Origin: Desulfamplus sp.
GTDB taxonomy: Bacteria > Desulfobacterota > Desulfobacteria > Desulfobacterales > Desulfobacteraceae
Length of the DNA: 64,000 nucleotides
Direction of reading: 5' to 3'
Assembly (NCBI GenBank): GCA_015231615.1
Contig: JADGBE010000007.1
Span: forward strand, 24,711-88,710
Shown here: positions 1 through 64,000 of the stretch, piece after piece
Numbering within the stretch: the stretch's first letter is position 1
Layout of the letters: every line of letters starts with the position of its first letter
Translations under genes and position numbers: made by a program
Notes under the pieces: generated by a model
What the model saw: only the letters and a program-made list of their open reading frames with translations
What the model was told of the DNA's origin: nothing
Database searches by the model: none

Positions 1-396
1 TCTGAGGCTATCTCTTCTGCCGAGACTCTGTCAGATTCATATAATCCGATAATGGAAATAGAAGATGCTGATATAAATATAATTGATTGGAGGACACATA
101 AACGAAAAGATATATCTATTCCTATAGACTTTACAACAAGTTCAGATAAGCTCTACAAAGAGAAGACAAGAGATATAAGTTCGGACGGACTTTTTATTGA
201 AACACAAAGATACAATAATCTTGTAAGGAATCAAAAAATCGTTATGGTATTTACCATTATTGAAGGGAGAAAACCGTTTAAGCTAACTGGAAAGGTGGTA
301 AGAGTTCAACCTGAAGGGATAGCTGTGCAATTTCATAATATTTCCCCTTTTGATTATGCCGCTATTGAAGAGTCTTTAAATAAAATTGCAAGATAG
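1..396 (+). CDS. PilZ domain protein (5' end outside window)
   Basis: A PilZ domain normally binds cyclic di-GMP and controls motility, adhesion or exopolysaccharide output. The visible part has the two PilZ signature pieces: a basic RKD stretch after THK (the RxxxR region) and RDISSDGLFIE (the D-x-S-x-x-G motif) about 45 residues later, followed by beta-strand-like sequence. The frame is open back to base 1. An ATG at 52 would give a 114-residue single-domain protein, but no ribosome binding site precedes it, so the gene more likely starts upstream and this is a C-terminal PilZ domain. A hairpin follows the stop. The domain call is firm; the start and any partner domain are unknown. Confidence 0.75.
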   Translation, partial: SEAISSAETLSDSYNPIMEIEDADINIIDWRTHKRKDISIPIDFTTSSDKLYKEKTRDISSDGLFIETQRYNNLVRNQKIVMVFTIIEGRKPFKLTGKVVRVQPEGIAVQFHNISPFDYAAIEESLNKIAR

Positions 397-416
397 TCAT
401 TAAAATTATCTTAAAC

Positions 417-443
417 CAGTAATTTTAGCTTAGGAAATTACTG
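417..443. terminator. hairpin between converging genes
   Basis: Nine-base arms CAGTAATTT and AAATTACTG surround an 9-base loop just after the PilZ gene and before the end of cbiO, which converges on it. A short T-rich stretch follows on the plus strand. It probably ends transcription of the PilZ gene, perhaps in both directions. Confidence 0.5.
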
Positions 444-473
444 TTCTTAAATAATCTTTTTGATAAATAGATT

Positions 474-1211
474 TTACCTTAATCCTTGCATTGTCAAAGG
501 TTTTTCAAGTCCGCTTTCTAAAAGGAGTTTTTCATTATGAAATAGCTCCTTTGTATTACCATCAGCAATAATACCACCTTTGTTAAGGACAATTGTTCGT
601 TCGCAAATCTCAAGAGCCATATCAAGATCGTGTGTTGCAATTATTTTGGTATGGGTAAAAGTTTTAAGAAGGTTAATTAAGCGTCTTCGAGAAGCTGGAT
701 CAAGATTAGATGATGGTTCGTCCATTATAAGAATATCTGGCATAGTAGCAATTACAGTTGCAATGGCAACTGCTCGCTTCTCTCCACCTGAGAGTTTGTG
801 TGGTGATCGTTTTGATAAATGAGGCACACCTACAATTTCAAGTGCTTTCATAACTTGGTTTTCAATCTCTGATTCAGGAACCCCAAAGTTTATTAGTCCA
901 AATGCAACATCGTCAAACACTGTTGGCATGAAAAGTTGATCATCTGGGTCTTGAAATACCATGCCAGTTGAGCGGCGAACAGCTTTAAGATTCTTTTTAT
1001 TCAAAGGATAATCCCCGATTCTAATATCTCCTTTTGTTGGTGTTAGACAACCAATAAGATGTAAAAGAAGGGTTGATTTTCCCGCCCCATTTGAACCTAC
1101 TAAAGCCACAGATTCACCATGATGAATCTTAAAACTAATCTCATCTAACCCAATCGTTCCATCTGGATAGATGTAATGGAGATTATCAGCCTGAACAATA
1201 TGATGACTCAT
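474..1211 (-). CDS. cbiO: Cobalt/nickel ECF transporter ATPase CbiO
   Basis: This is the ATP-binding subunit of an energy-coupling-factor importer for cobalt or nickel. It shows Walker A (GSNGAGKST, about residues 39-47), Q-loop (VFQDPDDQ), signature LSGGEKR, Walker B ILIMDEPSSNLDP and the switch histidine IIATHD. I start it at 1211 (MSHHIVQ), preceded by AGAGG at good spacing. A longer frame to 1268 would overlap cbiQ and only adds hydrophobic residues unlike the family. It lies directly downstream of cbiQ and cbiM, so the three form one operon. Metal choice cannot be settled from the ATPase. Confidence 0.9.
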   Translation of the reverse strand: MSHHIVQADNLHYIYPDGTIGLDEISFKIHHGESVALVGSNGAGKSTLLLHLIGCLTPTKGDIRIGDYPLNKKNLKAVRRSTGMVFQDPDDQLFMPTVFDDVAFGLINFGVPESEIENQVMKALEIVGVPHLSKRSPHKLSGGEKRAVAIATVIATMPDILIMDEPSSNLDPASRRRLINLLKTFTHTKIIATHDLDMALEICERTIVLNKGGIIADGNTKELFHNEKLLLESGLEKPLTMQGLR

Positions 1212-1239
1212 AAAAAGAAAAACCTCTAAAAACAATATT

Positions 1240-2139
1240 TCAATATAACTTAGAGAGCAATATGCCAAGATTTAAAGGAATATTGTATAATCTAAACATC
1301 ACAAACACAAAACTCCATCCAGCAATAAACAAAATCTCTTTCATACCAAAGCTCATTTTTCTCACCATTTGAATATGTCCGTCAAATCCTCGACAGCACA
1401 TTGCAAGATGGATTCTCTGGGCACGATCTAAAGTTCGTAGCAACAACTGCCCTATCATTGGAACAAATAAACTAAATCTCATTTTACTGTCAGCATCAAA
1501 TGTCCGTAATGATCTTGCCCTTACCATTCTTGATGCTTCGTCAATTAATACAAACATATATCTATATAAAAACATGAGTTGAACAATAAATGGGCTTGGT
1601 ACTCTAAATTTTTGGAGTGCAAGACAAACTGAATCAAAACCAGTTGTAGAGATAAGTATTAAGGCAGCACTAACTGTTAGGCTAAAACGAATCATAATTG
1701 AGAAAAATGATAACCACCCACCACTTATTTCAATAACTCCTGTGCTATTTTGTAATCCCATAATTTCGATAAACTTTGTAAGATCAACAAACCTTGCAAT
1801 ATCAAGTAAACTTATAAATGTTAAATCAATCTTCAAAATAATATCCCTATCTATAAAAGGGTTGAATATTCCAATAAAAAATGCAAATGGCATAAGTAGC
1901 ACCATTTTTTTAATAAGATAGATTATTGGAAGGTTTGCCCAAGTAATCATAATAACAGGATATAACATAAAAGGAATTAGTATAGATATTTCATATTTCC
2001 CAAACGAGACAACGATTCCAACAAATAATAAGGTAGTAAGAACTTTTGCCCTTGGATCGAGAGAATGTATCCATGTCTTGCTACATGCAAGGGTGTCCAT
2101 ATAAAATATATCAAAAAGGTTATTTTGAAGATTTCCCAT
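1240..2139 (-). CDS. cbiQ: ECF transporter transmembrane subunit CbiQ
   Basis: This is the T component linking the metal-binding membrane subunit to the CbiO ATPase. It has several hydrophobic segments in the first 190 residues, then the two short basic coupling motifs expected of CbiQ: ARSLRTF near residue 208 and CCRGFDGH near residue 247, which dock on the ATPase. At 299 residues it is somewhat longer than usual (about 225-270). Its first residues precede an MITE-like repeat in the 137-base gap to cbiM. Membership in the transporter follows from gene order cbiM-cbiQ-cbiO. Confidence 0.85.
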   Translation of the reverse strand: MGNLQNNLFDIFYMDTLACSKTWIHSLDPRAKVLTTLLFVGIVVSFGKYEISILIPFMLYPVIMITWANLPIIYLIKKMVLLMPFAFFIGIFNPFIDRDIILKIDLTFISLLDIARFVDLTKFIEIMGLQNSTGVIEISGGWLSFFSIMIRFSLTVSAALILISTTGFDSVCLALQKFRVPSPFIVQLMFLYRYMFVLIDEASRMVRARSLRTFDADSKMRFSLFVPMIGQLLLRTLDRAQRIHLAMCCRGFDGHIQMVRKMSFGMKEILFIAGWSFVFVMFRLYNIPLNLGILLSKLY

Positions 2140-2189
2140 ATTAGAGTTCCTGCAAAACTTAAATTGATCTCTTGAGTTTATATTAGACT

Positions 2190-2248
2190 TCCTGCAAAAC
2201 TTTGTTTTTATCCAGCAAAATCAATGGTCAAATCCCAATTTTGCAGGA
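2190..2248. repeat. 59-bp MITE-like repeat, TCCTGCAAAA ends (copy 1)
   Basis: A 59-base unit between cbiM and cbiQ begins TCCTGCAAAAC and ends TTTTGCAGGA, so its ends are inverted repeats. Its reverse complement closely matches the 59-base unit at 18508-18566, including the interior GGATTT..CCATTGATTTT. A solo end with the same flank (ATTAGAGTTCCTGCAAAAC) lies at about 2142-2160. It may end or attenuate transcription between the two genes. Confidence 0.7.
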
Positions 2249-2276
2249 GGGTAATTTATAATTATTAATTCAAGAG

Positions 2277-3395
2277 TTAAGATATTGTGATTTTTGATTT
2301 TCTACGTTTTAGGGCAACCCCAATGACAACAGTAAATAGTAATGTAAGTGTTCCACCAACAAGCCCTGACACAGACGTTCCAGCATTAACTATGTTAGAG
2401 TCAGAGTCAACAAGGTTTGGATTTTCACTTGATTTATTAGATTCACTCAATTCATTAGATTTAAAGCCATAATCTGGCAAGAAAGCTATCTTTTCCTGAA
2501 TTGCAGACAGAGATGTGTGTATTCCTTCTTGAGTTTTTAACTCTTCAACACCTGATGTTTTAAACATAGCCCATTCAAGTCCGTCAGGATTTGATGAAGC
2601 AAACCAACTTAAAACCCCTCCAGTTAATATAGTAGCAAGAGCAACTCCAATAACTACATTACGAATTGATAAGGATTTAGAATTAGAATTTAATTTAGAA
2701 TTTGATAAAGAAGATGTTGATAACGCTGAATCTAAAATTTCAGGTCTGGCTTTCCAGATAAAAATTACAACTGCCGCTGTAGTTACCCCCTCTACGACAC
2801 CAATTGCTAAGTGAATTGGTTGCATCATTAAAAGAAATGTTCCAAATGGCAATTCAGATATTCCTGAAAATAGCGTCTCAAGAACAACAGCAAATGCCCC
2901 CATCTGTAATCCTACAATAGAGGCAATTAAAGCCCCAATTAAGATATACTTATCTTTTTTTTGTTGATTCTGATGTGAATAGGGTTGGGTGTGAACTTTA
3001 CGTACAATATTTTTATAAATAAGTGGGTAGGCTATGAAACAGGGGAAAAAACCTAAATTGAAGATATTGCATCCAAGTGCAAGTAACCCTCCATCTGCAA
3101 AAAATAGCGATTGTACCGTTAATACAGATGCCATAGTCAAAAATGCAATATGAGGACCAAGAAGAATTGAAAGAATCATTCCACCACCAAGATGTCCGCT
3201 CGAACCTGTAATTGGTATGGTAAAGTTTATCATCTGTGCTGCAAATATAAATGCACCCAAAACTCCCATTAGTGGGACTTTTTCATCGTACATCTCACTT
3301 TTAACCTTTTTTGAACAATATCCAATTAAACTTGCTGTTACTACCCACATTGTACACCCAACTGCTGGTGAGATTAAAGCATCTGCCATGTGCAT
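2277..3395 (-). CDS. cbiM: Cobalt/nickel ECF transporter CbiM with fused CbiN/PDGLE domain
   Basis: This is the metal-recognising S component of the importer. It begins MHMADALIS, and the second-position histidine belongs to the metal site at the N-terminus of CbiM/NikM proteins. Membrane helices fill residues 1-215, with HLGGG as the conserved loop. After a Ser/Asn-rich linker (about 215-245) comes a second part with a TM helix, the SSNPDGLEW motif (PDGLE/CbiN-type domain), an extracytoplasmic stretch and a final TM helix near 340-362. Such M-N fusions are known. In this window cobalt supply would serve corrinoid-dependent Wood-Ljungdahl chemistry, though nickel is possible. I saw no cobalamin riboswitch upstream. 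Confidence 0.88.
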   Translation of the reverse strand: MHMADALISPAVGCTMWVVTASLIGYCSKKVKSEMYDEKVPLMGVLGAFIFAAQMINFTIPITGSSGHLGGGMILSILLGPHIAFLTMASVLTVQSLFFADGGLLALGCNIFNLGFFPCFIAYPLIYKNIVRKVHTQPYSHQNQQKKDKYILIGALIASIVGLQMGAFAVVLETLFSGISELPFGTFLLMMQPIHLAIGVVEGVTTAAVVIFIWKARPEILDSALSTSSLSNSKLNSNSKSLSIRNVVIGVALATILTGGVLSWFASSNPDGLEWAMFKTSGVEELKTQEGIHTSLSAIQEKIAFLPDYGFKSNELSESNKSSENPNLVDSDSNIVNAGTSVSGLVGGTLTLLFTVVIGVALKRRKSKITIS

Positions 3396-3732
3396 AACAG
3401 TTTCTCCTTATGATTTGAAAAGTTATTATTTAGTTCTTGGTTCTTGAGAACTTGTATTAGTTCTTGGAGCTTTTAAATGATAAGCTGTAAAAATATCCTA
3501 CATTTACTTATTCATCTCTCATAAACAAAAAACCACGAAAGCAGCGTAAAGTATATACGCAAACCTTCGTGGTTTTGTTTATTGCGAAGCTCGGGTTAAT
3601 ACCCGCCCCTTGGGGGCGTTGTAATGTTTTTATTTACTTACTAAAAATCACAAGGCTTCTTGCCTTTATTAATTTTTGACGAGATATAATAAACAGATAT
3701 TAGAGTCAAGAAGATTATAATTAAAATTTTGC
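3396..3732. other. Intergenic region with two hairpin blocks, no gene
   Basis: This gap separates the divergent cbiM and SRP RNA genes. It holds a long inverted repeat: arms ATAAACAAAAAACCACGAA (3521-3539) and TTCGTGGTTTTGTTTAT (3566-3582) with an inner GCGT..ACGC stem. It is followed by two small GC hairpins, GGGTTAATACCC and CGCCCCTTGGGGGCG, near 3593-3619. No open frame looks real. I looked for a cobalamin or nickel/cobalt riboswitch in front of cbiM and found no conserved core. Confidence 0.5.
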
Positions 3733-3761
3733 TTGAAAACCAGTTGTGGTTAAAGTATAGA
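3733..3761 (+). promoter_or_regulatory. Sigma-70 promoter of the SRP RNA gene
   Basis: A -35 box TTGAAA (3733-3738) and a -10 box TATAGA (3756-3761) are separated by exactly 17 bases. The predicted start, seven to eight bases downstream, falls on the first base of the SRP RNA terminal stem at about 3769. Confidence 0.75.
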
Positions 3762-3768
3762 GCAACTT

Positions 3769-3935
3769 CCGGCTGTGCTGTCAGAGATTCCTTATGGATA
3801 TTCTAATCGGTCGCCGTGTAACAGAAGGTCATGAACCTCGTCAGGTCCGGAAGGAAGCAGCGATAAGTGATAACATCTGTGTCGCGGATCGATCCCGATT
3901 TTGTAATATTCTGGGGCTTTGTTCAGGCAGCCGGT
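3769..3935 (+). ncRNA. ffs: Signal recognition particle RNA (4.5S-like)
   Basis: This RNA pairs with Ffh to target nascent membrane and secreted proteins. The diagnostic domain IV loop, CAGGTCCGGAAGGAAGCAG, lies at 3842-3860. The flanks fold into one long hairpin: the outer stem CCGGCTG (3769) pairs with CAGCCGG (ending about 3934), with further pairs AATCGG/CCGATT and GTGTAACAGA/TCTGTGTC. The signature sits at the exact centre. At about 166 bases it is longer than the 114-base E. coli form but lacks an Alu domain. A T-rich tract (3935-3944) follows the outer stem, so that stem also serves as the terminator. Confidence 0.92.
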
Positions 3936-4042
3936 TCTTTTTTTACCAACTACCCTAATCTTTAATTGTTCTGTTAAGTCCCCCCTCCTTAATTTACAAC
4001 ATTCTTACAGCTTTTCTCCTATGCTCAACCCTTTTTTTGTTC

Positions 4043-4070
4043 TTGACATGGCACTAAATGGTCTTATTTT
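4043..4070 (+). promoter_or_regulatory. Possible promoter of grpE-dnaK
   Basis: TTGACA (4043-4048) and TATTTT (4065-4070) are 16 bases apart, about 75 bases before the grpE start. No CIRCE operator (TTAGCACTC-N9-GAGTGCTAA) is present, so HrcA control is not supported. The match also resembles the CTTGA half of a heat-shock sigma promoter but lacks a clear CCCCAT half. Confidence 0.35.
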
Positions 4071-4144
4071 CTTTCCAAAATTTATACTATGGTTTTTTAC
4101 AAATTTTAAATAGTTATAGAACATATTGGACTTGGGAGAGACAA

Positions 4145-4903
4145 TTGGCTAAGAAAAACAGAACTATGGAACAAAAAGAATCTCAAGAGATATTAACGAG
4201 CAACAATGTCCCACCAAATACAGCAGATACTATTCAAGATACCTCTACTAATTCAGGAGATGTTCCATCTTCACAACCCTTTGAACAATCTGAATTATCA
4301 GGTGATAATACATCTGCTGATAATAATACATCTGCTGATAATAATACATCTGCTGATAATAATACATCTAAAGAAAGTACACCTACTGTTGAGCAGTTGC
4401 AAGCAGCTCTTTTAGCTGAAAAGGATCGTGTTCTAAGGCTTTCAGCAGAGTTTGATAACTACAAAAAACGCTCTTCACGCGAAATGGCAGATTTTAGAAA
4501 ATTTGCCAATGAATCTGTATTTAGGCAGTTATTGACGGTTGTGGATAACTTAGAGAGGGCATTATCCTCTGCACCTTTAAAATCTAAATCTTCTGAAAAA
4601 GAGCAAGATTTACAAAATAGTGCTGTCATTCAAGGCGTAGAGATGACTTATAAAGATATTATAAAGCTCTTTGAGGCATTTAATGTAAAACCTGTTGATG
4701 CTCAAGGAAAACCTTTTGACCCCGCGTTTCATCAGGCAGTAAGCCAACAAGAATCTGAACAATACCCTGAGAATACAGTCATTGCAGAACTTCAAAAAGG
4801 ATATATTTTGCATGACAGGTTATTGAGACCATCAATGGTTGTAGTTTCAAAGGCTTCTACAAATAACAATACAGCAAACAATACAGTAGTAGATACAGAA
4901 TGA
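4145..4903 (+). CDS. grpE: Nucleotide exchange factor GrpE
   Basis: GrpE releases ADP from DnaK and stands next to dnaK here. The conserved coiled-coil entry LSAEFDNYKKRSSRE, the VVDNLERAL helix and the C-terminal beta domain GYILHDRLLRPSMVVVS are all present. I choose a TTG start at 4145 (MAKKNRT), five bases after GGGAGAG; the first ATG (4166) is too far from that site, and an ATG at 4058 adds sequence unlike the family. The N-terminal tail holds three perfect ADNNTS repeats (18-base units, about 4313-4370), a disordered stretch that likely varies in length. Confidence 0.9.
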   Translation: MAKKNRTMEQKESQEILTSNNVPPNTADTIQDTSTNSGDVPSSQPFEQSELSGDNTSADNNTSADNNTSADNNTSKESTPTVEQLQAALLAEKDRVLRLSAEFDNYKKRSSREMADFRKFANESVFRQLLTVVDNLERALSSAPLKSKSSEKEQDLQNSAVIQGVEMTYKDIIKLFEAFNVKPVDAQGKPFDPAFHQAVSQQESEQYPENTVIAELQKGYILHDRLLRPSMVVVSKASTNNNTANNTVVDTE

Positions 4904-5019
4904 ATAATTATTAGACATTTCAAAAATTTATTTAGAATATCTCAATAGTTATTAAAAATATAAAAAAAATAGAAACAAATTTATAGAATATACTAAAAAA
5001 TATACTGGAGGAAAATAAA

Positions 5020-6933
5020 ATGGGTAAGATAATAGGCATTGATCTTGGAACCACAAACTCTTGCGTGGCAGTTATGGAAGGTGGTGAACCAAAAGTAATA
5101 ACAAATGCAGAAGGCGGACGCACGACCCCTTCTGTTGTAGCACTAACTGAGGGTGGTGATAGATTAGTTGGTCAGATTGCAAAACGTCAGGCAATAACTA
5201 ATCCTGAAAATACGGTTTTTGGGGTAAAAAGATTGATCGGAAGAAAGTATAGCTCCAAAGAGATTCAAGGAGATATAAACGTTCTGCCGTTTAAGATTGA
5301 AGCTGCCTCTAATGGTGATACTCGCATAAATCTTCGCGGTAAACAGCACAGCCCTGCTGAAATATCTTCATTTATATTAGCAAACATTAAGAAAACTGCT
5401 GAAGATTATTTAGGAGAGCCTGTTACATCGGCTGTTATTACAGTTCCAGCTTATTTTAATGATAGCCAGCGTCAGGCGACAAAAGATGCTGGTAAAATAG
5501 CAGGGCTTGAGGTTAAACGCATAATAAATGAGCCAACAGCAGCATCTCTTGCTTATGGTCTTGATAAAAAAGGCGATGAAAAGATCGTTGTATTTGACCT
5601 TGGAGGTGGAACGTTTGATGTTTCAGTTCTTGAAATTGGAGATGGTGTATTTGAAGTAAAGTCAACAAATGGTGATACCCATCTTGGTGGAGAAGATTTT
5701 GATTTAAGAATCATTGATTTCATTGCTGACGAGTTTAGAAAAGATCAGGGTATTGATGTAAGAAAAGATAAGATGGCCTTACAGAGACTCAAAGAGGCTG
5801 CTGAAAAGGCAAAGATGGAGCTTTCTACTGCCGTTGAAACTGAGGTAAACCTCCCATTTATAACAGCAGATGCAAGTGGTCCTAAACATCTTAACGTCAA
5901 ACTTACACGGGCAAAACTTGAATCACTTGTTGCAGACCTTCTTGATAACCTAACAAGACCTTGCCAGACGGCCCTTAAAGATGCGGGTTTGAGTGCAAGC
6001 GAAATTAATGAGGTTGTGCTTGTTGGTGGTATGACCCGTATGCCAGCGGTTCAAGAGAGAGTTGAAAAGATATTTGGCAAAAAACCTCACAAAGGGGTTA
6101 ATCCAGACGAGGTTGTTGCAATGGGTGCTGCAATTCAGGCTGGCGTTCTTCAAGGTGATGTAAATGATGTTCTGCTTCTTGATGTAACACCACTTTCACT
6201 TGGTATTGAGACTCTTGGTGGAGTTATGACAAAGCTAATTGAGAAAAATACCACAATTCCAACTAAGAAGAGTCAAGTTTTCTCAACTGCTGCTGACAAT
6301 CAACCAGCGGTTTCTATCCATGTTCTCCAAGGTGAGAGAGAAATGGCAGCGGGAAATAAGACACTTGGACAGTTTGAGTTATCTGATATTCCTCCAGCAC
6401 CTCGTGGTGTGCCTCAAATTGAAGTTACTTTTGACATTGATGCAAATGGTATTGTCCATGTATCTGCAAGAGACAAGGCTACAGCTAAAGAGCAGTCAAT
6501 CCGTATTACCGCTGCAAGCGGTCTCTCTGATGAAGAGATTAAGAGAATGGTTCGCGATGCTGAACTTCACGCTGATGAAGATAAAAAGAAAAGAGAACTT
6601 GTAGATGCCAAAAATTCTGCAGAATCCCTGATAAATCAGTGTGAAAAGACTTTGAATGAGCATGGAGATAAGGTAGATTCTGCGTCAAAAGATAAAATTC
6701 AAGACGCTCTTGCAGAGCTTAAAAGGGCAAAAGATGGCGATGATGCAGAGGCAATCAAAAAGAAAATTGAGGCTTTGACTCAGGCATCTCACAAGTTAGC
6801 AGAGGCAATGTATCAACAGGCAGCACAAGATACTGGTTCTAGTTCTACCTCTGGTAATAAGTCTGACGGTGTTAATCTTAATAAAGATGATGATGTTGTT
6901 GATGCTGATTTTGAAGAGGTTGGTAAAAAGTAG
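5020..6933 (+). CDS. dnaK: Chaperone DnaK (Hsp70)
   Basis: This is the ATP-driven folding chaperone that works with GrpE and DnaJ. The ATPase domain (about 1-385) shows IDLGTTNSC, the second phosphate motif [10 protein letters not shown] and the adenosine motif [10 protein letters not shown]. The substrate-binding domain begins near [14 protein letters not shown], and a helical lid leads to the acidic tail [10 protein letters not shown]. The 637-residue length is typical. A strong GGAGG precedes the ATG. It follows grpE by 116 bases with no obvious terminator, so the two are probably co-transcribed. No dnaJ is present in the window. Confidence 0.97.
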
Positions 6934-6958
6934 TAAATTTAAAAGATTGAAGATTGAA

Positions 6959-6991
6959 ATAGTTGATAACTTTTTAAAAATTATCAACTAT
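6959..6991. repeat. 33-bp palindrome (TTGATAAC..family)
   Basis: Eleven-base arms ATAGTTGATAA and TTATCAACTAT flank CTTTTTAAAAA, just after dnaK. The same plan (TTGAYAAC-TTTTTAAAA-mirror) recurs at 11832-11864, so it looks like a repeat family rather than a gene-specific site. Confidence 0.6.
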
Positions 6992-7045
6992 ATGGTTTTG
7001 AAGCTCTAAAAATTAGAGTTGCTACACAAACTATCTTGCAATATT

Positions 7046-7084
7046 ATCCCGCTGTGTTCTATATTTCACAGCGGGATTTTTTTT
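7046..7084 (+). terminator. Rho-independent terminator after dnaK
   Basis: An 11-base perfect stem, ATCCCGCTGTG with CACAGCGGGAT, closes a short loop and runs into eight T residues. It lies about 110 bases after dnaK. Confidence 0.9.
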
Positions 7085-7153
7085 AGGTAAAAATATTTTT
7101 AATTATTATAACAACAACATCATCAGCCCAATGGATAAAAAAAATATAATAAA

Positions 7154-8764
7154 ATGATTATAACAGAGATTTTAGCCAGAAACAGCCGTGTTTACAGAGA
7201 TAAAGTTGCCTTAATTGAGCGCTCGCCAGCAGAAAATATTAGAAGAGAGATAACGTGGTACGAGTTTTACGCATCTTCTAACTCTTTTGCCAATGCACTT
7301 TTAAATGTAGGCATAAAAAAAGGCGACAGAGTTGTTCAACTGATGACCAACTGTTTAGAGTGGCTTCCAATATATTTTGGTATTTTAGCTACTGGTGCGT
7401 TGGCTGTTCCGTTAAATTTTAGATTTGAATCTGACAAAATACTTCTTTGCACAGAAGTTGCTGAGGCAAAAGTTTTTATATTTGGAGAGGAGTTTATTGA
7501 GAGGCTTTTTAGTATTAGGACAATTCTTGAATCAACGGTTCATACATGGGTCTTTGTAGGAGAACCCAAAGATTGCCCGTCTTACGCTGTTCCATACCAT
7601 ATTTTTATTCAAGGAGAATCAAATATAAATCAATCTACCTCTAACTCTGAACTTAGTAAAATCAAGATAAATATTGAAGATGACGCAGCTCTATATTTTA
7701 CTTCTGGCACAACAGGAACACCAAAAGCTGTTCTTTTAACTCATCGCAACCTTGAACATGCCTGTTATGTTGAAAATAATCACCACAGACAGAATCATGA
7801 CGATGTTTTTCTTTGTATTCCGCCTCTTTATCACACAGGGGCAAAGATGCACTGGATGGGAAGTTTTATTGTAGGTGGTAAAGCTGTTATTTTAAAAGGG
7901 GTAAAGTCTGAATGGATACTTGAGGCTGTTTCTGAAGAGAAAGCAACTATTGTCTGGCTTCTTGTCCCTTGGGCACACGATATTTTGATAGCTATTGAGA
8001 GCAATAAAGTTCTACTTGCAGATTACAACCTTGACCAGTGGAGACTACTGCATATTGGGGCACAGCCAGTTCCACCAAGTCTTATTAAGGAGTGGAAAGA
8101 GTATTTTCCCCACCATGAATATGACACCAATTATGGTCTAACAGAGTCAACAGGACCTGGTTGTGTCCATCTTGGCATTGAAAACAGCCATAAAATAGGG
8201 GCAATTGGTCTGCCAGGATTTGATTGGGAGTGTAGAGTTGTTGATGGCTCTGGCAATGATTTACCACCGGGTGAAAGTGGCGAGCTTCTTATAAGAGGTC
8301 CGGGAGTTATGAAAGAGTATTACAAAAATCCTGAAGCAACTAAAAAGACAATAATCAATGGTTGGCTTTACACTGGCGATATTGCTCGCTATGATAAAGA
8401 TGGTTTTATCTGGCTTGTTGATAGAAAAAAAGATGTCATTATCTGCGGAGGTGAAAATATATTTCCTGTAGAGATTGAACATTTTTTTATGCAGCATCCG
8501 AAAATTCAAGATATTGCAGTCATTGGAGTTCCAGATGAGCGTCTCGGGGAGATTACTGCTGGCATTATTAGTGCAAAACCCGGCATGACATTAACAAAAG
8601 CTGAGATAACTGAATTTGGTTATGGGCTTCCACGTTACAAACGACTTAGAAAGATAATTTTTGCAGATGTGCCAAGAAATGCTACTGGTAAAATAGAGAA
8701 GCCAAAACTTAGAAGACTCTACGCAAAGGATAACAGAATAGAGGTTGATAAGTTGCTAAAATAG
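7154..8764 (+). CDS. Acyl-CoA synthetase (AMP-forming, ANL family)
   Basis: This enzyme activates a carboxylic acid with ATP to an acyl-adenylate and then a CoA thioester. Motifs seen: phosphate loop YFTSGTTGTPKAVLLTH (about 186-202), YGLTEST (A5 region), TGDIARYDKDGFIWLVDRKKDVI (A7-A8 hinge), GGENIFPVEIE, and the catalytic lysine region NATGKIEKPKLRR near the C-terminus. The 536-residue length fits medium- or long-chain and benzoate-type ligases. Substrate cannot be named. The gene stands alone after the dnaK terminator with a weak ribosome binding site, and a 28-base palindrome follows it. Confidence 0.88.
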   Translation: MIITEILARNSRVYRDKVALIERSPAENIRREITWYEFYASSNSFANALLNVGIKKGDRVVQLMTNCLEWLPIYFGILATGALAVPLNFRFESDKILLCTEVAEAKVFIFGEEFIERLFSIRTILESTVHTWVFVGEPKDCPSYAVPYHIFIQGESNINQSTSNSELSKIKINIEDDAALYFTSGTTGTPKAVLLTHRNLEHACYVENNHHRQNHDDVFLCIPPLYHTGAKMHWMGSFIVGGKAVILKGVKSEWILEAVSEEKATIVWLLVPWAHDILIAIESNKVLLADYNLDQWRLLHIGAQPVPPSLIKEWKEYFPHHEYDTNYGLTESTGPGCVHLGIENSHKIGAIGLPGFDWECRVVDGSGNDLPPGESGELLIRGPGVMKEYYKNPEATKKTIINGWLYTGDIARYDKDGFIWLVDRKKDVIICGGENIFPVEIEHFFMQHPKIQDIAVIGVPDERLGEITAGIISAKPGMTLTKAEITEFGYGLPRYKRLRKIIFADVPRNATGKIEKPKLRRLYAKDNRIEVDKLLK

Positions 8765-8805
8765 TTTATTGATACTTAAAATGGGAATAAACTGAATTTT
8801 TTATT

Positions 8806-8833
8806 GTAGGGTTTAACCATGGTTAAACCCTAC
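8806..8833. repeat. 28-bp perfect palindrome, GTAGGGTTTAACC arms
   Basis: A perfect palindrome with half-site GTAGGGTTTAACCA lies between the acyl-CoA synthetase and lolA. Its arms reappear, with an 11-base insertion in the centre, in the terminator of tRNA-Leu (49331-49363), so it belongs to a dispersed family. Confidence 0.7.
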
Positions 8834-8941
8834 TACTACAAATTATCACCTTGCTGGTTATAATTTCAGGTATTATTAAATTTTTATTCCTTATCTAAAT
8901 TATTTAGAGAATAACAGATATAATTTTTGGGAGACTAAGAA

Positions 8942-9640
8942 ATGAGAGCTTATAGAAAAAATAGAGACAAGTTTTTTAACATAATTAAGATGAAAGCTAT
9001 ATTTGCATTAGCTACGCTTACTCTTATTGTAAATAGCACAACGCTTTTTGCTGCTAACAGCACAGATGCAGAAAAAGATAAAATTTTGACCGCAATTGAG
9101 CAAAGATATTCAGGCAAGGAGTTTAGTGCCTCCTATGAACAAACATCAATTCTTAAAGCACTTGAGACCACAGAGACAGCTTCTGGAAAAGTATTTTTTA
9201 GCCACCCGGGCATGATGAGATGGGAATATACAGCCCCTGAAGTTCACCAGATAATCAGTGATGGCGTTAATCTTTGGATTTACAAGCCAGATGAAAAACA
9301 GGTAACTAAAGGAAGTGCTGAAAAATTCTTTAAAGAAGGTGCTGGTGGTGCTTTTTTATCTGATATTTCAACTATGAGAAAAAATTACAACATCTCAATT
9401 AATAGTGCTGACACATCTATAATTGAGATGACAATGATTCCTAAAAAGAAGAATCCTGATATTTCATCTATAGTTATTACAGTTGCAAAAGATAGTTATA
9501 ACATTAAAAAGGTAGTAACTTTTAATAGTTACGGTGATGCTACAGAGCTTCTTTTCAGCAATATCAACTTTATTGACCTTGATGATGCTCTCTTTGAGTT
9601 TTCAATACCCAATGGCGTAGATATTATTTATATGGATTAA
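8942..9640 (+). CDS. lolA: Outer-membrane lipoprotein carrier protein LolA
   Basis: LolA ferries lipoproteins across the periplasm from LolCDE to LolB. After a basic start a hydrophobic signal segment (about residues 17-37, ending FAAN) directs export. The mature part shows the LolA pattern: FSASYEQTS, GKVFFSHPGMMRWEYTAPE, DGVNLWIYKPDEKQV, and the closing LFEFSIPNGVD. GGGAG sits nine bases before the 8942 ATG; an internal Met at residue 17 would give a more usual signal peptide but lacks that site. The 232-residue length is normal. Confidence 0.88.
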   Translation: MRAYRKNRDKFFNIIKMKAIFALATLTLIVNSTTLFAANSTDAEKDKILTAIEQRYSGKEFSASYEQTSILKALETTETASGKVFFSHPGMMRWEYTAPEVHQIISDGVNLWIYKPDEKQVTKGSAEKFFKEGAGGAFLSDISTMRKNYNISINSADTSIIEMTMIPKKKNPDISSIVITVAKDSYNIKKVVTFNSYGDATELLFSNINFIDLDDALFEFSIPNGVDIIYMD

Positions 9641-9697
9641 TATATTTCGCTGGTTAAAAACTAAGTTTTTATTCTCCATAAAAAAGGAATCAACAAA

Positions 9698-11779
9698 TTG
9701 AAATATAACTCTCTTGATTATAAGACACTTACATTGGCAACCGCCATTGTATTTCTATTTTCTTTTTGTCTTTTTGTCTATTTTTATGAGAAATATGAAT
9801 ATAAAAAGGCTCGCTATCGCATAGAGCAACATGCTGTTGTTATCTCAAACTCTCTTTGGAATCTAAACCCGGAAGGTTCTAAAGAGTACCTCTCACTTGC
9901 TTGCAAATCCCACAACTACAAGATAATTACTGTAATTGACTCTAAAGGTAATCTTTTTGAAAGTGCTGAGGGATATGTAAAAGGTTGGGGTGAAAGATTC
10001 TTAACATTCATACACCTTATGCCCAAAATAAAACTTGAAGCTGATGTGAGCTATAATGATAAAAAAATAGGCGTGATCAAAGCTATTTGGAAATGTGATA
10101 CCATCTATTTAGAGCTGAATATTCTGTTGGCAATGATTCTAATCTACGCTATCTGCTATCTCAATATACGTTTAATTAGTGCAAACAGCTTGCTTGACAA
10201 TAGAGTTAAAGAACGGACAATGGAGTTATCAATTGTTAATGCTTCTTTACAAGTTGAGTTAGAAGAGCATCACAAGGCACGAGAAGCCCTTAAAAAAAGC
10301 GAAGAGCAGTACCGAGTTCTTATTGAGAATATACCAGACGCTCTTTATAGGACAGATGTTGAAGGAAAAATTCTTTTTATGTCCCGTTCATCTAAATCTA
10401 TCTCTGGTTATGCTGTCAAGGAGGTAATTGGTAAAAAAATAACAGACTTATTCTACATAAATCCTTATGAAAGAAACGATTTTATCTCTATGATTGAACA
10501 AAACGGTTATGTGAATAATTATGAAGAGAAGTTAAAAAGAAAAGATGGAACTATTTGGTGGGCTTCAACAAATGCCCATTTCTTTAAAGATGAAAATGGT
10601 AATGTCTTGGGTATTGAAGGTGTATTCAGAGATGTAACCGAGAAAAAAATGCTTGAAAGTCAACTTCGGCAGGCTCAAAAAATGGAATCTATCGGAACTT
10701 TGACAGGCGGTATTGCCCACGATTTTAACAATATTCTTAACATCATGCTTGGCAATGCTGAACTTGCTATGGAAGATATAGAGAAATACACTCCTGCATA
10801 TCATAAAATCGAAGCTATTAAAGCTGCTGGGCAAAAAGCATCAAGTATTGTTAAACAACTTCTAAGTTTTAGTCGTAAAACAGAGATGGAGCTTAAACCG
10901 ATAAATATAACTCCAATTGTAAGAGAATCTATTCAGCTATTAAGGGCAACTATACCTTCAAACATAGAGATTAATGGAAATATCCAGCCAGATATTAACG
11001 ACACAATTCTTGGAAATTCTACCCAGATTCATCAGATTATCATAAATCTTTGTGTTAACGCATCTCATGCAATGGAAAAGATGGAAGAGGGCAAGATTGA
11101 TATTAGTGTAGAAAATATCGTAGTTGATAAATCTGAAAACCTAAAGATAACAGTAACTGATAGTGGGATAGGAATTGCTCCTGAGATAATAGATAAAATC
11201 TTTGACCCATACTTTACAACAAAACCAGTTGATAAAGGGACAGGTATGGGACTTGCGGTGGTTCACGGAATTGTTAAAAACCATAACGGAGTTATCAAGG
11301 CTCATAGTAAACCATCAAATGGTACAACCTTTACCATCTTATTTCCTCTTCATGGACAAAAATCTACGGTTGATGATAACACAGAAGCCTTGCAAGAGAA
11401 CTTATATCATGGAACAGAGAGGATACTTCTTGTTGATGATGATGAATTTATTGTTGATATGACCAATGAGATGCTTGAAAGGCTTGGATATAAAGTTGAG
11501 AGTAAAGGCGACCCTGAAGAGGCTCTTGAGCTTTTTATGGCTAACCCATCTGCTTTTGATCTTATAATTACTGATATGACAATGCCAAATATGACGGGGG
11601 CAAAACTTGCCCAAAAAGTTAAGCAAATAAGAGCTGATATTCCAATTATTGTGTCAAGTGGTTATACTTCTGAATTGAACGAAGAGAAGGCAAGAGAGAC
11701 GGGTATTGCAGCCTATTTGATGAAACCTGTTTCTATGCAAGAGCTTGGGCAGACGATCAGGGATGTGCTGGACAAGTAA
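9698..11779 (+). CDS. Hybrid sensor histidine kinase (PAS-HisKA-HATPase-REC)
   Basis: This membrane sensor kinase has a fused receiver. An N-terminal TM helix (about 9-29) and a second near 143-163 enclose a periplasmic sensor of about 110 residues. A coiled coil and a PAS domain (about 203-315) follow. The kinase core has the phosphoacceptor helix GTLTGGIAHDFNNIL, N box CVNASHAM, G1 TDSGIGI and G2 GTGMGLAVVHGI. A receiver (about 575-690) ends the protein with LLVDDDEF, phosphoacceptor LIITDMTMPN and LMKPVS. Translation starts at TTG with AAAAAGGA nine bases upstream. It precedes a TonB receptor operon and may respond to the same cue. Confidence 0.9.
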   Translation: MKYNSLDYKTLTLATAIVFLFSFCLFVYFYEKYEYKKARYRIEQHAVVISNSLWNLNPEGSKEYLSLACKSHNYKIITVIDSKGNLFESAEGYVKGWGERFLTFIHLMPKIKLEADVSYNDKKIGVIKAIWKCDTIYLELNILLAMILIYAICYLNIRLISANSLLDNRVKERTMELSIVNASLQVELEEHHKAREALKKSEEQYRVLIENIPDALYRTDVEGKILFMSRSSKSISGYAVKEVIGKKITDLFYINPYERNDFISMIEQNGYVNNYEEKLKRKDGTIWWASTNAHFFKDENGNVLGIEGVFRDVTEKKMLESQLRQAQKMESIGTLTGGIAHDFNNILNIMLGNAELAMEDIEKYTPAYHKIEAIKAAGQKASSIVKQLLSFSRKTEMELKPINITPIVRESIQLLRATIPSNIEINGNIQPDINDTILGNSTQIHQIIINLCVNASHAMEKMEEGKIDISVENIVVDKSENLKITVTDSGIGIAPEIIDKIFDPYFTTKPVDKGTGMGLAVVHGIVKNHNGVIKAHSKPSNGTTFTILFPLHGQKSTVDDNTEALQENLYHGTERILLVDDDEFIVDMTNEMLERLGYKVESKGDPEEALELFMANPSAFDLIITDMTMPNMTGAKLAQKVKQIRADIPIIVSSGYTSELNEEKARETGIAAYLMKPVSMQELGQTIRDVLDK

Positions 11780-11831
11780 GATAAATTAAGATTGAGATTT
11801 GGTTTAAAATTGTAGTTAAGATTTTTTTTTA

Positions 11832-11864
11832 AGGTTTGACAACTTTTAAAAAGTTGTCAAACCT
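11832..11864. repeat. 33-bp palindrome before the TonB receptor
   Basis: Perfect 16-base arms, AGGTTTGACAACTTTT and its complement, flank one central A. It ends 15 bases before the receptor start, so it could act as a hairpin in the leader or as an operator. Its resemblance to 6959-6991 argues for a repeat family. Confidence 0.6.
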
Positions 11865-11879
11865 CAGCTTGGTGAATTT

Positions 11880-14171
11880 ATGATGCTTTATTATGATTCT
11901 TTAAAAAATTTGTTTTTCAATATTGCTCTAATTATCGCCTTTCTTTTGTATCCGATATTCAGCATAGCAGAATCATCAAAGCCCAGAAGCTCTGTTGAAG
12001 CTCTTGCTGATTTGAGTATAGAGCAGTTAATGTCAATTGAGGTAAGCTCCACAACTTTCTTTGATACTCCTCCTGAAAAAGCCCCGGGTTCAATCTATCT
12101 TATTTCACAAGAAAAAATGGAAAATTCCTATTCATCAAGTATCTCTGATTTTCTTGAGTATTATGTTCCGGGTGTAAATATCTCAAGGGCTTATAGTGCT
12201 GGCTCTCTCTATTCTGCAAGGGGCATTGCATCTCCATCTAACTCTACCACTCTTTTTATGGTAAATGGCACAAACATGAATGTAAGCAGTGGAACAGGAA
12301 TCAACACAAACCTTAATCTTCCACTTCTTGGCGATGTTGAACGTATAGAGGTTTTAAAAGGTCCATGTTCAATTATTCATGGTAGCGGCTCTATAAATGG
12401 GTTTATAAACGTAATTCAAAAAAACGGCAGAGATAATCAGGGCGGATTTATTAACACAGAGGCTGGCTTAAACGATGGGCTTATCAAAACAGAGACTGGT
12501 TATGGCGTATCATCTTCAGAGTATGGCGATACTTTTATTTATGCTGGTGCTGTAAAATCAGATGGAATTAGTGACTCTGGAAACAGTAGCTCTACTAACC
12601 AAAGCAGCATAAATGATAATTATTTTCCTAATATAAACAGCCGTTTCTCTTTAAATTGGGAAAAAGATAATTTTCATTTAATTACCTTTTTTCAAAACGA
12701 AGAGGTTGAATCTACATTACCTTGGAGACCCTTCAAAAAAGAATCAACTACCACTACTACTAATAATATTTCTACCAACAAAATCAGTGATACCACGACC
12801 ACTACTACTAATAATAATAAGAAATCGTCAGATTTTTCTAAGAAACATGTTGGTATGAAAACTATGGCCATACTTCCACAGTTAAATCTTGACCTTACTG
12901 ACACTGAAAAGTTGACCATAGAACTACCTATCCAATATTTTGAGTATGACCCAGCATACTTCTCTTCAGAGACATTTGATCTTGATTCAGAAATTCAACT
13001 AAAATCCAATTTAATATTTAAAACTACCAAATTTTCAAACCATCGGATAGCTCTTGGAGGATCAACCTGTTTTAAGCAGTTTGATTCTGACCGTGTTTCA
13101 CTCTATATTCCATTAATATCTACAGAAGACGGTGATTTTATGGTTGATACAAAAGCCGAGCTAAAGTGGTTTGAAACATCTCTATTTTTTGAAGATAACT
13201 ATCAGTTGACAAAAAATTTAACACTCTTTGCAGGTCTTAGATATGATGCGATTTACAATTTCTCAAATAGTTTTAAAAATGTTGAAGGTTTTACTCTAAA
13301 TTATGATGGAGAAACATATTATATTCCATCTGGCTCAGAGCTTAATGTAGATGTAGATGTAGATGGTTATGCCTTAATACCAAGATGTGGAATTACATAC
13401 AATATTGATGAACATAAGATAATTAAATTTGTATATCAAGAGGGATACCACAACTCTGATTATATTACGATAATGAAATATCTAAATTCATTTAGCGGTG
13501 GCACATCTACCGTTTCAGAAGAGGTAGATAGTTATGAGTTAAGTTATTATCAAGATTTTATGAATCGCAAATTTCAATTTAATTTAAACATTTACAGCAA
13601 CATATTTGATAACACATTATTTATACTAATGGATGAAGATAAAGATGGATTTGTTGATAGCCAAATTACCGATGAGTTTATATCTTCAGGCTTTGAAGTA
13701 TCTTTAACTTATAACCCTGCAAACGATACAACTATGGAGGTCTCCTACTCTTTTTCACAGCCATATAATATGAATGATGATACTAAGGTTAATCCCCATC
13801 TTGTAGATAAAACAGGTGATCTCTGGAAAGCATTTCCTGAACATACAGTCAAAGCAAATATAACTAAATCATTTATTAACGAAAAATTAGATATTTCCTT
13901 GGGATGTCTTTTCAATACAGGTATCAATACTGTTAGTAATGATTTTATTCAGGACGAGAACTTCTCAACAGATATGTTTAACAATGACAGATTTGTCTTC
14001 AACATAGGTGCAAGATACCATTTAACGAGCAACTGTTCCATAACCGTTAAAGGAGAAAACATCTTTGATAATGATGTGCCAGCCGCAGGATACTACTATA
14101 ATCTTCAAAACTCTGAAAATATCTCCTTAGAACACCCAACCTACTATATTGGCTTGAATTGGAAATTCTGA
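11880..14171 (+). CDS. TonB-dependent outer-membrane receptor
   Basis: This protein is likely to import a siderophore, vitamin or other scarce ligand, powered by TonB. A signal peptide (about 1-32, ending SIAES) precedes a plug domain with LADLSIEQLMSIEVSS, the TPEKAPGSIYLIS-like segment and VERIEVLKGPCSIIHGSGSINGFINVI. The barrel ends with an aromatic residue (LNWKF), as outer-membrane barrels do. Two Thr/Asn runs (about 288-310) encoded by ACT/AAT repeats sit in one predicted loop. The plug's LSIEQLMSIEV form is common in receptors paired with YfiR-like proteins and kinases, as here. Ligand unknown. Confidence 0.9.
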   Translation: MMLYYDSLKNLFFNIALIIAFLLYPIFSIAESSKPRSSVEALADLSIEQLMSIEVSSTTFFDTPPEKAPGSIYLISQEKMENSYSSSISDFLEYYVPGVNISRAYSAGSLYSARGIASPSNSTTLFMVNGTNMNVSSGTGINTNLNLPLLGDVERIEVLKGPCSIIHGSGSINGFINVIQKNGRDNQGGFINTEAGLNDGLIKTETGYGVSSSEYGDTFIYAGAVKSDGISDSGNSSSTNQSSINDNYFPNINSRFSLNWEKDNFHLITFFQNEEVESTLPWRPFKKESTTTTTNNISTNKISDTTTTTTNNNKKSSDFSKKHVGMKTMAILPQLNLDLTDTEKLTIELPIQYFEYDPAYFSSETFDLDSEIQLKSNLIFKTTKFSNHRIALGGSTCFKQFDSDRVSLYIPLISTEDGDFMVDTKAELKWFETSLFFEDNYQLTKNLTLFAGLRYDAIYNFSNSFKNVEGFTLNYDGETYYIPSGSELNVDVDVDGYALIPRCGITYNIDEHKIIKFVYQEGYHNSDYITIMKYLNSFSGGTSTVSEEVDSYELSYYQDFMNRKFQFNLNIYSNIFDNTLFILMDEDKDGFVDSQITDEFISSGFEVSLTYNPANDTTMEVSYSFSQPYNMNDDTKVNPHLVDKTGDLWKAFPEHTVKANITKSFINEKLDISLGCLFNTGINTVSNDFIQDENFSTDMFNNDRFVFNIGARYHLTSNCSITVKGENIFDNDVPAAGYYYNLQNSENISLEHPTYYIGLNWKF

Positions 14172-14989
14172 TGATGATTTTGCTCAGAAAATTTAAAAAT
14201 AAATCGAAATTCCTAAACAAAAATATAACAGTAATTCTGTTTATTGTTTTGAATGCGTTTTTATATACAATGTTTTTGCCATTTTATATAACTTTAGCAA
14301 AAGCTCAAGAGCCTTCAAAACAAGAGATTCAAGCTGCAATGATAATCAAATTTACTGACTTTATTGAGTGGAGTTCTGACTCTTTTGATAAAACTTCAAA
14401 TAATTTTACAATCGCTATTTTGGGAAAAAATGAGTATCAAGGTCTTTTTGAACCATTCATAGATCGTCTATTTTACGGAAAACAACTTAAAATTATCCAC
14501 TATCCAGCTATTGAAAATATTTACACAGATATTTACACTATTGGAAAAATTCAAATCTTAATCGTCAGCTCTTCGGAGAAAAAAGAGATAAAACCTCTGC
14601 TTGATAAACTTAAAGGCAAACCCATTCTCACTATTGGTGATTTTCAAGGATTTGCTCAAAATGGAGGAATAATCAATTTTTTCAAAAAAGCTAACAACAA
14701 AATAGGATTTGAAATCAACATGGAATCAAAAGAGTTGTCAGGTATAAAAATTAGTTCACATCTTCTTAAATTGGCTAAAATTATAAACTCTTCTGAAGTT
14801 AAATTTCAAAAAGACGGTAACCCTGAAAAAACCGAAAAATCTGAAAATAGCTACAAACCTCAAAGCAATGATAATGGGATAACAAACATTGGCAAGGGAA
14901 TAAAAAAGATTGGAGAAGGAATTAAGAGCATTGGAAAGGAAGTAAAACAGATAGGGCAGGAGCTAAATAAAAAAGGGGGAAAATTATGA
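14171..14989 (+). CDS. YfiR-like (DUF4154) periplasmic protein
   Basis: YfiR-type proteins are periplasmic and in Pseudomonas repress a membrane cyclase; many homologues sit beside sensor kinases and TonB receptors. An N-terminal signal segment ends LAKAQE. The family core follows: [16 protein letters not shown], a Rossmann-like body with IAILGKNEY, and the closing [27 protein letters not shown]. The C-terminus adds a Lys/Gly-rich amphipathic repeat ([19 protein letters not shown]). The start ATG overlaps the receptor stop (TGATG), and its own stop overlaps the next kinase start (ATGA), so the three genes are translationally coupled. Confidence 0.85.
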
Positions 14990-17460
14990 ATCTATTTAAG
15001 AGAAACCAAACAGTTTCAGCTCAATGCACAGTTTCCCCTAAAAAAAAATCTGACTGGGAAATCTCTATTGATTGCGGTATGTCAGACAATAAACACAACA
15101 ATTGCTGCGTTAACCCATTAGAAGCTATGCGTATGCACAAACGACTTTTTCATCTTTTCTTGTCAAAGCAGAGCCTTAAAAGCAAAATGTTTATGATGAT
15201 TTTTGTAAGCAATGTAGCAGCACTTATTTTTGCTGGCTCTTTTTTTGTTATCAATGACCTTCAAATAATGAAATCAACAATCAATTACGTAGCCTCATCT
15301 CTTACTACCTTAGTTGAGACACACATTGAAGCCCCGCTCTATTTTAACGATCCAGAGGCAGCAGAAGAGACTTTAAGCTCTTTAAAGGAGAACAACGATA
15401 TTCTTGCAGCAGGTGTTTACAATGATAAAGGTGAACTCTTTGCATCTTATATATTAGATAACTCAAATGCTAATAAAAATAATCTTATTAGCATTGATGA
15501 TCTAAAAAATAAAAAACTCTTGCCTGATGGTTTAAACCATTGTGCTGAATATATTGAATCCCATAAAACCATTATGTTTAATGGAAACGGGCTTGGACAC
15601 CTTTTGATTATTGCTGGTACAAGCAAAATCATGAATTTAGTTATTTGGTATGTTGGTTATAATATTTTTATTCTTCTTGCAGCAGGACTTCTTGTCTATC
15701 TTATCTCCTCAAGATTTATGAAAGTTCTGGCTGCCCCAGTCAAAACCTTAACTAATGCTGTTCAATTAATATCAAAGGAGAAGAACTACTCTCTTAGAGT
15801 GCCATGCTATGCTAACTCCTATGATGAGATACATTATATGATTCAAGCATTTAACCAGATGATAAGCGAAATTCAGGTAAGAGATTTTGAGCTTGAAAAT
15901 CACAAGACAATTTTAGAAGAGAAAGTTCAAGAGAGAACAAGAAGGCTTCAAGATTTAAACCATGAGCTTATGGTCTCTAAAGAGAAGGCAGAAGTTGCCA
16001 ATAAAGCAAAAAGTGCATTTCTTGCAAGCATGAGCCACGAGCTTAGAACCCCTTTAAACGGTATTCTTGGTTATACGCAAATAATGGAGAGAAACGGTAA
16101 TCTTCAGGAAAAAGAGCTAAAGCAACTTAGGATAATTAGCCAAAGCGGCGAGCATCTTCTTATGATGATTAACGATATTTTGGATTTATCAAAGATTGAA
16201 GCTGGAAAGATGGAGATAAATCCCGTTGAATTTTCTCTCGCAGGACTTTTAGAGGCAACTTCTGCAATTACACGCATTAAGGCAACAAAGAAAGATATAA
16301 AATTTAGGCTTAAAGTATCTGAAAACTTACCAAAATGGGTTATTGGCGATGAGGTAAGAATTCGTCAGGTGTTGTTTAATATTTTGGATAATGCAGTTAA
16401 ATTTACAAAAGAAGGAGTGGTTGAATATATTGTTGAGCATGACATTGATGCTCCAAAAGGTTCAACTGGCTGGATTCGGTTTTCAATCAAAGATTCAGGA
16501 GCAGGGATTGATGAGAGTGATTTAGAAAAGATATTTTATCCTTTTGAACAGGCTGGAAATCCAAATGACACTGCTCAAGGCACAGGGCTTGGGCTTGCAA
16601 TATCACAACGCCTTGTAAGATTGATGGGAAGCGATCTTGTTGTAAAATCAAAATTAGAAGAGGGTAGCATTTTTACCTTTTCAATAAACCTTCCAGAGAC
16701 AAGCGGAATGGAGATAAAACTTGAATCTGACAAACATATTGTTGGCATTGCCAATAAAAATTTTCATATTCTTGTTGCAGATGACAACTTTAATAATAGA
16801 GAACTTTTAAGGGACGCCTTAGAACCTCTCGGATTTCATGTCCATATGGCAGATAATGGAAAAGAGTGTATCCAAAAGGCACTTGAAAACAAACCTGATG
16901 TTATTTTAATGGATTTGATGATGCCAAAGATGAACGGGTTTGAGGCGGTCGAACTTATCAGGCGAAATCCTGCTTTAAAGGGAATTCTTATTATAGCAAT
17001 CTCTGCAAGTGTTGTTAATGAGTCAAGAGAAAAGAGCCTTCGTGCTGGTTGTGATGAATTTCTTACCAAACCCGTGAGTCTTAATTCGCTTTTTACTGTA
17101 ATTTCAAAATATAGAGAGATTGATTGGATATATCAAGACGAGGAAAATAGCGAATTAAATAAGCCTCTTGCTGGAGAAACTGAAACTATTTCTGAAGATA
17201 AATTAGCTTTAGAAGATATAAGAGATTCAACAGGATTTTCTTCTGAGGAGAAACGCTACATTGCTCAAAATATAGGAAAACTTGATGAACTTTTAGAAGT
17301 TGCAAGACAGGGTGATGTTGCTGGTATTCAAGAGTGGGTTCAAGCTGTTTCAGCAAACGATGCTGTTGCTTTACGATTTAAAAACATAATCAACGAATTT
17401 GCCGAGAACTTTATGATTGATGAGGTTGTTACGCTGGTTGAAAAAATTATTGCATCGTAG
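14986..17460 (+). CDS. Hybrid sensor histidine kinase with CHASE8-like sensor
   Basis: This kinase is coupled to the YfiR-like gene. A Cys-containing cytoplasmic head (C14, C30, CC near 40) precedes a TM helix at about 65-87, a periplasmic CHASE8-like sensor ([17 protein letters not shown]), a second TM near 215-235 and a HAMP linker. The kinase core shows [36 protein letters not shown] and [10 protein letters not shown]. The receiver follows with LVADDN, phosphoacceptor [13 protein letters not shown] and FLTKPVS. About 110 further residues after the receiver are helical and unassigned. By its neighbours it probably senses the YfiR-like protein or the ligand taken up by the receptor. Confidence 0.9.
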
Positions 17461-17471
17461 ATTATATTAAA

Positions 17472-17499
17472 AGTAGAGACGCCGGCCGGCGTCTCTACT
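17472..17499. repeat. 28-bp palindrome, GTAGAGACG family (copy 1)
   Basis: A perfect palindrome with half-site AGTAGAGACGCCGG lies between two convergent genes. The outer arm AGTAGAGACGC is identical to that at 21382-21411 while the core differs, the hallmark of a dispersed palindrome family. It may also serve as a bidirectional terminator. Confidence 0.75.
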
Positions 17500-17564
17500 C
17501 GTAAATATTGATTATTTATATTTTCACAAATCATTTAGGAGAGCTATATCTTGATAGACAACGC

Positions 17565-18356
17565 TCAATTAGCATTCAAAATTTTATCCCTTTCTCCTGA
17601 AAGTATCATTTTAAAGAGTTCAGAATCAAATTTCTGCATAAAATCCATGTGGAAAGGATATAGTCCGCTTTCGATGGCTTTTTTAGAGTAACCGATATAA
17701 ACATCATTCTTTGATATTTGAATTCCAATTTTTGGTTCACCCCATTCAGACTTATATTCCCCGTTTTTAACTAACTTATGGTATTCTGAATTGAAAGTTG
17801 TCTGTTCCATAATCATACAATCAAATCTTTTTCCCCCTAACTTCATAATTTGAGTTGTAATCCCTTTAGCCTCATCCAGCGTAATTGTATTATTTTTAAC
17901 CATTTCATCAAATTTTGGACCACCCCATCCACTGTAACCCATCGGTCGTCCGATTTTTAACCCTTTATAATCATCAGGCCAAACCTTCCTGTCCTTCATA
18001 GACTCATCCTTAAGATAATAAACATTAAGAATGTCACTCGCAAAAGGTAAAGAATATGGATAAAGATACGGCCAGTCATGTCCATGAAAGTATGCTGTTG
18101 CAAGTCCAAAGCCTTTGCCGTCTTCCATCATCTTTTTACCTCTCTGCCAAGGTATTGGTTTAATCGCGACATCGTATTCCGGCATTTTATCAAAAACGGC
18201 TTTAATAATATTGACGTAGATACCTTTTGCCTCCTTGTTTTCTTCATAAGAAAACGGCGGGTTGGCATCATCTGTAAGAATTTCAACTTTTATAGGTTCT
18301 GCATATACATTACATGTAAAAATAAATACAAATAAAGAAAGAAGCCAACTTTTCAT
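17565..18356 (-). CDS. Periplasmic solute-binding protein (SBP_bac_3-like)
   Basis: A signal peptide (about 1-19, cleaved near VYAEP) precedes a class 3 solute-binding fold: VEILTDDANPPFSYEEN, an AKGIYVNIIKAVFDKM helix and IKPIPWQRGKKMMEDGKG. No permease or ATPase gene adjoins it, so it may feed a distant transporter or act as a sensor partner. It has a good GGAGA site before the ATG. The 263-residue length is normal. The ligand cannot be read from the sequence, though many orphan members bind amino acids or aromatic compounds. Confidence 0.75.
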   Translation of the reverse strand: MKSWLLSLFVFIFTCNVYAEPIKVEILTDDANPPFSYEENKEAKGIYVNIIKAVFDKMPEYDVAIKPIPWQRGKKMMEDGKGFGLATAYFHGHDWPYLYPYSLPFASDILNVYYLKDESMKDRKVWPDDYKGLKIGRPMGYSGWGGPKFDEMVKNNTITLDEAKGITTQIMKLGGKRFDCMIMEQTTFNSEYHKLVKNGEYKSEWGEPKIGIQISKNDVYIGYSKKAIESGLYPFHMDFMQKFDSELFKMILSGERDKILNAN

Positions 18357-18507
18357 AATGATTCTCCATAAATTAAATTATAAACTGTTAATCTTATTGA
18401 TTGTCAGAACTTGATAGTAGAAAATTCAGATAGCCAAACATGACATAGACCTCCATTCAGCTTCTGATATTCCTACTGTTGTACTCTACAACTAAATATA
18501 TTAGAGT

Positions 18508-18566
18508 TCCTGCAAAACTGGGATTTACCCATTGATTTTATTGGATAAAAAATGAATTTTGCAGGA
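18508..18566. repeat. 59-bp MITE-like repeat, TCCTGCAAAA ends (copy 2)
   Basis: This unit has the same length and ends as the 2190-2248 copy but the opposite orientation. The conserved flank ATTAGAGT precedes it. It lies in the 312-base gap upstream of the solute-binding protein, which otherwise holds only two hairpins. Confidence 0.7.
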
Positions 18567-18580
18567 GGTCAATTCATAAG

Positions 18581-18628
18581 AATGGCTTACATCCCCTATC
18601 CCTTTAGGGTAGGGGATGTAAGCCATTA
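18581..18628. terminator. Hairpin downstream of queD-like gene
   Basis: Perfect 18-base arms, AATGGCTTACATCCCCTA with its complement, enclose a smaller CCCTTTAGGG stem. It lies about 40 bases past the stop of the minus-strand queD-like gene and probably ends it; there is no long T run. Confidence 0.55.
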
Positions 18629-18641
18629 AAGACTATTGAAG

Positions 18642-18664
18642 CCACTACCCTTTTAGGGTAGTGG
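18642..18664. terminator. Second hairpin beside queD-like stop
   Basis: Ten-base arms CCACTACCCT and AGGGTAGTGG around TTT lie five bases from the stop codon. Its CCCTTTTAGGG core echoes the neighbouring hairpin, so the two may be related repeat units. Confidence 0.5.
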
Positions 18665-18668
18665 TAGT

Positions 18669-19163
18669 TCACTTAAATTCTTTTGTTGCTGCATTCATAG
18701 AAGATGAGCGGAAGGTAATTTTTTTGATTGGCATCTTGTCTTTAAGAAGTTCGTAGAAAAGCTCGCAAAGATTCTCGCAAGTAGAAACTTTCTTGGTTAC
18801 AACTACTCTATATTCGGGATATGACCAAGCAAGCGGGTGATCTATCTTCTTGAGAGGAACGCAATGCTCCGGGTTGTTATTGATGCCTTCCTTTTTGTAT
18901 ACAGCAAGAACCGCTTCAAGAAGCGGGTCGCCTTCCTGAAACAATGTGGCGTGATGGAAATGATCACAAACTTCCCATGCTTTCTTGAACCCCTCTTTAC
19001 AGGCATGTGCAAATCCAGTCACAGGGTCTACAGTATCTTCAAGTTCGATTTCTAAAAGACCTGAATGCCCATGAAGGTGCTTTGCTTCTCTCGGCCAATT
19101 CATAAACCTGTGAGCATACTGGAAATCCAGTTTTACGATTGATGTGTACTTGTCGTTTGACAT
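18669..19163 (-). CDS. QueD/6-pyruvoyl-tetrahydropterin synthase family protein
   Basis: The family converts dihydroneopterin triphosphate in queuosine or pterin synthesis. The zinc ligands are visible: the histidine in FQYAHRF and the two of HLHGHSG. The catalytic cysteine that sits four residues before HGH in QueD (CxxLHGH) is alanine here (AKHLHGH). The fold segments CENLCELFYELLKD and ITFRSSSMNAATKEF match the family end. At 164 residues it is longer than QueD (about 120). A strong AAGGAG precedes the ATG. It may be a divergent homologue with altered chemistry, so I do not assign queD. Confidence 0.75.
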   Translation of the reverse strand: MSNDKYTSIVKLDFQYAHRFMNWPREAKHLHGHSGLLEIELEDTVDPVTGFAHACKEGFKKAWEVCDHFHHATLFQEGDPLLEAVLAVYKKEGINNNPEHCVPLKKIDHPLAWSYPEYRVVVTKKVSTCENLCELFYELLKDKMPIKKITFRSSSMNAATKEFK

Positions 19164-19436
19164 GATAGTCTCCTTTTTTAATTTTGGTTTAACTGATGGA
19201 TAATGCTAACTGAATCTTTAAAGCAATAACTGTTTCATCTTTTTACTACTAAAAACATCCTTGCCTATTGGTGCCAATGATTGATTATTAGGTCATTCTT
19301 ACCTGATAATACCTTAAAATTAATGTTATGCAAGGCAAATCTGCTTTGATAACTCCTTAAAAACATGCTTATCAGTCCAATATTGCTTGATAGCATATCT
19401 AAATTTAGTCCCACAGAGTAGCAATTAATATATTAT
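19164..19436. other. Intergenic region, nothing recognised
   Basis: This AT-rich gap lies between the minus-strand PAS kinase stop and the upstream side of the queD-like gene. It should hold the queD-like promoter, but I see no clear boxes, riboswitch core or open frame. Confidence 0.3.
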
Positions 19437-21275
19437 TTATACTACCCCCCCTACTGTGCTAACAGGCAGGCAGATTGTAAATGTTGTCCCTTCCCCTACC
19501 TTGCTTGTAACCTTGATGTCTCCTCCGTGATCCTTTACAAAGCCATAACATACTGATAATCCCAACCCAACCCCTTTTACGCTGTCTGTTTTAGTTGTGA
19601 AGAACGAATCAAAAATCTTCTCTATATGTTCCTCTTTAATTCCTGTCCCTGTGTCTGAGATTATTATACTGACTTTGCTTTTATGATTTTCTGTTGTAAT
19701 CTTCAAATTACCACCGTCAGGCATGGCATCCATAGCATTGGATATCATGTTGAGAAAAACCTGACGTAGCTGATCTTTTGAGGCATAAACCATTGGAAGT
19801 TCATCTGCAAACTGATACTCAAACTTGACGCTGTTTTCTCTGAATCTTTTTTCATACAGAAGAATGATCTCATCTAAAACTATATTTATATTGATATTTA
19901 TTTTTTTCTCCTGATCTGGTTTTGAAAATGAGAGCATTTTCCTGAGCATCTCTGCAAGTCTAACTGTTTCTGAAATTGACATATCAAGAAGTTTGCGTCT
20001 TTTATTTTGGGGGGAAATCTCAGTTTTCATAAGCTCAAGTGTATTCATAATGCCAAACAGAGGGTTGTTTAGCTCGTGGGCAATCTGGGAGGTCAATCGC
20101 CCCATTGCAGCAAGTTTTTCAGACTGAAGCAATTGCTGACGGGTTTCGCTAAGTTTTCTCTCCATAGCAAGGCGTTCGCCAAGATCAACAAAACTACCAA
20201 CAGACGCAAGTTCTTTGCCATCATCATCATACAAAATGGCTGCAGAAAAATTTCCTTCAGTCTCTTTGCCTTTAATATTTTTAAATGTAATAGGATATGA
20301 TTTGAGTTTCCCAACACCACCATAATCGCTGGAGCGAATTTTTTTCATAACCTGTTGTGCAAGATCGCCTGTATAAACATCTCTTATATTTTTCTTTCCT
20401 ATTACATCTTTTGCACTCTCACCAAAAACCTCTTCAGCCCCTTTATTCCAGATAAGAACTTCTCCCTTCATATCTGCTGCCATTATTGCATTTGGAGAGC
20501 AATCTATGGTTTTATCAAGAAAATCAAGAGCTTTTTTCATCTTATCTTCCATAATCTTGCGTTGGGATTGATCAACAACAATACCCTCATATCCAATAAC
20601 ATTTCCATTGTCGTCATAACGGACATGGCTTGTTAGCATCACTTGAATACTGTGACCGTCTCTTCGCCTCCATTCAACCTCATAATCTACCACCCTGCCT
20701 GTTTTTTCTACACTCTCTATGAATTTTTTTCTATCGTCAGGTTTAAGGTAAAGATCATGAGCTATGTCCATAGTAAGGAAATTGTCCTTATTTGTATAGC
20801 CAAGCATTTTCAAGAATGCTGAATTCACATCTATAAACTGTCCTTCTTTGCTGCTTATAAAAACTCCGCATCCTGCGTGGTCAAAGAGTCGTCTGTAGCC
20901 TTCTTCAGAAGATTTAAGCTTTGCCTGTTGCTCTTTTCTGCGGGTTATATCACGATAAAGTGACAACTTGAATCTGGTGCCATCTGGATTGGTAATTGGT
21001 AATTCAATTAGGTTAAAAGTTTTCTTCACATGATCAAGATAAACCTCACCATAGTGGGTTTCACCTTTATCAAACACCTCGTGGAACTTGCACCATGAGC
21101 ATATTCCTTTCCCATTATTAATAATTTCATAGCACTTTTTTCCCACACCATCTCCGAAGATTCTGATCATGGCATCATTCATATATTCAACGGTGTGATT
21201 CTTGTTGATGATGTAAATTCCATCATCAATGGCTTTAAGAGCTTCTACTAATCTGGAGGATTTTATGTCAGTCAT
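19437..21275 (-). CDS. PAS-domain sensor histidine kinase (soluble)
   Basis: No membrane helix is seen, so this is a cytoplasmic sensor. Three PAS domains (about 10-110, 125-240, 250-370) precede the kinase core: AAMGRLTSQIAHELNNPLFGI, MISNAMDAM, DTGTGIKEE and GVGLGLSVCYG. The first PAS carries KKCYEIINNGKGICSWCKF, a Cys-x-x-Cys pair plus an upstream Cys that could bind metal or a redox cofactor. The same arrangement occurs in the kinase at 31599-32774. No receiver is fused. It lies downstream of the metF cluster, separated by a palindrome, and may pair with the HTH-receiver protein at 30836-31408. Confidence 0.9.
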   Translation of the reverse strand: MTDIKSSRLVEALKAIDDGIYIINKNHTVEYMNDAMIRIFGDGVGKKCYEIINNGKGICSWCKFHEVFDKGETHYGEVYLDHVKKTFNLIELPITNPDGTRFKLSLYRDITRRKEQQAKLKSSEEGYRRLFDHAGCGVFISSKEGQFIDVNSAFLKMLGYTNKDNFLTMDIAHDLYLKPDDRKKFIESVEKTGRVVDYEVEWRRRDGHSIQVMLTSHVRYDDNGNVIGYEGIVVDQSQRKIMEDKMKKALDFLDKTIDCSPNAIMAADMKGEVLIWNKGAEEVFGESAKDVIGKKNIRDVYTGDLAQQVMKKIRSSDYGGVGKLKSYPITFKNIKGKETEGNFSAAILYDDDGKELASVGSFVDLGERLAMERKLSETRQQLLQSEKLAAMGRLTSQIAHELNNPLFGIMNTLELMKTEISPQNKRRKLLDMSISETVRLAEMLRKMLSFSKPDQEKKINININIVLDEIILLYEKRFRENSVKFEYQFADELPMVYASKDQLRQVFLNMISNAMDAMPDGGNLKITTENHKSKVSIIISDTGTGIKEEHIEKIFDSFFTTKTDSVKGVGLGLSVCYGFVKDHGGDIKVTSKVGEGTTFTICLPVSTVGGVV

Positions 21276-21381
21276 GGCGGGGTTCTCCTTATTTTTCTAT
21301 TCTTTTATTTATCTTTTTGAATCCATCGATAATTGAAGTTATCTATACTCTAAGCGGGTGTGAATTGGCCTTTTGTATTTA

Positions 21382-21411
21382 AGTAGAGACGCACGGCCGT
21401 GCGTCTCTACA
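21382..21411. repeat. Palindrome, GTAGAGACG family (copy 2)
   Basis: A perfect palindrome with half-site GTAGAGACGCACGG (21383-21410) follows the metF stop. It shares its outer arm with the copy at 17472-17499. It may end the metF transcript. Confidence 0.75.
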
Positions 21412-21444
21412 GTTTAGGCGAACTCAAATTATGATATTAGTATA

Positions 21445-22413
21445 TCAAACCACAGGTCTTGGCAGCACTTTTGCCCGCTCTGCAATTTCTGGCACCATGT
21501 GTTCCCACTCAATAGCCATTAAATGCACACCAGCAACCCCCTTCATCTCTTTAAACTCCTCAATCTGTTCAAGGGCAAATTTAATTCCCTCTTCTGCCTG
21601 TTTCCCTTTTTCAGCTCCTTTTAGCCTGTTTATTAAAGATTCAGGCACATCCATACCCGGCACATTTTTGCCCATAAAAGATGCCATTCTTGCACTCTTC
21701 ATTGGAGTTACACCAGCAAGAATATAGCATTTTTCATGCAACCCCATATCAACAACCTGTTTCATAAATGTTCTGAATTTATCCATGTTGTAGATGCACT
21801 GGGTTTGGATAAAATCTGCTCCTGCTGCAATCTTGTTGGCAAGCCTGTAAACCCTGTATTCAAAAGGATCTGCAAACGGATTACAAGCCGCCCCAACAAA
21901 AAGTTTCGGGGCAACATCAATCTTTTCACCATTTAAAAATTCTTCCTTGTCCCGCATGGTGGTTACAAGGTTTATAAGCTGCATGGAGTCAATATCATGG
22001 ACATTTTTGGCTTCTGGGTGGTTTCCAAAAGATTGATGATCTCCAGAAAGGCATAACATGTTGCGGATACCTAAAGCATAAGCCCCGAGAATATCGCTTG
22101 TTATTGCAAGACGGTTTCTATCACGGCAGACCATCTGGAAATTTGGCTCAAGTCCATGATCAATCATCAAGTGTGATGCAGCAAGGCTTGACATTCTTAC
22201 CACTGCGGTCTGGTTATCGGTCATGTTGACAGCATCAACATTTCCTTTTAAATGCTGGAATTTTTCCACAAGATGGGCAACATTAGCCCCTTTTGGTGGT
22301 CCGCACTCTCCTGTAAATGCAAAATGTCCAGCTTTTAAGACTTTTTCAAGATTGCTTCCAGACTTAAAATTGTTGTCTGATTTGATATTATTTTCTGAGT
22401 TGGTTTCACTCAT
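21445..22413 (-). CDS. metF: Methylenetetrahydrofolate reductase MetF
   Basis: MetF reduces methylene-tetrahydrofolate to methyl-tetrahydrofolate in the methyl branch of the Wood-Ljungdahl pathway. The catalytic glutamate region FTGECGPPKG, the VDAVNMTDNQ strand, MVCRDRNRLAI, LCLSGDH and IQTQCIYNMDKF fit the flavin barrel. The first 20 residues are an Asn/Ser-rich tail. It is the last gene of an operon after metV, as in the Moorella-type MetVF complex. AAGGAG stands before the ATG. A diverged paralogue lies at the other end of the cluster (29848-30726). Confidence 0.92.
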   Translation of the reverse strand: MSETNSENNIKSDNNFKSGSNLEKVLKAGHFAFTGECGPPKGANVAHLVEKFQHLKGNVDAVNMTDNQTAVVRMSSLAASHLMIDHGLEPNFQMVCRDRNRLAITSDILGAYALGIRNMLCLSGDHQSFGNHPEAKNVHDIDSMQLINLVTTMRDKEEFLNGEKIDVAPKLFVGAACNPFADPFEYRVYRLANKIAAGADFIQTQCIYNMDKFRTFMKQVVDMGLHEKCYILAGVTPMKSARMASFMGKNVPGMDVPESLINRLKGAEKGKQAEEGIKFALEQIEEFKEMKGVAGVHLMAIEWEHMVPEIAERAKVLPRPVV

Positions 22414-22448
22414 GGTTAAATCTCCTTATATCAATTGCCAATGATCAA

Positions 22449-23117
22449 TCATTTGGTTAGCTCTTCTCTAATGCTTCTTCTTGGTCCGCCGTCTCTTGCT
22501 GTTCTCCAATCTTTTACAGGTCTGACTTTAAGAAGGTCATTCAGTCTGCCTTGTTCCATCTTTTTGGATACAATAGAGTCCCATATACAGATGGTCTCTT
22601 TTGTGATTTCGCATTTACCTTTTGATGATCCTCCGCATGGTCCATGAAGAAGGCTTTTAGCACAACGGGCAACTGGGCATAGTCCGTCAAAATCGTGGAT
22701 AATACATGTTCCGCAACCTGCACAACGCTCTTCCCAAATTCCATGCGAAACAGCTCCTCCAAAAAAGGTTGTATTGACTGCTGGATAGAATTTCTGTTCT
22801 TTGTATGCTTCAGATAAAAATTGAGGTCCAACTCCACAAGCCATTGAGACCACAGCTTCATAGCTGCCAACACTATCTTTTATTTGAGCCACATATTCAT
22901 TGTCGCACTGACGTTCAATTACTTTGGTCTCAATGGTTATCTCATTTTCCTCTTTCTGTCTTGCAATTCTCAAGGCAGAGGCAAGAATCTCAACCTCTTT
23001 GACGCCTCCTACATTGCAGACTGTAACACAGCCCTTACAACCCAAAATAAGTATGTTTTTGTAATCTTTGACCATGCTTAATATTTCTTCAAGAGATTTC
23101 CGATCTGCTACTATCAT
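22449..23117 (-). CDS. metV: MetV, zinc/iron-sulfur partner of MetF
   Basis: MetV is the small subunit that carries electrons to MetF. It starts with a CGxxxC-type stretch (ILGCKGCVTVCNVGG) and has a second cysteine-rich part with ERCAGCGTCI and GLCPVARCAKSLLHGPCGGSSKGKCE, the MetV C-terminal signature. The 222-residue length is typical. It stands between mvhD and metF, matching the hdrCBA-mvhD-metV-metF order of acetogens. A composite repeat separates it from mvhD, so the two could be differentially expressed. Confidence 0.9.
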   Translation of the reverse strand: MIVADRKSLEEILSMVKDYKNILILGCKGCVTVCNVGGVKEVEILASALRIARQKEENEITIETKVIERQCDNEYVAQIKDSVGSYEAVVSMACGVGPQFLSEAYKEQKFYPAVNTTFFGGAVSHGIWEERCAGCGTCIIHDFDGLCPVARCAKSLLHGPCGGSSKGKCEITKETICIWDSIVSKKMEQGRLNDLLKVRPVKDWRTARDGGPRRSIREELTK

Positions 23118-23148
23118 TTTTCACCTCTTATAATTTTATAGATTAAAA

Positions 23149-23243
23149 ATCGCCCTGAGCTAAAGCTCTGGGCTAATTCTTATCCAAGCCCACTTAAGTG
23201 GGCTTTTTTTATGAGTTAGCCGAGGGCTTTAGCCCCACGGCGA
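23149..23243. repeat. Composite three-hairpin repeat (copy 1)
   Basis: Three stems follow in order: TCGCCCTGAGC-TAAAGCTCTGGGC, AAGCCCACTTAAGTGGGCTT with a T7 run, and GCCGAGGGCTTTAGCCCCACGGC. The reverse complement of 36370-36458 has the same order and arms. It lies between mvhD and metV on the minus strand and could attenuate or process the transcript. Confidence 0.7.
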
Positions 23244-23297
23244 CAAAATTCTAAAAAAATATTTTTCCCAATTTAATTATTGGACTTATCTGAAAAA

Positions 23298-23729
23298 TTA
23301 TTGATCAGCCGCTTTTTTCTTTTTTACAGGTGTCGGTCCAAGAGCTTTTATTTTTTCGTCCATTTCGCGGGCAATCTCTGCAAACCTTAGCCCCATTGCA
23401 GATGAGAGGTTGAACATCTCAACCCTTTCAGGTTCAATACCAATCTCCTGCAAAACCTTTTTCACATAGTTCACTTTCTTTCTGGTCTTTATATTTCCTG
23501 TCAAATAGTGGCACTCACCCTCAAGGCAGCCTGCCACATATACACCGTCTGCCCCGTTTTCAATGGCATTCAACAGATGCAAAATATCCACTCTGCCAGT
23601 GCATGGCACCTGAATCACCTTTATATTTGAAGGGTAGGAAAGCCTCATGGAACCTGCCAGGTCCCCAGCCGCATAAGCTCAATATTGACAGCAAAAGGCG
23701 ATAATCATTGGTTCAAAAGAGGTCGTCAT
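23298..23729 (-). CDS. mvhD: MvhD, hydrogenase/Hdr iron-sulfur subunit, predicted selenoprotein
   Basis: MvhD is a [2Fe-2S] protein that passes electrons to HdrA. The ATG at 23729, with GGAGG nine bases before, opens MTTSFEPMIIAFCCQY, then UGA at 23679-23681, then AYAAGDLAGSMRLSYPSNIKVIQVP. The family motif here is CCxxC followed by [AS]Y, so UGA replaces the third cluster cysteine. A hairpin with loop TGGCA follows 13 bases after the UGA (23649-23665). The rest shows VPCTGRVD, GADGVYVAGCLEGECHY and the GIEPERVEMFNLS end. The full product is 143 residues including selenocysteine. A start at 23648 would lose the cluster-binding end. Confidence 0.85.
23649..23665 (-). promoter_or_regulatory. 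Candidate SECIS hairpin in mvhD
   Basis: Just after the in-frame UGA, GGGACC pairs with GGTTCC (one G-U) around loop TGGCA. The loop GG lies 21-22 bases after the UGA, within the range for bacterial SECIS elements. It resembles the hairpin in hdrCB, whose loop is TGGAA. Confidence 0.65.
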
Positions 23730-23756
23730 TTATTTCTTCCTCCATATTTATTTTTG

Positions 23757-23785
23757 ACACCCTAAGCTAAAGCTATGGGATAATT
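23757..23785. repeat. Partial composite repeat (copy 3)
   Basis: CCCTAAGCTAAAGCTATGGGATAA lies between hdrA and mvhD. It matches the first hairpin of the composite repeats at 23149-23243 and 36370-36458; the other two stems are absent. Confidence 0.55.
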
Positions 23786-23793
23786 AAAATTCA

Positions 23794-26700
23794 TCATGCA
23801 GCATTAAACAAGGCATCAGTTTTTGCCATTATCTGGTCATCGGTAAAATGGTTGAGCTTTATTGCCTTGCCCGGACACTCTGATACGCAAAGACCGCATC
23901 CATGACACTCACTTGCATCAATCACGGCATAGCCGTCCTGATGAATATATGGAATTTCGTAAGGACAGGTTCTAACACAGGTAAGACAGACCGCGCACTT
24001 TTCAGCTTCAACAACAGCAACAACTCCTCCGACCATTATTGAATCGCGAGAGACAATTCTCATTGCCCTTGATGCTGATGCCTTTGCTTGGGCAATACAC
24101 TCTTCAAGAGGTTTGGGATAGTGGGCAAGACCCGCCACAAAAAGACCGTCCGAAGCAAAATCAACGGGTCTTAGCTTTGCATGAGCCTCCACAAGAAAGC
24201 CTTCTGCATTTACAGGAATCTTAAAAGCCTCAAACAGATGTTTATTTGCATTTGGCACAATACCTGATGCAAGGACAAGAATATCAGGATTTATCTTTAC
24301 CGGCATTCTTAAAACATGGTCAATGACCGTAATTTCAAGATTGCCGTATCTATCTTTGTCATAGCTGTAAGTGTCGCCTTCTGTTCCTTGCGGCATTACA
24401 GCCTTGACTTGCGGCAGATTCTCAAGGTCATACCTGATAAAGATAATACCTTTTTGGCGTGCTTCTTGATAGAGGTCTTCTCTAAATCCATAGGAGCGGA
24501 TATCGCGATAGAGGATATAAACTCTTGCCCCGGGTCTTCTGTTTTTCACCTCAATTGCACTCTTAAGGCTGTGGGTGCAGCAGATTTTACTGCAATAGGG
24601 TTTGTCGCTGTTTCTTGATCCTACGCATTGTATAAACGCAATTGTCTTTGCCTTTGAAACTCTTTTATCTGCGTGTTCAAGAACATCATCCATCTCTAAA
24701 TGTGTTAATACATTGGGGTGTTCTCCATAGAGATATTGAGTTGGTTTATCCTCTTTTCCACCTGTTGCAATTATTGAGGCACCATGCTCAATGGTTGTGA
24801 GTGTTGAAGATGACAAAGTTGTGATGAAATTTCCAAGACTTCCTGTGGTAGTTTTCACCTCTGTATTAAGATGAAGCTCAATATTTGGATTTCTACTAAC
24901 CCTTGTAACCAGCTCATTAAGCCACGGTTGGATAGTCTCACCTTGCCACGTTGCTCTCAAGTGTTTTGCATTGCCTCCAAGCTCTTCACCCTTCTCCACA
25001 AGAATTGCCTTAAAACCCTGTTCAGCAACGCTTAAAGCTGCCTCCATGCCTGACACTCCGCCGCCTATTACAAGAACTGATTTTTTAATGGCAAGTTTTA
25101 CCTGATGGAGAGGCTCAACATGGGCAGCTTTTGCAACAGCCATACGAACAAGCTCTTTTGCCTTTTGGGTTGCTTTTTCTGGGCTGTTCATGTGAACCCA
25201 AGTATTTTGATCCCTTATATTTGCCATTTCAAAGAGATATTTATTAAGCCCTGCTTCTCTTATTGTCTCCTGAAATAGAGGTTCATGGGTTCTTGGAGAG
25301 CAAGAAGCCACAACCACTCGGTTTATATCCTTTCCAACTATAACCTTTTTTATGTGATCCTGAGAATCTTGCGAACAGGTAAAAAGATTATCCTCAACAT
25401 GAACTACATAAGGCAAGGTGGCGGCATAGTCCCGAACTGCTGGAACATCTGCAACTCCACCGATATTTATTCCACAGTTGCAGACAAAGACTCCAATACG
25501 AGGTGACATACCAGAAAAATCTCGCTCTGGCGGTAGTTCTTTTGTTCTGGTTAAGCTCCACCTTGCACCTGCAAGTGTTTGGGCAGCCATAGCTGCCGCA
25601 GCAGATGCCTCCATAACTGACATTGGAATATCTTTTGGCTCTTGGAATGCTCCGCAGACATAAACTCCATCTCTTGTTGTGCTTACAGGAGAGAGATTGG
25701 AGGTTTTTGCAAATTGATGGCGATTAAGTTCAATTCCCATAGTTTTGGCAAGTTCAACTGCGTCAGAACATGGTGCAAGACCTATTGAAAGCACAACCAT
25801 ATCAAAAATCTCTTCAGCGGTTGAGCCAGATTCTGTAGCATAAACAAGACGCAATCTGTCATCTTTCATGGGAAAGATTGAGTGAATTCTTGATCGGACA
25901 AATCTTACACCGCTCTCATCTTCTGCCCGTATATTGTATTTATCAAACTCCTTTCCATGGGTTCTCATATCCATAAAAAAGATGGCAGTATCTAAATCAT
26001 TATCGCTATGCTCTTTTGCAATAACTGCCTGTTTGTTGGCATACATGCAGCAGACACCTGAGCAGTAGCTGTGTCCGCCCCTGTTTATATCTCTTGAGCC
26101 TACACATTGCAGCCATGCTATTTTTTTGGGTTCTGTCTCATCTGATGGTCTAACAAGATGCCCTCTATATGGACCTGACGCAGATAGCAGACGCTCAAAT
26201 TCAATACTTGTAACAATATTGGGGTTAGAACCATACCCGTAAGTCTCATACACAGAAGGGTTAAATGGTGTAAATCCCGGAGAGAGAATTACTGCCCCGA
26301 CTTCAATTTCGTGAGTTTTACGAGTCATTGAGTGGTCAACAGCATTGGCAAGACAGGCATCAACACAAGCCATACATTCAGAACAATATCCGCAATTCAG
26401 ACAACGATCCGCCTCTTTTTGCCCTTCCTGCTCATCAAGCCCAAGCTCAACCTCATTGAAATTACCTTGTCTTTGATCTAAGTGAATTTCCCGAACTTTT
26501 GCCCGCTCGGCTTTGGGGATATTTTCGGAGATGGGTGTATAGTCAGATGTTTTATAAGAGAGATTATCAGAAGTTTTCTCCTCTATTGCAGCAATTCTGT
26601 CTCCCCTGCCAAGGGTCATATCTTCACCCTTTAGATACCTTGCAATAGATTCGGCAGCTTCCATGCCAGCAGCAATTGCAGAAATGGCAACCCCGGGACC

Positions 26701-28458
26701 AGTTTGGAGATCACCGCCTGCAAAAACTCCCTTTCTACCTGTTTCAAAGGTGGTTGAGTTCACATCAACAGTTGCCCATTTTGTGATTTTGATCTCACCA
26801 CTCTCTTTGGTTTTATCCCCTCTCTTGCTGCTTTGGTCAACTGTGCTGTTTTGTTCAGCAGCATAAAGTTCCTTAATTCCAGAGACATCGGGCTGCTGAC
26901 CGATTGCACAGATGAGTTGGTCAATCTCGATATCGTATTCGCTTCCAGGAATAGGAATTGGTCGCCGTCTTCCAGAAGAGTCAGGTTCACCCAGCTCCAT
27001 TTTTATACAACGAACTGCTGATAATTTACCCTTCTGTGTTCCTGAACCATCAATACTTGTTCCAATTGCCTGTTGAGGTGCTGACAGATAGATTATCTCA
27101 ACTCCTTCATGTTCAGCTGCGAAAATTTCCTCTTCCCATGCCGGCATCTCTTTGCGTGTTCTGCGATAGATTATAGTTACTTTTTCAGCCCCAAGACGCA
27201 CAGCACTTCTTGCGACATCAATTGCCACATTACCGCCGCCGATAATTGCAACTCTTTTTCCTGTTTTTGTGTTGCCTGTAAGATTTAACTCTCTTAGATA
27301 ATCAACACCTTGTCTAACTCCTTCAAGGTGATCACCTGGGATCGCAATATCAATACCCTTGTGTGCCCCCATGCCGAGAAAAATAGCATCAAAGCCATCT
27401 GCAAGCAGGGAGTCAATTGTCATGCACTCCCTCTGTTTATTGCTCTCGTTTTGTTTATTATATTTTTCAGATTCACTGTTCGTAAGCGATTTGTTGATTC
27501 CAAGGGGACTATTTAACTTTATCTCAACGCCAAGGTTAGTGATAACTTCAATATCACGGTCAAGAACTTCAGGAGGGAGGCGATGGTCAGGAATTCCAAC
27601 TCGAAGCATTCCACCAGCTTTGGGTAAGGCTTCAAATATGGTTGATTTTATTCCCTTTTTGGCAAGATGATATGCAGCAGAGAGTCCCGCAGGACCTGAA
27701 CCTATTATAGCAACTTTTTTTCCAGTTAAAGGCTCGCACTTAATCTCAATTTGCCTTGCATCAAATTTATCTGCTGCAAGACGTTTTAGGTCTCTTATTG
27801 CAATTGGCTGATCAACTTCACGTCTGCGGCAGCCGTTTTCGCACTCATGCGGACAAATTCGTCCTAAAACTCCAGGTAGAGGCAACTGCTCCATTATAAT
27901 CTCAAGAGCCTCTTTATATTTGCCTTTTTTAACCATCTGGACATAGCCCTGAACATTTAATCCAGCAGGGCAGGTGAGTTTACAGGGGGGCCGGTCGCCT
28001 TTTTCAATTGTATATGCACTCGGCATTGCTTGGGGATAAAGTTTAAATGCAGCTTTACGATCTCCTAAACCTTCATCAAATTGATTTGGTAGTTCAACAG
28101 GGCATACACTTGAACACTCTCCGCAGGCTGTGCATTTTTCAGTATCTATGAATCTTGGCTCTTCAAGAAGTTTTACTTTAAAATTGCCAGCAGTGCCGCT
28201 AACTTCTTGAACACGGGTTTTATTTAAAAGTTCAATGTTGAGGTGTCTTCCTGCTTCCACAAGTTTTGGAGAGATAATGCACATGGAGCAGTCATTAGTT
28301 GGAAAAGTCTTGTCAAGTTTTGCCATTACACCGCCAATTGCGGAGTTAGTATCAGCAAGATAGACAAGATAACCTGAGTCTGCAAGGTCAAGAGATGCTT
28401 GAATCCCAGCAATACCAGCACCAACAACCAGCACAGAACCATTATTTTGTTGGGTCAT
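23794..28458 (-). CDS. hdrA: HdrA-like subunit with inserted GltD-type NAD(P)H domain
   Basis: HdrA is the FAD protein of heterodisulfide-reductase-type electron-bifurcating complexes. At 1554 residues this one is about two to three times a plain HdrA. It begins VLVVGAGIAGIQASL with NDCSMCIISPKL, then a 4Fe-4S motif CTACGECSSVCP. A GltD-like module follows (about 155-640) with ICPHECENGCRR, the nucleotide site AIIGSGPAGLSAA and a second site AIIGGGNVAIDVA. Next come CGYCSECMACVDAC and more HdrA sequence with VFVCNCG, SCSPRTHE and VLVIGGGVSGMEAAL. Two final ferredoxin motifs are CAVCLTCVRTCP and CHGCGLCVSECP. The start overlaps hdrCB (ATGA) after GGAGG. Confidence 0.9.
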   Translation of the reverse strand: MTQQNNGSVLVVGAGIAGIQASLDLADSGYLVYLADTNSAIGGVMAKLDKTFPTNDCSMCIISPKLVEAGRHLNIELLNKTRVQEVSGTAGNFKVKLLEEPRFIDTEKCTACGECSSVCPVELPNQFDEGLGDRKAAFKLYPQAMPSAYTIEKGDRPPCKLTCPAGLNVQGYVQMVKKGKYKEALEIIMEQLPLPGVLGRICPHECENGCRRREVDQPIAIRDLKRLAADKFDARQIEIKCEPLTGKKVAIIGSGPAGLSAAYHLAKKGIKSTIFEALPKAGGMLRVGIPDHRLPPEVLDRDIEVITNLGVEIKLNSPLGINKSLTNSESEKYNKQNESNKQRECMTIDSLLADGFDAIFLGMGAHKGIDIAIPGDHLEGVRQGVDYLRELNLTGNTKTGKRVAIIGGGNVAIDVARSAVRLGAEKVTIIYRRTRKEMPAWEEEIFAAEHEGVEIIYLSAPQQAIGTSIDGSGTQKGKLSAVRCIKMELGEPDSSGRRRPIPIPGSEYDIEIDQLICAIGQQPDVSGIKELYAAEQNSTVDQSSKRGDKTKESGEIKITKWATVDVNSTTFETGRKGVFAGGDLQTGPGVAISAIAAGMEAAESIARYLKGEDMTLGRGDRIAAIEEKTSDNLSYKTSDYTPISENIPKAERAKVREIHLDQRQGNFNEVELGLDEQEGQKEADRCLNCGYCSECMACVDACLANAVDHSMTRKTHEIEVGAVILSPGFTPFNPSVYETYGYGSNPNIVTSIEFERLLSASGPYRGHLVRPSDETEPKKIAWLQCVGSRDINRGGHSYCSGVCCMYANKQAVIAKEHSDNDLDTAIFFMDMRTHGKEFDKYNIRAEDESGVRFVRSRIHSIFPMKDDRLRLVYATESGSTAEEIFDMVVLSIGLAPCSDAVELAKTMGIELNRHQFAKTSNLSPVSTTRDGVYVCGAFQEPKDIPMSVMEASAAAAMAAQTLAGARWSLTRTKELPPERDFSGMSPRIGVFVCNCGINIGGVADVPAVRDYAATLPYVVHVEDNLFTCSQDSQDHIKKVIVGKDINRVVVASCSPRTHEPLFQETIREAGLNKYLFEMANIRDQNTWVHMNSPEKATQKAKELVRMAVAKAAHVEPLHQVKLAIKKSVLVIGGGVSGMEAALSVAEQGFKAILVEKGEELGGNAKHLRATWQGETIQPWLNELVTRVSRNPNIELHLNTEVKTTTGSLGNFITTLSSSTLTTIEHGASIIATGGKEDKPTQYLYGEHPNVLTHLEMDDVLEHADKRVSKAKTIAFIQCVGSRNSDKPYCSKICCTHSLKSAIEVKNRRPGARVYILYRDIRSYGFREDLYQEARQKGIIFIRYDLENLPQVKAVMPQGTEGDTYSYDKDRYGNLEITVIDHVLRMPVKINPDILVLASGIVPNANKHLFEAFKIPVNAEGFLVEAHAKLRPVDFASDGLFVAGLAHYPKPLEECIAQAKASASRAMRIVSRDSIMVGGVVAVVEAEKCAVCLTCVRTCPYEIPYIHQDGYAVIDASECHGCGLCVSECPGKAIKLNHFTDDQIMAKTDALFNAA

Positions 28459-29762
28459 TGGATACCTCCTTCAATATCTAAACCAAATTCAGCAAGATCA
28501 GGTCCAAGATAAGTTCGTTCGTTTTCGCCAAGAATGCCCATTGCAAGACAGATTACAGTCCATAGATGCAGAGTGTGATAATCACCGCCGTAATGGTGGC
28601 ACATATCTTCAATCTGGGCGTGGCAGTTGTGGCACGGAGTTATCACATATTTAGCACCTGTCTCGATGATCTGGTCAAATTTTACCTTTCCATAGGCTCT
28701 TCTCTGTTCGGTATGACCTCCTTGCAAGGCACCGCCACCACCGCCGCAGCAGAAATTATTTGATCTGTTGGGAACCATATCAATGAAGTTCTCTTCTCCA
28801 ACTACAGCTTTAACCACAAATCGTAAATCATCAACAATCTTGTTAGTGCCAATTTTTCTGCCAATATTACACGGGTCTTGAACCGTAAATTTTATCTTTA
28901 AATCCTTGTTCCAGTCTGAATTGACCTTTAGTGTGCCATCTTTAATCCACTGGGCATATAGTTCGATTATGCTTTTAAATTCAAATGTGTGCGGGATTTT
29001 ATATTTTTTCAATCCTTCCAGGATTGAGAAGTATGAGTGTCCTCACTCGGTGTTGACTACAACCTTACATTTGAGATTTTGTTCAATGTGGTAAACAAAC
29101 TCCTCCATGATGTATCGCCAGCCCTCTTCGTCAGCCAGAAACATGCAGTAGTTTTCTCCGCCCCACATGACCGTGGGGTGTGTCCAGTCTGCCTTTACCT
29201 TGTGAAGAATTTTCCATAACGGACCAAGTTCATCAGGTTCTGTTACAGGCTCCCGGGAATTTTGGTTCAAAGCCATATATGCACCAACTCTGTCAGCCGT
29301 AATCTCAAGATCGCTGAATTCTGGCTGGGTTTCCCTGATTTCCCTTGCCACATCTTCAATGGTGAACACAAAATCCTCTTTGGGCACCCCCATTGCATTG
29401 CCTGATTTGATGTGTTGATCGCATGAACCTCTGATGCCTTTAGGTCTTTTATCTCTGTCCCAGCTTGCCCGGACATTGTAAACAAATTTGGGTATATTGA
29501 TTTTCATAGGACATGCTGACATACACCTTCCGCACATAGTGCAGACCCATGTCCAAGGGTTTTTTCTAATTTCGTCATCCATGCCAAGTAGCAGCATCCG
29601 AAGGAATTTCCTTGGATCCATGTCATACTGCTCAGATGCAGGGCATCCGCCTGTGCATGTTCCGCAGGTGAGACAGAGATCAAAATTTGCCTCTGGTATG
29701 CGGTTTGCTACCTCATCTTTAAAATCGCATGCAAACTCTTTAAGTTTAATTGCTTCTGCCAT
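28455..29762 (-). CDS. Fused HdrC-HdrB (HdrD-like) subunit, predicted selenoprotein
   Basis: The HdrC part (about 1-180) binds two 4Fe-4S clusters: CLTCGTCTGGCP and CTMCGRCMSACP. The HdrB part carries the CCG-type non-cubane cluster motif: DPCN, then CCGGGGG, then PCHNCH. In between, UGA at 29043-29045 (codon 240) interrupts VVVNTE-U-GHSYF, where related CCG proteins have a cysteine in ECGH. Without readthrough the gene looks like two fragments with no start site for the second. Readthrough gives one 435-residue protein. A hairpin with GG in the loop follows the UGA. GAGGAGG precedes the ATG, and the stop overlaps hdrA. Confidence 0.85.
29009..29027 (-). promoter_or_regulatory. Candidate SECIS hairpin in hdrCB
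   Basis: Fifteen bases after the UGA, the perfect seven-base stem TCAATCC/GGATTGA closes the loop TGGAA. The loop GG lies 24-25 bases past the UGA. Size, position and loop agree with bacterial SECIS rules and with the mvhD hairpin. Confidence 0.7.
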
Positions 29763-29847
29763 ACTACGTTCCTCCTCACCATCTGTAGAAACGAGATTTT
29801 CACATTGAAACAGTTATATGGAACAAAAAAATAGCTGTTTTTTATGT

Positions 29848-30726
29848 TTATCTCAGCTTTGCCGCATTAAGATAATCTGCAAGTTTATCCTCTCCACCAA
29901 TTGTAATAATGTGAACCCCTTGGCAAATATCTTTGAGGCTGTTTACTGTATTTGCAAAAAGTTCAATGCTTGCCTTCATTTTATCGGGTGCTTTTAAAAG
30001 TTTTTGGATAGCCCACTCAGGCACAAGCCCTGATTTAAAGTGGCGATTCAAAAATTTGCCCATTCCGCCAGTTCTGAGAATCATAACTTCTGCAATGACA
30101 GGAACATTAAAGGTATTTGCCTGTTTCATAAATTTTGCAAATTGATCAACATCAAAAATAGGGGTTGTAAGAAAGTAGCCAGTTCCAATATTCATCATAT
30201 CTTCCATCTCTTCCATGCCTTTCTTAGGTATATTTTTACCCCATGGAGCTTCAACACCTGAACCAAGGACAAACTCAATCTTCTTGTCCATTGCATTGCC
30301 ATCTATTGTCTGCCCCTGACGCATGTGTTCAAGCACTGACGCAAGTTTCCCAGAATCAACATGAAAGAACATAGACTCCTGAAGACTATCTCCTGAAATC
30401 CTGTAATCTTCTGTAAAAACAAGAAGATTCTCTACACCTGTCTCATGTGCAAGGGTTAAATCTTTGTGGAGCTGAAAACGGTTTTTGTCACGGGTTGTTG
30501 TTTGGTAGATCGCATTAAAACGATTTTTTCGCAGAATATCGCAGGTTTGAATTGAATCTCCGACAACTCCCTCAAGCTCAACGTCAGAAACAGCCACTCC
30601 ATCTATTCTGCCTCTTACTTTATTCAAACTATTTATAATCTCTTCAGGGTTATCCTCTCCAAGCGGAGCCTGTATCTCCGATGTTACAACAAATTTCTTT
30701 TTTTCCAGGGATTCTTTTAGGTTCAT
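29848..30726 (-). CDS. MetF-like methylenetetrahydrofolate reductase paralogue
   Basis: A second, diverged MetF-type flavin barrel of 292 residues opens the operon. It shows the catalytic glutamate strand FVVTSEIQAPLGEDN, VDGVAVSDVEL-like sequence, TRDKNRFQLHKDL (matching the CRDRNR strand), a YFLTTPIFDVDQF strand equivalent to IQTQ..F, and VPVIAEVMILRTGG. The typical substrate motif NMTDN is changed to SDVELE. It may reduce another folate or be an inactive structural subunit of the Hdr complex. AAGGAGG sits at ideal distance before the ATG. Confidence 0.75.
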   Translation of the reverse strand: MNLKESLEKKKFVVTSEIQAPLGEDNPEEIINSLNKVRGRIDGVAVSDVELEGVVGDSIQTCDILRKNRFNAIYQTTTRDKNRFQLHKDLTLAHETGVENLLVFTEDYRISGDSLQESMFFHVDSGKLASVLEHMRQGQTIDGNAMDKKIEFVLGSGVEAPWGKNIPKKGMEEMEDMMNIGTGYFLTTPIFDVDQFAKFMKQANTFNVPVIAEVMILRTGGMGKFLNRHFKSGLVPEWAIQKLLKAPDKMKASIELFANTVNSLKDICQGVHIITIGGEDKLADYLNAAKLR

Positions 30727-30835
30727 AACCTACCTCCTTATATTTTTCTATTCTATTAGCTTGTTGTTTTTTTCTAACTTATCCGTGATTAATATTAATT
30801 TGAATATTGTTGATATTTAGTTAGTATCACGGCTT

Positions 30836-31408
30836 CTACTTAAGCCCGAGCAATGCTGAAACTTCATCTTTCAGGCGGGAAAGAGGCAGCGGCTTAGAAA
30901 GGCAGAGATCAGCACCATTATTCTTCATCTGCTGAAATTTTTCTTCATCAAGATAGGCAGAGAGAACTATGATTTTAATATGCTGAGTCTCTTTAGTGTT
31001 TTTAATCTTTTTGCAAACCTCATAACCCTTTATGTCAGGCATCATTATATCAAGTATAAGAAGATCAGGTTTGAAGTGGTTGACCTGAAGACCTGCCTCA
31101 AAACCATCTGATGCAGAGATAACCTCATAATCATACTCATCTTCTTCAAGACACTGCACAATTGATTCAACAATAATAAGGTCGTCATCAACAACTAAGA
31201 TTTTTTTTCTTGTAGCATCATCATTTCCCTTAGGAATTGGAATCCCTTGATTCTCCATAAAGTTCTCCAAATCACTCTTCTTTATTCTGCGATGCCCGCC
31301 CACTGTTTTGTATGCTTTGATGTGTCCTGCATCTATCCAATTAATGATGGTCTTGGACGAGACATTGCAATACTTGCTTGCGGTAAACACGGTCATGGTG
31401 TCTTCCAT
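30836..31408 (-). CDS. HTH (excisionase/BldC-type) plus receiver regulator
   Basis: An N-terminal MerR/excisionase-like DNA-binding fold (TASKYCNVSSKTIINWIDAGHIKAYKTVGGHRRIKKSDLENFM) is joined to a C-terminal receiver domain. The receiver has ILVVDDDLI, phosphoacceptor LLILDIMMPD and LSKPLPL. This order, DNA-binding first, is unusual but known in deltaproteobacteria. It lies upstream of the metF-hdr operon, reading the same way, and is the best candidate for its regulator, with one of the two orphan PAS kinases as partner. AAAGGAGGG stands eight bases before the ATG. Confidence 0.88.
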   Translation of the reverse strand: MEDTMTVFTASKYCNVSSKTIINWIDAGHIKAYKTVGGHRRIKKSDLENFMENQGIPIPKGNDDATRKKILVVDDDLIIVESIVQCLEEDEYDYEVISASDGFEAGLQVNHFKPDLLILDIMMPDIKGYEVCKKIKNTKETQHIKIIVLSAYLDEEKFQQMKNNGADLCLSKPLPLSRLKDEVSALLGLK

Positions 31409-31598
31409 GGCTTAGCCCTCCTTTGTTAGATTAATCAATTTAGCTGATATTTGTTTGTTGCTATAGATAATTTTTCTCTATATAGTTATTTCAGTTATTA
31501 TATTTTTTTCTTAATGTCAATAGTTATTTTTAATAAAAATATAAATATAAAAATAATAATAAGCATAATATAAGAATTATGTAATAATAATTTTATTG

Positions 31599-32774
31599 TC
31601 AAGATAAAATCGGCTCTCTGGGAAGTGTGATTTTAAATGTTGCCCCCTTTCCTTGTTGCGAACTGACATAAATATTTCCCCCATGCTCTTTAATTATTCC
31701 ATAGGCAACGGATAGCCCAAGCCCCACCCCTTTCCCTTTTCTTTTTGTTGTAAAAAAGGGTTCAAACAACTTTGATATATTTTCTTGGGGAATACCTGAA
31801 CCTGTATCAGTAAAACGGATTACAATGCTGTCACTCTCGTTATGATATTCCGTAGAGATCGTCAAAACTCCTCCTGAGATCGCCCCCATACTTTCCGAAG
31901 CATTTGAGATAAAATTCATAAAAACTTGCTTAAGCTGATCTTCTGAGCCATGACATAGAGGTAGTGAACTGTCGAGTTCTTTGTTCAATTTAACCCCATT
32001 GATCTTCAAAAGGTTGGCATTGAGAAGGATTGTCTGTTCAATTAAGAGGTTCATATCAATCTCTTTAAGCTCAATTTTGGATTGTCTGGCAAAAACAAGT
32101 AGATTTGAGACAATCCTGCTTATTCGACGGGTCTCTGTCTCCATGAGATTAAGGTATTTTGAAAAAAGTTTCATCTCATGGGCTTTAACAGGACCCTCTT
32201 CAATGATGCGTTTATTAAGAATGATAAGGTTCAAAATTCCTGCTATTGGATTGTTAATTTCGTGTACAACAGATGCTGATAGCTTGCCAAGAGAGGCCAT
32301 TTTATCCTGATGTAGTAATTTTTCATGTGTTGCATTAAGCTGTTTTGTCCGTTCCTCTACCATTTTTTCAAGGCGACTTGTTATCTCCTGTTCATCTCTT
32401 TTTCGTTTTGTAATATCTCTGCTGATTTCAATAAACTTTGAAATTTCTCCCTTGTTTTTCCAGATAGGAAAAATGGTAAGTTCTGCGTATCTCTCCTTAT
32501 TATCCGGACCTAAACGTGTGAGTTCCACCTGGCAATGGCGTTTATTCCTTATAACTTTTTCAAGGGGACAGAGAGTGTCGCAATTACTGTTTTTACGACC
32601 AGCCGCCTTGAATACATCATAGCATTTTTTGCCAATGACCTGTTCTCGGGTGTAGTGCATACACCGCAAAAACGCATCATTAACCTGAATCACATCTTTA
32701 TCAGGAGAGATAATCAGGATAAAATCACTGATACCATTTAAAATGGTCTCCAACTCGTTATCTAAGAGTTTCAT
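31599..32774 (-). CDS. PAS sensor histidine kinase
   Basis: This is a soluble 391-residue kinase. One PAS domain (about 8-130) has the GKKCYDVFKAAGRKNSNCDTLCPLE stretch, several cysteines in the position seen in the first PAS of the 19437-21275 kinase, plausibly a metal or redox site. The core follows: MASLGKLSASVVHEINNPIAGIL, FISNASESM, DTGSGIPQE and GVGLGLSVAYG. It ends 190 bases upstream of the HTH-receiver gene, with the same direction, and probably phosphorylates it. GAGGTG precedes the ATG. Confidence 0.88.
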   Translation of the reverse strand: MKLLDNELETILNGISDFILIISPDKDVIQVNDAFLRCMHYTREQVIGKKCYDVFKAAGRKNSNCDTLCPLEKVIRNKRHCQVELTRLGPDNKERYAELTIFPIWKNKGEISKFIEISRDITKRKRDEQEITSRLEKMVEERTKQLNATHEKLLHQDKMASLGKLSASVVHEINNPIAGILNLIILNKRIIEEGPVKAHEMKLFSKYLNLMETETRRISRIVSNLLVFARQSKIELKEIDMNLLIEQTILLNANLLKINGVKLNKELDSSLPLCHGSEDQLKQVFMNFISNASESMGAISGGVLTISTEYHNESDSIVIRFTDTGSGIPQENISKLFEPFFTTKRKGKGVGLGLSVAYGIIKEHGGNIYVSSQQGKGATFKITLPREPILS

Positions 32775-33230
32775 AAATCACCTCAAGAGAACCCCTGTCC
32801 ACTTAGGTTAAGGGGCGTTGATTGAAAGATTGTTCTAAAAAATTAAATGGAGTGTAGGAAAATACGAATGCAGTGTAGGATAATCCTACAACATCTGCAA
32901 AGGTAGGGCTACAGGCGTTTCCGCCTATATTTAATGGTTATCTATGCTGAATTGTTTCTGGACTGTAGTATATTGCTACACTTTGATAAAATGAATATAA
33001 CAGAAGCTCTACTCTTTCCAAAGCTAAAAATGCTATAAAATCAATGTGTTTTGCTATTTCCAAATTTATTGTCTTTGTTGGTATCCTTCTTGCTTTTATT
33101 AAGCATAAAACCTAAAAAAGATAGCACATATTACATATTAATAAGAGCAAATTATAGTTCCTGATTTTTTATTCAAACTTATCTAAAATTATCTATTATA
33201 AATAAATTTTAAGCACATAGGATTTAAGCA
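32775..33230. other. Long intergenic region between the kinase and tnpB
   Basis: No gene is seen. It contains the repeated word AGTGTAGGAWAAT (32851 and 32873), a 15-base palindrome GTAGGATAATCCTAC (32875-32889) and a small hairpin AGGCG-TTTC-CGCCT (32913-32926). These could form the promoter/operator zone of the minus-strand kinase. The right part is plain AT-rich sequence that may include the left end of the tnpB element. Confidence 0.4.
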
Positions 33231-34319
33231 ATGAATATTAATTTATCACATAAAATAGAGCTGAATCCGAATAATAAACAATCAAACTTTTTAGCAAGAG
33301 CCTGCGGAGTAAGCAGATTTACTTATAATTGGGGACTTGCAGAATGGAAGAAACAATATGAATCTGGATTAAAACCAACAGGTTTTGGACTTAAAAAAGA
33401 ATTTAATGCCGTCAAAAAAGATTTATTCCCATGGATTATGGAATCTCCAAGAGATGCAAACAGCCAGTCTTTTGCTGATTTACAGACAGCGTTCAATAAC
33501 TTTTTTAAAGGTAGATCAGGGTATCCAGTATTTAAGAAAAAGGGTTGTAATGACAGTTTTTATATTGCAAATGACCAATTTAAAATTGATTGTAAAAAAA
33601 TCAGAATCCCAAAAATCGGCTGGATTCGTTTAAAAGAGAGTTTGAATCTGTCAGGTAAAATTTTGTCAGCATCAGTATCAAGAAGTGCTGATAAATGGTT
33701 TGTGTCAATAAGTTTATCAATGGAAATCACGCCTGTTAAAATCGAAAACCAAGATATTATAGGCGTAGATTTAGGAATCAAACATTTAGCAGCAGTATCT
33801 AATGGAGAAAAAATAGAAGGAAGCAGAGCATTAAAAAGAATGGAGAAAAAGTTAAAACGCCTCCAGCAGTCATTTTCTAAAACTCAAAAAGGTTCAAAAA
33901 ACAGGGAAAAGCAGAAGCGTAAAATATCTCGTCTGCATTATAGAATCAGGTGTATCCGTTTAGATTTGATCAACAAATTAACGACAAAGCTGTCCAAAAA
34001 TCATAGTGTAATCGTGATTGAAGATTTGAATGTAAAAGGCATGATGGCAAATCATAAATTAGCAAAAGCAATTTCAGATATGGGATTTTATGAATTTAAA
34101 AGGCAGATGGAATATAAATCTAAGATATTTGGTTCACATATAATTATTGCGGATAGATGGTTTCCATCTTCAAAAAGATGTTCAATCTGCGGGAATATTA
34201 ATAAAGACCTGACGCTTTCTGACAGAATCTTTAAATGTCCTTCTTGTTCTTCAACGATAGACAGAGATTTAAATGCAGCCATAAATTTAAGCCAATATCA
34301 GCAGTTAATGGCAGCTTAA
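33231..34319 (+). CDS. tnpB: TnpB, RNA-guided nuclease of IS200/IS605-type elements
   Basis: TnpB is the RuvC-fold RNA-guided DNA nuclease ancestral to Cas12. All catalytic pieces are present: RuvC-I DLGIKHLA (Asp about 184), RuvC-II VIEDLNVKGM (Glu about 264), a zinc ribbon CSICGN..CPSC (about 320-341) and RuvC-III DRDLNAA. The N-terminal RNA-binding region starts KIELNPNNKQSNFLARACG. The 362-residue length is normal and the frame is intact. No tnpA lies nearby, so the element is solitary. It separates a kinase from two GcvH-like genes in what may once have been a continuous cluster. Confidence 0.93.
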   Translation: MNINLSHKIELNPNNKQSNFLARACGVSRFTYNWGLAEWKKQYESGLKPTGFGLKKEFNAVKKDLFPWIMESPRDANSQSFADLQTAFNNFFKGRSGYPVFKKKGCNDSFYIANDQFKIDCKKIRIPKIGWIRLKESLNLSGKILSASVSRSADKWFVSISLSMEITPVKIENQDIIGVDLGIKHLAAVSNGEKIEGSRALKRMEKKLKRLQQSFSKTQKGSKNREKQKRKISRLHYRIRCIRLDLINKLTTKLSKNHSVIVIEDLNVKGMMANHKLAKAISDMGFYEFKRQMEYKSKIFGSHIIIADRWFPSSKRCSICGNINKDLTLSDRIFKCPSCSSTIDRDLNAAINLSQYQQLMAA

Positions 34320-34436
34320 CAAAATATATACCGCAGGTTCTGCGGGATTTTAAAGCCTGTGGAGAGGAAATAAGACCTAAGCAGTTATTTCGGGCATACT
34401 CTATGAATCAGGAAGTTTTCATCATTTTTACTAAAT
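34256..34436 (+). ncRNA. Possible omega RNA / right end of the tnpB element
   Basis: TnpB guide RNAs overlap the 3' end of the gene and run into the element's right end. After the stop, a small stem (ACCGCAGGTTCTGCGGG, 34331-34347) and conserved-looking words lead to TGAATCAGGAAG (34404-34415), which resembles the tail next to the guide in many IS605 elements. The exact boundary is not determinable by eye; both ends are estimates. Confidence 0.35.
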
Positions 34437-34512
34437 AGGTAAGAATGAGCAATAAAAACAGAACAGAAACAGAATATAACATAAAAATAACGGCATAGCC
34501 AGAGGGGGGAGC

Positions 34513-35478
34513 ATGAGAACACAAAGAGAAGAGACCACAGCACAGGCAGTAGAAAACAGATATAACTCCACAACATTGGGAAACCAAGTATGGAAACTCA
34601 AACAAGAAAAATCAGATAAAGAAGATCAACAGGTAAAACCATGTATCTGGATGGCATCAGGAGCAGTAGCTAAAAAGAGCTGCAACAACTTTTTTGACTG
34701 CACATCATGCAAATATGATGCAGCTATGGAGCAAAAGGTTGCAGATGGTAAACAGATAAGCTGGCAAGATAGCATGAGAAGAAGGGAGAGCATGGAGAGA
34801 CTCTGCCGACACAGCATGACCATGCGAATGGTACCACGCGTATGTGCCTATAATTACAACTGCTCATCATGCGATTTTGATCAGTATCTTGAAGATGTGC
34901 TATCTCACAGAACAAAACATGCTGCATTTGCTATTGATAATGTCAAAGGCTTTAATGTGCCACAGGGCTATTATTTTCACAGCGGTCATACTTGGGCTGT
35001 TATTGAGAACGGAGGTCATATCAAGGTTGGTCTTGATGATTTTGCCCTTAAACTCTTAGGTAAGGCTGATGCTCTTGATATGCCGATGATAGGGGTGGAA
35101 CTCAACCGTAATATGCCGGGCTGGGGATTAAAAAGAAGAGATAATTTAGCTGATGTACTATCGCCAGTGGACGGGGTCATTGTTCAGGTGAACGAGAAAG
35201 CAAGAAGAAACCCAGGCGTTGCCAACAGCGACCCTTATGGAGACGGCTGGCTTTTCAGTGTTCATAATTCCGATATAAAAGGCACACTTAAAGCTCTTAT
35301 GGATCACGATGAGAGCATGGCATGGACAGGAGAAGAGGTCAACCGTCTTGAAGAGATGATTGAATCAGTGGCAGGTCCAATGGCAACTGATGGTGGAATT
35401 CTGCTACCCGACATATACGGTAATCTTCCCGGACTTGACTGGAAACAACTTACCCGTCTCTTTCTTAAAAACAGTTAA
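34513..35478 (+). CDS. GcvH-like protein without lipoyl lysine, duplicated Cys4 motif
   Basis: The C-terminal half matches the glycine-cleavage H-protein fold: YYFHSGHTWAVIENGGHIKVGLDDFA, LSPVDGVIVQVNE and NSDPYGDGWLF. The ESVKA loop that carries lipoate is replaced (KRRDNLADV), with Asp where the lysine belongs. The N-terminal half holds two identical cysteine patterns, C-x12-C-x5-C-x2-C (C44/57/63/66 and C98/111/117/120), each followed by x-[FY]-D, likely zinc or iron sites. A C-terminal part ends with DGGILLPDIYGNLPGLDW. GAGGGGGG precedes the ATG. It pairs with the next gene. The role is unknown; a scaffold or sensory role is likelier than glycine cleavage. Confidence 0.75.
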   Translation: MRTQREETTAQAVENRYNSTTLGNQVWKLKQEKSDKEDQQVKPCIWMASGAVAKKSCNNFFDCTSCKYDAAMEQKVADGKQISWQDSMRRRESMERLCRHSMTMRMVPRVCAYNYNCSSCDFDQYLEDVLSHRTKHAAFAIDNVKGFNVPQGYYFHSGHTWAVIENGGHIKVGLDDFALKLLGKADALDMPMIGVELNRNMPGWGLKRRDNLADVLSPVDGVIVQVNEKARRNPGVANSDPYGDGWLFSVHNSDIKGTLKALMDHDESMAWTGEEVNRLEEMIESVAGPMATDGGILLPDIYGNLPGLDWKQLTRLFLKNS

Positions 35479-35578
35479 GGTGACAAAACATAAGCATGGG
35501 GTGGGGGTAAATTCACTCCTCCCCTGTTTATGTTTAGATTTTGAAACCAATAATTTTCAAAACAGATAAGGTGATGCC

Positions 35579-36319
35579 ATGAAATATAAAATCCAAATGC
35601 AGGATAAATTCCTAACCAACACACTTTGTGCTAAAAAGCCCTGCATTCATCATCTAAAAGGTCAGATTGAATATAGGATATGCGATCAAGAGTATCGATG
35701 TTCAAGTTGTGAATTTGATCAATATTTTCAGGATCAGTTCAGAGTGCATACTGTTATGAAACCTGTTAATTACCACACCATTGATGGTATCTCTTTTCCT
35801 GAAGGCTACTATTTAGCAACAGGGCACACTTGGGTTAAACTTGAAGATGATCAGGAGGTCAGGGTTGGGGTAGATGATTTCGCATTGCATCTTTTTGGAA
35901 CGCCTGATCAAATTGAACTTCCCTTTATAGGGACAAAAGCTGTAAAGGGAAGCCCCTTGATAAATATCTCAAGAGGAGAAAACAAGGCTTCTATTTTATC
36001 ACCAGTCAACGGAGTTGTAACAGCAGTTAATCAAGATATGATAAAAGAGAAGGGGGCAGCTAATCTGAATCCATACTGCAAAGGGTGGATGGTTATGGTG
36101 CATTGCGACAATTTACGGAAGGATATGAAGAGCTTACTATTCATGGAAGAGAGTCGTGCCTATATGCAGCGGCATATTAATACTCTTTATGAAATATTGG
36201 AGGAGGAGACGGGTTTGATGGCGGCTGACGGAGGAACATTAGGAGAAGATATTTACGGTAATGCACCTGGTCTTAAATGGGATAAGCTTGTGGGATATTT
36301 TCTGGAAAATAAAAGATAA
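35579..36319 (+). CDS. GcvH-like protein without lipoyl lysine, single Cys4 motif
   Basis: This is a shorter relative (246 residues) of the preceding product. It has one C-x12-C-x5-C-x2-C motif (C22/35/41/44) ending CSSCEFDQYFQD, almost the same words as its neighbour's second motif. The H-protein fold follows (YYLATGHTWVKLEDDQEVRVGVDDFA, LSPVNGVVTAVNQ, NLNPYCKGWMV), and the tail ADGGTLGEDIYGNAPGLKW is shared. The lipoyl position reads RGENKAS, with Glu aligned to the lysine, so lipoylation is not expected unless the lysine two residues later is used. The two genes arose by duplication. Confidence 0.75.
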   Translation: MKYKIQMQDKFLTNTLCAKKPCIHHLKGQIEYRICDQEYRCSSCEFDQYFQDQFRVHTVMKPVNYHTIDGISFPEGYYLATGHTWVKLEDDQEVRVGVDDFALHLFGTPDQIELPFIGTKAVKGSPLINISRGENKASILSPVNGVVTAVNQDMIKEKGAANLNPYCKGWMVMVHCDNLRKDMKSLLFMEESRAYMQRHINTLYEILEEETGLMAADGGTLGEDIYGNAPGLKWDKLVGYFLENKR

Positions 36320-36369
36320 TTTTAAAGAGACTATTTCCAACGATCATAAATTTCGTTATTATTAAATCT

Positions 36370-36458
36370 CTCGCCGTTGGCTTTAGCCATCGGCGAAATT
36401 TGGAAGTCCTCTTAAGAGGGCTTTGATAATTTAGCCCATAGCTTTAGCTTAGGGCGAT
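36370..36458. repeat. Composite three-hairpin repeat (copy 2)
   Basis: Stems TCGCCGTTGGC-TTTAGCCATCGGCGA, CCTCTTAAGAGG and TAGCCCATAGCTTTAGCTTAGGGCGA follow in order. It is the inverted counterpart of 23149-23243. It ends about 15 bases before the NtrC-type gene, so it may sit in that gene's leader. Confidence 0.7.
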
Positions 36459-36474
36459 AAAATGGAAAGATATT

Positions 36475-37824
36475 ATGCATAAAACCAGAATTTTAATCGT
36501 AGATGATGAGCTGGTTATCCGTGAATCCTTAGGTGCTTGGCTTGAAAGGGACGGTCATCACATCATGACAGCGGAGAGTGGCGAAAAGTGCATAGAGATA
36601 CTGAAAAAACAGAGTTTTGACATATTGCTTGTAGATATCAAAATGGATGGTATCAGCGGTGTGGAGGTACTCAAGCATGTTAAAGACCACTATCCTGACA
36701 TCGATGTCATAATGATAACTGCTTTTGGCTCTATCCCATCGTCTGTAGAGGCTATGAAGGCAGGGGCATACGACTATCTTCTCAAGCCATTTGACCCTAA
36801 TGAACTTGGTGTTCTTATTGAGAAACTGACAGAACATCAGTCGCGAAAACGGGAGAATCATTACCTTAAAGAGGAGTTCAAGGAGCGAAGCCGTTTTGAA
36901 AGCATGATTGGGCAATCCTCTGCCATGCAGGAGGTATTCAAGCTCATTCAAGACATACAAGAGACAAGATCAACTGTATTGATAACAGGAGAGACAGGTA
37001 CAGGAAAAGGTATGGCTGCCAAAGCCATACACACAAGTAGTCCTCTAAAAGAGGGTCCTTTTGTAAGTGTCAACTGTGGTGCTATTCCAGAACAGATTAT
37101 GGAGAGCGAACTTTTTGGTCATCAGAAAGGTGCTTTTACTGATGCTAAGGAGACCCGGAAAGGGCGGCTTGAGATGGCGTGCGGAGGAACTCTTTTTCTT
37201 GATGAAATAGGAGAGATTCCCATGCGTATGCAGATTGATCTACTCCATGTTTTGGAAGAGAGGGTCTTTTACAAAGTTGGAGGTACCCAGCCTATTTCTG
37301 CCAATTTCCGCGTGATTGCTGCTACCAACAGCACTCTTGAAAAGATGATTCAGGAACGCACCTTTAGAGAAGATTTTTACTACCGCCTTAATGTAATCGC
37401 CCTGACCATGCCTCCCTTAAGAAAAAGAAAGGAAGATATTCCTCTTCTTGCCAACCACTTTCTCCATAAATTTGTGCAAGAGATCAACAAACCTGTGGAA
37501 CGATTCAGCAGGGAGGCAATGGATGAACTTATGTTGTACAACTGGCCGGGGAACGTAAGAGAACTTTCCAATGCTGTGGAACGGGCGGTCGTAGTGTGTC
37601 GAAGCCACACCATAGAACCTGCAAATCTTCCCATTGTAAACTTTGAATGTATAGAACCAAATTACCCTACAACAGGAACTCTAAATGATATTCAAAAACA
37701 CCATATTTTTAATACGTTGAATGAAAATGGTTGGAATATCGCCCGCAGTGCCGCCTGTCTTGGCATTGACCGTTCAACACTCTACAGCAAAATCAGACAA
37801 TATCACCTGAAAAAAGGAGCATAA
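36475..37824 (+). CDS. NtrC-family sigma-54 response regulator
   Basis: A receiver domain (phosphoacceptor Asp54 in ILLVDIKMDG, LLKPFDP) leads to a sigma-54 AAA+ domain with Walker A GETGTGKG, Walker B GGTLFLDEIG, the R-finger region and LNVIALTMPPLRKRKEDI, then a Fis-type HTH (IARSAACLGIDRSTLYSKI). The sigma-54 contact loop, normally GAFTGA, reads GAFTDA. That change weakens sigma-54 contact in studied activators, so its output may be unusual. It lies directly after the GcvH-like pair and just before the archaemetzincin. Confidence 0.9.
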   Translation: MHKTRILIVDDELVIRESLGAWLERDGHHIMTAESGEKCIEILKKQSFDILLVDIKMDGISGVEVLKHVKDHYPDIDVIMITAFGSIPSSVEAMKAGAYDYLLKPFDPNELGVLIEKLTEHQSRKRENHYLKEEFKERSRFESMIGQSSAMQEVFKLIQDIQETRSTVLITGETGTGKGMAAKAIHTSSPLKEGPFVSVNCGAIPEQIMESELFGHQKGAFTDAKETRKGRLEMACGGTLFLDEIGEIPMRMQIDLLHVLEERVFYKVGGTQPISANFRVIAATNSTLEKMIQERTFREDFYYRLNVIALTMPPLRKRKEDIPLLANHFLHKFVQEINKPVERFSREAMDELMLYNWPGNVRELSNAVERAVVVCRSHTIEPANLPIVNFECIEPNYPTTGTLNDIQKHHIFNTLNENGWNIARSAACLGIDRSTLYSKIRQYHLKKGA

Positions 37825-37861
37825 TGCAGGACGATATATTAATGAAACTTAAGAGAATGAT

Positions 37862-37926
37862 TCTGGACGATACATGGATAATTTTGGACGATACGCGGAT
37901 AATTCTGAGATAATACATGGATAATA
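37862..37926 (+). repeat. Three imperfect 21-22 bp tandem repeats
   Basis: The unit TTCTGGACGATACATGGATAA occurs three times with changes (37861, 37882, about 37904), the last copy running into the start codon of the archaemetzincin. It could be an expansion or a repeated regulator site. Confidence 0.5.
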
Positions 37927-38462
37927 CAAAAGGGAAACTTCCATTTATTCTGGTTTCTCCAATAGAAAAGTTCTCCATTGAACTCTCTGTAAAAATTGGA
38001 GATGCTGTGGGGGATTTCTTCGGATATCCAATCAAAGTACTTCCTCTGCTACAAGAGATTGATTTTGCATTTAATTCTGATAGAGACCAATACCATTCCA
38101 CCCTTATATTAGAAAAACTTTCAAGCCTTGCCCCTGAAAGATGCCTTAAAATTCTTGCCATCACAGACAAGGATCTCTTTATTCCAATATTGACCCATGT
38201 TTACGGAGAAGCCCAGCTTAACGGCATTGCCTGCATTGTATCAACCAACCGCCTCAACACAGATCTTCAGCTTTCAAAAAACAAGGTGCTTGAAAGAATT
38301 ATCAAGGAGAGTATTCATGAGCTGGGTCATACATTTAACCTTCGTCATTGCAAAGATCACTCATGTATAATGCACTACTGCCGAAGCCTTGAAGATGTGG
38401 ATTTGAAATCTAACAATTATTGCAGATATTGTGAGGTTCTGCTGTCAGATGCGATGAATTAA
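37917..38462 (+). CDS. Archaemetzincin-type metalloprotease (M54)
   Basis: The zinc protease signature is complete: HELGHTFNLRHCKDHSCIMHYC followed by CRYC, that is HExxHxxGxxxC-x4-C-x-M and a downstream C-x2-C structural zinc site. The 181-residue size matches archaeal archaemetzincins. The family is common in archaea and vertebrates and sparse in bacteria; its substrates are largely unknown. An in-frame stop just upstream forces the ATG at 37917, though no ribosome binding site is seen there; translation may be coupled to the NtrC-type gene. Confidence 0.9.
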   Translation: MDNTKGKLPFILVSPIEKFSIELSVKIGDAVGDFFGYPIKVLPLLQEIDFAFNSDRDQYHSTLILEKLSSLAPERCLKILAITDKDLFIPILTHVYGEAQLNGIACIVSTNRLNTDLQLSKNKVLERIIKESIHELGHTFNLRHCKDHSCIMHYCRSLEDVDLKSNNYCRYCEVLLSDAMN

Positions 38463-38635
38463 GTTTCAGATGGTCAGATGCTATAAATTGAGCTTAAGCA
38501 ATCAGATGCGATGAATTGAACGCCTGATGCTCGCAAAAAATTCCCTATATTGATTCTCTCTTGAATCAGTGTCATAATAACTGCTATAAAAGACAATCAT
38601 GGTGTCTAATATAGCTTGTTTAAGGAGAAACCAAA

Positions 38636-39790
38636 ATGATTCAAAGAGAATCTAATCAGAGCCAGAATAGGATATTGATAGTAGATGACAATCCAACAAA
38701 CCTTAAAGTGCTTTTTGAATATTTGAGTGGGGAAAAGGGCTACAAGATTTTTATTGCAAAAAATGGCAGAGAAGCCCTTGAAAGAACGGCAAATGCAAAA
38801 CCTGATATTATACTTCTTGATATTATGATGCCAGAAATTGACGGCTACGAAACCTGCCGTAGATTAAAGGAACAGAAAGAGACGGAAGATATTCCGATTA
38901 TCTTTCTAACCGCATTTGCAGATACTGATAGTAAAATCAAGGCATTTAACCGCGGTGCAGTCGATTTTATAGTTAAGCCATTTAATCAGGATGAGGTGTT
39001 GGCAAGAATCAATACGCACTTGACCATATCAAGACAAAAAAAAGAGTTAGAAAAAACAAACAATGAACTTGCAAAGGCAAATGCCTCAAAAGACAAGCTA
39101 TTTTCTATAGTTGCCCATGATATGCGCAACAAGTTATTTGGTCTGACTGGAAGCATTGAAATGGTTGAATCCTTTTTTAATGACTTAACTGATGACGAAA
39201 AACGGGATCGAATCAGGGCAATGTCAACATCTGCCCAGCAGATGTATAAACTATTTGAAAATCTCTTTACATGGGCAAGAATGCAGACTGACAGCATTGA
39301 GGTGGTTACAGAGAATATTAATGTTGGTGTCATTGCATCTGAGATAATTGAATTTTTTAAGGTAGATGCAGAAGCTAAAGGCATATCTCTTTTATCAGAT
39401 GTAAAAGCTGGGTGTGATGTGATGTATGACAAAAACATGTTAAGTTTTATAATAAGAAATCTTATCCACAATGCAATTAAATATTGCGACAGCGGAAATT
39501 CAATTACAATTTCATGCAAAGAAGAGAACGGGTATCACCGAATATCTGTTAAAGATACTGGTATAGGCATGAAAAAAGAGGTATGCGACTCAATTTTTAA
39601 AGTAGGGGTGAGGTCTTCAAAACCCGGCACACGAAAAGAGGGTGGAAGTGGCCTCGGTTTAATGGTAGCTAAGGATTTTGCAGAGTTAAATCATGGCTCA
39701 TTAACAATTGAGTCTGAAGAGAATGTTGGCACAGAGGTTATTTTGTCTCTTCCTGCTTCAAAAGGAGCGTGTGTTGCCCTGACTATTTGA
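38636..39790 (+). CDS. Receiver-histidine kinase
   Basis: A receiver domain comes first (ILIVDDNPTN, phosphoacceptor IILLDIMMPEIDG, FIVKPFN), then a short coiled coil and a kinase core: FSIVAHDMRNKLFGLTGSIE with the phosphoacceptor histidine, NLIHNAIKY, DTGIGMKK and GGSGLGLMVAKDF. There are no membrane helices. Such proteins usually sit in the middle of a phosphorelay, here with the NtrC-type regulator nearby. AAGGAGA precedes the ATG at good distance. It closes the plus-strand signalling block that began with the GcvH-like genes. Confidence 0.9.
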   Translation: MIQRESNQSQNRILIVDDNPTNLKVLFEYLSGEKGYKIFIAKNGREALERTANAKPDIILLDIMMPEIDGYETCRRLKEQKETEDIPIIFLTAFADTDSKIKAFNRGAVDFIVKPFNQDEVLARINTHLTISRQKKELEKTNNELAKANASKDKLFSIVAHDMRNKLFGLTGSIEMVESFFNDLTDDEKRDRIRAMSTSAQQMYKLFENLFTWARMQTDSIEVVTENINVGVIASEIIEFFKVDAEAKGISLLSDVKAGCDVMYDKNMLSFIIRNLIHNAIKYCDSGNSITISCKEENGYHRISVKDTGIGMKKEVCDSIFKVGVRSSKPGTRKEGGSGLGLMVAKDFAELNHGSLTIESEENVGTEVILSLPASKGACVALTI

Positions 39791-39810
39791 GCGAGTAGTT
39801 AGATTTTCTA

Positions 39811-40029
39811 TTATTCCAAAGTCTTAACAGCATAGGATTTGATTGTGTTATCTACCGTTGCAATAGTGAATCCATGTTCTATTGCTTGACAAATAAGTAT
39901 TCTATCAAAAGGATCACGGTGAATGGAAGGTAATTTGGAAAGATGGCAGACACTTGATTCATCTAAGATCAAACTTGAAATTGAATGACGTTTACGAAGG
40001 AAAACATGTGTATCTAATAGAAGTTTCAT
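39811..40029 (-). pseudogene. Degenerate PIN-domain (VapC-like) toxin
   Basis: The start MKLLLDTHVFL and the end LPSIHRDPFDRILICQAIEHGFTIATVDNTIKSYAVKTL both match PIN toxins. Only about 72 residues remain, against about 125-130 normally. The central part (usually including the second acidic residue and SLWEIAIK helix) is missing between VFLRKRHS and LSKLPSIHRD. The gene begins one base after the antitoxin stop, the normal toxin-antitoxin layout. The toxin is therefore probably dead by internal deletion. A longer frame to 40119 overlaps the antitoxin and is not the family start. Confidence 0.75.
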
Positions 40030-40030
40030 T

Positions 40031-40267
40031 TCATTGACCCTCAAATTCCAGAATTGTACTCTCCGGCAATGGTTCATCAAAATCATCAGGTACAGTGAAC
40101 TCTCCATAACATAATCCATACGGACGCAATATTTTTGAGTCTGAAATAGGTTTCAATTCTGCTATCGGTCTATCTGCTTTTAGAATCAGAACCGTTTCAC
40201 CAGAATCAATTTGTTTGAGATAATGAAGAAAATTTTGCTGAATAGTATCTATATTAACAGAAATCAT
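40031..40267 (-). CDS. Phd/YefM-type antitoxin
   Basis: This is a 78-residue protein with the Phd/YefM beginning (ISVNIDTIQQNFLHYLKQIDSGETVLILKADRPIAELKPI), which binds operator DNA, and a short C-terminal tail that would wrap the toxin (ILRPYGLCYGEFTVPDDFDEPLP). GGAAAA precedes the ATG. The paired PIN toxin downstream is internally deleted. The antitoxin alone could still act as a repressor or protect against related toxins. Confidence 0.85.
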   Translation of the reverse strand: MISVNIDTIQQNFLHYLKQIDSGETVLILKADRPIAELKPISDSKILRPYGLCYGEFTVPDDFDEPLPESTILEFEGQ

Positions 40268-40331
40268 AGTGTTTTCCTACTTTTTCCCCCAATGTATTTT
40301 AGTTTAAAAACTCTTTTCTGGTTTGATAACT

Positions 40332-40365
40332 CTTAAGAGCCTTAATATTTCAATAGGCTCTTAAG
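40332..40365 (-). terminator. Terminator hairpin after GAPDH gene
   Basis: Perfect 11-base arms CTTAAGAGCCT and AGGCTCTTAAG surround a 12-base loop, starting 16 bases past the GAPDH stop on the minus strand. The T run is weak. Confidence 0.6.
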
Positions 40366-40380
40366 TAAGATGCTAAATTT

Positions 40381-41637
40381 TCACATATCATCAGCAATGG
40401 ATACTGTTCGGTCTCCAAGCATATTCACATAACTTCCCATCTCATTATCATACCAGCCATATATTACCGACTGAGTTACTGGGACATGGATAACTGTTGT
40501 GTTTAAAGTTGCAATAATATTTTGTTCAAGACCCGGCACAGCAGTAAGGTCAATATTAACTTCAGCAGTTCGTGTGTGTGTCTCATGCCCTTCAATAGTT
40601 ACTGCTGCCTTTGGGTTTCCGATCAGATCGCACGAGACGTTCTGTTTTTCTGTGTAGTGAAGATAGCCCCTTGGATCATCTTGAGAAGCCTGTTTGTAGA
40701 TATTATTTATAAAATCACGCCTTATCTGCTGACCCTGAATATCTTCTTGAATATTTAAAACAAGGATGACAAGAGAACCCGTAGTTGTAGGAATTCTTAC
40801 AGATTCTGCAATAAATCCTATCTTTTGCATCTCTGGAATAACAAGAGCCAAAGCCTTAGCAGCTCCAGTTGATGTAAGAATTATATTATTTAAAATACTA
40901 CGATTTTTTCTAAGATCACTTTTGCCAGCACCTGGAAGGCGATCTAAAACCTCCTGCGAACTTGTTGCGGCGTGAATTGTTGCCATTGACGCTGAAAGAA
41001 TTTTTTTATATCCCAAAACATCAAGAACTGGTTTCATCATGTGGGCAAGGCAATTTGTAGTGCAAGAGGCATTTGAGATTATTGTATGTTTTCTTGGATC
41101 ATAAATATGATCATTTATTCCCATAACAGTTGTTATTGCATCTTCTGGCATTGCACCTTTAAAATCCATGCCTTTATCTTTGAGTTTAAACGGGGCAGAT
41201 ACAACCACTTTTTCTGCCCCTGCTTTAAGATGCCCTCTTATTGAACCTTTAGGATCATCTTCTGGTTGTGTAGGATCAAGAAATTGACCTGTTGTATCAA
41301 CTACAAGAGATACTCCATTCTCTTTCCATTTAATTTTTGCTGGGTCTCTTGCCTCTCTTAGAAATTTGATCTTGATACCATCAACAACCATTGTTCCTTC
41401 TGACTCGTTGATTTCGCCTATCACGGAACTTGCGTTACAGCCATAAAGGTAGTTGGATAATTGACCATAGGTTGAATCACGCTCTATGTAGTGTGCAATA
41501 TCCTCTATTCCGTTACCCACCTTTCTACCCACATTTATAACAAGCTCATCAAACTGTTTTCTGTTAATATGATGCCATGTGGTGAGTTTACCAATACGTC
41601 CAAAGCCATTGATTCCAAGTCTATTTCTATTTTTCAT
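40381..41637 (-). CDS. gap: Glyceraldehyde-3-phosphate dehydrogenase
   Basis: This enzyme interconverts glyceraldehyde-3-phosphate and 1,3-bisphosphoglycerate with NAD(P). It has the nucleotide motif INGFGRIGK, the active-site ISNASCTTNCLA, the histidine region ATIHAATSSQ, STGAAKAL and the ending YGWYDNEMGSYVNML. At 418 residues it is about 80 longer than standard GapA. The extra length is spread through the NAD domain (WHHINRKQFDELVINVGRKVGNGIEDIAHY) and other loops, marking the divergent long GAPDH group. The ATG at 41637 follows AAAGGA; an upstream extension to 41682 runs into a repeat and is unlikely. Confidence 0.88.
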   Translation of the reverse strand: MKNRNRLGINGFGRIGKLTTWHHINRKQFDELVINVGRKVGNGIEDIAHYIERDSTYGQLSNYLYGCNASSVIGEINESEGTMVVDGIKIKFLREARDPAKIKWKENGVSLVVDTTGQFLDPTQPEDDPKGSIRGHLKAGAEKVVVSAPFKLKDKGMDFKGAMPEDAITTVMGINDHIYDPRKHTIISNASCTTNCLAHMMKPVLDVLGYKKILSASMATIHAATSSQEVLDRLPGAGKSDLRKNRSILNNIILTSTGAAKALALVIPEMQKIGFIAESVRIPTTTGSLVILVLNIQEDIQGQQIRRDFINNIYKQASQDDPRGYLHYTEKQNVSCDLIGNPKAAVTIEGHETHTRTAEVNIDLTAVPGLEQNIIATLNTTVIHVPVTQSVIYGWYDNEMGSYVNMLGDRTVSIADDM

Positions 41638-41667
41638 TTTATCCTTTAATTTGACCTCTAATTTGCC

Positions 41668-41725
41668 CCCTGCAAAACCCATTTTCTATTAAGTAACCTC
41701 AAATGCCAATTCAAATTTTGCAGGA
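41668..41725. repeat. 58-bp MITE-like repeat, CCTGCAAAA ends (copy 3)
   Basis: Ends CCTGCAAAACCC and AATTTTGCAGGA match those of the 59-base units at 2190 and 18508, while the interior differs. It lies between the GAPDH and pfaD-like genes, 30 bases before the GAPDH start. Confidence 0.6.
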
Positions 41726-41744
41726 ACGCTATTTTAAAAATTGT

Positions 41745-43637
41745 TCATAATATATTAGAGAATAACCGTCTCTCTATAGGGGTAAAACGCCCAGACCCTA
41801 ACGGAAGCTCAACTCCTTGACTCCTTAGCCAACCAGCTCTTGTGCAAATAGATGCGCCAAATAGAAGATTAAGGGCAATATCAGCAACTTTTCTGTTGTC
41901 GATTTTTTCTAAATATGTGCCTTTAACCCATTGGTTAAAAGCACCAATTGATGGTCCACACCATATCTGGTAATCCATCTTTCTATTTGGATCTCCATTT
42001 ATAGACCAGCGTGATGATAAACCAAGATATGATCTGAAAACTAAAGCCATTTTATGTCGAGGCTCTTTCTCTGCTCGTTCAAGCTCTTTTATACTCTGTT
42101 GAGCTATGGTTTTGTTTTGACTATCTGAGTTTGGCTTTTGAGTATCTTCATTTAGATTTCTGTTTTGTCCATTTGCGTTTTTTGCTCTAAAGAACTCTTT
42201 AGTCTCTTTCCACTTTTGCTCAAAAGAGGCTTTAAGATATTTCTCCTCTATCTCTTGTTTTATCTTTTCAGGGACATCTTCAAAGTTTTCGTAGTTTTTA
42301 TAGATTTGATAGAGCTTATCTGCCCTAACTGAAAACATAGTGCCTCGCTTTAACACCTGAACTCTTGCCCCAATTTCAAACATATCAGCAGCAGGAGCCA
42401 TTGCAACATCTGCTTGTTCTGCTTGAGCAAGAAGTGATTTTACAACTTCTGATGTACAAGCCTCAACACACGATTGATTTATAGAGCCAGTTAAAATGTA
42501 TGCAGCCCCCATCTGGAATGCTGCTGCTGCTGATTCTGGAGTTGAGATACCACCTGCAAACCCAACGCACAAAGGCTCTGCATAATTAAAATTTTGATTG
42601 AGTTCATCTTTAAGTGCAATCATGGTGGGCCACAACGATATTGCAGGACGGTTATCTGTGTGTCCGCCTGAATCTGCCTCTGCTGTTAAATCTTGTGCCA
42701 TTGGAATATATTGGGCTAATTCAGCCTCTTCGTTTGATATAAGCCCTTGATTTAAAAGCTCAGATACAAGTTTTTGAGGAGGTGGGGAGAAAAACTGTCG
42801 TGCAACTTCAACTCTTGAAACTTTGGCAATTATCTTATTTGGAGTGATTATATTCCCCTCCATATCACGGTGGATTCCTTTTAGCCGATAGTAAACAAGC
42901 GGGAGAGTTATACGCATAAAAGCCGCAGCACTAACTTTATGAACTCCATGTTTAATATAGAGTTGTGCAAGAGCCATCTCAAAATCTGGATCACCATGAG
43001 AGTGTATAAAGTTAAATCCAAAAGGAAGGCAACTTGATTGATAGGATTTTGAGTAATCTAAATAAGAGGTTGTATCTGTTAAATTGGATTTATCAAGTCT
43101 CTGTTTAAGATAGACAATAGCCTTTTCAACCTCAGAAAGCGATAAACCTCCAGCACCAAAAAAAGCGATCATGCCATTTTTTGCCATAGATTCAACCATT
43201 TGAACTGACGTGATGCCGTTTGCCATAGCTCCAGCAATATATGGGTATCTAAGATTATGGCGAGCTTTAAAAGCAGAATCTCCAAGATTTTCAAGTGGTA
43301 AGGGCGGAATGTATGCTATGAGCTTTAAATAATTTAGATTTTCTTCCATTTCAGGTAAAATTTTATCTGTTATTAATGCTGTGCCACCACGCACCCATTG
43401 ATCTTTTCCAGCGTTATTAACAAGATAAATAGAGTCGTCAATATAAGATAGTGCCTCTTTTATATCAATAATGGATGAAAGCTCTTGTCTATCAAGAGTG
43501 GCTGAAATTTCTTGTTTATCAAGAGTGGTTGAAATCTCTTCTCTATCTTTGGGTGAACTATATGAAATATTTTGTAAATTTTCTTCTTTTTCCTGATAGT
43601 GGCTATTATTTTCCTCACACCAGTAGCCTTTAAACAT
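41745..43637 (-). CDS. PfaD-family enoyl reductase
   Basis: PfaD is a flavin (nitronate-monooxygenase-like) barrel that acts as trans enoyl reductase with polyunsaturated fatty acid or polyketide synthases. Typical stretches are seen: YPYIAGAMANGITSVQMVESMAKNGMIAFFGAGGLS, LPFGFNFIHSHGDPDFE, AEADSGGHTDNRP, VGFAGGISTPESAAAAFQMGAAYILTGSINQ, and the C-terminal GPSIGAFNQWVKGTYLE. The N-terminal 70 residues carry repeated EISTTLDKQ-type words, and a Gln/Asn-rich stretch lies near 500. No pfaABC lies in the window. ATG at 43637 follows AAAGG; a GTG one codon earlier is possible. Six bases separate it from the recombinase gene. Confidence 0.88.
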   Translation of the reverse strand: MFKGYWCEENNSHYQEKEENLQNISYSSPKDREEISTTLDKQEISATLDRQELSSIIDIKEALSYIDDSIYLVNNAGKDQWVRGGTALITDKILPEMEENLNYLKLIAYIPPLPLENLGDSAFKARHNLRYPYIAGAMANGITSVQMVESMAKNGMIAFFGAGGLSLSEVEKAIVYLKQRLDKSNLTDTTSYLDYSKSYQSSCLPFGFNFIHSHGDPDFEMALAQLYIKHGVHKVSAAAFMRITLPLVYYRLKGIHRDMEGNIITPNKIIAKVSRVEVARQFFSPPPQKLVSELLNQGLISNEEAELAQYIPMAQDLTAEADSGGHTDNRPAISLWPTMIALKDELNQNFNYAEPLCVGFAGGISTPESAAAAFQMGAAYILTGSINQSCVEACTSEVVKSLLAQAEQADVAMAPAADMFEIGARVQVLKRGTMFSVRADKLYQIYKNYENFEDVPEKIKQEIEEKYLKASFEQKWKETKEFFRAKNANGQNRNLNEDTQKPNSDSQNKTIAQQSIKELERAEKEPRHKMALVFRSYLGLSSRWSINGDPNRKMDYQIWCGPSIGAFNQWVKGTYLEKIDNRKVADIALNLLFGASICTRAGWLRSQGVELPLGSGRFTPIERRLFSNIL

Positions 43638-43645
43638 CACCTTTC

Positions 43646-44542
43646 TTACCCCCTTGGATGAAATTTTTTGTGTATTTCAAGAAGATGTCTTTTTGAAATA
43701 TGGGTATATATCTGTGTAGTTGAGATATCAGCATGTCCAAGCATTGTCTGAACAGATCGTAAATCTGCTCCACCTTCAATAAGATGTGTTGCAAACGAAT
43801 GGCGAAATGTATGAGGTGTAATATTACGCTCTAAGCCAGCTTTTAGGCTATATCTTTTTACTATTTTCCAAAAACCTTGACGAGTAATTGGTTTGCCTTC
43901 CCTTGCAACAAAAAGATATTTGCTTGTAATATTTTGAAGAAGTTGTGGACGACCTATTTTAATCCACTCAAGAGTTCTCTCTTTAGCATGAGTGCCAACT
44001 GGAACAATCCGCTCGCTTGAACCTTTGCCAAATGCCCTTACAAATCCTGCATCAAAATTTATATCTTGAACCTTCATATTAATAAGCTCAGATACCCTAA
44101 GACCAGCTCCGTAGAGTATTTCAAGCATAGCTGAATTTCTAAGCTCACGAGGGTCTGTTATGTCTGGAATAGATAGCATTTTCTCAATCTCACATATTGT
44201 CATAACTTCAGGAAGATATAGACCAGTTTTAGGAATCTCGACAGTTTTGATGGGATCGTTATTAATAATCTCCTCTTTTATCAAGAATTTGAATAACCCT
44301 CTGATAGTTATTAGATGTCTTGCTCTTGACCGGGCAGAAAGTCCCTCTTTTTGAAGATGAATAAGCCATGCTAATATTGCAGTTGTATCCACCAACTCAA
44401 TATATTCAATGCTATTTTTAACCATAAAATCAACAAATCCTGCAAGGTCTATTGTGTATGATTCAAGACTGTTAGCAGCAAGTCCCTTCTCAAGAAGAAT
44501 ATGTTTTATATAAAGATCTGATATTTTATCAAGATTTGTCAT
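43646..44542 (-). CDS. xerD: XerC/XerD tyrosine recombinase
   Basis: Xer recombinases resolve chromosome dimers at dif. A SAM-like N-terminal DNA-binding domain (about 1-90) is followed by the catalytic domain with arginine LYGAGLRVSEL, lysine region AFGKGSSERIVPVG, HTFRHSFATHLIEGGADLRSVQTMLGHADISTTQIYTH containing the HxxR and tyrosine nucleophile. The 298-residue length fits XerD. It lies within a GT-xerD-pfaD run with touching ends, an odd setting for a core recombinase. XerC and XerD cannot be told apart from this alone; XerD is slightly favoured. Confidence 0.88.
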   Translation of the reverse strand: MTNLDKISDLYIKHILLEKGLAANSLESYTIDLAGFVDFMVKNSIEYIELVDTTAILAWLIHLQKEGLSARSRARHLITIRGLFKFLIKEEIINNDPIKTVEIPKTGLYLPEVMTICEIEKMLSIPDITDPRELRNSAMLEILYGAGLRVSELINMKVQDINFDAGFVRAFGKGSSERIVPVGTHAKERTLEWIKIGRPQLLQNITSKYLFVAREGKPITRQGFWKIVKRYSLKAGLERNITPHTFRHSFATHLIEGGADLRSVQTMLGHADISTTQIYTHISKRHLLEIHKKFHPRG

Positions 44543-45760
44543 CTATTGTTGCCTTACCCAATCTAATTGACCAGGTAAACATATTGTTTTTAAATCATAG
44601 TTGGCTTTAGCAAAAGCTCTGGCATTAGAGCCAATTCTCACCCTTTTATATGGGTCATCAAGAAGATTGCAAACACTATCAGCAAGACCATCAACATCAA
44701 AAAAATCTACAAGCTCTCCAGTCTTTCCATGAAATATTGCCTCATGCAGAGGTTTTGTGTTGCTTGCAACAATTGCACAGCCCGCACTCATAGCCTCTAA
44801 AAGACTCCACGATAAGACAAACGGGTATGTTAAATAGACATGAACAGTTGAGAGTTGGAGCAAAGGGATAAAGTGTTCATAAGGGATATTACCCAAAAAG
44901 TGGACTCTATTTAAATCTATCTTTTCTTTAACTTCATTTAAAAAAATATCTTTCCATGTTTGCCCAGCAGAGGCTTTTGCCCCATAACTTACATCATTGC
45001 CACCAACAATAAGCACCCTTGCATTTTTTCTACGTTTGAGAATTTCAGGTAAAGCACGCATGAAAATATGATAACCACGATATGGTTCAAGATTGCGGTT
45101 CACAAAGGTTATGATCTCATCTTTTTTAGTTAGTGATAAGGTGTTGTTAAGTGTTAGGCTAACACCAGAGTTGGGTGCTACCATATCTGTGTCAATGCCA
45201 TCATGTAACACTTTAATTTTGCTGCAAAAAGGCTCTGGGAAGGTGCTTGCCTGCCATTTTGTTGGAGAGATTCCAGCATCAGCTATCTCAAAATGAAGCA
45301 GATTATTAAGATTTTTAAGGCGAAGACGGCAAACCTCACCCGGGTCAATAGCTGGAAATTCAGGATCAAAGCCCACATCAGCCCCGTTAGCGTGATAAAA
45401 AAATTCGCAATAGATAAGTAGCTTTGCTTTAGACCAGACATCTTTTAAAAATAGACTTTCACCCCAACCCGGGTGTGCAACTATAACATCAGGGGTATAT
45501 CCCTCTTTTTTTAGTTGTAAAGCCTTTCTGAAGGCCGCCTCCCCTCGAATTGTTTTTGTCTCAAAATCACTTACCCAAGGATGAACATTTGGCGTAGTAC
45601 CTCGCGATGGATTGTATCCAACGAGTTTAACACCCTGCCATTGGAAAGGATGGTTTTTCTGCATTGTAAATGCTACAACTTCATCTCCTTTAGATACCAA
45701 TGCAGGGGCAAGGTGTTTGAATTGACCCGGAAAATTTTGGTGTATAATAAGTATTTTCAC
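44543..45760 (-). CDS. Glycosyltransferase (GT4-like)
   Basis: A two-Rossmann-domain glycosyltransferase begins KILIIHQNFPGQFKHLAPAL. The C-terminal domain has ARVLIVGGNDVSYG, VHFLGNIPYEHFIPLLQLSTVHVYLTYPFVLSWSLLEAMSAGCAIVASNTKPLHEAI, where the EX7E-type donor site lies (LLEAMSAG). It resembles the family next to exopolysaccharide or cell-surface genes. I start it at GTG 45760, five bases after GGAGG, a site contained in the last codons of the moaD-like gene; an ATG at 45772 would place the start ahead of this site. Sugar and acceptor are unknown. Confidence 0.85.
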   Translation of the reverse strand: MKILIIHQNFPGQFKHLAPALVSKGDEVVAFTMQKNHPFQWQGVKLVGYNPSRGTTPNVHPWVSDFETKTIRGEAAFRKALQLKKEGYTPDVIVAHPGWGESLFLKDVWSKAKLLIYCEFFYHANGADVGFDPEFPAIDPGEVCRLRLKNLNNLLHFEIADAGISPTKWQASTFPEPFCSKIKVLHDGIDTDMVAPNSGVSLTLNNTLSLTKKDEIITFVNRNLEPYRGYHIFMRALPEILKRRKNARVLIVGGNDVSYGAKASAGQTWKDIFLNEVKEKIDLNRVHFLGNIPYEHFIPLLQLSTVHVYLTYPFVLSWSLLEAMSAGCAIVASNTKPLHEAIFHGKTGELVDFFDVDGLADSVCNLLDDPYKRVRIGSNARAFAKANYDLKTICLPGQLDWVRQQ

Positions 45761-45761
45761 T

Positions 45762-45992
45762 TCATCCTCCACCTACTGGGGGAAATATTCCAACTCTATC
45801 TCCATCATTTAGGATATGCCAAAGAGGTTGCTGTATTCCATTTACAAATGTTAGTTTTAACTCGGAGTCTGGAATACCAAGTTTAGAAGCAACTTGACCT
45901 ATAGTTGTGCCTTGTTCAATAAAAAATGGAGAAGAAGGGTCAGGAAGATAATGAGAAAGTGTGGCAAAAAGTTTGAGTTCTATTTTAATCAT
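45762..45992 (-). CDS. MoaD/ThiS-family sulfur carrier
   Basis: This is a 76-residue beta-grasp protein ending in VGGG, the Gly-Gly tail that is adenylated and thiocarboxylated. Family features include IKIELKLFATLSHYLP, IGQVASKLGIPDSELKLTFVNG and NDGDRVGIFPPVGGG. It could serve molybdopterin or tungstopterin synthesis or tungsten-enzyme clusters; no moaE or activating enzyme adjoins it. Its stop overlaps the ribosome binding site of the glycosyltransferase, so the genes are coupled. Confidence 0.85.
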   Translation of the reverse strand: MIKIELKLFATLSHYLPDPSSPFFIEQGTTIGQVASKLGIPDSELKLTFVNGIQQPLWHILNDGDRVGIFPPVGGG

Positions 45993-46051
45993 TAATTTAT
46001 TTATTTACACTTTATAGTTATGCTGATATTTACAATCTATTAATGACGCAT

Positions 46052-46091
46052 AAATTTTATGGGCTATTCTTGCGAATAGCCCATAAAATTT
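46052..46091. terminator. Long hairpin between small-protein gene and moaD-like gene
   Basis: Perfect 18-base arms, AAATTTTATGGGCTATTC and its complement, close a TTGC loop. It lies downstream of the ileS/small-protein genes on the minus strand and likely ends or processes that transcript. Confidence 0.7.
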
Positions 46092-46136
46092 TTATTCTAC
46101 TTTGGTTTTTGATTTAATTTCAGTGGCAAAACATTT

Positions 46137-46247
46137 TTATGCTTTATTCTTTTTTTCCTGTTTTAGTTTGCGTTTCTCTTTTAAAGAGTGTTCTGCTTTT
46201 TTCTTCTGCTCTTTTGTTCCTTTGTCTTTGCTTCCTTTTTCTCCCAT
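46137..46247 (-). CDS. Small Lys/Glu-rich protein (36 residues)
   Basis: A perfect CGGAGGTAAAAGTT ribosome binding site stands before ATG 46247. The product, about 36 residues, starts MGEKGSKDKG and has about 40 percent lysine with regular glutamates, ending QEKKNKA. It would be a highly charged helix that could bind nucleic acid. A longer frame to 46322 overlaps ileS and ignores the ribosome binding site. I do not recognise the family; very short basic proteins like this are annotated as hypothetical in related bacteria. Confidence 0.65.
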   Translation of the reverse strand: MGEKGSKDKGTKEQKKKAEHSLKEKRKLKQEKKNKA

Positions 46248-46282
46248 AACTTTTACCTCCGTTGTTTGTAAAAAAGAGTAAT

Positions 46283-49261
46283 TTACAATATTTGATCTAA
46301 CGCCCCTGAACATCTTGAGCAAGTTTCAGGGTGATCCTCTCTTGCTCCTGTGGTGATGTCGTATTTCCAGCATCGGCTACACTTTTCACCAGAAGATTTT
46401 TCTACAATAACTTGAACTTTTTTGCCATCTTTTTCAACCGTTATTTCCATTGGTTCAGAGATAAGATAGGCATCAGAAACAATAAAAACATCTCTTAAAT
46501 CTTTGCCAAACGAGGATAAAATCTTCCTTACATCAGCATCATCAACATAAATTCCAATACTTGCGTCAAGCGAGTGTCCAATCTTTTTAGCAACCCTTGC
46601 CTCTTCAAGAGCTTTTGTAACTTCAGAGCGGACATCAATTATCTTTTCCCAATTTACTGCAAGAGCATCATTTTGCCATGATGGGTCTGGCACTGGTCTC
46701 ATTGTCAAGTGGACACTTTCTGCTTTTCTATTTGCTATATCTTTATTTTTGCAGCTTACACCTGAATCAGCATCGGCTGAACCATCAGCTATTTTCCCAT
46801 CATCTGTTTTGTTCTCAAAACATGGCATCTCTTTCCAAACCTCTTCTGTTGTAAAGGGCAAAATCGGGGCAAGAAGCCTTGTGATAGAGTCAAGAGTTAG
46901 ATACATAACGGTTTGAGCATCTTGTCTTGCCTTATCTTTAGCTGGAAATGTATAAAGCCTGTCCTTAATAATATCAAGATAAAAAGCAGATAGATCAACT
47001 GTGCAGAAGTTATAAACAGTATGATAAACAGTATGAAATTCGTAATTATCATAAGCTCTTATAGATTTATTTAGCACAACTCCAAGTTTATGGAGCATAA
47101 ATTTATCCATATCTGACATCTCTTCAACTGACTGTATATCGGTTGCAGGGTTAAAATCAAAGAGATTGCCAAGCATAAAACGGCAGGTATTTCTGATGCG
47201 GCGATAAGCGTCAGAAAGCTGTGTTATAATGTTATCTGAAATTCTTACGTCATCGCGATAATCTGCTGAAGCTGCCCAAAGCCTTAAAATATCAGCACCA
47301 TGCTGTTTGATTATCTTTTCTGGGGCAACCACATTTCCAACAGATTTGGACATCTTTTTGCCTTGTGAATCCACAACAAATCCATGAGTCAATACAGCTT
47401 TGTATGGTGCTTTTCCTGTTCTTCCCACTGCTGTTAAAAGCGAGCTGTGAAACCACCCTCTGTGTTGATCGCTTCCTTCAAGGTATAGGTCTGCAGGTCT
47501 TCTTAATCCTTCTCTCTCTTCAAGCACAGCTGCATGGCTAACTCCAGAGTCAAACCATACATCTAAGATGTTTTGATCTTTCTTAAAATCATGGCTTCCA
47601 CATTTTGCACAGACAGCCCCTTCTGGCATTAGAAAATCAGCCTCTTTTTCAAACCATATATCTGAACTATGTTCTGTAAACAGGGCATGAATTTTATCAA
47701 CAGATTCTCGTGTAACGTAAACTTCTGAACACTTATTGCAGTGAAATACAGGAATTGGCACGCCCCAAGAGCGTTGTCTTGATAGACACCAATCAGGTCT
47801 GTGTTCAATCATTGAGTATATTCTTGCCTTACCCCATGATGGAATCCACTCAACTTTATCAATTGCTTCAAGGCTTTTTTGTCTTAAACCTTGGTTATCC
47901 ATAGAGATAAACCACTGCGGTGTTGCACGAAAGATTACAGGCTTTTTGCATCTCCAGCAATGAGGGTATGAGTGATTCATATTCTCATGTTTTAAAAGAG
48001 CATTTTGTTTTTGAAGTTCCTCAACAATACCGCTGTTTGCTTTCATTATAAATTGCCCTGCAAAACCTTCAACTTCATCTGTAAAGCAGCCATTATCATT
48101 AACTGGAGAGTATGGTTCAAGACCATAGCGAAGTCCAGCAATGTGGTCATCAGCACCATGACCTGGGGCTGTATGGACACACCCTGTTCCAGCTTCTAAG
48201 GTAACGTGAGTGCCAAGAATAATTAGAGAATCTCTACCATAAAGTGGGTGGCTACATTTTCTATTCTCAAGGGCAGTAGAGGCAATATCTCCGACAATTG
48301 TATAATCTTGAATATTAAATTGAGCCATAACTTTTTGAACAAGCTCTTTTGCAATTATCATAATCCCTTGATTAGGTGTTTTAACAGCACAATACTCAAA
48401 TTCAGGGTGAAGACATATTGCAAGGTTTGCTGGAATTGTCCATGGAGTGGTTGTCCAGATTACAATTGAAATATTTTTTGAATTATTAAATTGATTTTCA
48501 TGCAAACTACAGCAAGATTTTTTTGAAGAGCAGCAACACTCTTGAGATGCACTTTTATCAGGAGAATCTAACGTTTCTTCTTTTAATGCTGGCAGAAGAT
48601 CGAAAATGTCATCTTTTAGTGGAAACTTTACATAAATAGATGGCGAACCATGATCTTTATACTCAATCTCCGCTTCAGCCAAAGCTGTCTCGCAGCTGCA
48701 ACACCAATAAATCGGCTTTTTACCAAGAAACATATCAGAGCTTAAAGCAAATTCACCGCACTCTTTTGCGATTCGTGCTTCATAAGCGTTGTGCATTGTT
48801 AAGTATGGATTATCCCAATCACCAGATACTCCAAAACGTTTAAATTCGTCCCTTTGAATATCTACAAAACCTTCGGCATACTTACGGCATGCTTGACGAA
48901 TCTGGACAGCGGTCATCTCTTTTTTCTTTGAACCAAGTTTTTGATCAACATTGTGTTCAATTGGAAGCCCATGACAATCCCAGCCCGGAACGTATGGGGC
49001 ATCAAATCCTGCCATCTGTCTTGATCTTATAATAATATCTTTTAATATCTTGTTAATGGCATGTCCCATGTGAAGATGACCATTGGCGTATGGAGGTCCA
49101 TCATGGAGTATGAATGTCTCTTTCCCTTCTGAAGATTGCCTTAGTTTCTGGTATAGACCAGACTCTTCCCACGCTTTTAACTGTTCTGGCTCCCGTGCCG
49201 CTAAATTTGCCTTCATTGCAAATTTGGTTATTGGCAGATTCAGGGTATTTTTGTAATCCAT
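46283..49261 (-). CDS. ileS: Isoleucyl-tRNA synthetase
   Basis: This enzyme charges tRNA-Ile. It shows HIGH-type [13 protein letters not shown], the KMSKS loop [11 protein letters not shown], the [16 protein letters not shown] region, and a C-terminal zinc ribbon [24 protein letters not shown]. The length of 992 residues is on the long side because of two insertions: a Cys-rich one in the editing domain with [10 protein letters not shown] (about 240-263), and an Asp/Ser-rich one ([15 protein letters not shown]) near 840. Neither belongs to the usual bacterial IleRS. The bacterial-type zinc ribbon suggests the mupirocin-sensitive class. Confidence 0.95.
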
Positions 49262-49321
49262 CTCTTTTTATTACTCCTCAAGATATTTGAATATATTGCT
49301 TCAAGATGTTTTAGCATTACT

Positions 49322-49363
49322 ATTAAAAAAAGGGTTTAACCAAAAAAACTGTGGTCAAACCCT
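49322..49363 (-). terminator. Terminator of tRNA-Leu
   Basis: Read on the minus strand, AAGGGTTTGACCA and TGGTTAAACCCTT pair around a T-rich loop and run into seven T residues, 11 bases after the tRNA. The arms match the GTAGGGTTTAACC palindrome at 8806-8833. Confidence 0.8.
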
Positions 49364-49373
49364 TAATTTGCTT

Positions 49374-49461
49374 TGGTACCTGGGACGAGAATTGAACTCG
49401 TACAGAGCTATGCCCCGAGGGATTTTAAGTCCCTTGCGTCTACCAGTTCCGCCACCCAGGC
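49374..49461 (-). tRNA. tRNA-Leu (anticodon TAA)
   Basis: The 88-base minus-strand sequence begins GCCTGGGTGGCGGAACTGGTAGACGC, a class II leucine form with a long variable arm. The anticodon stem-loop AGGGACTTAAAATCCCT holds TAA. The T arm has GTTCAATTC. The acceptor CCCAGGT ends in discriminator A, with CCA encoded. All stems close. Confidence 0.95.
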
Positions 49462-49661
49462 TTAAAAATGACTCTTCTTATACCATAAACCCATAAATTG
49501 CAAGAGTTGTAATAAATTTTTAAACTATTGAGTTATTGATTAATAAGCGTTATTCAAATGGGCTATCAAGATATTTCTTATTTCACCTTTTTTAAGATAG
49601 CTTTATGTATAAATTCTAAAACTCAAGTTTACCATAGTAGACAAATGGATAGTAAAATAAG

Positions 49662-50315
49662 ATGAAAAATATAACCATAAAAAGACTTATCCTCGCATCA
49701 CAATCACCAAGGAGAAAAGAGCTTCTTGAACAAGCTGGTGTTAATTTTGAGATAGTGCCAGCAGATATTGAGGAACATATAATGGCATCAGAAACTCCTT
49801 CTGACTATGTTAAAAGGCTTTCAAGAGAGAAAGCCCAATTTGTTGCACAAAAGTTTATAGATTCCTATTTTATGTCTAACAGCAAATGTATATCAGAATC
49901 TATATCAAAAAATACTCCCGACATTTGGGTTCTTGGGGCAGATACTACAGTTGTAGTTGGAAATGAACTTCTTGAAAAACCCACATCTGAAGATAATGCA
50001 AGGCTCATGCTTAAAACTTTAAGCGAAAAGACCCATATTGTTTATACAGGATTCACTTTGTGTTCTGAGAGTGAATGTAAAATTATCACCCGATTAGTAA
50101 AAACAGAAGTGCTTTTCAAAAGAGTTACTGAACGTGAAATTGATTGGTATATAGGCACGGGAGAGCCTTTTGATAAGGCTGGTGGTTATGCAATTCAAGG
50201 AATGGGGGCTTTTATGATAAAAAGCATAAATGGTTCATATAGCAATGTTGTTGGGCTTCCTGTTTGTGAAGTTATTGAGCTTCTTACGCAAGAGGGTATC
50301 ATTGAGATGTGCTAA
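49662..50315 (+). CDS. maf: Maf-like nucleotide pyrophosphatase
   Basis: Maf proteins hydrolyse dTTP/UTP or modified nucleotides to monophosphates. The N-terminal substrate loop LILASQSPRRKELLEQAG, the catalytic Asp in VLGADTTV, and KAGGYAIQGMGAFMI with IDWYIGTGEPFDKAGGY fit the dTTP/UTPase (YhdE) type. A short insertion rich in Ser and Lys (YFMSNSKCISESISKNTPD) appears where the family has a tight loop; similar insertions occur in other enzymes of this window. The gene leads a plus-strand run with yggS and queH. Confidence 0.92.
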   Translation: MKNITIKRLILASQSPRRKELLEQAGVNFEIVPADIEEHIMASETPSDYVKRLSREKAQFVAQKFIDSYFMSNSKCISESISKNTPDIWVLGADTTVVVGNELLEKPTSEDNARLMLKTLSEKTHIVYTGFTLCSESECKIITRLVKTEVLFKRVTEREIDWYIGTGEPFDKAGGYAIQGMGAFMIKSINGSYSNVVGLPVCEVIELLTQEGIIEMC

Positions 50316-50394
50316 TAAAAAAATTTAACTTAATCTTAGTTTCATTACAAATTGGGATAAATTGAAAATTGTTTACAGGAATTGAACAGAGAAA

Positions 50395-51135
50395 ATGGAT
50401 AACATAAAAGAGAGATTAAAAGCCGTTAAAGATGAAATAAGGGATACAGCTATAAAATACGGTCGCAATACCGAAGAGATTACTCTTATTGCTGTTAGCA
50501 AAAAAAAGAGTGTTGAGACCATTCTAAGTGCAATTAATAGTGGCATTGAGACTCTTGGTGAAAATTATATTCAAGAAGCAGTTGAAAAAATTGAGGCGAT
50601 AAACCAAATATTTGTTGAGCAGACTAACAATCTTGATAGGAATCTAATTTCTACAGATAAAAAAGCTATCTGGCATTTTATCGGGCATCTACAGTCAAAC
50701 AAAGCTAAAATTGCAGTAAAATATTTTGATCTTATTCACACAGTAGATTCTTTAAAATTAGCTCAAGAGATCGACCGTCAAGCTGAAAAAATAGGTAAAA
50801 TCCAAAATATTCTTATTCAAATCAATATAAGTGAAGAAGAGACAAAATCAGGAACAGATGCTGAAGATGCAATTTGCCTTGCAGAATCAATCTCTCACCT
50901 AAAATTTGTTGCACTTAAAGGGTTAATGGGAATGCCACCTTTTTTTGATGAGCCAGAAATGGCAAGACCATATTTTAGAAAACTTGCTAAGATAAAAGAT
51001 ATAATTAAACGAAAAGCTATTCCTAAAATATATATGGAAGAGCTTTCAATGGGAATGAGTGGAGATTTCAAAGTTGCCATTGAAGAGGGGTCAACTATGG
51101 TAAGGATAGGAACGTCAATATTTGGAAGTAGATAG
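50395..51135 (+). CDS. PLP homeostasis protein YggS/PROSC
   Basis: This is a single-domain PLP-binding barrel that maintains vitamin B6 and amino acid balance. The PLP lysine lies in ITLIAVSKKKSVE, and the family segments GENYIQEAVEKIE, WHFIGHLQSNKAK, LIHTVDSLKLAQEI, LKGLMGMPP and LSMGMSGDFKVAIEEGSTMVRIGTSIFG are clear. A short Asn-rich insertion (FVEQTNNLDRNLISTDKKA) interrupts the usual sequence before WHFIGH. It follows maf by about 80 bases. Confidence 0.93.
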   Translation: MDNIKERLKAVKDEIRDTAIKYGRNTEEITLIAVSKKKSVETILSAINSGIETLGENYIQEAVEKIEAINQIFVEQTNNLDRNLISTDKKAIWHFIGHLQSNKAKIAVKYFDLIHTVDSLKLAQEIDRQAEKIGKIQNILIQINISEEETKSGTDAEDAICLAESISHLKFVALKGLMGMPPFFDEPEMARPYFRKLAKIKDIIKRKAIPKIYMEELSMGMSGDFKVAIEEGSTMVRIGTSIFGSR

Positions 51136-51205
51136 TTATGTAAGATAATCTATTTTAGTAGATATTCATAAAAGATAATAAAAATCAATAATGGAACTGG
51201 TAATT

Positions 51206-51736
51206 ATGAAACTACTTTTACATACATGCTGCGGTCCATGCACAATATATCCTTTAAAGATTCTTCAGGGTGAAAATATAGATGTAATGGGATTTTTTTA
51301 TCGCCATAATATTCATCCATTTTCAGAGTGTCTGAAGCGTGAAAAGACCCTTCTTGATTACGCTGAGAGTAAAGGGGTTAAAGTTATATGTCAGCATACT
51401 TATGAGCTTGAGCGGTTTCTTCAATCTGTAGTTTTTCGTGAAAAAGATAGATGTAAGTTCTGTTATCACGATAGGCTATCTGTTGCCGCAAAGGTTGCAA
51501 AAAAAGGAAAATTTGATGCTTTTTCATCAACGCTTCTTTATAGCCGATTTCAAAACCATGAAATGATTCGCGAAATCGGCTACGCAGTTGGAAAAGAGGA
51601 GGGTATCTCTTTTTTTTACAGAGATTTTAGACAAGGGTGGAAAGAGGGTATTGATGAGTCAAAACAACTTGAGATGTATCGTCAGCAATATTGTGGCTGT
51701 ATCTACAGTGAAAAAGAGCGTTTTTATAAACAGTAG
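51206..51736 (+). CDS. queH: Epoxyqueuosine reductase QueH
   Basis: QueH carries out the last step of queuosine synthesis, reducing epoxyqueuosine in tRNA, using an iron-sulfur cluster and an iron. The cysteine motifs are present: HTCCGPC near the start, DRCKFCYHDRL in the middle and QQYCGCIYSE at the end. The ATG at 51206 (MKLLLHTCCGPC) has GGAAC upstream; a start at 51191 has no site. The gene converges with rseP, leaving seven bases between them. A QueD relative lacking the catalytic cysteine lies at 18669, but no other queuosine gene is seen. Confidence 0.92.
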   Translation: MKLLLHTCCGPCTIYPLKILQGENIDVMGFFYRHNIHPFSECLKREKTLLDYAESKGVKVICQHTYELERFLQSVVFREKDRCKFCYHDRLSVAAKVAKKGKFDAFSSTLLYSRFQNHEMIREIGYAVGKEEGISFFYRDFRQGWKEGIDESKQLEMYRQQYCGCIYSEKERFYKQ

Positions 51737-51743
51737 CCATATC

Positions 51744-52814
51744 TCATTTTGTGAAAATTCTTACAATATCGTTATAAAAAACAAACACCATTAAAGCAAC
51801 TAAAAGGGCAATCCCCACTTGATTTGCTTTTTCACGAACCTTATCGCTTGTTGCCTTTCCTGTAATTGCCTCAACCCCAAAAAACAAAAGATGTCCACCA
51901 TCAAGAACAGGCACTGGAAATAGATTTATAATTCCAAGATTTATGCTTAACATGGCAATAAAAAATGCAAGATTAATCATGCCTTCCTTAGCCTGTTCAC
52001 CTGCCATTTGGGCAATCATAATAGGTCCACCAAGTGTGTCAGTAGGAACTGTTCCTTGAAAAATTTTAATAACAGATAGGATTGTAAGAGAAGATATTCT
52101 CCATGTCTGCTTCACACCTTCTGCTAAAGCCTGAAATGGGTTTAATGGAATGTGCTGAACCTCTCCAGATTTAGCAGATATACCAATCATATATTTATTT
52201 GTATCTTCTCCAAAAATATTTTTAGTTACTTTTAACTCTGGCTTAATCATAAGAGTTAAAAGCTCGCCGTTTCGTAAAATAACAATTTTAAGTGGCTCAC
52301 CTGTGCTATTTCCAATAATCTCAACCATATCGTCCCATGACTCAACAGGTTTGTCTTGAACAGATTTGACAATATCGCCTGTAACAACTCCAGCAGCTTT
52401 TGCAGGTGTGTTATCTCCAACATTGCCAACCACAGGTTTTAGAATATACATTCCTGAAAATTGGGCGATTACATAAAAAATTAAGAAGGCAAGAAGAAAG
52501 TTGAAAATAGGACCAGCCGCAACAATAACAGCTTTTTGAAATAGTTTTTTATGGCTAAAAGATAGGTCAATATCTTTAGGTTCAATAGGTTGGTTTGGCT
52601 CTTCACCCACCATTTTTACGTAACCGCCTAATGGTATTAAAGATATACAGTATTCTGTTAATCCTATTTTTTTCTTATAAATTTTAGGGCCAAAACCCAA
52701 AGAAAAGGTCTCAACACCTACACCAAAAAATCGGGCAAGCAAAAAGTGTCCAAGCTCGTGAACAAATACAAGAATTCCAAGAACAACAACAAATGCAAAT
52801 ATTGAATGGCTCAT
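51744..52814 (-). CDS. rseP: Site-2 protease RseP
   Basis: RseP is an intramembrane zinc protease acting on anti-sigma factors and signal peptides. It has the HELGH motif (ILVFVHELGHFLLA) in the first TM helix, one PDZ domain (about 115-195, with GVVTGDIVKSVQDKPVESWDD), and the second zinc motif LFPVPVLDGGHLLFFG. The final TM helix ends at YNDIVRIF. I begin it at 52814 with AGAGGA nine bases upstream; a longer frame adds 19 unrelated residues. It is the last gene of the rpsB-to-rseP run. Confidence 0.92.
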   Translation of the reverse strand: MSHSIFAFVVVLGILVFVHELGHFLLARFFGVGVETFSLGFGPKIYKKKIGLTEYCISLIPLGGYVKMVGEEPNQPIEPKDIDLSFSHKKLFQKAVIVAAGPIFNFLLAFLIFYVIAQFSGMYILKPVVGNVGDNTPAKAAGVVTGDIVKSVQDKPVESWDDMVEIIGNSTGEPLKIVILRNGELLTLMIKPELKVTKNIFGEDTNKYMIGISAKSGEVQHIPLNPFQALAEGVKQTWRISSLTILSVIKIFQGTVPTDTLGGPIMIAQMAGEQAKEGMINLAFFIAMLSINLGIINLFPVPVLDGGHLLFFGVEAITGKATSDKVREKANQVGIALLVALMVFVFYNDIVRIFTK

Positions 52815-52938
52815 AATAAATATTCCTCTGAAATATCTCGAAAGATTTGAAAATTTTTTAAAAGTTGCCAAATCTTTAACGAATAAAATTAAATACGATC
52901 TTACAAAATCAAATCAACTTTGAACAACTTCAATCAAA

Positions 52939-54351
52939 TCAGATAAACGAATTAGCTATCTCTCTTGCCCATTTATCTGCATTGATAACATCATCAAGAG
53001 TATAAGTAAGTGTGTCTGTTTCTGATTCTTCAACAATATCTCCACCTCTATGAATATTGCGGTGCATCTTCATGGTCTTTTCAATTATGGTAAATATAGT
53101 TGGAAAATCAATCTCATGGTTCAAAAACGCATTAACTGCAATCTCATTTGCTGCATTCATAACTGCTGGAAGAGTTCCACCTTGTTTACACGCCTCAACT
53201 GCAAAATCAAGCGATGGAAATTTATTTCTATCAGGCTTTTCAAAGATAAGATGCCCCAATGCTGCAAAATCTGGACTACTCAATGAGGTGAAATCTGGAA
53301 AATCAATTTTTAGGTCAAGACGTTCGGGGTAAGATAAAGCGTAAGAGATGGCTGATTTCATATCAGGAAGACCCATCTGGGCAATAATTGTTCCGTCATT
53401 AAAACCTACCATTGAGTGAACAATACTTTGAGGGTGAACAAGCACTTCAATATCAGAAACTGGAACATTAAAAAGACGAACAGCCTCAACAATCTCAAGA
53501 GCTTTATTCATCAAGGTTGCTGAATCAATTGTAATTTTGCTTCCCATATTCCATGTTGGGTGGTTCAGGGCGTGTTCTGGTTTTATATCTTTGAATTTCT
53601 CAAATGGTGTATTTCTAAATGGTCCGCCTGAGGCTGTAAGAAATATTTTTTTTACATAATTACTATTTTTTCTATTTGAATTGTTAAAACTATTATTAAG
53701 GTTACTCTTATCTATATTTGCTTTATTCCTATCTACGCAAAAATTTTGCCCTACCTTTTCTCCAATACATTGAAAAATAGCACTATGTTCGCTGTCAACA
53801 GGATAGATTTTGACCCCTTTTTCTGCTGCCCGGGCCATTACAAGCTCACCTGCCATAACTAACGTCTCTTTATTGGCAAGGGCAATCTGTTTTTGTGCAT
53901 CTATTGCAGCAAGTGCTGGCATAAGCCCAGCAGCTCCAACCATAGCAAGCAAAACAGCATCACTACTTTTGTGTGATGCCGCTAATTTATAACCCTCATC
54001 TCCCCAGTAAATCTCAATTCCAATGTTGCTTGCTTCGATTTTACTTTTAACTTTTAAAATAGACTTTAACTCATCTGCTTTTTTTTCATTTAAAACAACA
54101 GCAACATCAGGCTGAAAAATTCTTATCTGCTCTGCAAGAAGATTAACATTATTTCCAGCAGCAAGAGCGGTTATTTTAAATTTTTCTGGGTGCATTAAAG
54201 CAATATCAAGAGCATTTTTACCAATAGAGCCAGTTGAGCCAAGTATGGATAGTCTCTTTATATTGGAAGATTTGATAGCGTCCGATTCTTTATAAGAGCT
54301 GATTGTGTTTACTTGGGGTACAGCGTAAGGGGTGGGGGCAATTTTAATCAT
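52939..54351 (-). CDS. dxr: 1-deoxy-D-xylulose 5-phosphate reductoisomerase
   Basis: Dxr makes methylerythritol phosphate, the first committed step of the MEP isoprenoid pathway. It has the NADPH motif SILGSTGSIGKNAL, ALANKETLVMAG, the metal and substrate region PVDSEHSAIFQC, TASGGPFRNTP, HPTWNMGSKITIDSATLMNKALE and the PEAEIHPQ-like segment VHPQSIVHSMV. An insertion of about 35 residues rich in Asn, Ser and Lys (NKANIDKSNLNNSFNNSNRK) lies between AIFQC and FLTASGG. The start overlaps the cdsA stop by four bases. Confidence 0.95.
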   Translation of the reverse strand: MIKIAPTPYAVPQVNTISSYKESDAIKSSNIKRLSILGSTGSIGKNALDIALMHPEKFKITALAAGNNVNLLAEQIRIFQPDVAVVLNEKKADELKSILKVKSKIEASNIGIEIYWGDEGYKLAASHKSSDAVLLAMVGAAGLMPALAAIDAQKQIALANKETLVMAGELVMARAAEKGVKIYPVDSEHSAIFQCIGEKVGQNFCVDRNKANIDKSNLNNSFNNSNRKNSNYVKKIFLTASGGPFRNTPFEKFKDIKPEHALNHPTWNMGSKITIDSATLMNKALEIVEAVRLFNVPVSDIEVLVHPQSIVHSMVGFNDGTIIAQMGLPDMKSAISYALSYPERLDLKIDFPDFTSLSSPDFAALGHLIFEKPDRNKFPSLDFAVEACKQGGTLPAVMNAANEIAVNAFLNHEIDFPTIFTIIEKTMKMHRNIHRGGDIVEESETDTLTYTLDDVINADKWAREIANSFI

Positions 54352-55154
54352 AAAATAAAGACCTTGAACAGGTATGCAACGGGTGCTGCAAAAATAAGTC
54401 CATCAATTCTATCAAGCACACCACCATGTCCCGGAAGTATTGTTCCAGAATCTTTTATTCCACTCGATCTTTTTAATGCAGATTCAAACAGATCACCAAT
54501 TTGGCCAGAAGCAGCAGTAGCAACGGAAAATAAAATTGCCATTATAAAAGATAGATTATCAATAAATATTGAACCATAAACAAGACCAGCTAAAGCTGCG
54601 GCACCAAGCCCACCTAAAGCACCTTCTACGGTTTTTTTAGGGCTTACGTGCTTTGCAAGAGGACGTAAGCCAAAATTCGAGCCTACATAATAGGCTCCAG
54701 TGTCGCTAACTCCAATAATAATCCATAGCCAGAGAACAAAATGACCACCATTAGGGGTGTTTCTAAGCAAAATCAGAAATGAGAGAAAAAGAGGAATATA
54801 GATGACCCCTTGTATTTCACCTAATAAAGAATCAAGAATTGATGAATCTGATTTGAATTTAACAACCACTACAATTGACATGGTAATTAGATTAAAAGTC
54901 AGAAAGAGCAGCATCATTTCGAGCGAATTTTTATTGGCAGCCATTATAATTAGGAGAGAGAATATATAACAGACAAACTGAACTTTTAATGGAATAGGGT
55001 TAGATAAAGGGGATATAATTCTGAAATATTCTGTAATACTAACAAGAGAGATAATTAGCACAAGAAAAGTAAAAGCAACAGGAGTGCCTTTAAGTAAAAT
55101 CAGAATTAAAACTGGAATTAAAACTAATGCTGTGAGCAATCGTTTGAGGAGCAT
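54348..55154 (-). CDS. cdsA: Phosphatidate cytidylyltransferase
   Basis: CdsA forms CDP-diacylglycerol for phospholipid synthesis. Multiple TM helices cover most of the 268 residues, and the C-terminal signature is present: [69 protein letters not shown] precedes the ATG. It overlaps uppS by 31 bases and dxr by four, so it is firmly within the operon. Confidence 0.95.
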   Translation of the reverse strand: [268 protein letters not shown]

Positions 55155-55888
55155 ACAACCTTTCCAAATCTGCGGTCCCGATTCTGATAATCTTTAACCA
55201 TCTCAACGAACTCTTGTTCGGTAAAGTCAGGCCACAGTGTTTGAGTAAAAAAAAATTCTGAATAACCAGATTGCCACAGAAGAAAATTACTCAACCTCAT
55301 CTCTCCGCTTGTTCTTATAACCATGTCAGGGTCAGGCAGTTTGTTTGTGTATAGGTGTTGAGCTATAACATCTTCTGTGATTGTTTCATAGGAGAGTTTA
55401 CCTTTCTTAACCTTTGAAGCTATTTTACGGACAGCATTGACAATCTCTTCTCTGCTCCCATAGCTCAATGCAAGATTTAGGCACATTTTACTGTTTTGTG
55501 CAGTGTGGGACATTGTTATATCAAGCTCTTGCCGCACATCCAACGGAAGTTTGTTTTTCTGCCCTATCATTTCAAGGCGGATGCCTTGCTTTTGTAGAGA
55601 GTCTCTTTCAGATATGATGAAGCTCTTTAGTAAACCCATCAATGCTTCAACTTCTGCTTTTGGTCTTGCCCAATTTTCAGTTGAAAAAGCATAAAGTGTA
55701 AGAACAGCAATTCTAAGCTCTCGACATAAAGTTACAATAGAACGGACAGTTTCAGAACCTTTCTCATGCCCAATTACCCGATTCATTAACCGTTTTTTTG
55801 CCCATCTTCCATTGCCGTCCATAATAATTGCAACATGACGTGGTAGCTTTAATGGATCAATACCATAGAACTGACACTTATCAAGCAT
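55124..55888 (-). CDS. uppS: Undecaprenyl diphosphate synthase
   Basis: UppS makes the C55 lipid carrier for cell-wall synthesis. It has the phosphate-binding P loop VAIIMDGNGRWAKKR, FSTENWARPKAEV, LNLALSYGSREEIV and DPDMVIRTSGEMRLSNFLLWQSGYSEFFFTQTLWPDF. An ATG at 55888 gives a normal 254 residues; its binding site (AGAAGA) is weak. A frame reaching a TTG at 56011 would add 41 residues and lie inside frr. I prefer the shorter start. Confidence 0.92.
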   Translation of the reverse strand: MLDKCQFYGIDPLKLPRHVAIIMDGNGRWAKKRLMNRVIGHEKGSETVRSIVTLCRELRIAVLTLYAFSTENWARPKAEVEALMGLLKSFIISERDSLQKQGIRLEMIGQKNKLPLDVRQELDITMSHTAQNSKMCLNLALSYGSREEIVNAVRKIASKVKKGKLSYETITEDVIAQHLYTNKLPDPDMVIRTSGEMRLSNFLLWQSGYSEFFFTQTLWPDFTEQEFVEMVKDYQNRDRRFGKVVCSSNDCSQH

Positions 55889-55964
55889 ATCTGTATCTTC
55901 TACTGGGCTATAATTTTGCTGATGATAATTATTAGAGTTGTCAACCAAATTTTTATGATACTTA

Positions 55965-56522
55965 TCAGACTTCAAGAATCTCTTTCTCTTTGGCTGAGTA
56001 GATTTTATCAATTTTTGTGATATTTTGATCCGTCATATCTTGAATCTGCTTTTGACCTTTAAAATTTTCATCTTCTGAAATACCACCATCTTTTTGAAGA
56101 GATTTCAAAGTCTCATTTGCGTCTCTTCTGATATTTCTAATAGCGACTTTACACTCTTCGCAGGTTTGATGAGCATTTTTGGCAATCTCTTTTCTTCTAA
56201 CTTCTGTAAGAGGTGGAATAGATATTCTAACTATTTTCCCATCACTTGAAGGAGTTAATCCAATATTTGCCTTTAGAATGCCTTTCTCAACCTCTTTTAT
56301 AGCACTTACGTCCCAAGGTTGAACCGTGATAAGTCTGCTTTCAGGGACAGCAATTGATGCCATCTGACTCAAAGGTGTTAAAGTGCCATAGTAATCAACT
56401 TTTACACTGTCAAGTAATGAAGCAGAAGCCCTGCCAGTTCTAACACGGCTCATCTCTTTCTCAAGGTTTTTGACAGATTTTTCCATTTTGTCTTTAGCTT
56501 CTTGAAAAACTTCTTTTATCAT
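55965..56522 (-). CDS. frr: Ribosome recycling factor
   Basis: Frr splits the post-termination ribosome with EF-G. The 185-residue protein shows family stretches MEKSVKNLEKEMSRVRTGRASASLLDSVKVDYYG, PLSQMASIAVPESRLITVQPWD, IGLTPSSDGKIVRISIPPLTEVRRKEI and CKVAIRNIRRDANETLK. It sits between pyrH and uppS, as in most bacteria. Confidence 0.96.
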   Translation of the reverse strand: MIKEVFQEAKDKMEKSVKNLEKEMSRVRTGRASASLLDSVKVDYYGTLTPLSQMASIAVPESRLITVQPWDVSAIKEVEKGILKANIGLTPSSDGKIVRISIPPLTEVRRKEIAKNAHQTCEECKVAIRNIRRDANETLKSLQKDGGISEDENFKGQKQIQDMTDQNITKIDKIYSAKEKEILEV

Positions 56523-56628
56523 AAAAACTGCTCCCTATATTCTGTTATATTAACTCTTACTTCTAATAAAATTAAAGCCTTGATTTATCTGTATAGCTAT
56601 AACACTTAAGAAGAGGTATTTTTTAAGG

Positions 56629-57366
56629 CTAATCATTATATATTCTTGTTCCAACATCTTTGCCACACACAGCAGCCATTATATTACCTTTTTTATTAAG
56701 ATCAAAAATCTGTAATGGCAAATCATTATCCATAGCAAGAGATATTGCTGTCATATCCATAACATGAAGTTGCTGTTCAAGTACCTTCATGTATGAAATT
56801 CTTTTTATAAATACTGCATCGCTATGTTTAACAGGGTCTTTATCATATACGCCATTAACTTTAGTAGCTTTGAAGAGTATCTGTGCATTCATCTCTTTAG
56901 CTCTAAGAACTGCTGCTGTATCTGTAGTAAAGTAGGGGTTGCCTGTTCCAGCGGCAAATATTACAACTCTACCCTTTTCAAGATGCCTAATTGCACGCCT
57001 TCTAATAAAAGGTTCCGCAACCTTATTCATGCCAATTGCAGACTGAACACGGGTTGGAACACCGTGTTTTTCAAGAGCATCAGATAATGCAAGTGAGTTT
57101 ATAACTGTTGCAAGCATTCCCATGTGGTCTGCTGAAGCCCTGTCCATTCCAGCAGAACTTCCAGCTACACCCCTAAAGATATTTCCGCCACCAACAACCA
57201 TGGAGACCTGCAATCCAAGAGCATGTATCTGAGCAATCTCTTGTGCAACATAATTTATCATTTCTGGCTTTATACCAAATTTTTGATCGCCCATGAGTGC
57301 TTCGCCACTTAACTTAATAAGAACTCTCTCAAATTCAGGCTCAATCCTCAAATGTCCAGTCTCCAT
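56629..57366 (-). CDS. pyrH: UMP kinase
   Basis: PyrH phosphorylates UMP to UDP. It has [69 protein letters not shown] and [19 protein letters not shown] 57366 follows GGGGGAAAG at close spacing; a TTG five codons earlier is less likely. It lies between tsf and frr. Confidence 0.96.
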
Positions 57367-57387
57367 AGCTCTTTCCCCCAAAATATA

Positions 57388-57984
57388 TTATTCGCCTACT
57401 TGAAAACGAACAAACCTTTTTACAGTGATATTCTCACCGATTTTTCCAATGGTCTCTGTTGCCATTTCAGCTACGGTCTTTTTGGGGTCTTTTATATATT
57501 GTTGGCTCATAAGACAGGAGTCTTTATAAAACTTCTGTATCTGACCTTCAACAATTTTATCTATCATAGCTTCGGGTTTGCCCTGCTCAAGACATTGTGC
57601 CCTGTAAATATCTTTCTCTCTATCAATAACAGATTGCGGAATATCCTCTGAGGCAAGACCTCTTGGGTTAGACGCTGCAATGTGCATTGCCACATTTTTT
57701 GCAAACTCTTGAAAATCTGCTGTTTTTGCAACAAAATCAGATTCACAGTTTACCTCAACCATCACACCAAGTTTTGCACCTGCATGAATATAAGTGTATA
57801 TAATACCTTCTGAAGTTGCTCTACCAGCTCTTTTTTGTGCTTTGGCAAGCCCTTTTTTTCGTAAAAAATCTAATGCTTTTTCAAGATCACCATTTGTCTC
57901 TGCCAATGCTTTTTTACAATCCATCATACCAGAGCCAGTCTGCTCTCTAAGTTCCTTAACCATTGCTGCTGTAATATCAGCCAT
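57388..57984 (-). CDS. tsf: Elongation factor Ts
   Basis: EF-Ts recycles EF-Tu. It starts MADITAAMVKELREQTGSGMMDCKKAL, with the signature LRKKGLAKAQKRAGRATSEG, and VEVNCESDFVAK. The 198-residue length is the short form with one core subdomain, as in many deltaproteobacteria and Thermus, against 283 in E. coli. AAGGAG lies nine bases before ATG 57984. It is followed by pyrH. Confidence 0.96.
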   Translation of the reverse strand: MADITAAMVKELREQTGSGMMDCKKALAETNGDLEKALDFLRKKGLAKAQKRAGRATSEGIIYTYIHAGAKLGVMVEVNCESDFVAKTADFQEFAKNVAMHIAASNPRGLASEDIPQSVIDREKDIYRAQCLEQGKPEAMIDKIVEGQIQKFYKDSCLMSQQYIKDPKKTVAEMATETIGKIGENITVKRFVRFQVGE

Positions 57985-58143
57985 TTTCAATCTCTCCTTA
58001 AATATCTTATATATATGAAAGTAGGGGTGATTAACTAATCTCCCCTACAATTTCATTTTGTTATCTATTTTGTTATCTTCTGCGTTGTGTCAATTAAAAA
58101 CAGACAAATATTTATAAGGCTAACTTTATATATTTGCTAACCT

Positions 58144-58995
58144 TTATCTGCCAGTTGTTTTTCTTCTTATTTTTTCTACGACAGGACCATCTGAACCATC
58201 TGCAACGAGCATTCTCTCTGCAATGTCATCACTGCTGCTGGGCCTGTAATCAGGTTTTTCATCTTCTTCTGCAAGATCAGCTTTATCTGAGGTTGCCTGA
58301 CGTCTCTCTTCATATCTCTCTCTGCCTTCAATATAGGCATCTGCAATCTTTGATGTAAAAAGACGAATTGAGCGGATAGCGTCATCGTTTCCAGGAATTA
58401 TATAATCAATATCATCAGGATCGCAGTTTGTATCTACAACCGCTACAATGGGTATTCCAAGTCGTTTGCCTTCGCTAACAGCAATAGATTCATTCTTAGG
58501 GTCAATAATGAAAATGGCACCAGGCAAACTCTTCATTTTACTAATACCACCAATTGTAGCTTCAAGTTTTATTTTTTCTTTGAGCATCTGGGCACGCTCT
58601 TTTTTAGGATAATCTTCTATTGTGCCATCATTTTCAATGTTATTAAGGTAGTCAAATCTTGTGATATTCTTTTTAATTGTCTGGAAGTTTGTAAGCATTC
58701 CTCCAAGCCATCTCTCTTGAACATAAAATGCTCCAGCACGATTTGCCTCTTCAGCAATTGACTCTCTTGCCTGCTTTTTTGTTCCAACAAAAAGAATATT
58801 TTTACCTTGTGATGCAACATCAACAACAAAATCGTAAGCATCTCTAAACATCTTAACGGTTTGTTGAAGATCAACAATATAAATTCCATTTCTTGCTCCA
58901 AAAATATATTTTTTCATTTTTGGATTCCAACGTCTGGTCTGATGACCAAAATGTACTCCAGCTTCAAGAAGCTGTCTCATCGATACGTAAGCCAT
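58144..58995 (-). CDS. rpsB: Ribosomal protein S2
   Basis: S2 binds the small subunit head-platform junction. The sequence [41 protein letters not shown] and [82 protein letters not shown] is diagnostic. A 45-residue charged tail ([20 protein letters not shown]) extends beyond the conserved core. It leads the operon rpsB-tsf-pyrH-frr-uppS-cdsA-dxr-rseP. Confidence 0.97.
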
Positions 58996-59318
58996 TTTTT
59001 CTCCATAAATTATTAAAAAGGTTTTGCCACCACCTTCGTCTTATTTAGTATTTACCTTTAAATATTTAAGGCACCTGATACCAAATCAGAAAGTGTGAGA
59101 GATCACCACGATTAAAAAACTTAAGACATTTATCAAATTTTGTTTTTGTTTTCAATGCTTTTTATTTTCTCTTTCCAATCTTTAGAATCTTTAGTTCCTA
59201 AGTTTTTGCCATACTTATTTTGTTAAATTATGATAATATCTTTATTCTTTTGATAGAGACAGAGTTTTGATATATTTTCAATGTTATTGAGAGAACAACT
59301 TACAATCAAGGAGATAAT
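58996..59318. other. Region upstream of rpsB, no gene
   Basis: AT-rich sequence between rpsB and the first insertion element. It must contain the rpsB promoter, but no convincing minus-strand boxes stand out. I see no small open frame with a ribosome binding site. Confidence 0.3.
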
Positions 59319-60335
59319 AGAGTTGTTCCTAAATAGTTTATAATAATAAAAAGTTCCATAGACCAGCAGCCAATACTATAGAATCATCCTCCATGTTATC
59401 TTTATGATTACGAAAAGCATGTACTAAAATATTGAATCTTTTGATGCCTGAAATAGCATTTTCAACCAAAATCCTCACGCTGCCAAAGCGTGATTATCAG
59501 ATTTTTGTTCATCTGTGGTGTAGGCTCTGGATTGTTCTTGCTTTTACGTGGTTTTTTGTGAGGTATATCAATCCGTTCGCCTTTATAATCAGTTTTTATT
59601 CCCTGATAACCAAGGTCTACAATTACATTAATAGTCTCAAACCATTCATGCCAGGTGAAAACTCATTCTTGGCATAGTGTAGTCATGATTACGACCTGAA
59701 CAGGTTTTTCCAATAAACAGTATCCATTTACATATAGTTGAAATTATTGTGTTCTTTATCGTATGACGTTTTTTTTGCCGCTATACAAATCTTTTTGTTC
59801 TTCACTATCAACAGGACGGCGGTGACTACGCTCTGTTGCGTCAATTAATATCTGGTCTATTCCATCACAGGCAGAACGAAACTCTTCAACAGTTGTGAAT
59901 TCACGGTAAGGCAGAACACCGAGATTCGATAGAGTTTTTAAAAGAACAGGAAACAAGGCATGAACATTTTCACAGGCTTTGGAACGGTTCATACCAAATT
60001 GTGCTCCTAACACATCAAAGGTAGGATAAACTTTCAGATAGTAAAGTAAAAAAAGCAACTTATCATACGCTGTGGGCAATTTGCCTTTCCGACCTCCTCC
60101 AAGTTTACGTTTACGTTTTCCTGCCAAAACTCCTTCCTGATACACTCGCTCTTTCTCTTCCTTTAACGCACTATCAAATGCTTTTTCCAAAATTACCCAT
60201 TTCTCTGTTGGCACTCCGGTCAAAGCTCGAAGTTGACGATCATCTTTTATTTCTGGTCTCATTATGGTATATCCTCCTCAATAATATTTGAAAAATATAC
60301 CAGATATTTAGAGTTGTTCCTAAATAGTTTATAAT
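59319..60335 (-). mobile_element. IS5-type insertion sequence, broken copy 1
   Basis: The core (59341-60309) is almost identical to 60508-61476. It is flanked by two direct copies of the same 26-base word starting AGAGTTGTTCC (59319-59344 and 60310-60335), where an intact element should have inverted ends. The transposase frame reads minus and is broken (see 59432-60262). The missing right end is the one still present on copy 2. Confidence 0.75.
59345..60262 (-). pseudogene. IS5-family (ISL2-like) DDE transposase, frameshifted copy 1
   Basis: The first 168 residues (59756-60262) hold a helix-turn-helix (FDVLGAQFGMNRSKACENVHALF) and the first catalytic Asp in ILIDATERSHRRP. It ends at GKKNVIR in an A8 run, and a -1 slip there would give the family continuation GKKKRHTIKNTIIS. 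Further frame changes follow before the second Asp region (DLGYQGIKTDYKGE) and the Glu region (VENAISGIKRF). The -1 slip may be programmed, but the later shifts make the gene dead. The plus-strand frame at 59432 is antisense. Confidence 0.75.
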
Positions 60336-60508
60336 AGAGTTGTTTCTTAATAAATTTTGTAATTATTATTACATGGTAAAGCCCTATTGAAACACTGATC
60401 AAACTGGGTAAAACTTATAAAAACACTTTTACTAATACTGATTTTTTATCACCAACTTATGCCTTTTAGACAAGTATATCAAGGATGTAGTTATTAAGGA
60501 ACAACTCT
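60336..60508. mobile_element. MITE, 173 bp, between the two IS5 copies
   Basis: An 18-base terminal repeat AGAGTTGTTTCTTAATAA faces TTATTAAGGAACAACTCT (one mismatch) across a 137-base AT-rich interior with no coding capacity. The outer AGAGTTGTT word matches the ends of the neighbouring IS5-type copies, so the same transposase family could move it. Confidence 0.7.
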
Positions 60509-61514
60509 AATAATAAAAAGTTCCATAGACCAGCAGCCAATACTATAGAATCATCCTCCATGTTATCTTTATGATTACGAAAAGCATGTACTAAAATATT
60601 GAATCTTTTGATGCCTGAAATAGCATTTTCAACCAAAATCCTCACGCTGCCAAAGCGTGATTATCAGATTTTTGTTCATCTGTGGTGTAGGCTCTGGATT
60701 GTTCTTGCTTTTACGTGGTTTTTTGTGAGGTATATCAATCCGTTCGCCTTTATAATCAGTTTTTATTCCCTGATAACCAAGGTCTACAATTACATTAATA
60801 GTCTCAAACCATTCATGCCAGGTGAAAACTCATTCTTGGCATAGTGTAGTCATGATTACGACCTGAACAGGTTTTTCCAATAAACAGTATCCATTTACAT
60901 ACAGTTGAAATGATTGTTCTCTTTATCGTATGACGTTTTTTTTGCCGCTATACAAATCTTTTTGTTCTTCACTATCAACAGGACGGCGGTGACTACGCTC
61001 TGTTGCGTCAATTAATATCTGGTCTATTCCATCACAGGCAAAACGAAACTCTTCAACAGTTTTGAATTCACGGTAAGGCAGAACACCGAGATTCGATAGA
61101 GTTTTTAAAAGAACAGGAAACAAGGCATGAACATTTTCACAGGCTTTGGAACGGTTCATACCAAATTGTGCTCCTAACACATCAAAGGTAGGATAAACTT
61201 TCAGATAGTAAAGTAAAAAAAGCAACTTATCATACGCTGTGGGCAATTTGCCTTTCCGACCTCCTCCAAGTTTACGTTTACGTTTTCCTGCCAAAACTCC
61301 TTCCTGATACACTCGCTCTTTCTCTTCCTTTAACGCACTATCAAATGCTTTTTCCAAAATTACCCATTTCTCTGTTGGCACTCCGGTCAAAGCTCGAAGT
61401 TGACGATCATCTTTTATTTCTGGTCTCATTATGGTATATCCTCCTCAATAATATTTGAAAAATATACCAGATATTTACATATTTTGAATTACTTTTCTAT
61501 TACGGAACAACTCT
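60508..61514 (-). mobile_element. IS5-type insertion sequence, broken copy 2
   Basis: The core is almost identical to copy 1, offset by 1167 bases. It keeps the true right end ACGGAACAACTCT (61502-61514), inverted relative to AGAGTTGTTCC at 59319. Its left end is replaced by the MITE end. The right boundary abuts an istA remnant, so the element inserted into an older IS21-type gene. Confidence 0.75.
60512..61429 (-). pseudogene. IS5-family transposase, frameshifted copy 2
   Basis: It has the same reading frames and the same breaks as copy 1. Its first part (60923-61429) differs at only two residues (FKTVEEFRFACD against FTTVEEFRSACD). The shared frameshifts show that the copies derive from an already defective element or from one another. 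Confidence 0.75.
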
Positions 61515-62415
61515 AATGGACGTTTAGAGAACTTGAGTTAAATCAGCGTTTTCACCAATATGCAACAACAGCAGGGTTTAATATTAGAGCGTGTGAAGGA
61601 TATGACCCAGAAAGTAAGGGAAAGGTAGAGTCAGGAGTAAAATATGTCCAACAAAATGGTCTATATGGAGAAGAATTTAAGGATTGGCAAGGACTTGAGA
61701 TTTATATAGTTGAGTGGCTTGACACTGTTGCGAATCAACGGCTGCATGGAACAACAGGCAAACAACCAAGTGTTCATTATGAGCTTGAAGAGCGAGCCAA
61801 GATGCTGCCCTATTTTACGCCATCTATGGTTTCCACTATTGATGGCATCAAACAAGACAGGTGGACAAAACTGGTCTTATCTCATGGGAATCGAATAAAT
61901 ACTCTGTTCCTATGGCGTATCAATGCTCCAAGGTAGGAGTATCGACTAACGAGGGTCATCTGTATATCCACGATATTGGCAGCGGTGAGAAGATTGCAGG
62001 CATCTCATCAGTTTGGAAAAAGGTCAAATTATAAAAAACCGACACCATTACCGTGATGTGAATCAACGAATAGACGGCTTGAAAAGCAGATTCAAGAGCT
62101 ATTAGGAGATAACGCGGGTGTAAGATTATGTAATTTGTTAAAGCAAAATGCTCCTAAAATCTACAAAGACCAGTTGGTAGCAGCAAAAAAGATAATTGAA
62201 TCCATATCAAGCAATATGGCAGTATAAACAGTGGTTACTGGAACATATATTATCAATATCCTCTTTGACAGCAACCAAATTACGAGATTGGCTAAATACA
62301 AGTCAATCCCACCGTAAACACAGCATTGAGAACAAAGAGCATGGTAGAGAACCTTCTTTAGATATATTGGCAAATTATGCCAACCTCAATGTTCGCTCAA
62401 ACATAGGTGATTGCA
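61515..62415 (+). pseudogene. istA: IS21-family transposase IstA, C-terminal remnant
   Basis: Translation in successive frames gives IstA: RELELNQRFHQYATTAGF, RACEGYDPESKGKVESGVKYV, WLDTVANQRLHGTTGKQPSVHYELEERAKMLPYF, then after shifts VDKTGLISWESNKYSVPMAYQCSKVGVSTNEGHLYIHD and later HHYRDVNQRIDGLKSRFKSY and NVRSNIGDCN. The N-terminal half with the HTH is gone, cut by the IS5-type copy. At least three frame changes make it dead. No istB follows. Confidence 0.8.
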
Positions 62416-62949
62416 ATTGAGCTAAATAAAGAATCCCAAGAGTTTATTCAGAATACTATAAATAAAGTTGCAGAAAACATCGGTGGTTTTATTGAGATGT
62501 TGGAAAAATTTAACACTAAAAATGACTCTGCATCTATGAAAGCTGATGATGTTAATGTAAAGAGTGATTCTGCACCCGCAAAAGCTGATTCAGAATCTGT
62601 GAAGAGTGCTTCGGCACCCGCGAAAGCTGATTCTAAATCTGTGAAAGCCAATGATGTTAATGTAAAGAGTAATAAGTTAAGCAATGAACCTAAAAAGGTA
62701 GAGCCAATAAAATCGCAAAATGTCAAAACTACTAAACCAATCTCTAAAAGTAGCGTCAGCAGTAAGAAAAAGAAAAACGCTACAGAAGCAATTTTTAACA
62801 TTATTAAAAAAAGCGGCGGTATTAGTGTTGAAGATTTAAAAAAAGAGACTGGATTTGATTCAAAAAAGATCGCAGATGTTCTTTATAGGTTAAAAAAGAG
62901 CAAAAAAATTCAGAGAGATAACAATAATCTCTACATTATAGTTCAGTAA
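62407..62949 (+). CDS. Lys/Ser-rich protein with C-terminal winged helix
   Basis: After a short helical N-terminus (IELNKESQEFIQNTINKVAENIGGFIEML) comes an 80-residue disordered part with repeated words such as SAPAKADSESVKS and DVNVKS, rich in lysine. The C-terminal 65 residues resemble a winged helix (KNATEAIFNIIKKSGGISVEDLKKETGFDSKKIADVLYRLKKSKKIQR). The frame begins at GTG 62407 within the tail of the istA remnant, so the true start may have been lost or replaced. It may bind DNA, like histone-H1-like basic proteins. The family is not recognised. Confidence 0.6.
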   Translation: MIAIELNKESQEFIQNTINKVAENIGGFIEMLEKFNTKNDSASMKADDVNVKSDSAPAKADSESVKSASAPAKADSKSVKANDVNVKSNKLSNEPKKVEPIKSQNVKTTKPISKSSVSSKKKKNATEAIFNIIKKSGGISVEDLKKETGFDSKKIADVLYRLKKSKKIQRDNNNLYIIVQ

Positions 62950-63074
62950 ATAATTCTCTATAAACATAGATAAAATATACTGTAAACGGTCATAAATTTA
63001 GCTTTTATAATGAAAATTCAATTTATGACCGAGAGCATTATATAAGAAAAAATATTAATTCAAAATGAAGAGTA

Positions 63075-64000
63075 ATGAAATATTATAAGATTTATAGAGA
63101 ACTCCAAAAACACCTCAATTCCATGCCCGTGGGCTTTCCAGCTTCAGTAAATAAAAATGCTGATATACGATTGCTCAAGCACATTTTTACACCTGAAGAG
63201 GCTAAGATAGCCTGTTTCTTAACCTATAAACCAGAAACGTTGACAACTATCTTTGAAAAGATAAATATTTGGCAAAATGGGCAGCAGGAAAGTGGTAAAC
63301 AGATTAATATTATTAAATCCCCTGAACATCTTGCAGCGATACTTGATAAAATTCAGAAAAAAGGCGGTATTGAATCTAAGATAAAAGATGGGGTGAGGTA
63401 TTATTGCAATAGTCCCCTTGTTATTGGAATATACGAAATGCAGGTGAACCGACTCACCCCTAAATTTTTAGAAGATTTCAGTAGATACAACCACGATATT
63501 AACTTTGGTCTTGAGTTTTTAAGTCTTAAAAAACCACAGATGAGAGTTATTCCTATTCAAAAAAGTATTACCCCAATTCACCGTGTCAGCCATTTTGATG
63601 AGGTGTCAACTCTTTTTGAAAAGGCATCTTCGCCGTTTGTTGTGCTTGATTGTATCTGTAGAAAAAAAAGCAAAATGGAAGGAGAGCCTTGTAAAATTAC
63701 AAGCCGAAAAGAGACCTGTCTTGCAGTTGGTAATGTTGCTAATACTGCGATTTTAATGGGAGTTGGAAGAGAGATAAGTAGAGATGAGGCAATCTCCATA
63801 ATTGAGCAGAACCAAAAAGATGGGTTAGTTCTTCAGCCATCAAATACTGAGGAGCTTGATTTTATATGCTCTTGCTGTGGTTGCTGCTGCGGAATGTTAA
63901 GTGTCCATCAGAAACTACCAATACCCATTGAATTTTGGTCATCAAACTTTTATGTTGCTATAGATTCAAATCGCTGTAACGGCTGTGGTATTTGTAGTAA
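63075..64000 (+). CDS. 4Fe-4S iron-sulfur protein (3' end outside window)
   Basis: The frame from ATG 63075 stays open to the window edge, at least 308 codons. The N-terminal region has a winged-helix-like part (LKHIFTPEEAKIACFLTYKPETLTTIFEKI) and a segment LVIGIYEMQVNRLTPKF. Then come cysteine groups VVLDCICRKK..GEPCKIT..ETCLAVG and CSCCGCCCGML, ending CNGCGIC at the edge, the start of a ferredoxin motif. This architecture is frequent in sulfate-reducing deltaproteobacteria, where its function is not established. Confidence 0.75.
   Translation, partial: MKYYKIYRELQKHLNSMPVGFPASVNKNADIRLLKHIFTPEEAKIACFLTYKPETLTTIFEKINIWQNGQQESGKQINIIKSPEHLAAILDKIQKKGGIESKIKDGVRYYCNSPLVIGIYEMQVNRLTPKFLEDFSRYNHDINFGLEFLSLKKPQMRVIPIQKSITPIHRVSHFDEVSTLFEKASSPFVVLDCICRKKSKMEGEPCKITSRKETCLAVGNVANTAILMGVGREISRDEAISIIEQNQKDGLVLQPSNTEELDFICSCCGCCCGMLSVHQKLPIPIEFWSSNFYVAIDSNRCNGCGICS

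Follow-up and report, generated by a model that had tools for sequence, protein, structure and literature searches.

The window analyzed here, 64,000 bases of a draft genome of the sulfate reducer Desulfamplus, carries on its minus strand a cluster with the full Hdr-type MTHFR (HdrCBA-MvhD-MetVF) gene set. The gene of main concern is hdrBC (28455-29762), an HdrC-HdrB fusion of the kind called HdrD4 or GlpC in the literature, with 435 residues plus stop and a single UGA. A Shine-Dalgarno-like GAGGAGG, recognized from sequence, lies 5' of its ATG (29771-29777). The frame runs from the ATG at 29762 to a TGA at codon 240 (29043-29045), likely read as selenocysteine in the motif NTE-U-GHSYF, and is then open to the stop at 28455-28457. 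Pfam assigns two domains to the product: Fer4 dicluster (residues 28-88) and CCG (293-384). At full length the protein would have an estimated mass near 49 kDa. A SECIS-like hairpin with a 7-bp stem and a 5-base loop, TCAATCC-TGGAA-GGATTGA, lies 15 bases 3' of the TGA (29009-29027).

The stop codon of hdrBC overlaps the ATG (28458) of hdrA (23794-28458), which has no in-frame TGA and encodes an HdrA-type flavoprotein of 1554 residues that includes a GltD-like NAD(P)-binding region. The second gene of the operon with UGA readthrough is mvhD (23298-23729), for an MvhD/FrhD/FlpD subunit. Its in-frame TGA (23679-23681), also likely to encode selenocysteine, stands in FCCQY-U-AYAAGD; the fold energy of a candidate SECIS hairpin there, GGGACCU-GGC-AGGUUCC (23649-23665), is no better than that of shuffles (z 0.95). 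The cluster continues with metV (22449-23117; DUF5981, MTHFR C-terminal) and metF (21445-22413; methylenetetrahydrofolate reductase). A second, more distant MTHFR-like gene (29848-30726) is located directly upstream of hdrBC.

Codon 240 in Homologs

Codon 240 was compared in the best 80 of 378 loci. It is TGA in 62 and TGC or TGT in 18, with no other codon present, and the TGA carriers include the named strains Desulfamplus magnetovallimortis, Desulfocicer vacuolatum DSM 3385 and Desulfatitalea alkaliphila M08but. The preliminary description had read two abutting minus-strand frames as one protein with the motif NTE-U-GHSYF, in which selenocysteine takes the place of the cysteine of an ECGH motif. 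The comparison upholds this reading: the frame is open on both sides of the TGA, the motif is as described, the 18 homologs have cysteine at the UGA position, and none of the 80 best loci ends at NTE. Beyond the TGA, the 3' half shows coding conservation in the same frame. Differences from six near relatives (L019-L024) fall mostly at third codon positions, as in L023, where they number 16/5/90 at the first, second and third positions.

A true stop at this codon would leave a short HdrC-like protein that ends at NTE, with the HdrB piece made by downstream re-initiation. Open reading frame calling under table 11 does give two separate frames, the latter starting with TTG at 29012, but the homologs make such an arrangement very improbable. 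Cysteine homologs continue through the position without a break, and neither TAA nor TAG ever occupies it in the best 80 of 378 loci. The place of the TTG (codon 251) holds a start codon in 22 of the 62 TGA loci, and 11 of the 62 have an SD-like 4-mer ahead of the first start. The preliminary description held that the downstream piece has no proper start, and indeed, between the TGA and the gene end, conservation of a start codon does not exceed 33 of the 62 loci except at residue 329 (59 of 62). This last start comes after the cluster cysteine 298, so a product made from it would lack that residue.

The tree and the residue counts given below are based on 102 rows: the window, the best 80 of 378 loci and 21 further loci. 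Loci that repeat the genes of other rows or are partial (L099-L106, L123-L125) were left out, as was L134, in which codon 240 is not covered. The distribution of selenocysteine and cysteine at codon 240 needs two changes on this tree, which has no root and thus fits gain and loss of selenocysteine equally. Matches at 1e-100 were found in 26 of 197 genomes in a phylum-wide search with at most eight candidates scored per genome. L142 (the same as L046) has TGC at codon 240 despite an internal-stop count of one TGA; this count may include the terminal stop, and the phylum-wide listing was therefore not used to count selenocysteine genes.

The Hairpin Downstream of the UGA

The hairpin proposed earlier is present, and it covaries in genes with TGA. 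Folding of the 55-nt RNA that begins at the TGA of hdrBC gives -12.5 kcal/mol, where shuffled sequences give -6.0 +/- 2.0 kcal/mol (z -3.2) and 2 of 200 do as well; a cysteine gene, L056, gave z -1.6 and a different fold in the same test. Pairing is retained in 92.1% of cells in the TGA genes, with compensatory changes, vs. 57.9% in the cysteine genes, which is the shuffle level. Two of five measures of covariation in the TGA set do not stand out; for pairs in which both bases changed, 58 of 500 shuffles reached the observed value, and for further pair types all 500 did. The outermost pair of the hairpin is unpaired in 33 of 63 cases.

Selenocysteine Machinery

The machinery for selenocysteine insertion, which the preliminary description had suggested looking for, was located in part: selA and selB are in the source genome, and model searches of this draft (200 contigs, 89.8% complete) found neither selD nor tRNA-Sec. 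Seven matches to the tRNA-Sec model were rejected as ordinary tRNAs (Trp, Tyr, Ser, Arg, Ser, Leu, and His). Elsewhere these two components are common. tRNA-Sec was found in 37 of 40 genomes searched, and selD in 14 of 16; the 16 were picked from 41 (the source and the 40) and include all four without a strong tRNA-Sec. The possibility of a gap was examined with the 4,094-base tRNA-Sec neighborhood of a same-genus genome (G002) as query. It gave three short matches in the source genome (65, 54, and 39 bases; 40 of 96 candidates scored), two of them on a dispersed repeat of G001 and one elsewhere, while in G001 and G005 parts of the neighborhood were matched, the tRNA gene included. With 40 of 96 candidates scored, the missing tRNA-Sec is likely an assembly gap.

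The failure to find selD and tRNA-Sec in the source assembly would suit a UGA read as another residue such as tryptophan, or plain readthrough without selenium. We regard this as even less probable than a true stop: cysteine codons are the sole replacement in the best 80 of 378 loci, both hdrA and hdrBC use TGA as their stop, and relatives have the hairpin and the selenocysteine machinery alongside the UGA. The draft state of the source could favor a pseudogene or a sequencing or assembly error, which is next to negligible when the TGA recurs in 62 of the best 80 of 378 loci, in many records and named strains and with a conserved hairpin, and both sides of it show coding-type evolution. All three readings are rejected.

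Selenocysteine at the ECGH position is thus strongly supported, and hdrBC very likely encodes a selenoprotein, as judged from the TGA/Cys swaps, the covarying hairpin, the genome's own selA and selB, and tRNA-Sec and selD in most relatives tested. The UGA at 29043-29045 is likely decoded with the aid of this hairpin, which follows it by 15 bases.

Relation to Known Selenoproteins

The preliminary description considered the site new. This is not supported: the hdrBC selenoprotein is of an already published type, as three sources indicate. A selenoprotein with the motif UGH, similar to Fe-S oxidoreductases, was listed as GlpC in a 2006 survey (PMC1794560). In Desulfobacterium autotrophicum, HdrD4, which is soluble and combines HdrC and HdrB domains, was reported in 2009 to contain selenocysteine (PMC2702500), features that the hdrBC product would share. 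A 2026 review places an 'Fe-S oxidoreductase-like protein' with the motif UGH, labeled PTHR43551, among high-confidence predicted selenoproteins, and groups it with those of largely uncharacterized function (PMC13188914). The hdrBC gene has three features of this family: a UGA at a cysteine position, UGH in a CCG-type Fe-S protein, and a hairpin directly after the UGA. Like hdrBC, the published UGH proteins (GlpC/PTHR43551) are Fe-S oxidoreductases of Deltaproteobacteria with genes beside hdrA and frhD/mvhD. A metagenome-assembled genome named Desulforapulum autotrophicum (L148) has a TGA copy of hdrBC (54-55% identity), with a hairpin after the TGA. The genome paper of Desulfococcus multivorans names, in its available text, five selenocysteine genes, none of HdrB type.

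The protein is not readily assigned to a characterized equivalog. Its highest NCBIfam scores, to DsrK (109.3 bits, cut-off 400), HmcF (168.5, cut-off 750) and TmcB (167.2, cut-off 735), are far below the curated cut-offs, and these identities were rejected. The GlpC of glycerol-3-phosphate dehydrogenase (TIGR03379) was rejected as well (36.4 vs. a cut-off of 279.9 bits), and so GlpC in the selenoprotein literature is only a label here.

Iron-Sulfur Clusters and the Position of Selenium

The second CCG motif, C-CC-CxxC, is complete in 102 of 102 rows (C298, C338, C339, C377, and C380). The first is incomplete, and Pfam finds a single CCG domain. We compared the protein with EtfD (9ojn) from Mycobacterium smegmatis, a membrane protein whose first CCG domain carries a linear [3Fe-4S] cluster. 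The alignment, of low sequence similarity (27.5 bits with profile A5, 34.4 bits with profile A3), puts Sec240 at a ligand place of the first noncubane cluster of HdrB, and H242 beside it corresponds to a histidine that in EtfD is a ligand of the second cluster. Unlike in EtfD, the other three ligand places of the first cluster are never cysteine in the 102 rows (R/K158, W193, and S/V/E/I243).

These features suggest a route for electrons. The HdrC part would carry them over its two [4Fe-4S] clusters, and from there they would reach a single noncubane [4Fe-4S] cluster bound by the C-terminal CCG motif. The first noncubane cluster of HdrB is probably absent, with Sec240 in one former ligand place, and H242 would hold Sec240 next to the remaining noncubane cluster. 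Sec240 may then behave like a reactive thiol, trading electrons with a partner disulfide or protein thiol, and selenium would make this exchange faster; C206, which is invariant, could be the resolving residue. This predicted active-site role, taken alone, is tentative.

A role as structural ligand is a serious competitor, although it too falls short of an even chance. It shares the selenocysteine reading and differs only on role: Sec240 would ligate the noncubane cluster, or a remnant of the first, and tune its potential, meeting no substrate. In EtfD, C581, the match of Sec240, ligates a cluster, and the His-ligated cluster is described as non-catalytic, so that Sec240 could be a cluster ligand and not a reactive group. 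The lack of cysteine at the other three ligand places speaks against this. So does a general tendency: selenocysteine is more commonly a catalytic residue.

Operon Partners

The gene set hdrBC, hdrA, mvhD, metV and metF is the same as in the HdrCBA-MvhD-MetVF systems of Moorella and Sporomusa. Here, unlike there, a single fused protein comprises HdrC and HdrB, the first CCG cluster motif is missing from its HdrB portion, and both HdrBC and MvhD are predicted selenoproteins. By analogy with acetogens, we infer that the products form a similar complex, in which the full-length HdrC-HdrB iron-sulfur protein would work with HdrA, MvhD and MetVF. Since MetVF of S. ovata was purified without Hdr proteins, a tight complex is not assured; the word selenocysteine is absent from that paper. 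Among the open-licence papers searched, in the portions available, no MetVF paired with a selenocysteine-containing HdrBC was seen.

Such neighbors are not universal among homologs. A tblastn search of flanks up to 6 kb long placed metV/metF-type genes near 38 of the 62 Sec loci and none of the 18 Cys loci (best 80 of 378); many of these loci are partial, and either MTHFR-like gene may also have picked up hits that belong to the other. At loci of at least 13,000 bases the counts are 21 of 28 vs. 0 of 14. Where an MvhD was scored, it has TGA at 21 of 30 Sec loci vs. 0 of 13 Cys loci, L085 being excluded as not clearly MvhD (31% match). Both associations with Sec hdrBC are confounded by shared ancestry, which their Fisher values ignore. 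Four Sec loci (L068, L072, L082, and L086) instead have the hydrogenase genes mvhG-mvhA alongside, and thus resemble the published operon glpC-hdrA-frhD-frhG-frhA; hdrBC differs from that operon, with its hydrogenase genes, in having metV-metF and the second MTHFR-like gene as neighbors.

We are fairly confident of the overall explanation, a selenocysteine-containing HdrC-HdrB fusion with a predicted operon role alongside HdrA, MvhD and MetVF. A more specific version remains speculative and on balance doubtful: a hybrid heterodisulfide-reductase site in which selenocysteine replaces one noncubane cluster and may serve as the electron port of a two-selenoprotein methylenetetrahydrofolate reductase complex.

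Implications

Open reading frame calling under table 11 splits hdrBC and shortens mvhD, so annotation errors come easily in such energy-metabolism operons of Desulfobacterota. The comparison with EtfD offers a concrete place for selenium in a protein type that was first listed in 2006. If the link to MetVF is true, the methyl branch of the Wood-Ljungdahl pathway in these bacteria would need selenium at two subunits.

Gene Organization around hdrBC

The minus-strand gene run 30726-21445 is operon-like: it begins with a methylenetetrahydrofolate reductase (MTHFR)-like gene (30726-29848), which has only distant similarity to metF and lies directly upstream of the HdrC-HdrB fusion gene, hdrBC (29762-28455, interrupted by TGA at 29043-29045), and continues with an hdrA-type flavoprotein gene (28458-23794), mvhD (23729-23298), metV (23117-22449) and metF (22413-21445). 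When read through the TGA, hdrBC encodes two four-cysteine ferredoxin motifs in its HdrC part and, after them, a single CCG domain in its HdrB-like part. On the plus strand of the window are an IS605 OrfB/TnpB-type transposase gene with a Cas12f1-like TNB domain (33231-34319), and two adjoining genes for GcvH-like lipoyl-domain proteins with additional N-terminal parts (34513-35478 and 35579-36319).

TGA as a Probable Sense Codon

The preliminary description read the UGA as a sense codon within one HdrC-HdrB protein, and comparison with homologues bears this out. In the top 80 of 378 loci, all taken from named genome records, the aligned codon 240 is TGA in 62 (Sec loci), TGC or TGT in 18 (Cys loci) and nothing else. 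A further 33 loci from the genome itself and its relatives gave TGA in 26, TGC in six and one with the place uncovered, although two of these 26 are one gene and several loci repeat members of the larger set; 20 loci from five genomes divide into 14 with TGA and six with TGC/TGT. Upstream and downstream of the TGA alike, codon differences from six near relatives fall mostly in third positions. No start codon that would serve a second, separate protein is conserved across the homologous loci, in agreement with the earlier claim that the downstream piece lacks a start with a properly placed ribosome binding site. The codon swap, the third-position bias and the unconserved restart together speak strongly against hdrBC being a pseudogene or the TGA a real stop. 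TGA likewise occupies the UGH position, at the codon before GGCCACGC, in L153, a distant relative (34% identity) from a MAG that carries the name Desulforapulum autotrophicum; as judged by eye, a hairpin-like stretch follows this TGA.

The hairpin proposed after the UGA was evaluated in 63 TGA sequences, aligned gap-free over 60 bases, against 500 shuffles. Pairing holds in 92.1% of the cells of its 7-bp stem, and in 38 cells both sides have changed; pair 22-34, for example, is G-C in 39 sequences and A-U in 23. In 33 sequences the outermost pair, 19-37, does not form. No shuffle reached the observed paired cells, both-side-changed cells or covariation score, while two coarser covariation measures failed to set the TGA genes apart, with 58 and all 500 of the shuffles, respectively, scoring as high. 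Pairing falls to 9-39% when the stem partners are slid. For the 18 Cys sequences, pairing at these columns stands at 57.9% of cells, which is the shuffled level. A stem that is held by covariation in TGA genes but not in Cys genes matches the prediction for a bacterial SECIS element.

The mvhD gene carries a second UGA. Its table 11 ORF starts too late, missing the first 20 profile positions, and the upstream frame reads MTTSFEPMIIAFCCQY-TGA-AYAAGD, with CCQY-U at the TGA (23679-23681, minus strand). In the six nearest loci, this TGA is common to four, the place being uncovered in the other two. The fold energy of a candidate hairpin after it is no better than that of shuffles. MvhD/FrhD is listed as a selenoprotein family, long known, in the portions consulted of PMC2702500, PMC13188914 and PMC1794560.

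Sec Machinery

The search for sel genes was answered in part. The draft genome (3.86 Mb, 200 contigs, 89.8% complete), which the nearest named loci place close to Desulfamplus, encodes SelA (593.7 bits, cut-off 267.9) and SelB (367.2 bits, cut-off 242.25); it gave no match to selD and none above cut-off to tRNA-Sec (selC). Among 16 genomes searched, selD is above cut-off in 14, each with an in-frame TGA, but not in this genome or one other (G004). Of the 40 genomes carrying loci L019-L060, 37 have tRNA-Sec above cut-off, one (G036) barely at 47.0 bits; selD is present in G036 and in the three without (G011, G013, G017). The tRNA-Sec neighbourhood of a same-genus genome had no more than short matches in this assembly (40 of 96 candidates scored), so a gap in the assembly would most simply explain the missing tRNA-Sec. 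A dispersed repeat of ~50 bases near tRNA-Sec has dozens of matches in the related genome G001 and two in this one (40 candidates scored each).

Known Kind, Distinct Contexts

The site had been called new; UGH-type hdrBC is, however, an already known kind of selenoprotein. In the parts consulted, a 2006 survey reports five GlpC selenoproteins and a glpC-hdrA-frhD-frhG-frhA operon (PMC1794560), a 2009 D. autotrophicum paper lists HdrD4 (PMC2702500), a 2021 MAG paper counts an "Fe-S oxidoreductase" among selenoproteins, and a 2026 review lists an "Fe-S oxidoreductase-like protein, UGH" (PMC13188914). The source annotation of P0016, a relative from Desulfotignum with 64% identity, reads "oxidoreductase, selenocysteine-containing." In the portions of the literature searched, we found no report of Sec-type HdrBC pairing with MetVF or of the structural place of the selenium.

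Within 6 kb or less of flanking sequence, metV, metF or the MTHFR-like gene accompanies 38 of 62 Sec loci and none of 18 Cys loci; genes of clusters c8 (without Pfam match at 1e-5) and c9 (a 4Fe-4S dicluster protein) accompany nine Cys loci and no Sec locus; mvhG and mvhA occur near four Sec loci. The MTHFR-like gene itself was found by tblastn, with cross hits to metF possible, at 29 Sec loci versus no Cys locus. The tree requires two Sec/Cys changes.

The genome holds a second TGA-containing hdrBC copy (92%; C161, 11870-13189; L132, L125) in a run of metF-like, hdrBC, hdrA, mvhD, metV and metF genes at 85-97% protein identity, the metF cut by the contig end; either the run was duplicated recently or a second strain was binned with this one. 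It also holds a Cys-containing hdrBC paralogue (63% identity; C142, 9100-10344; L133) adjoined by hdrA- and mvhD-like genes, which could replace the Sec form under selenium shortage.
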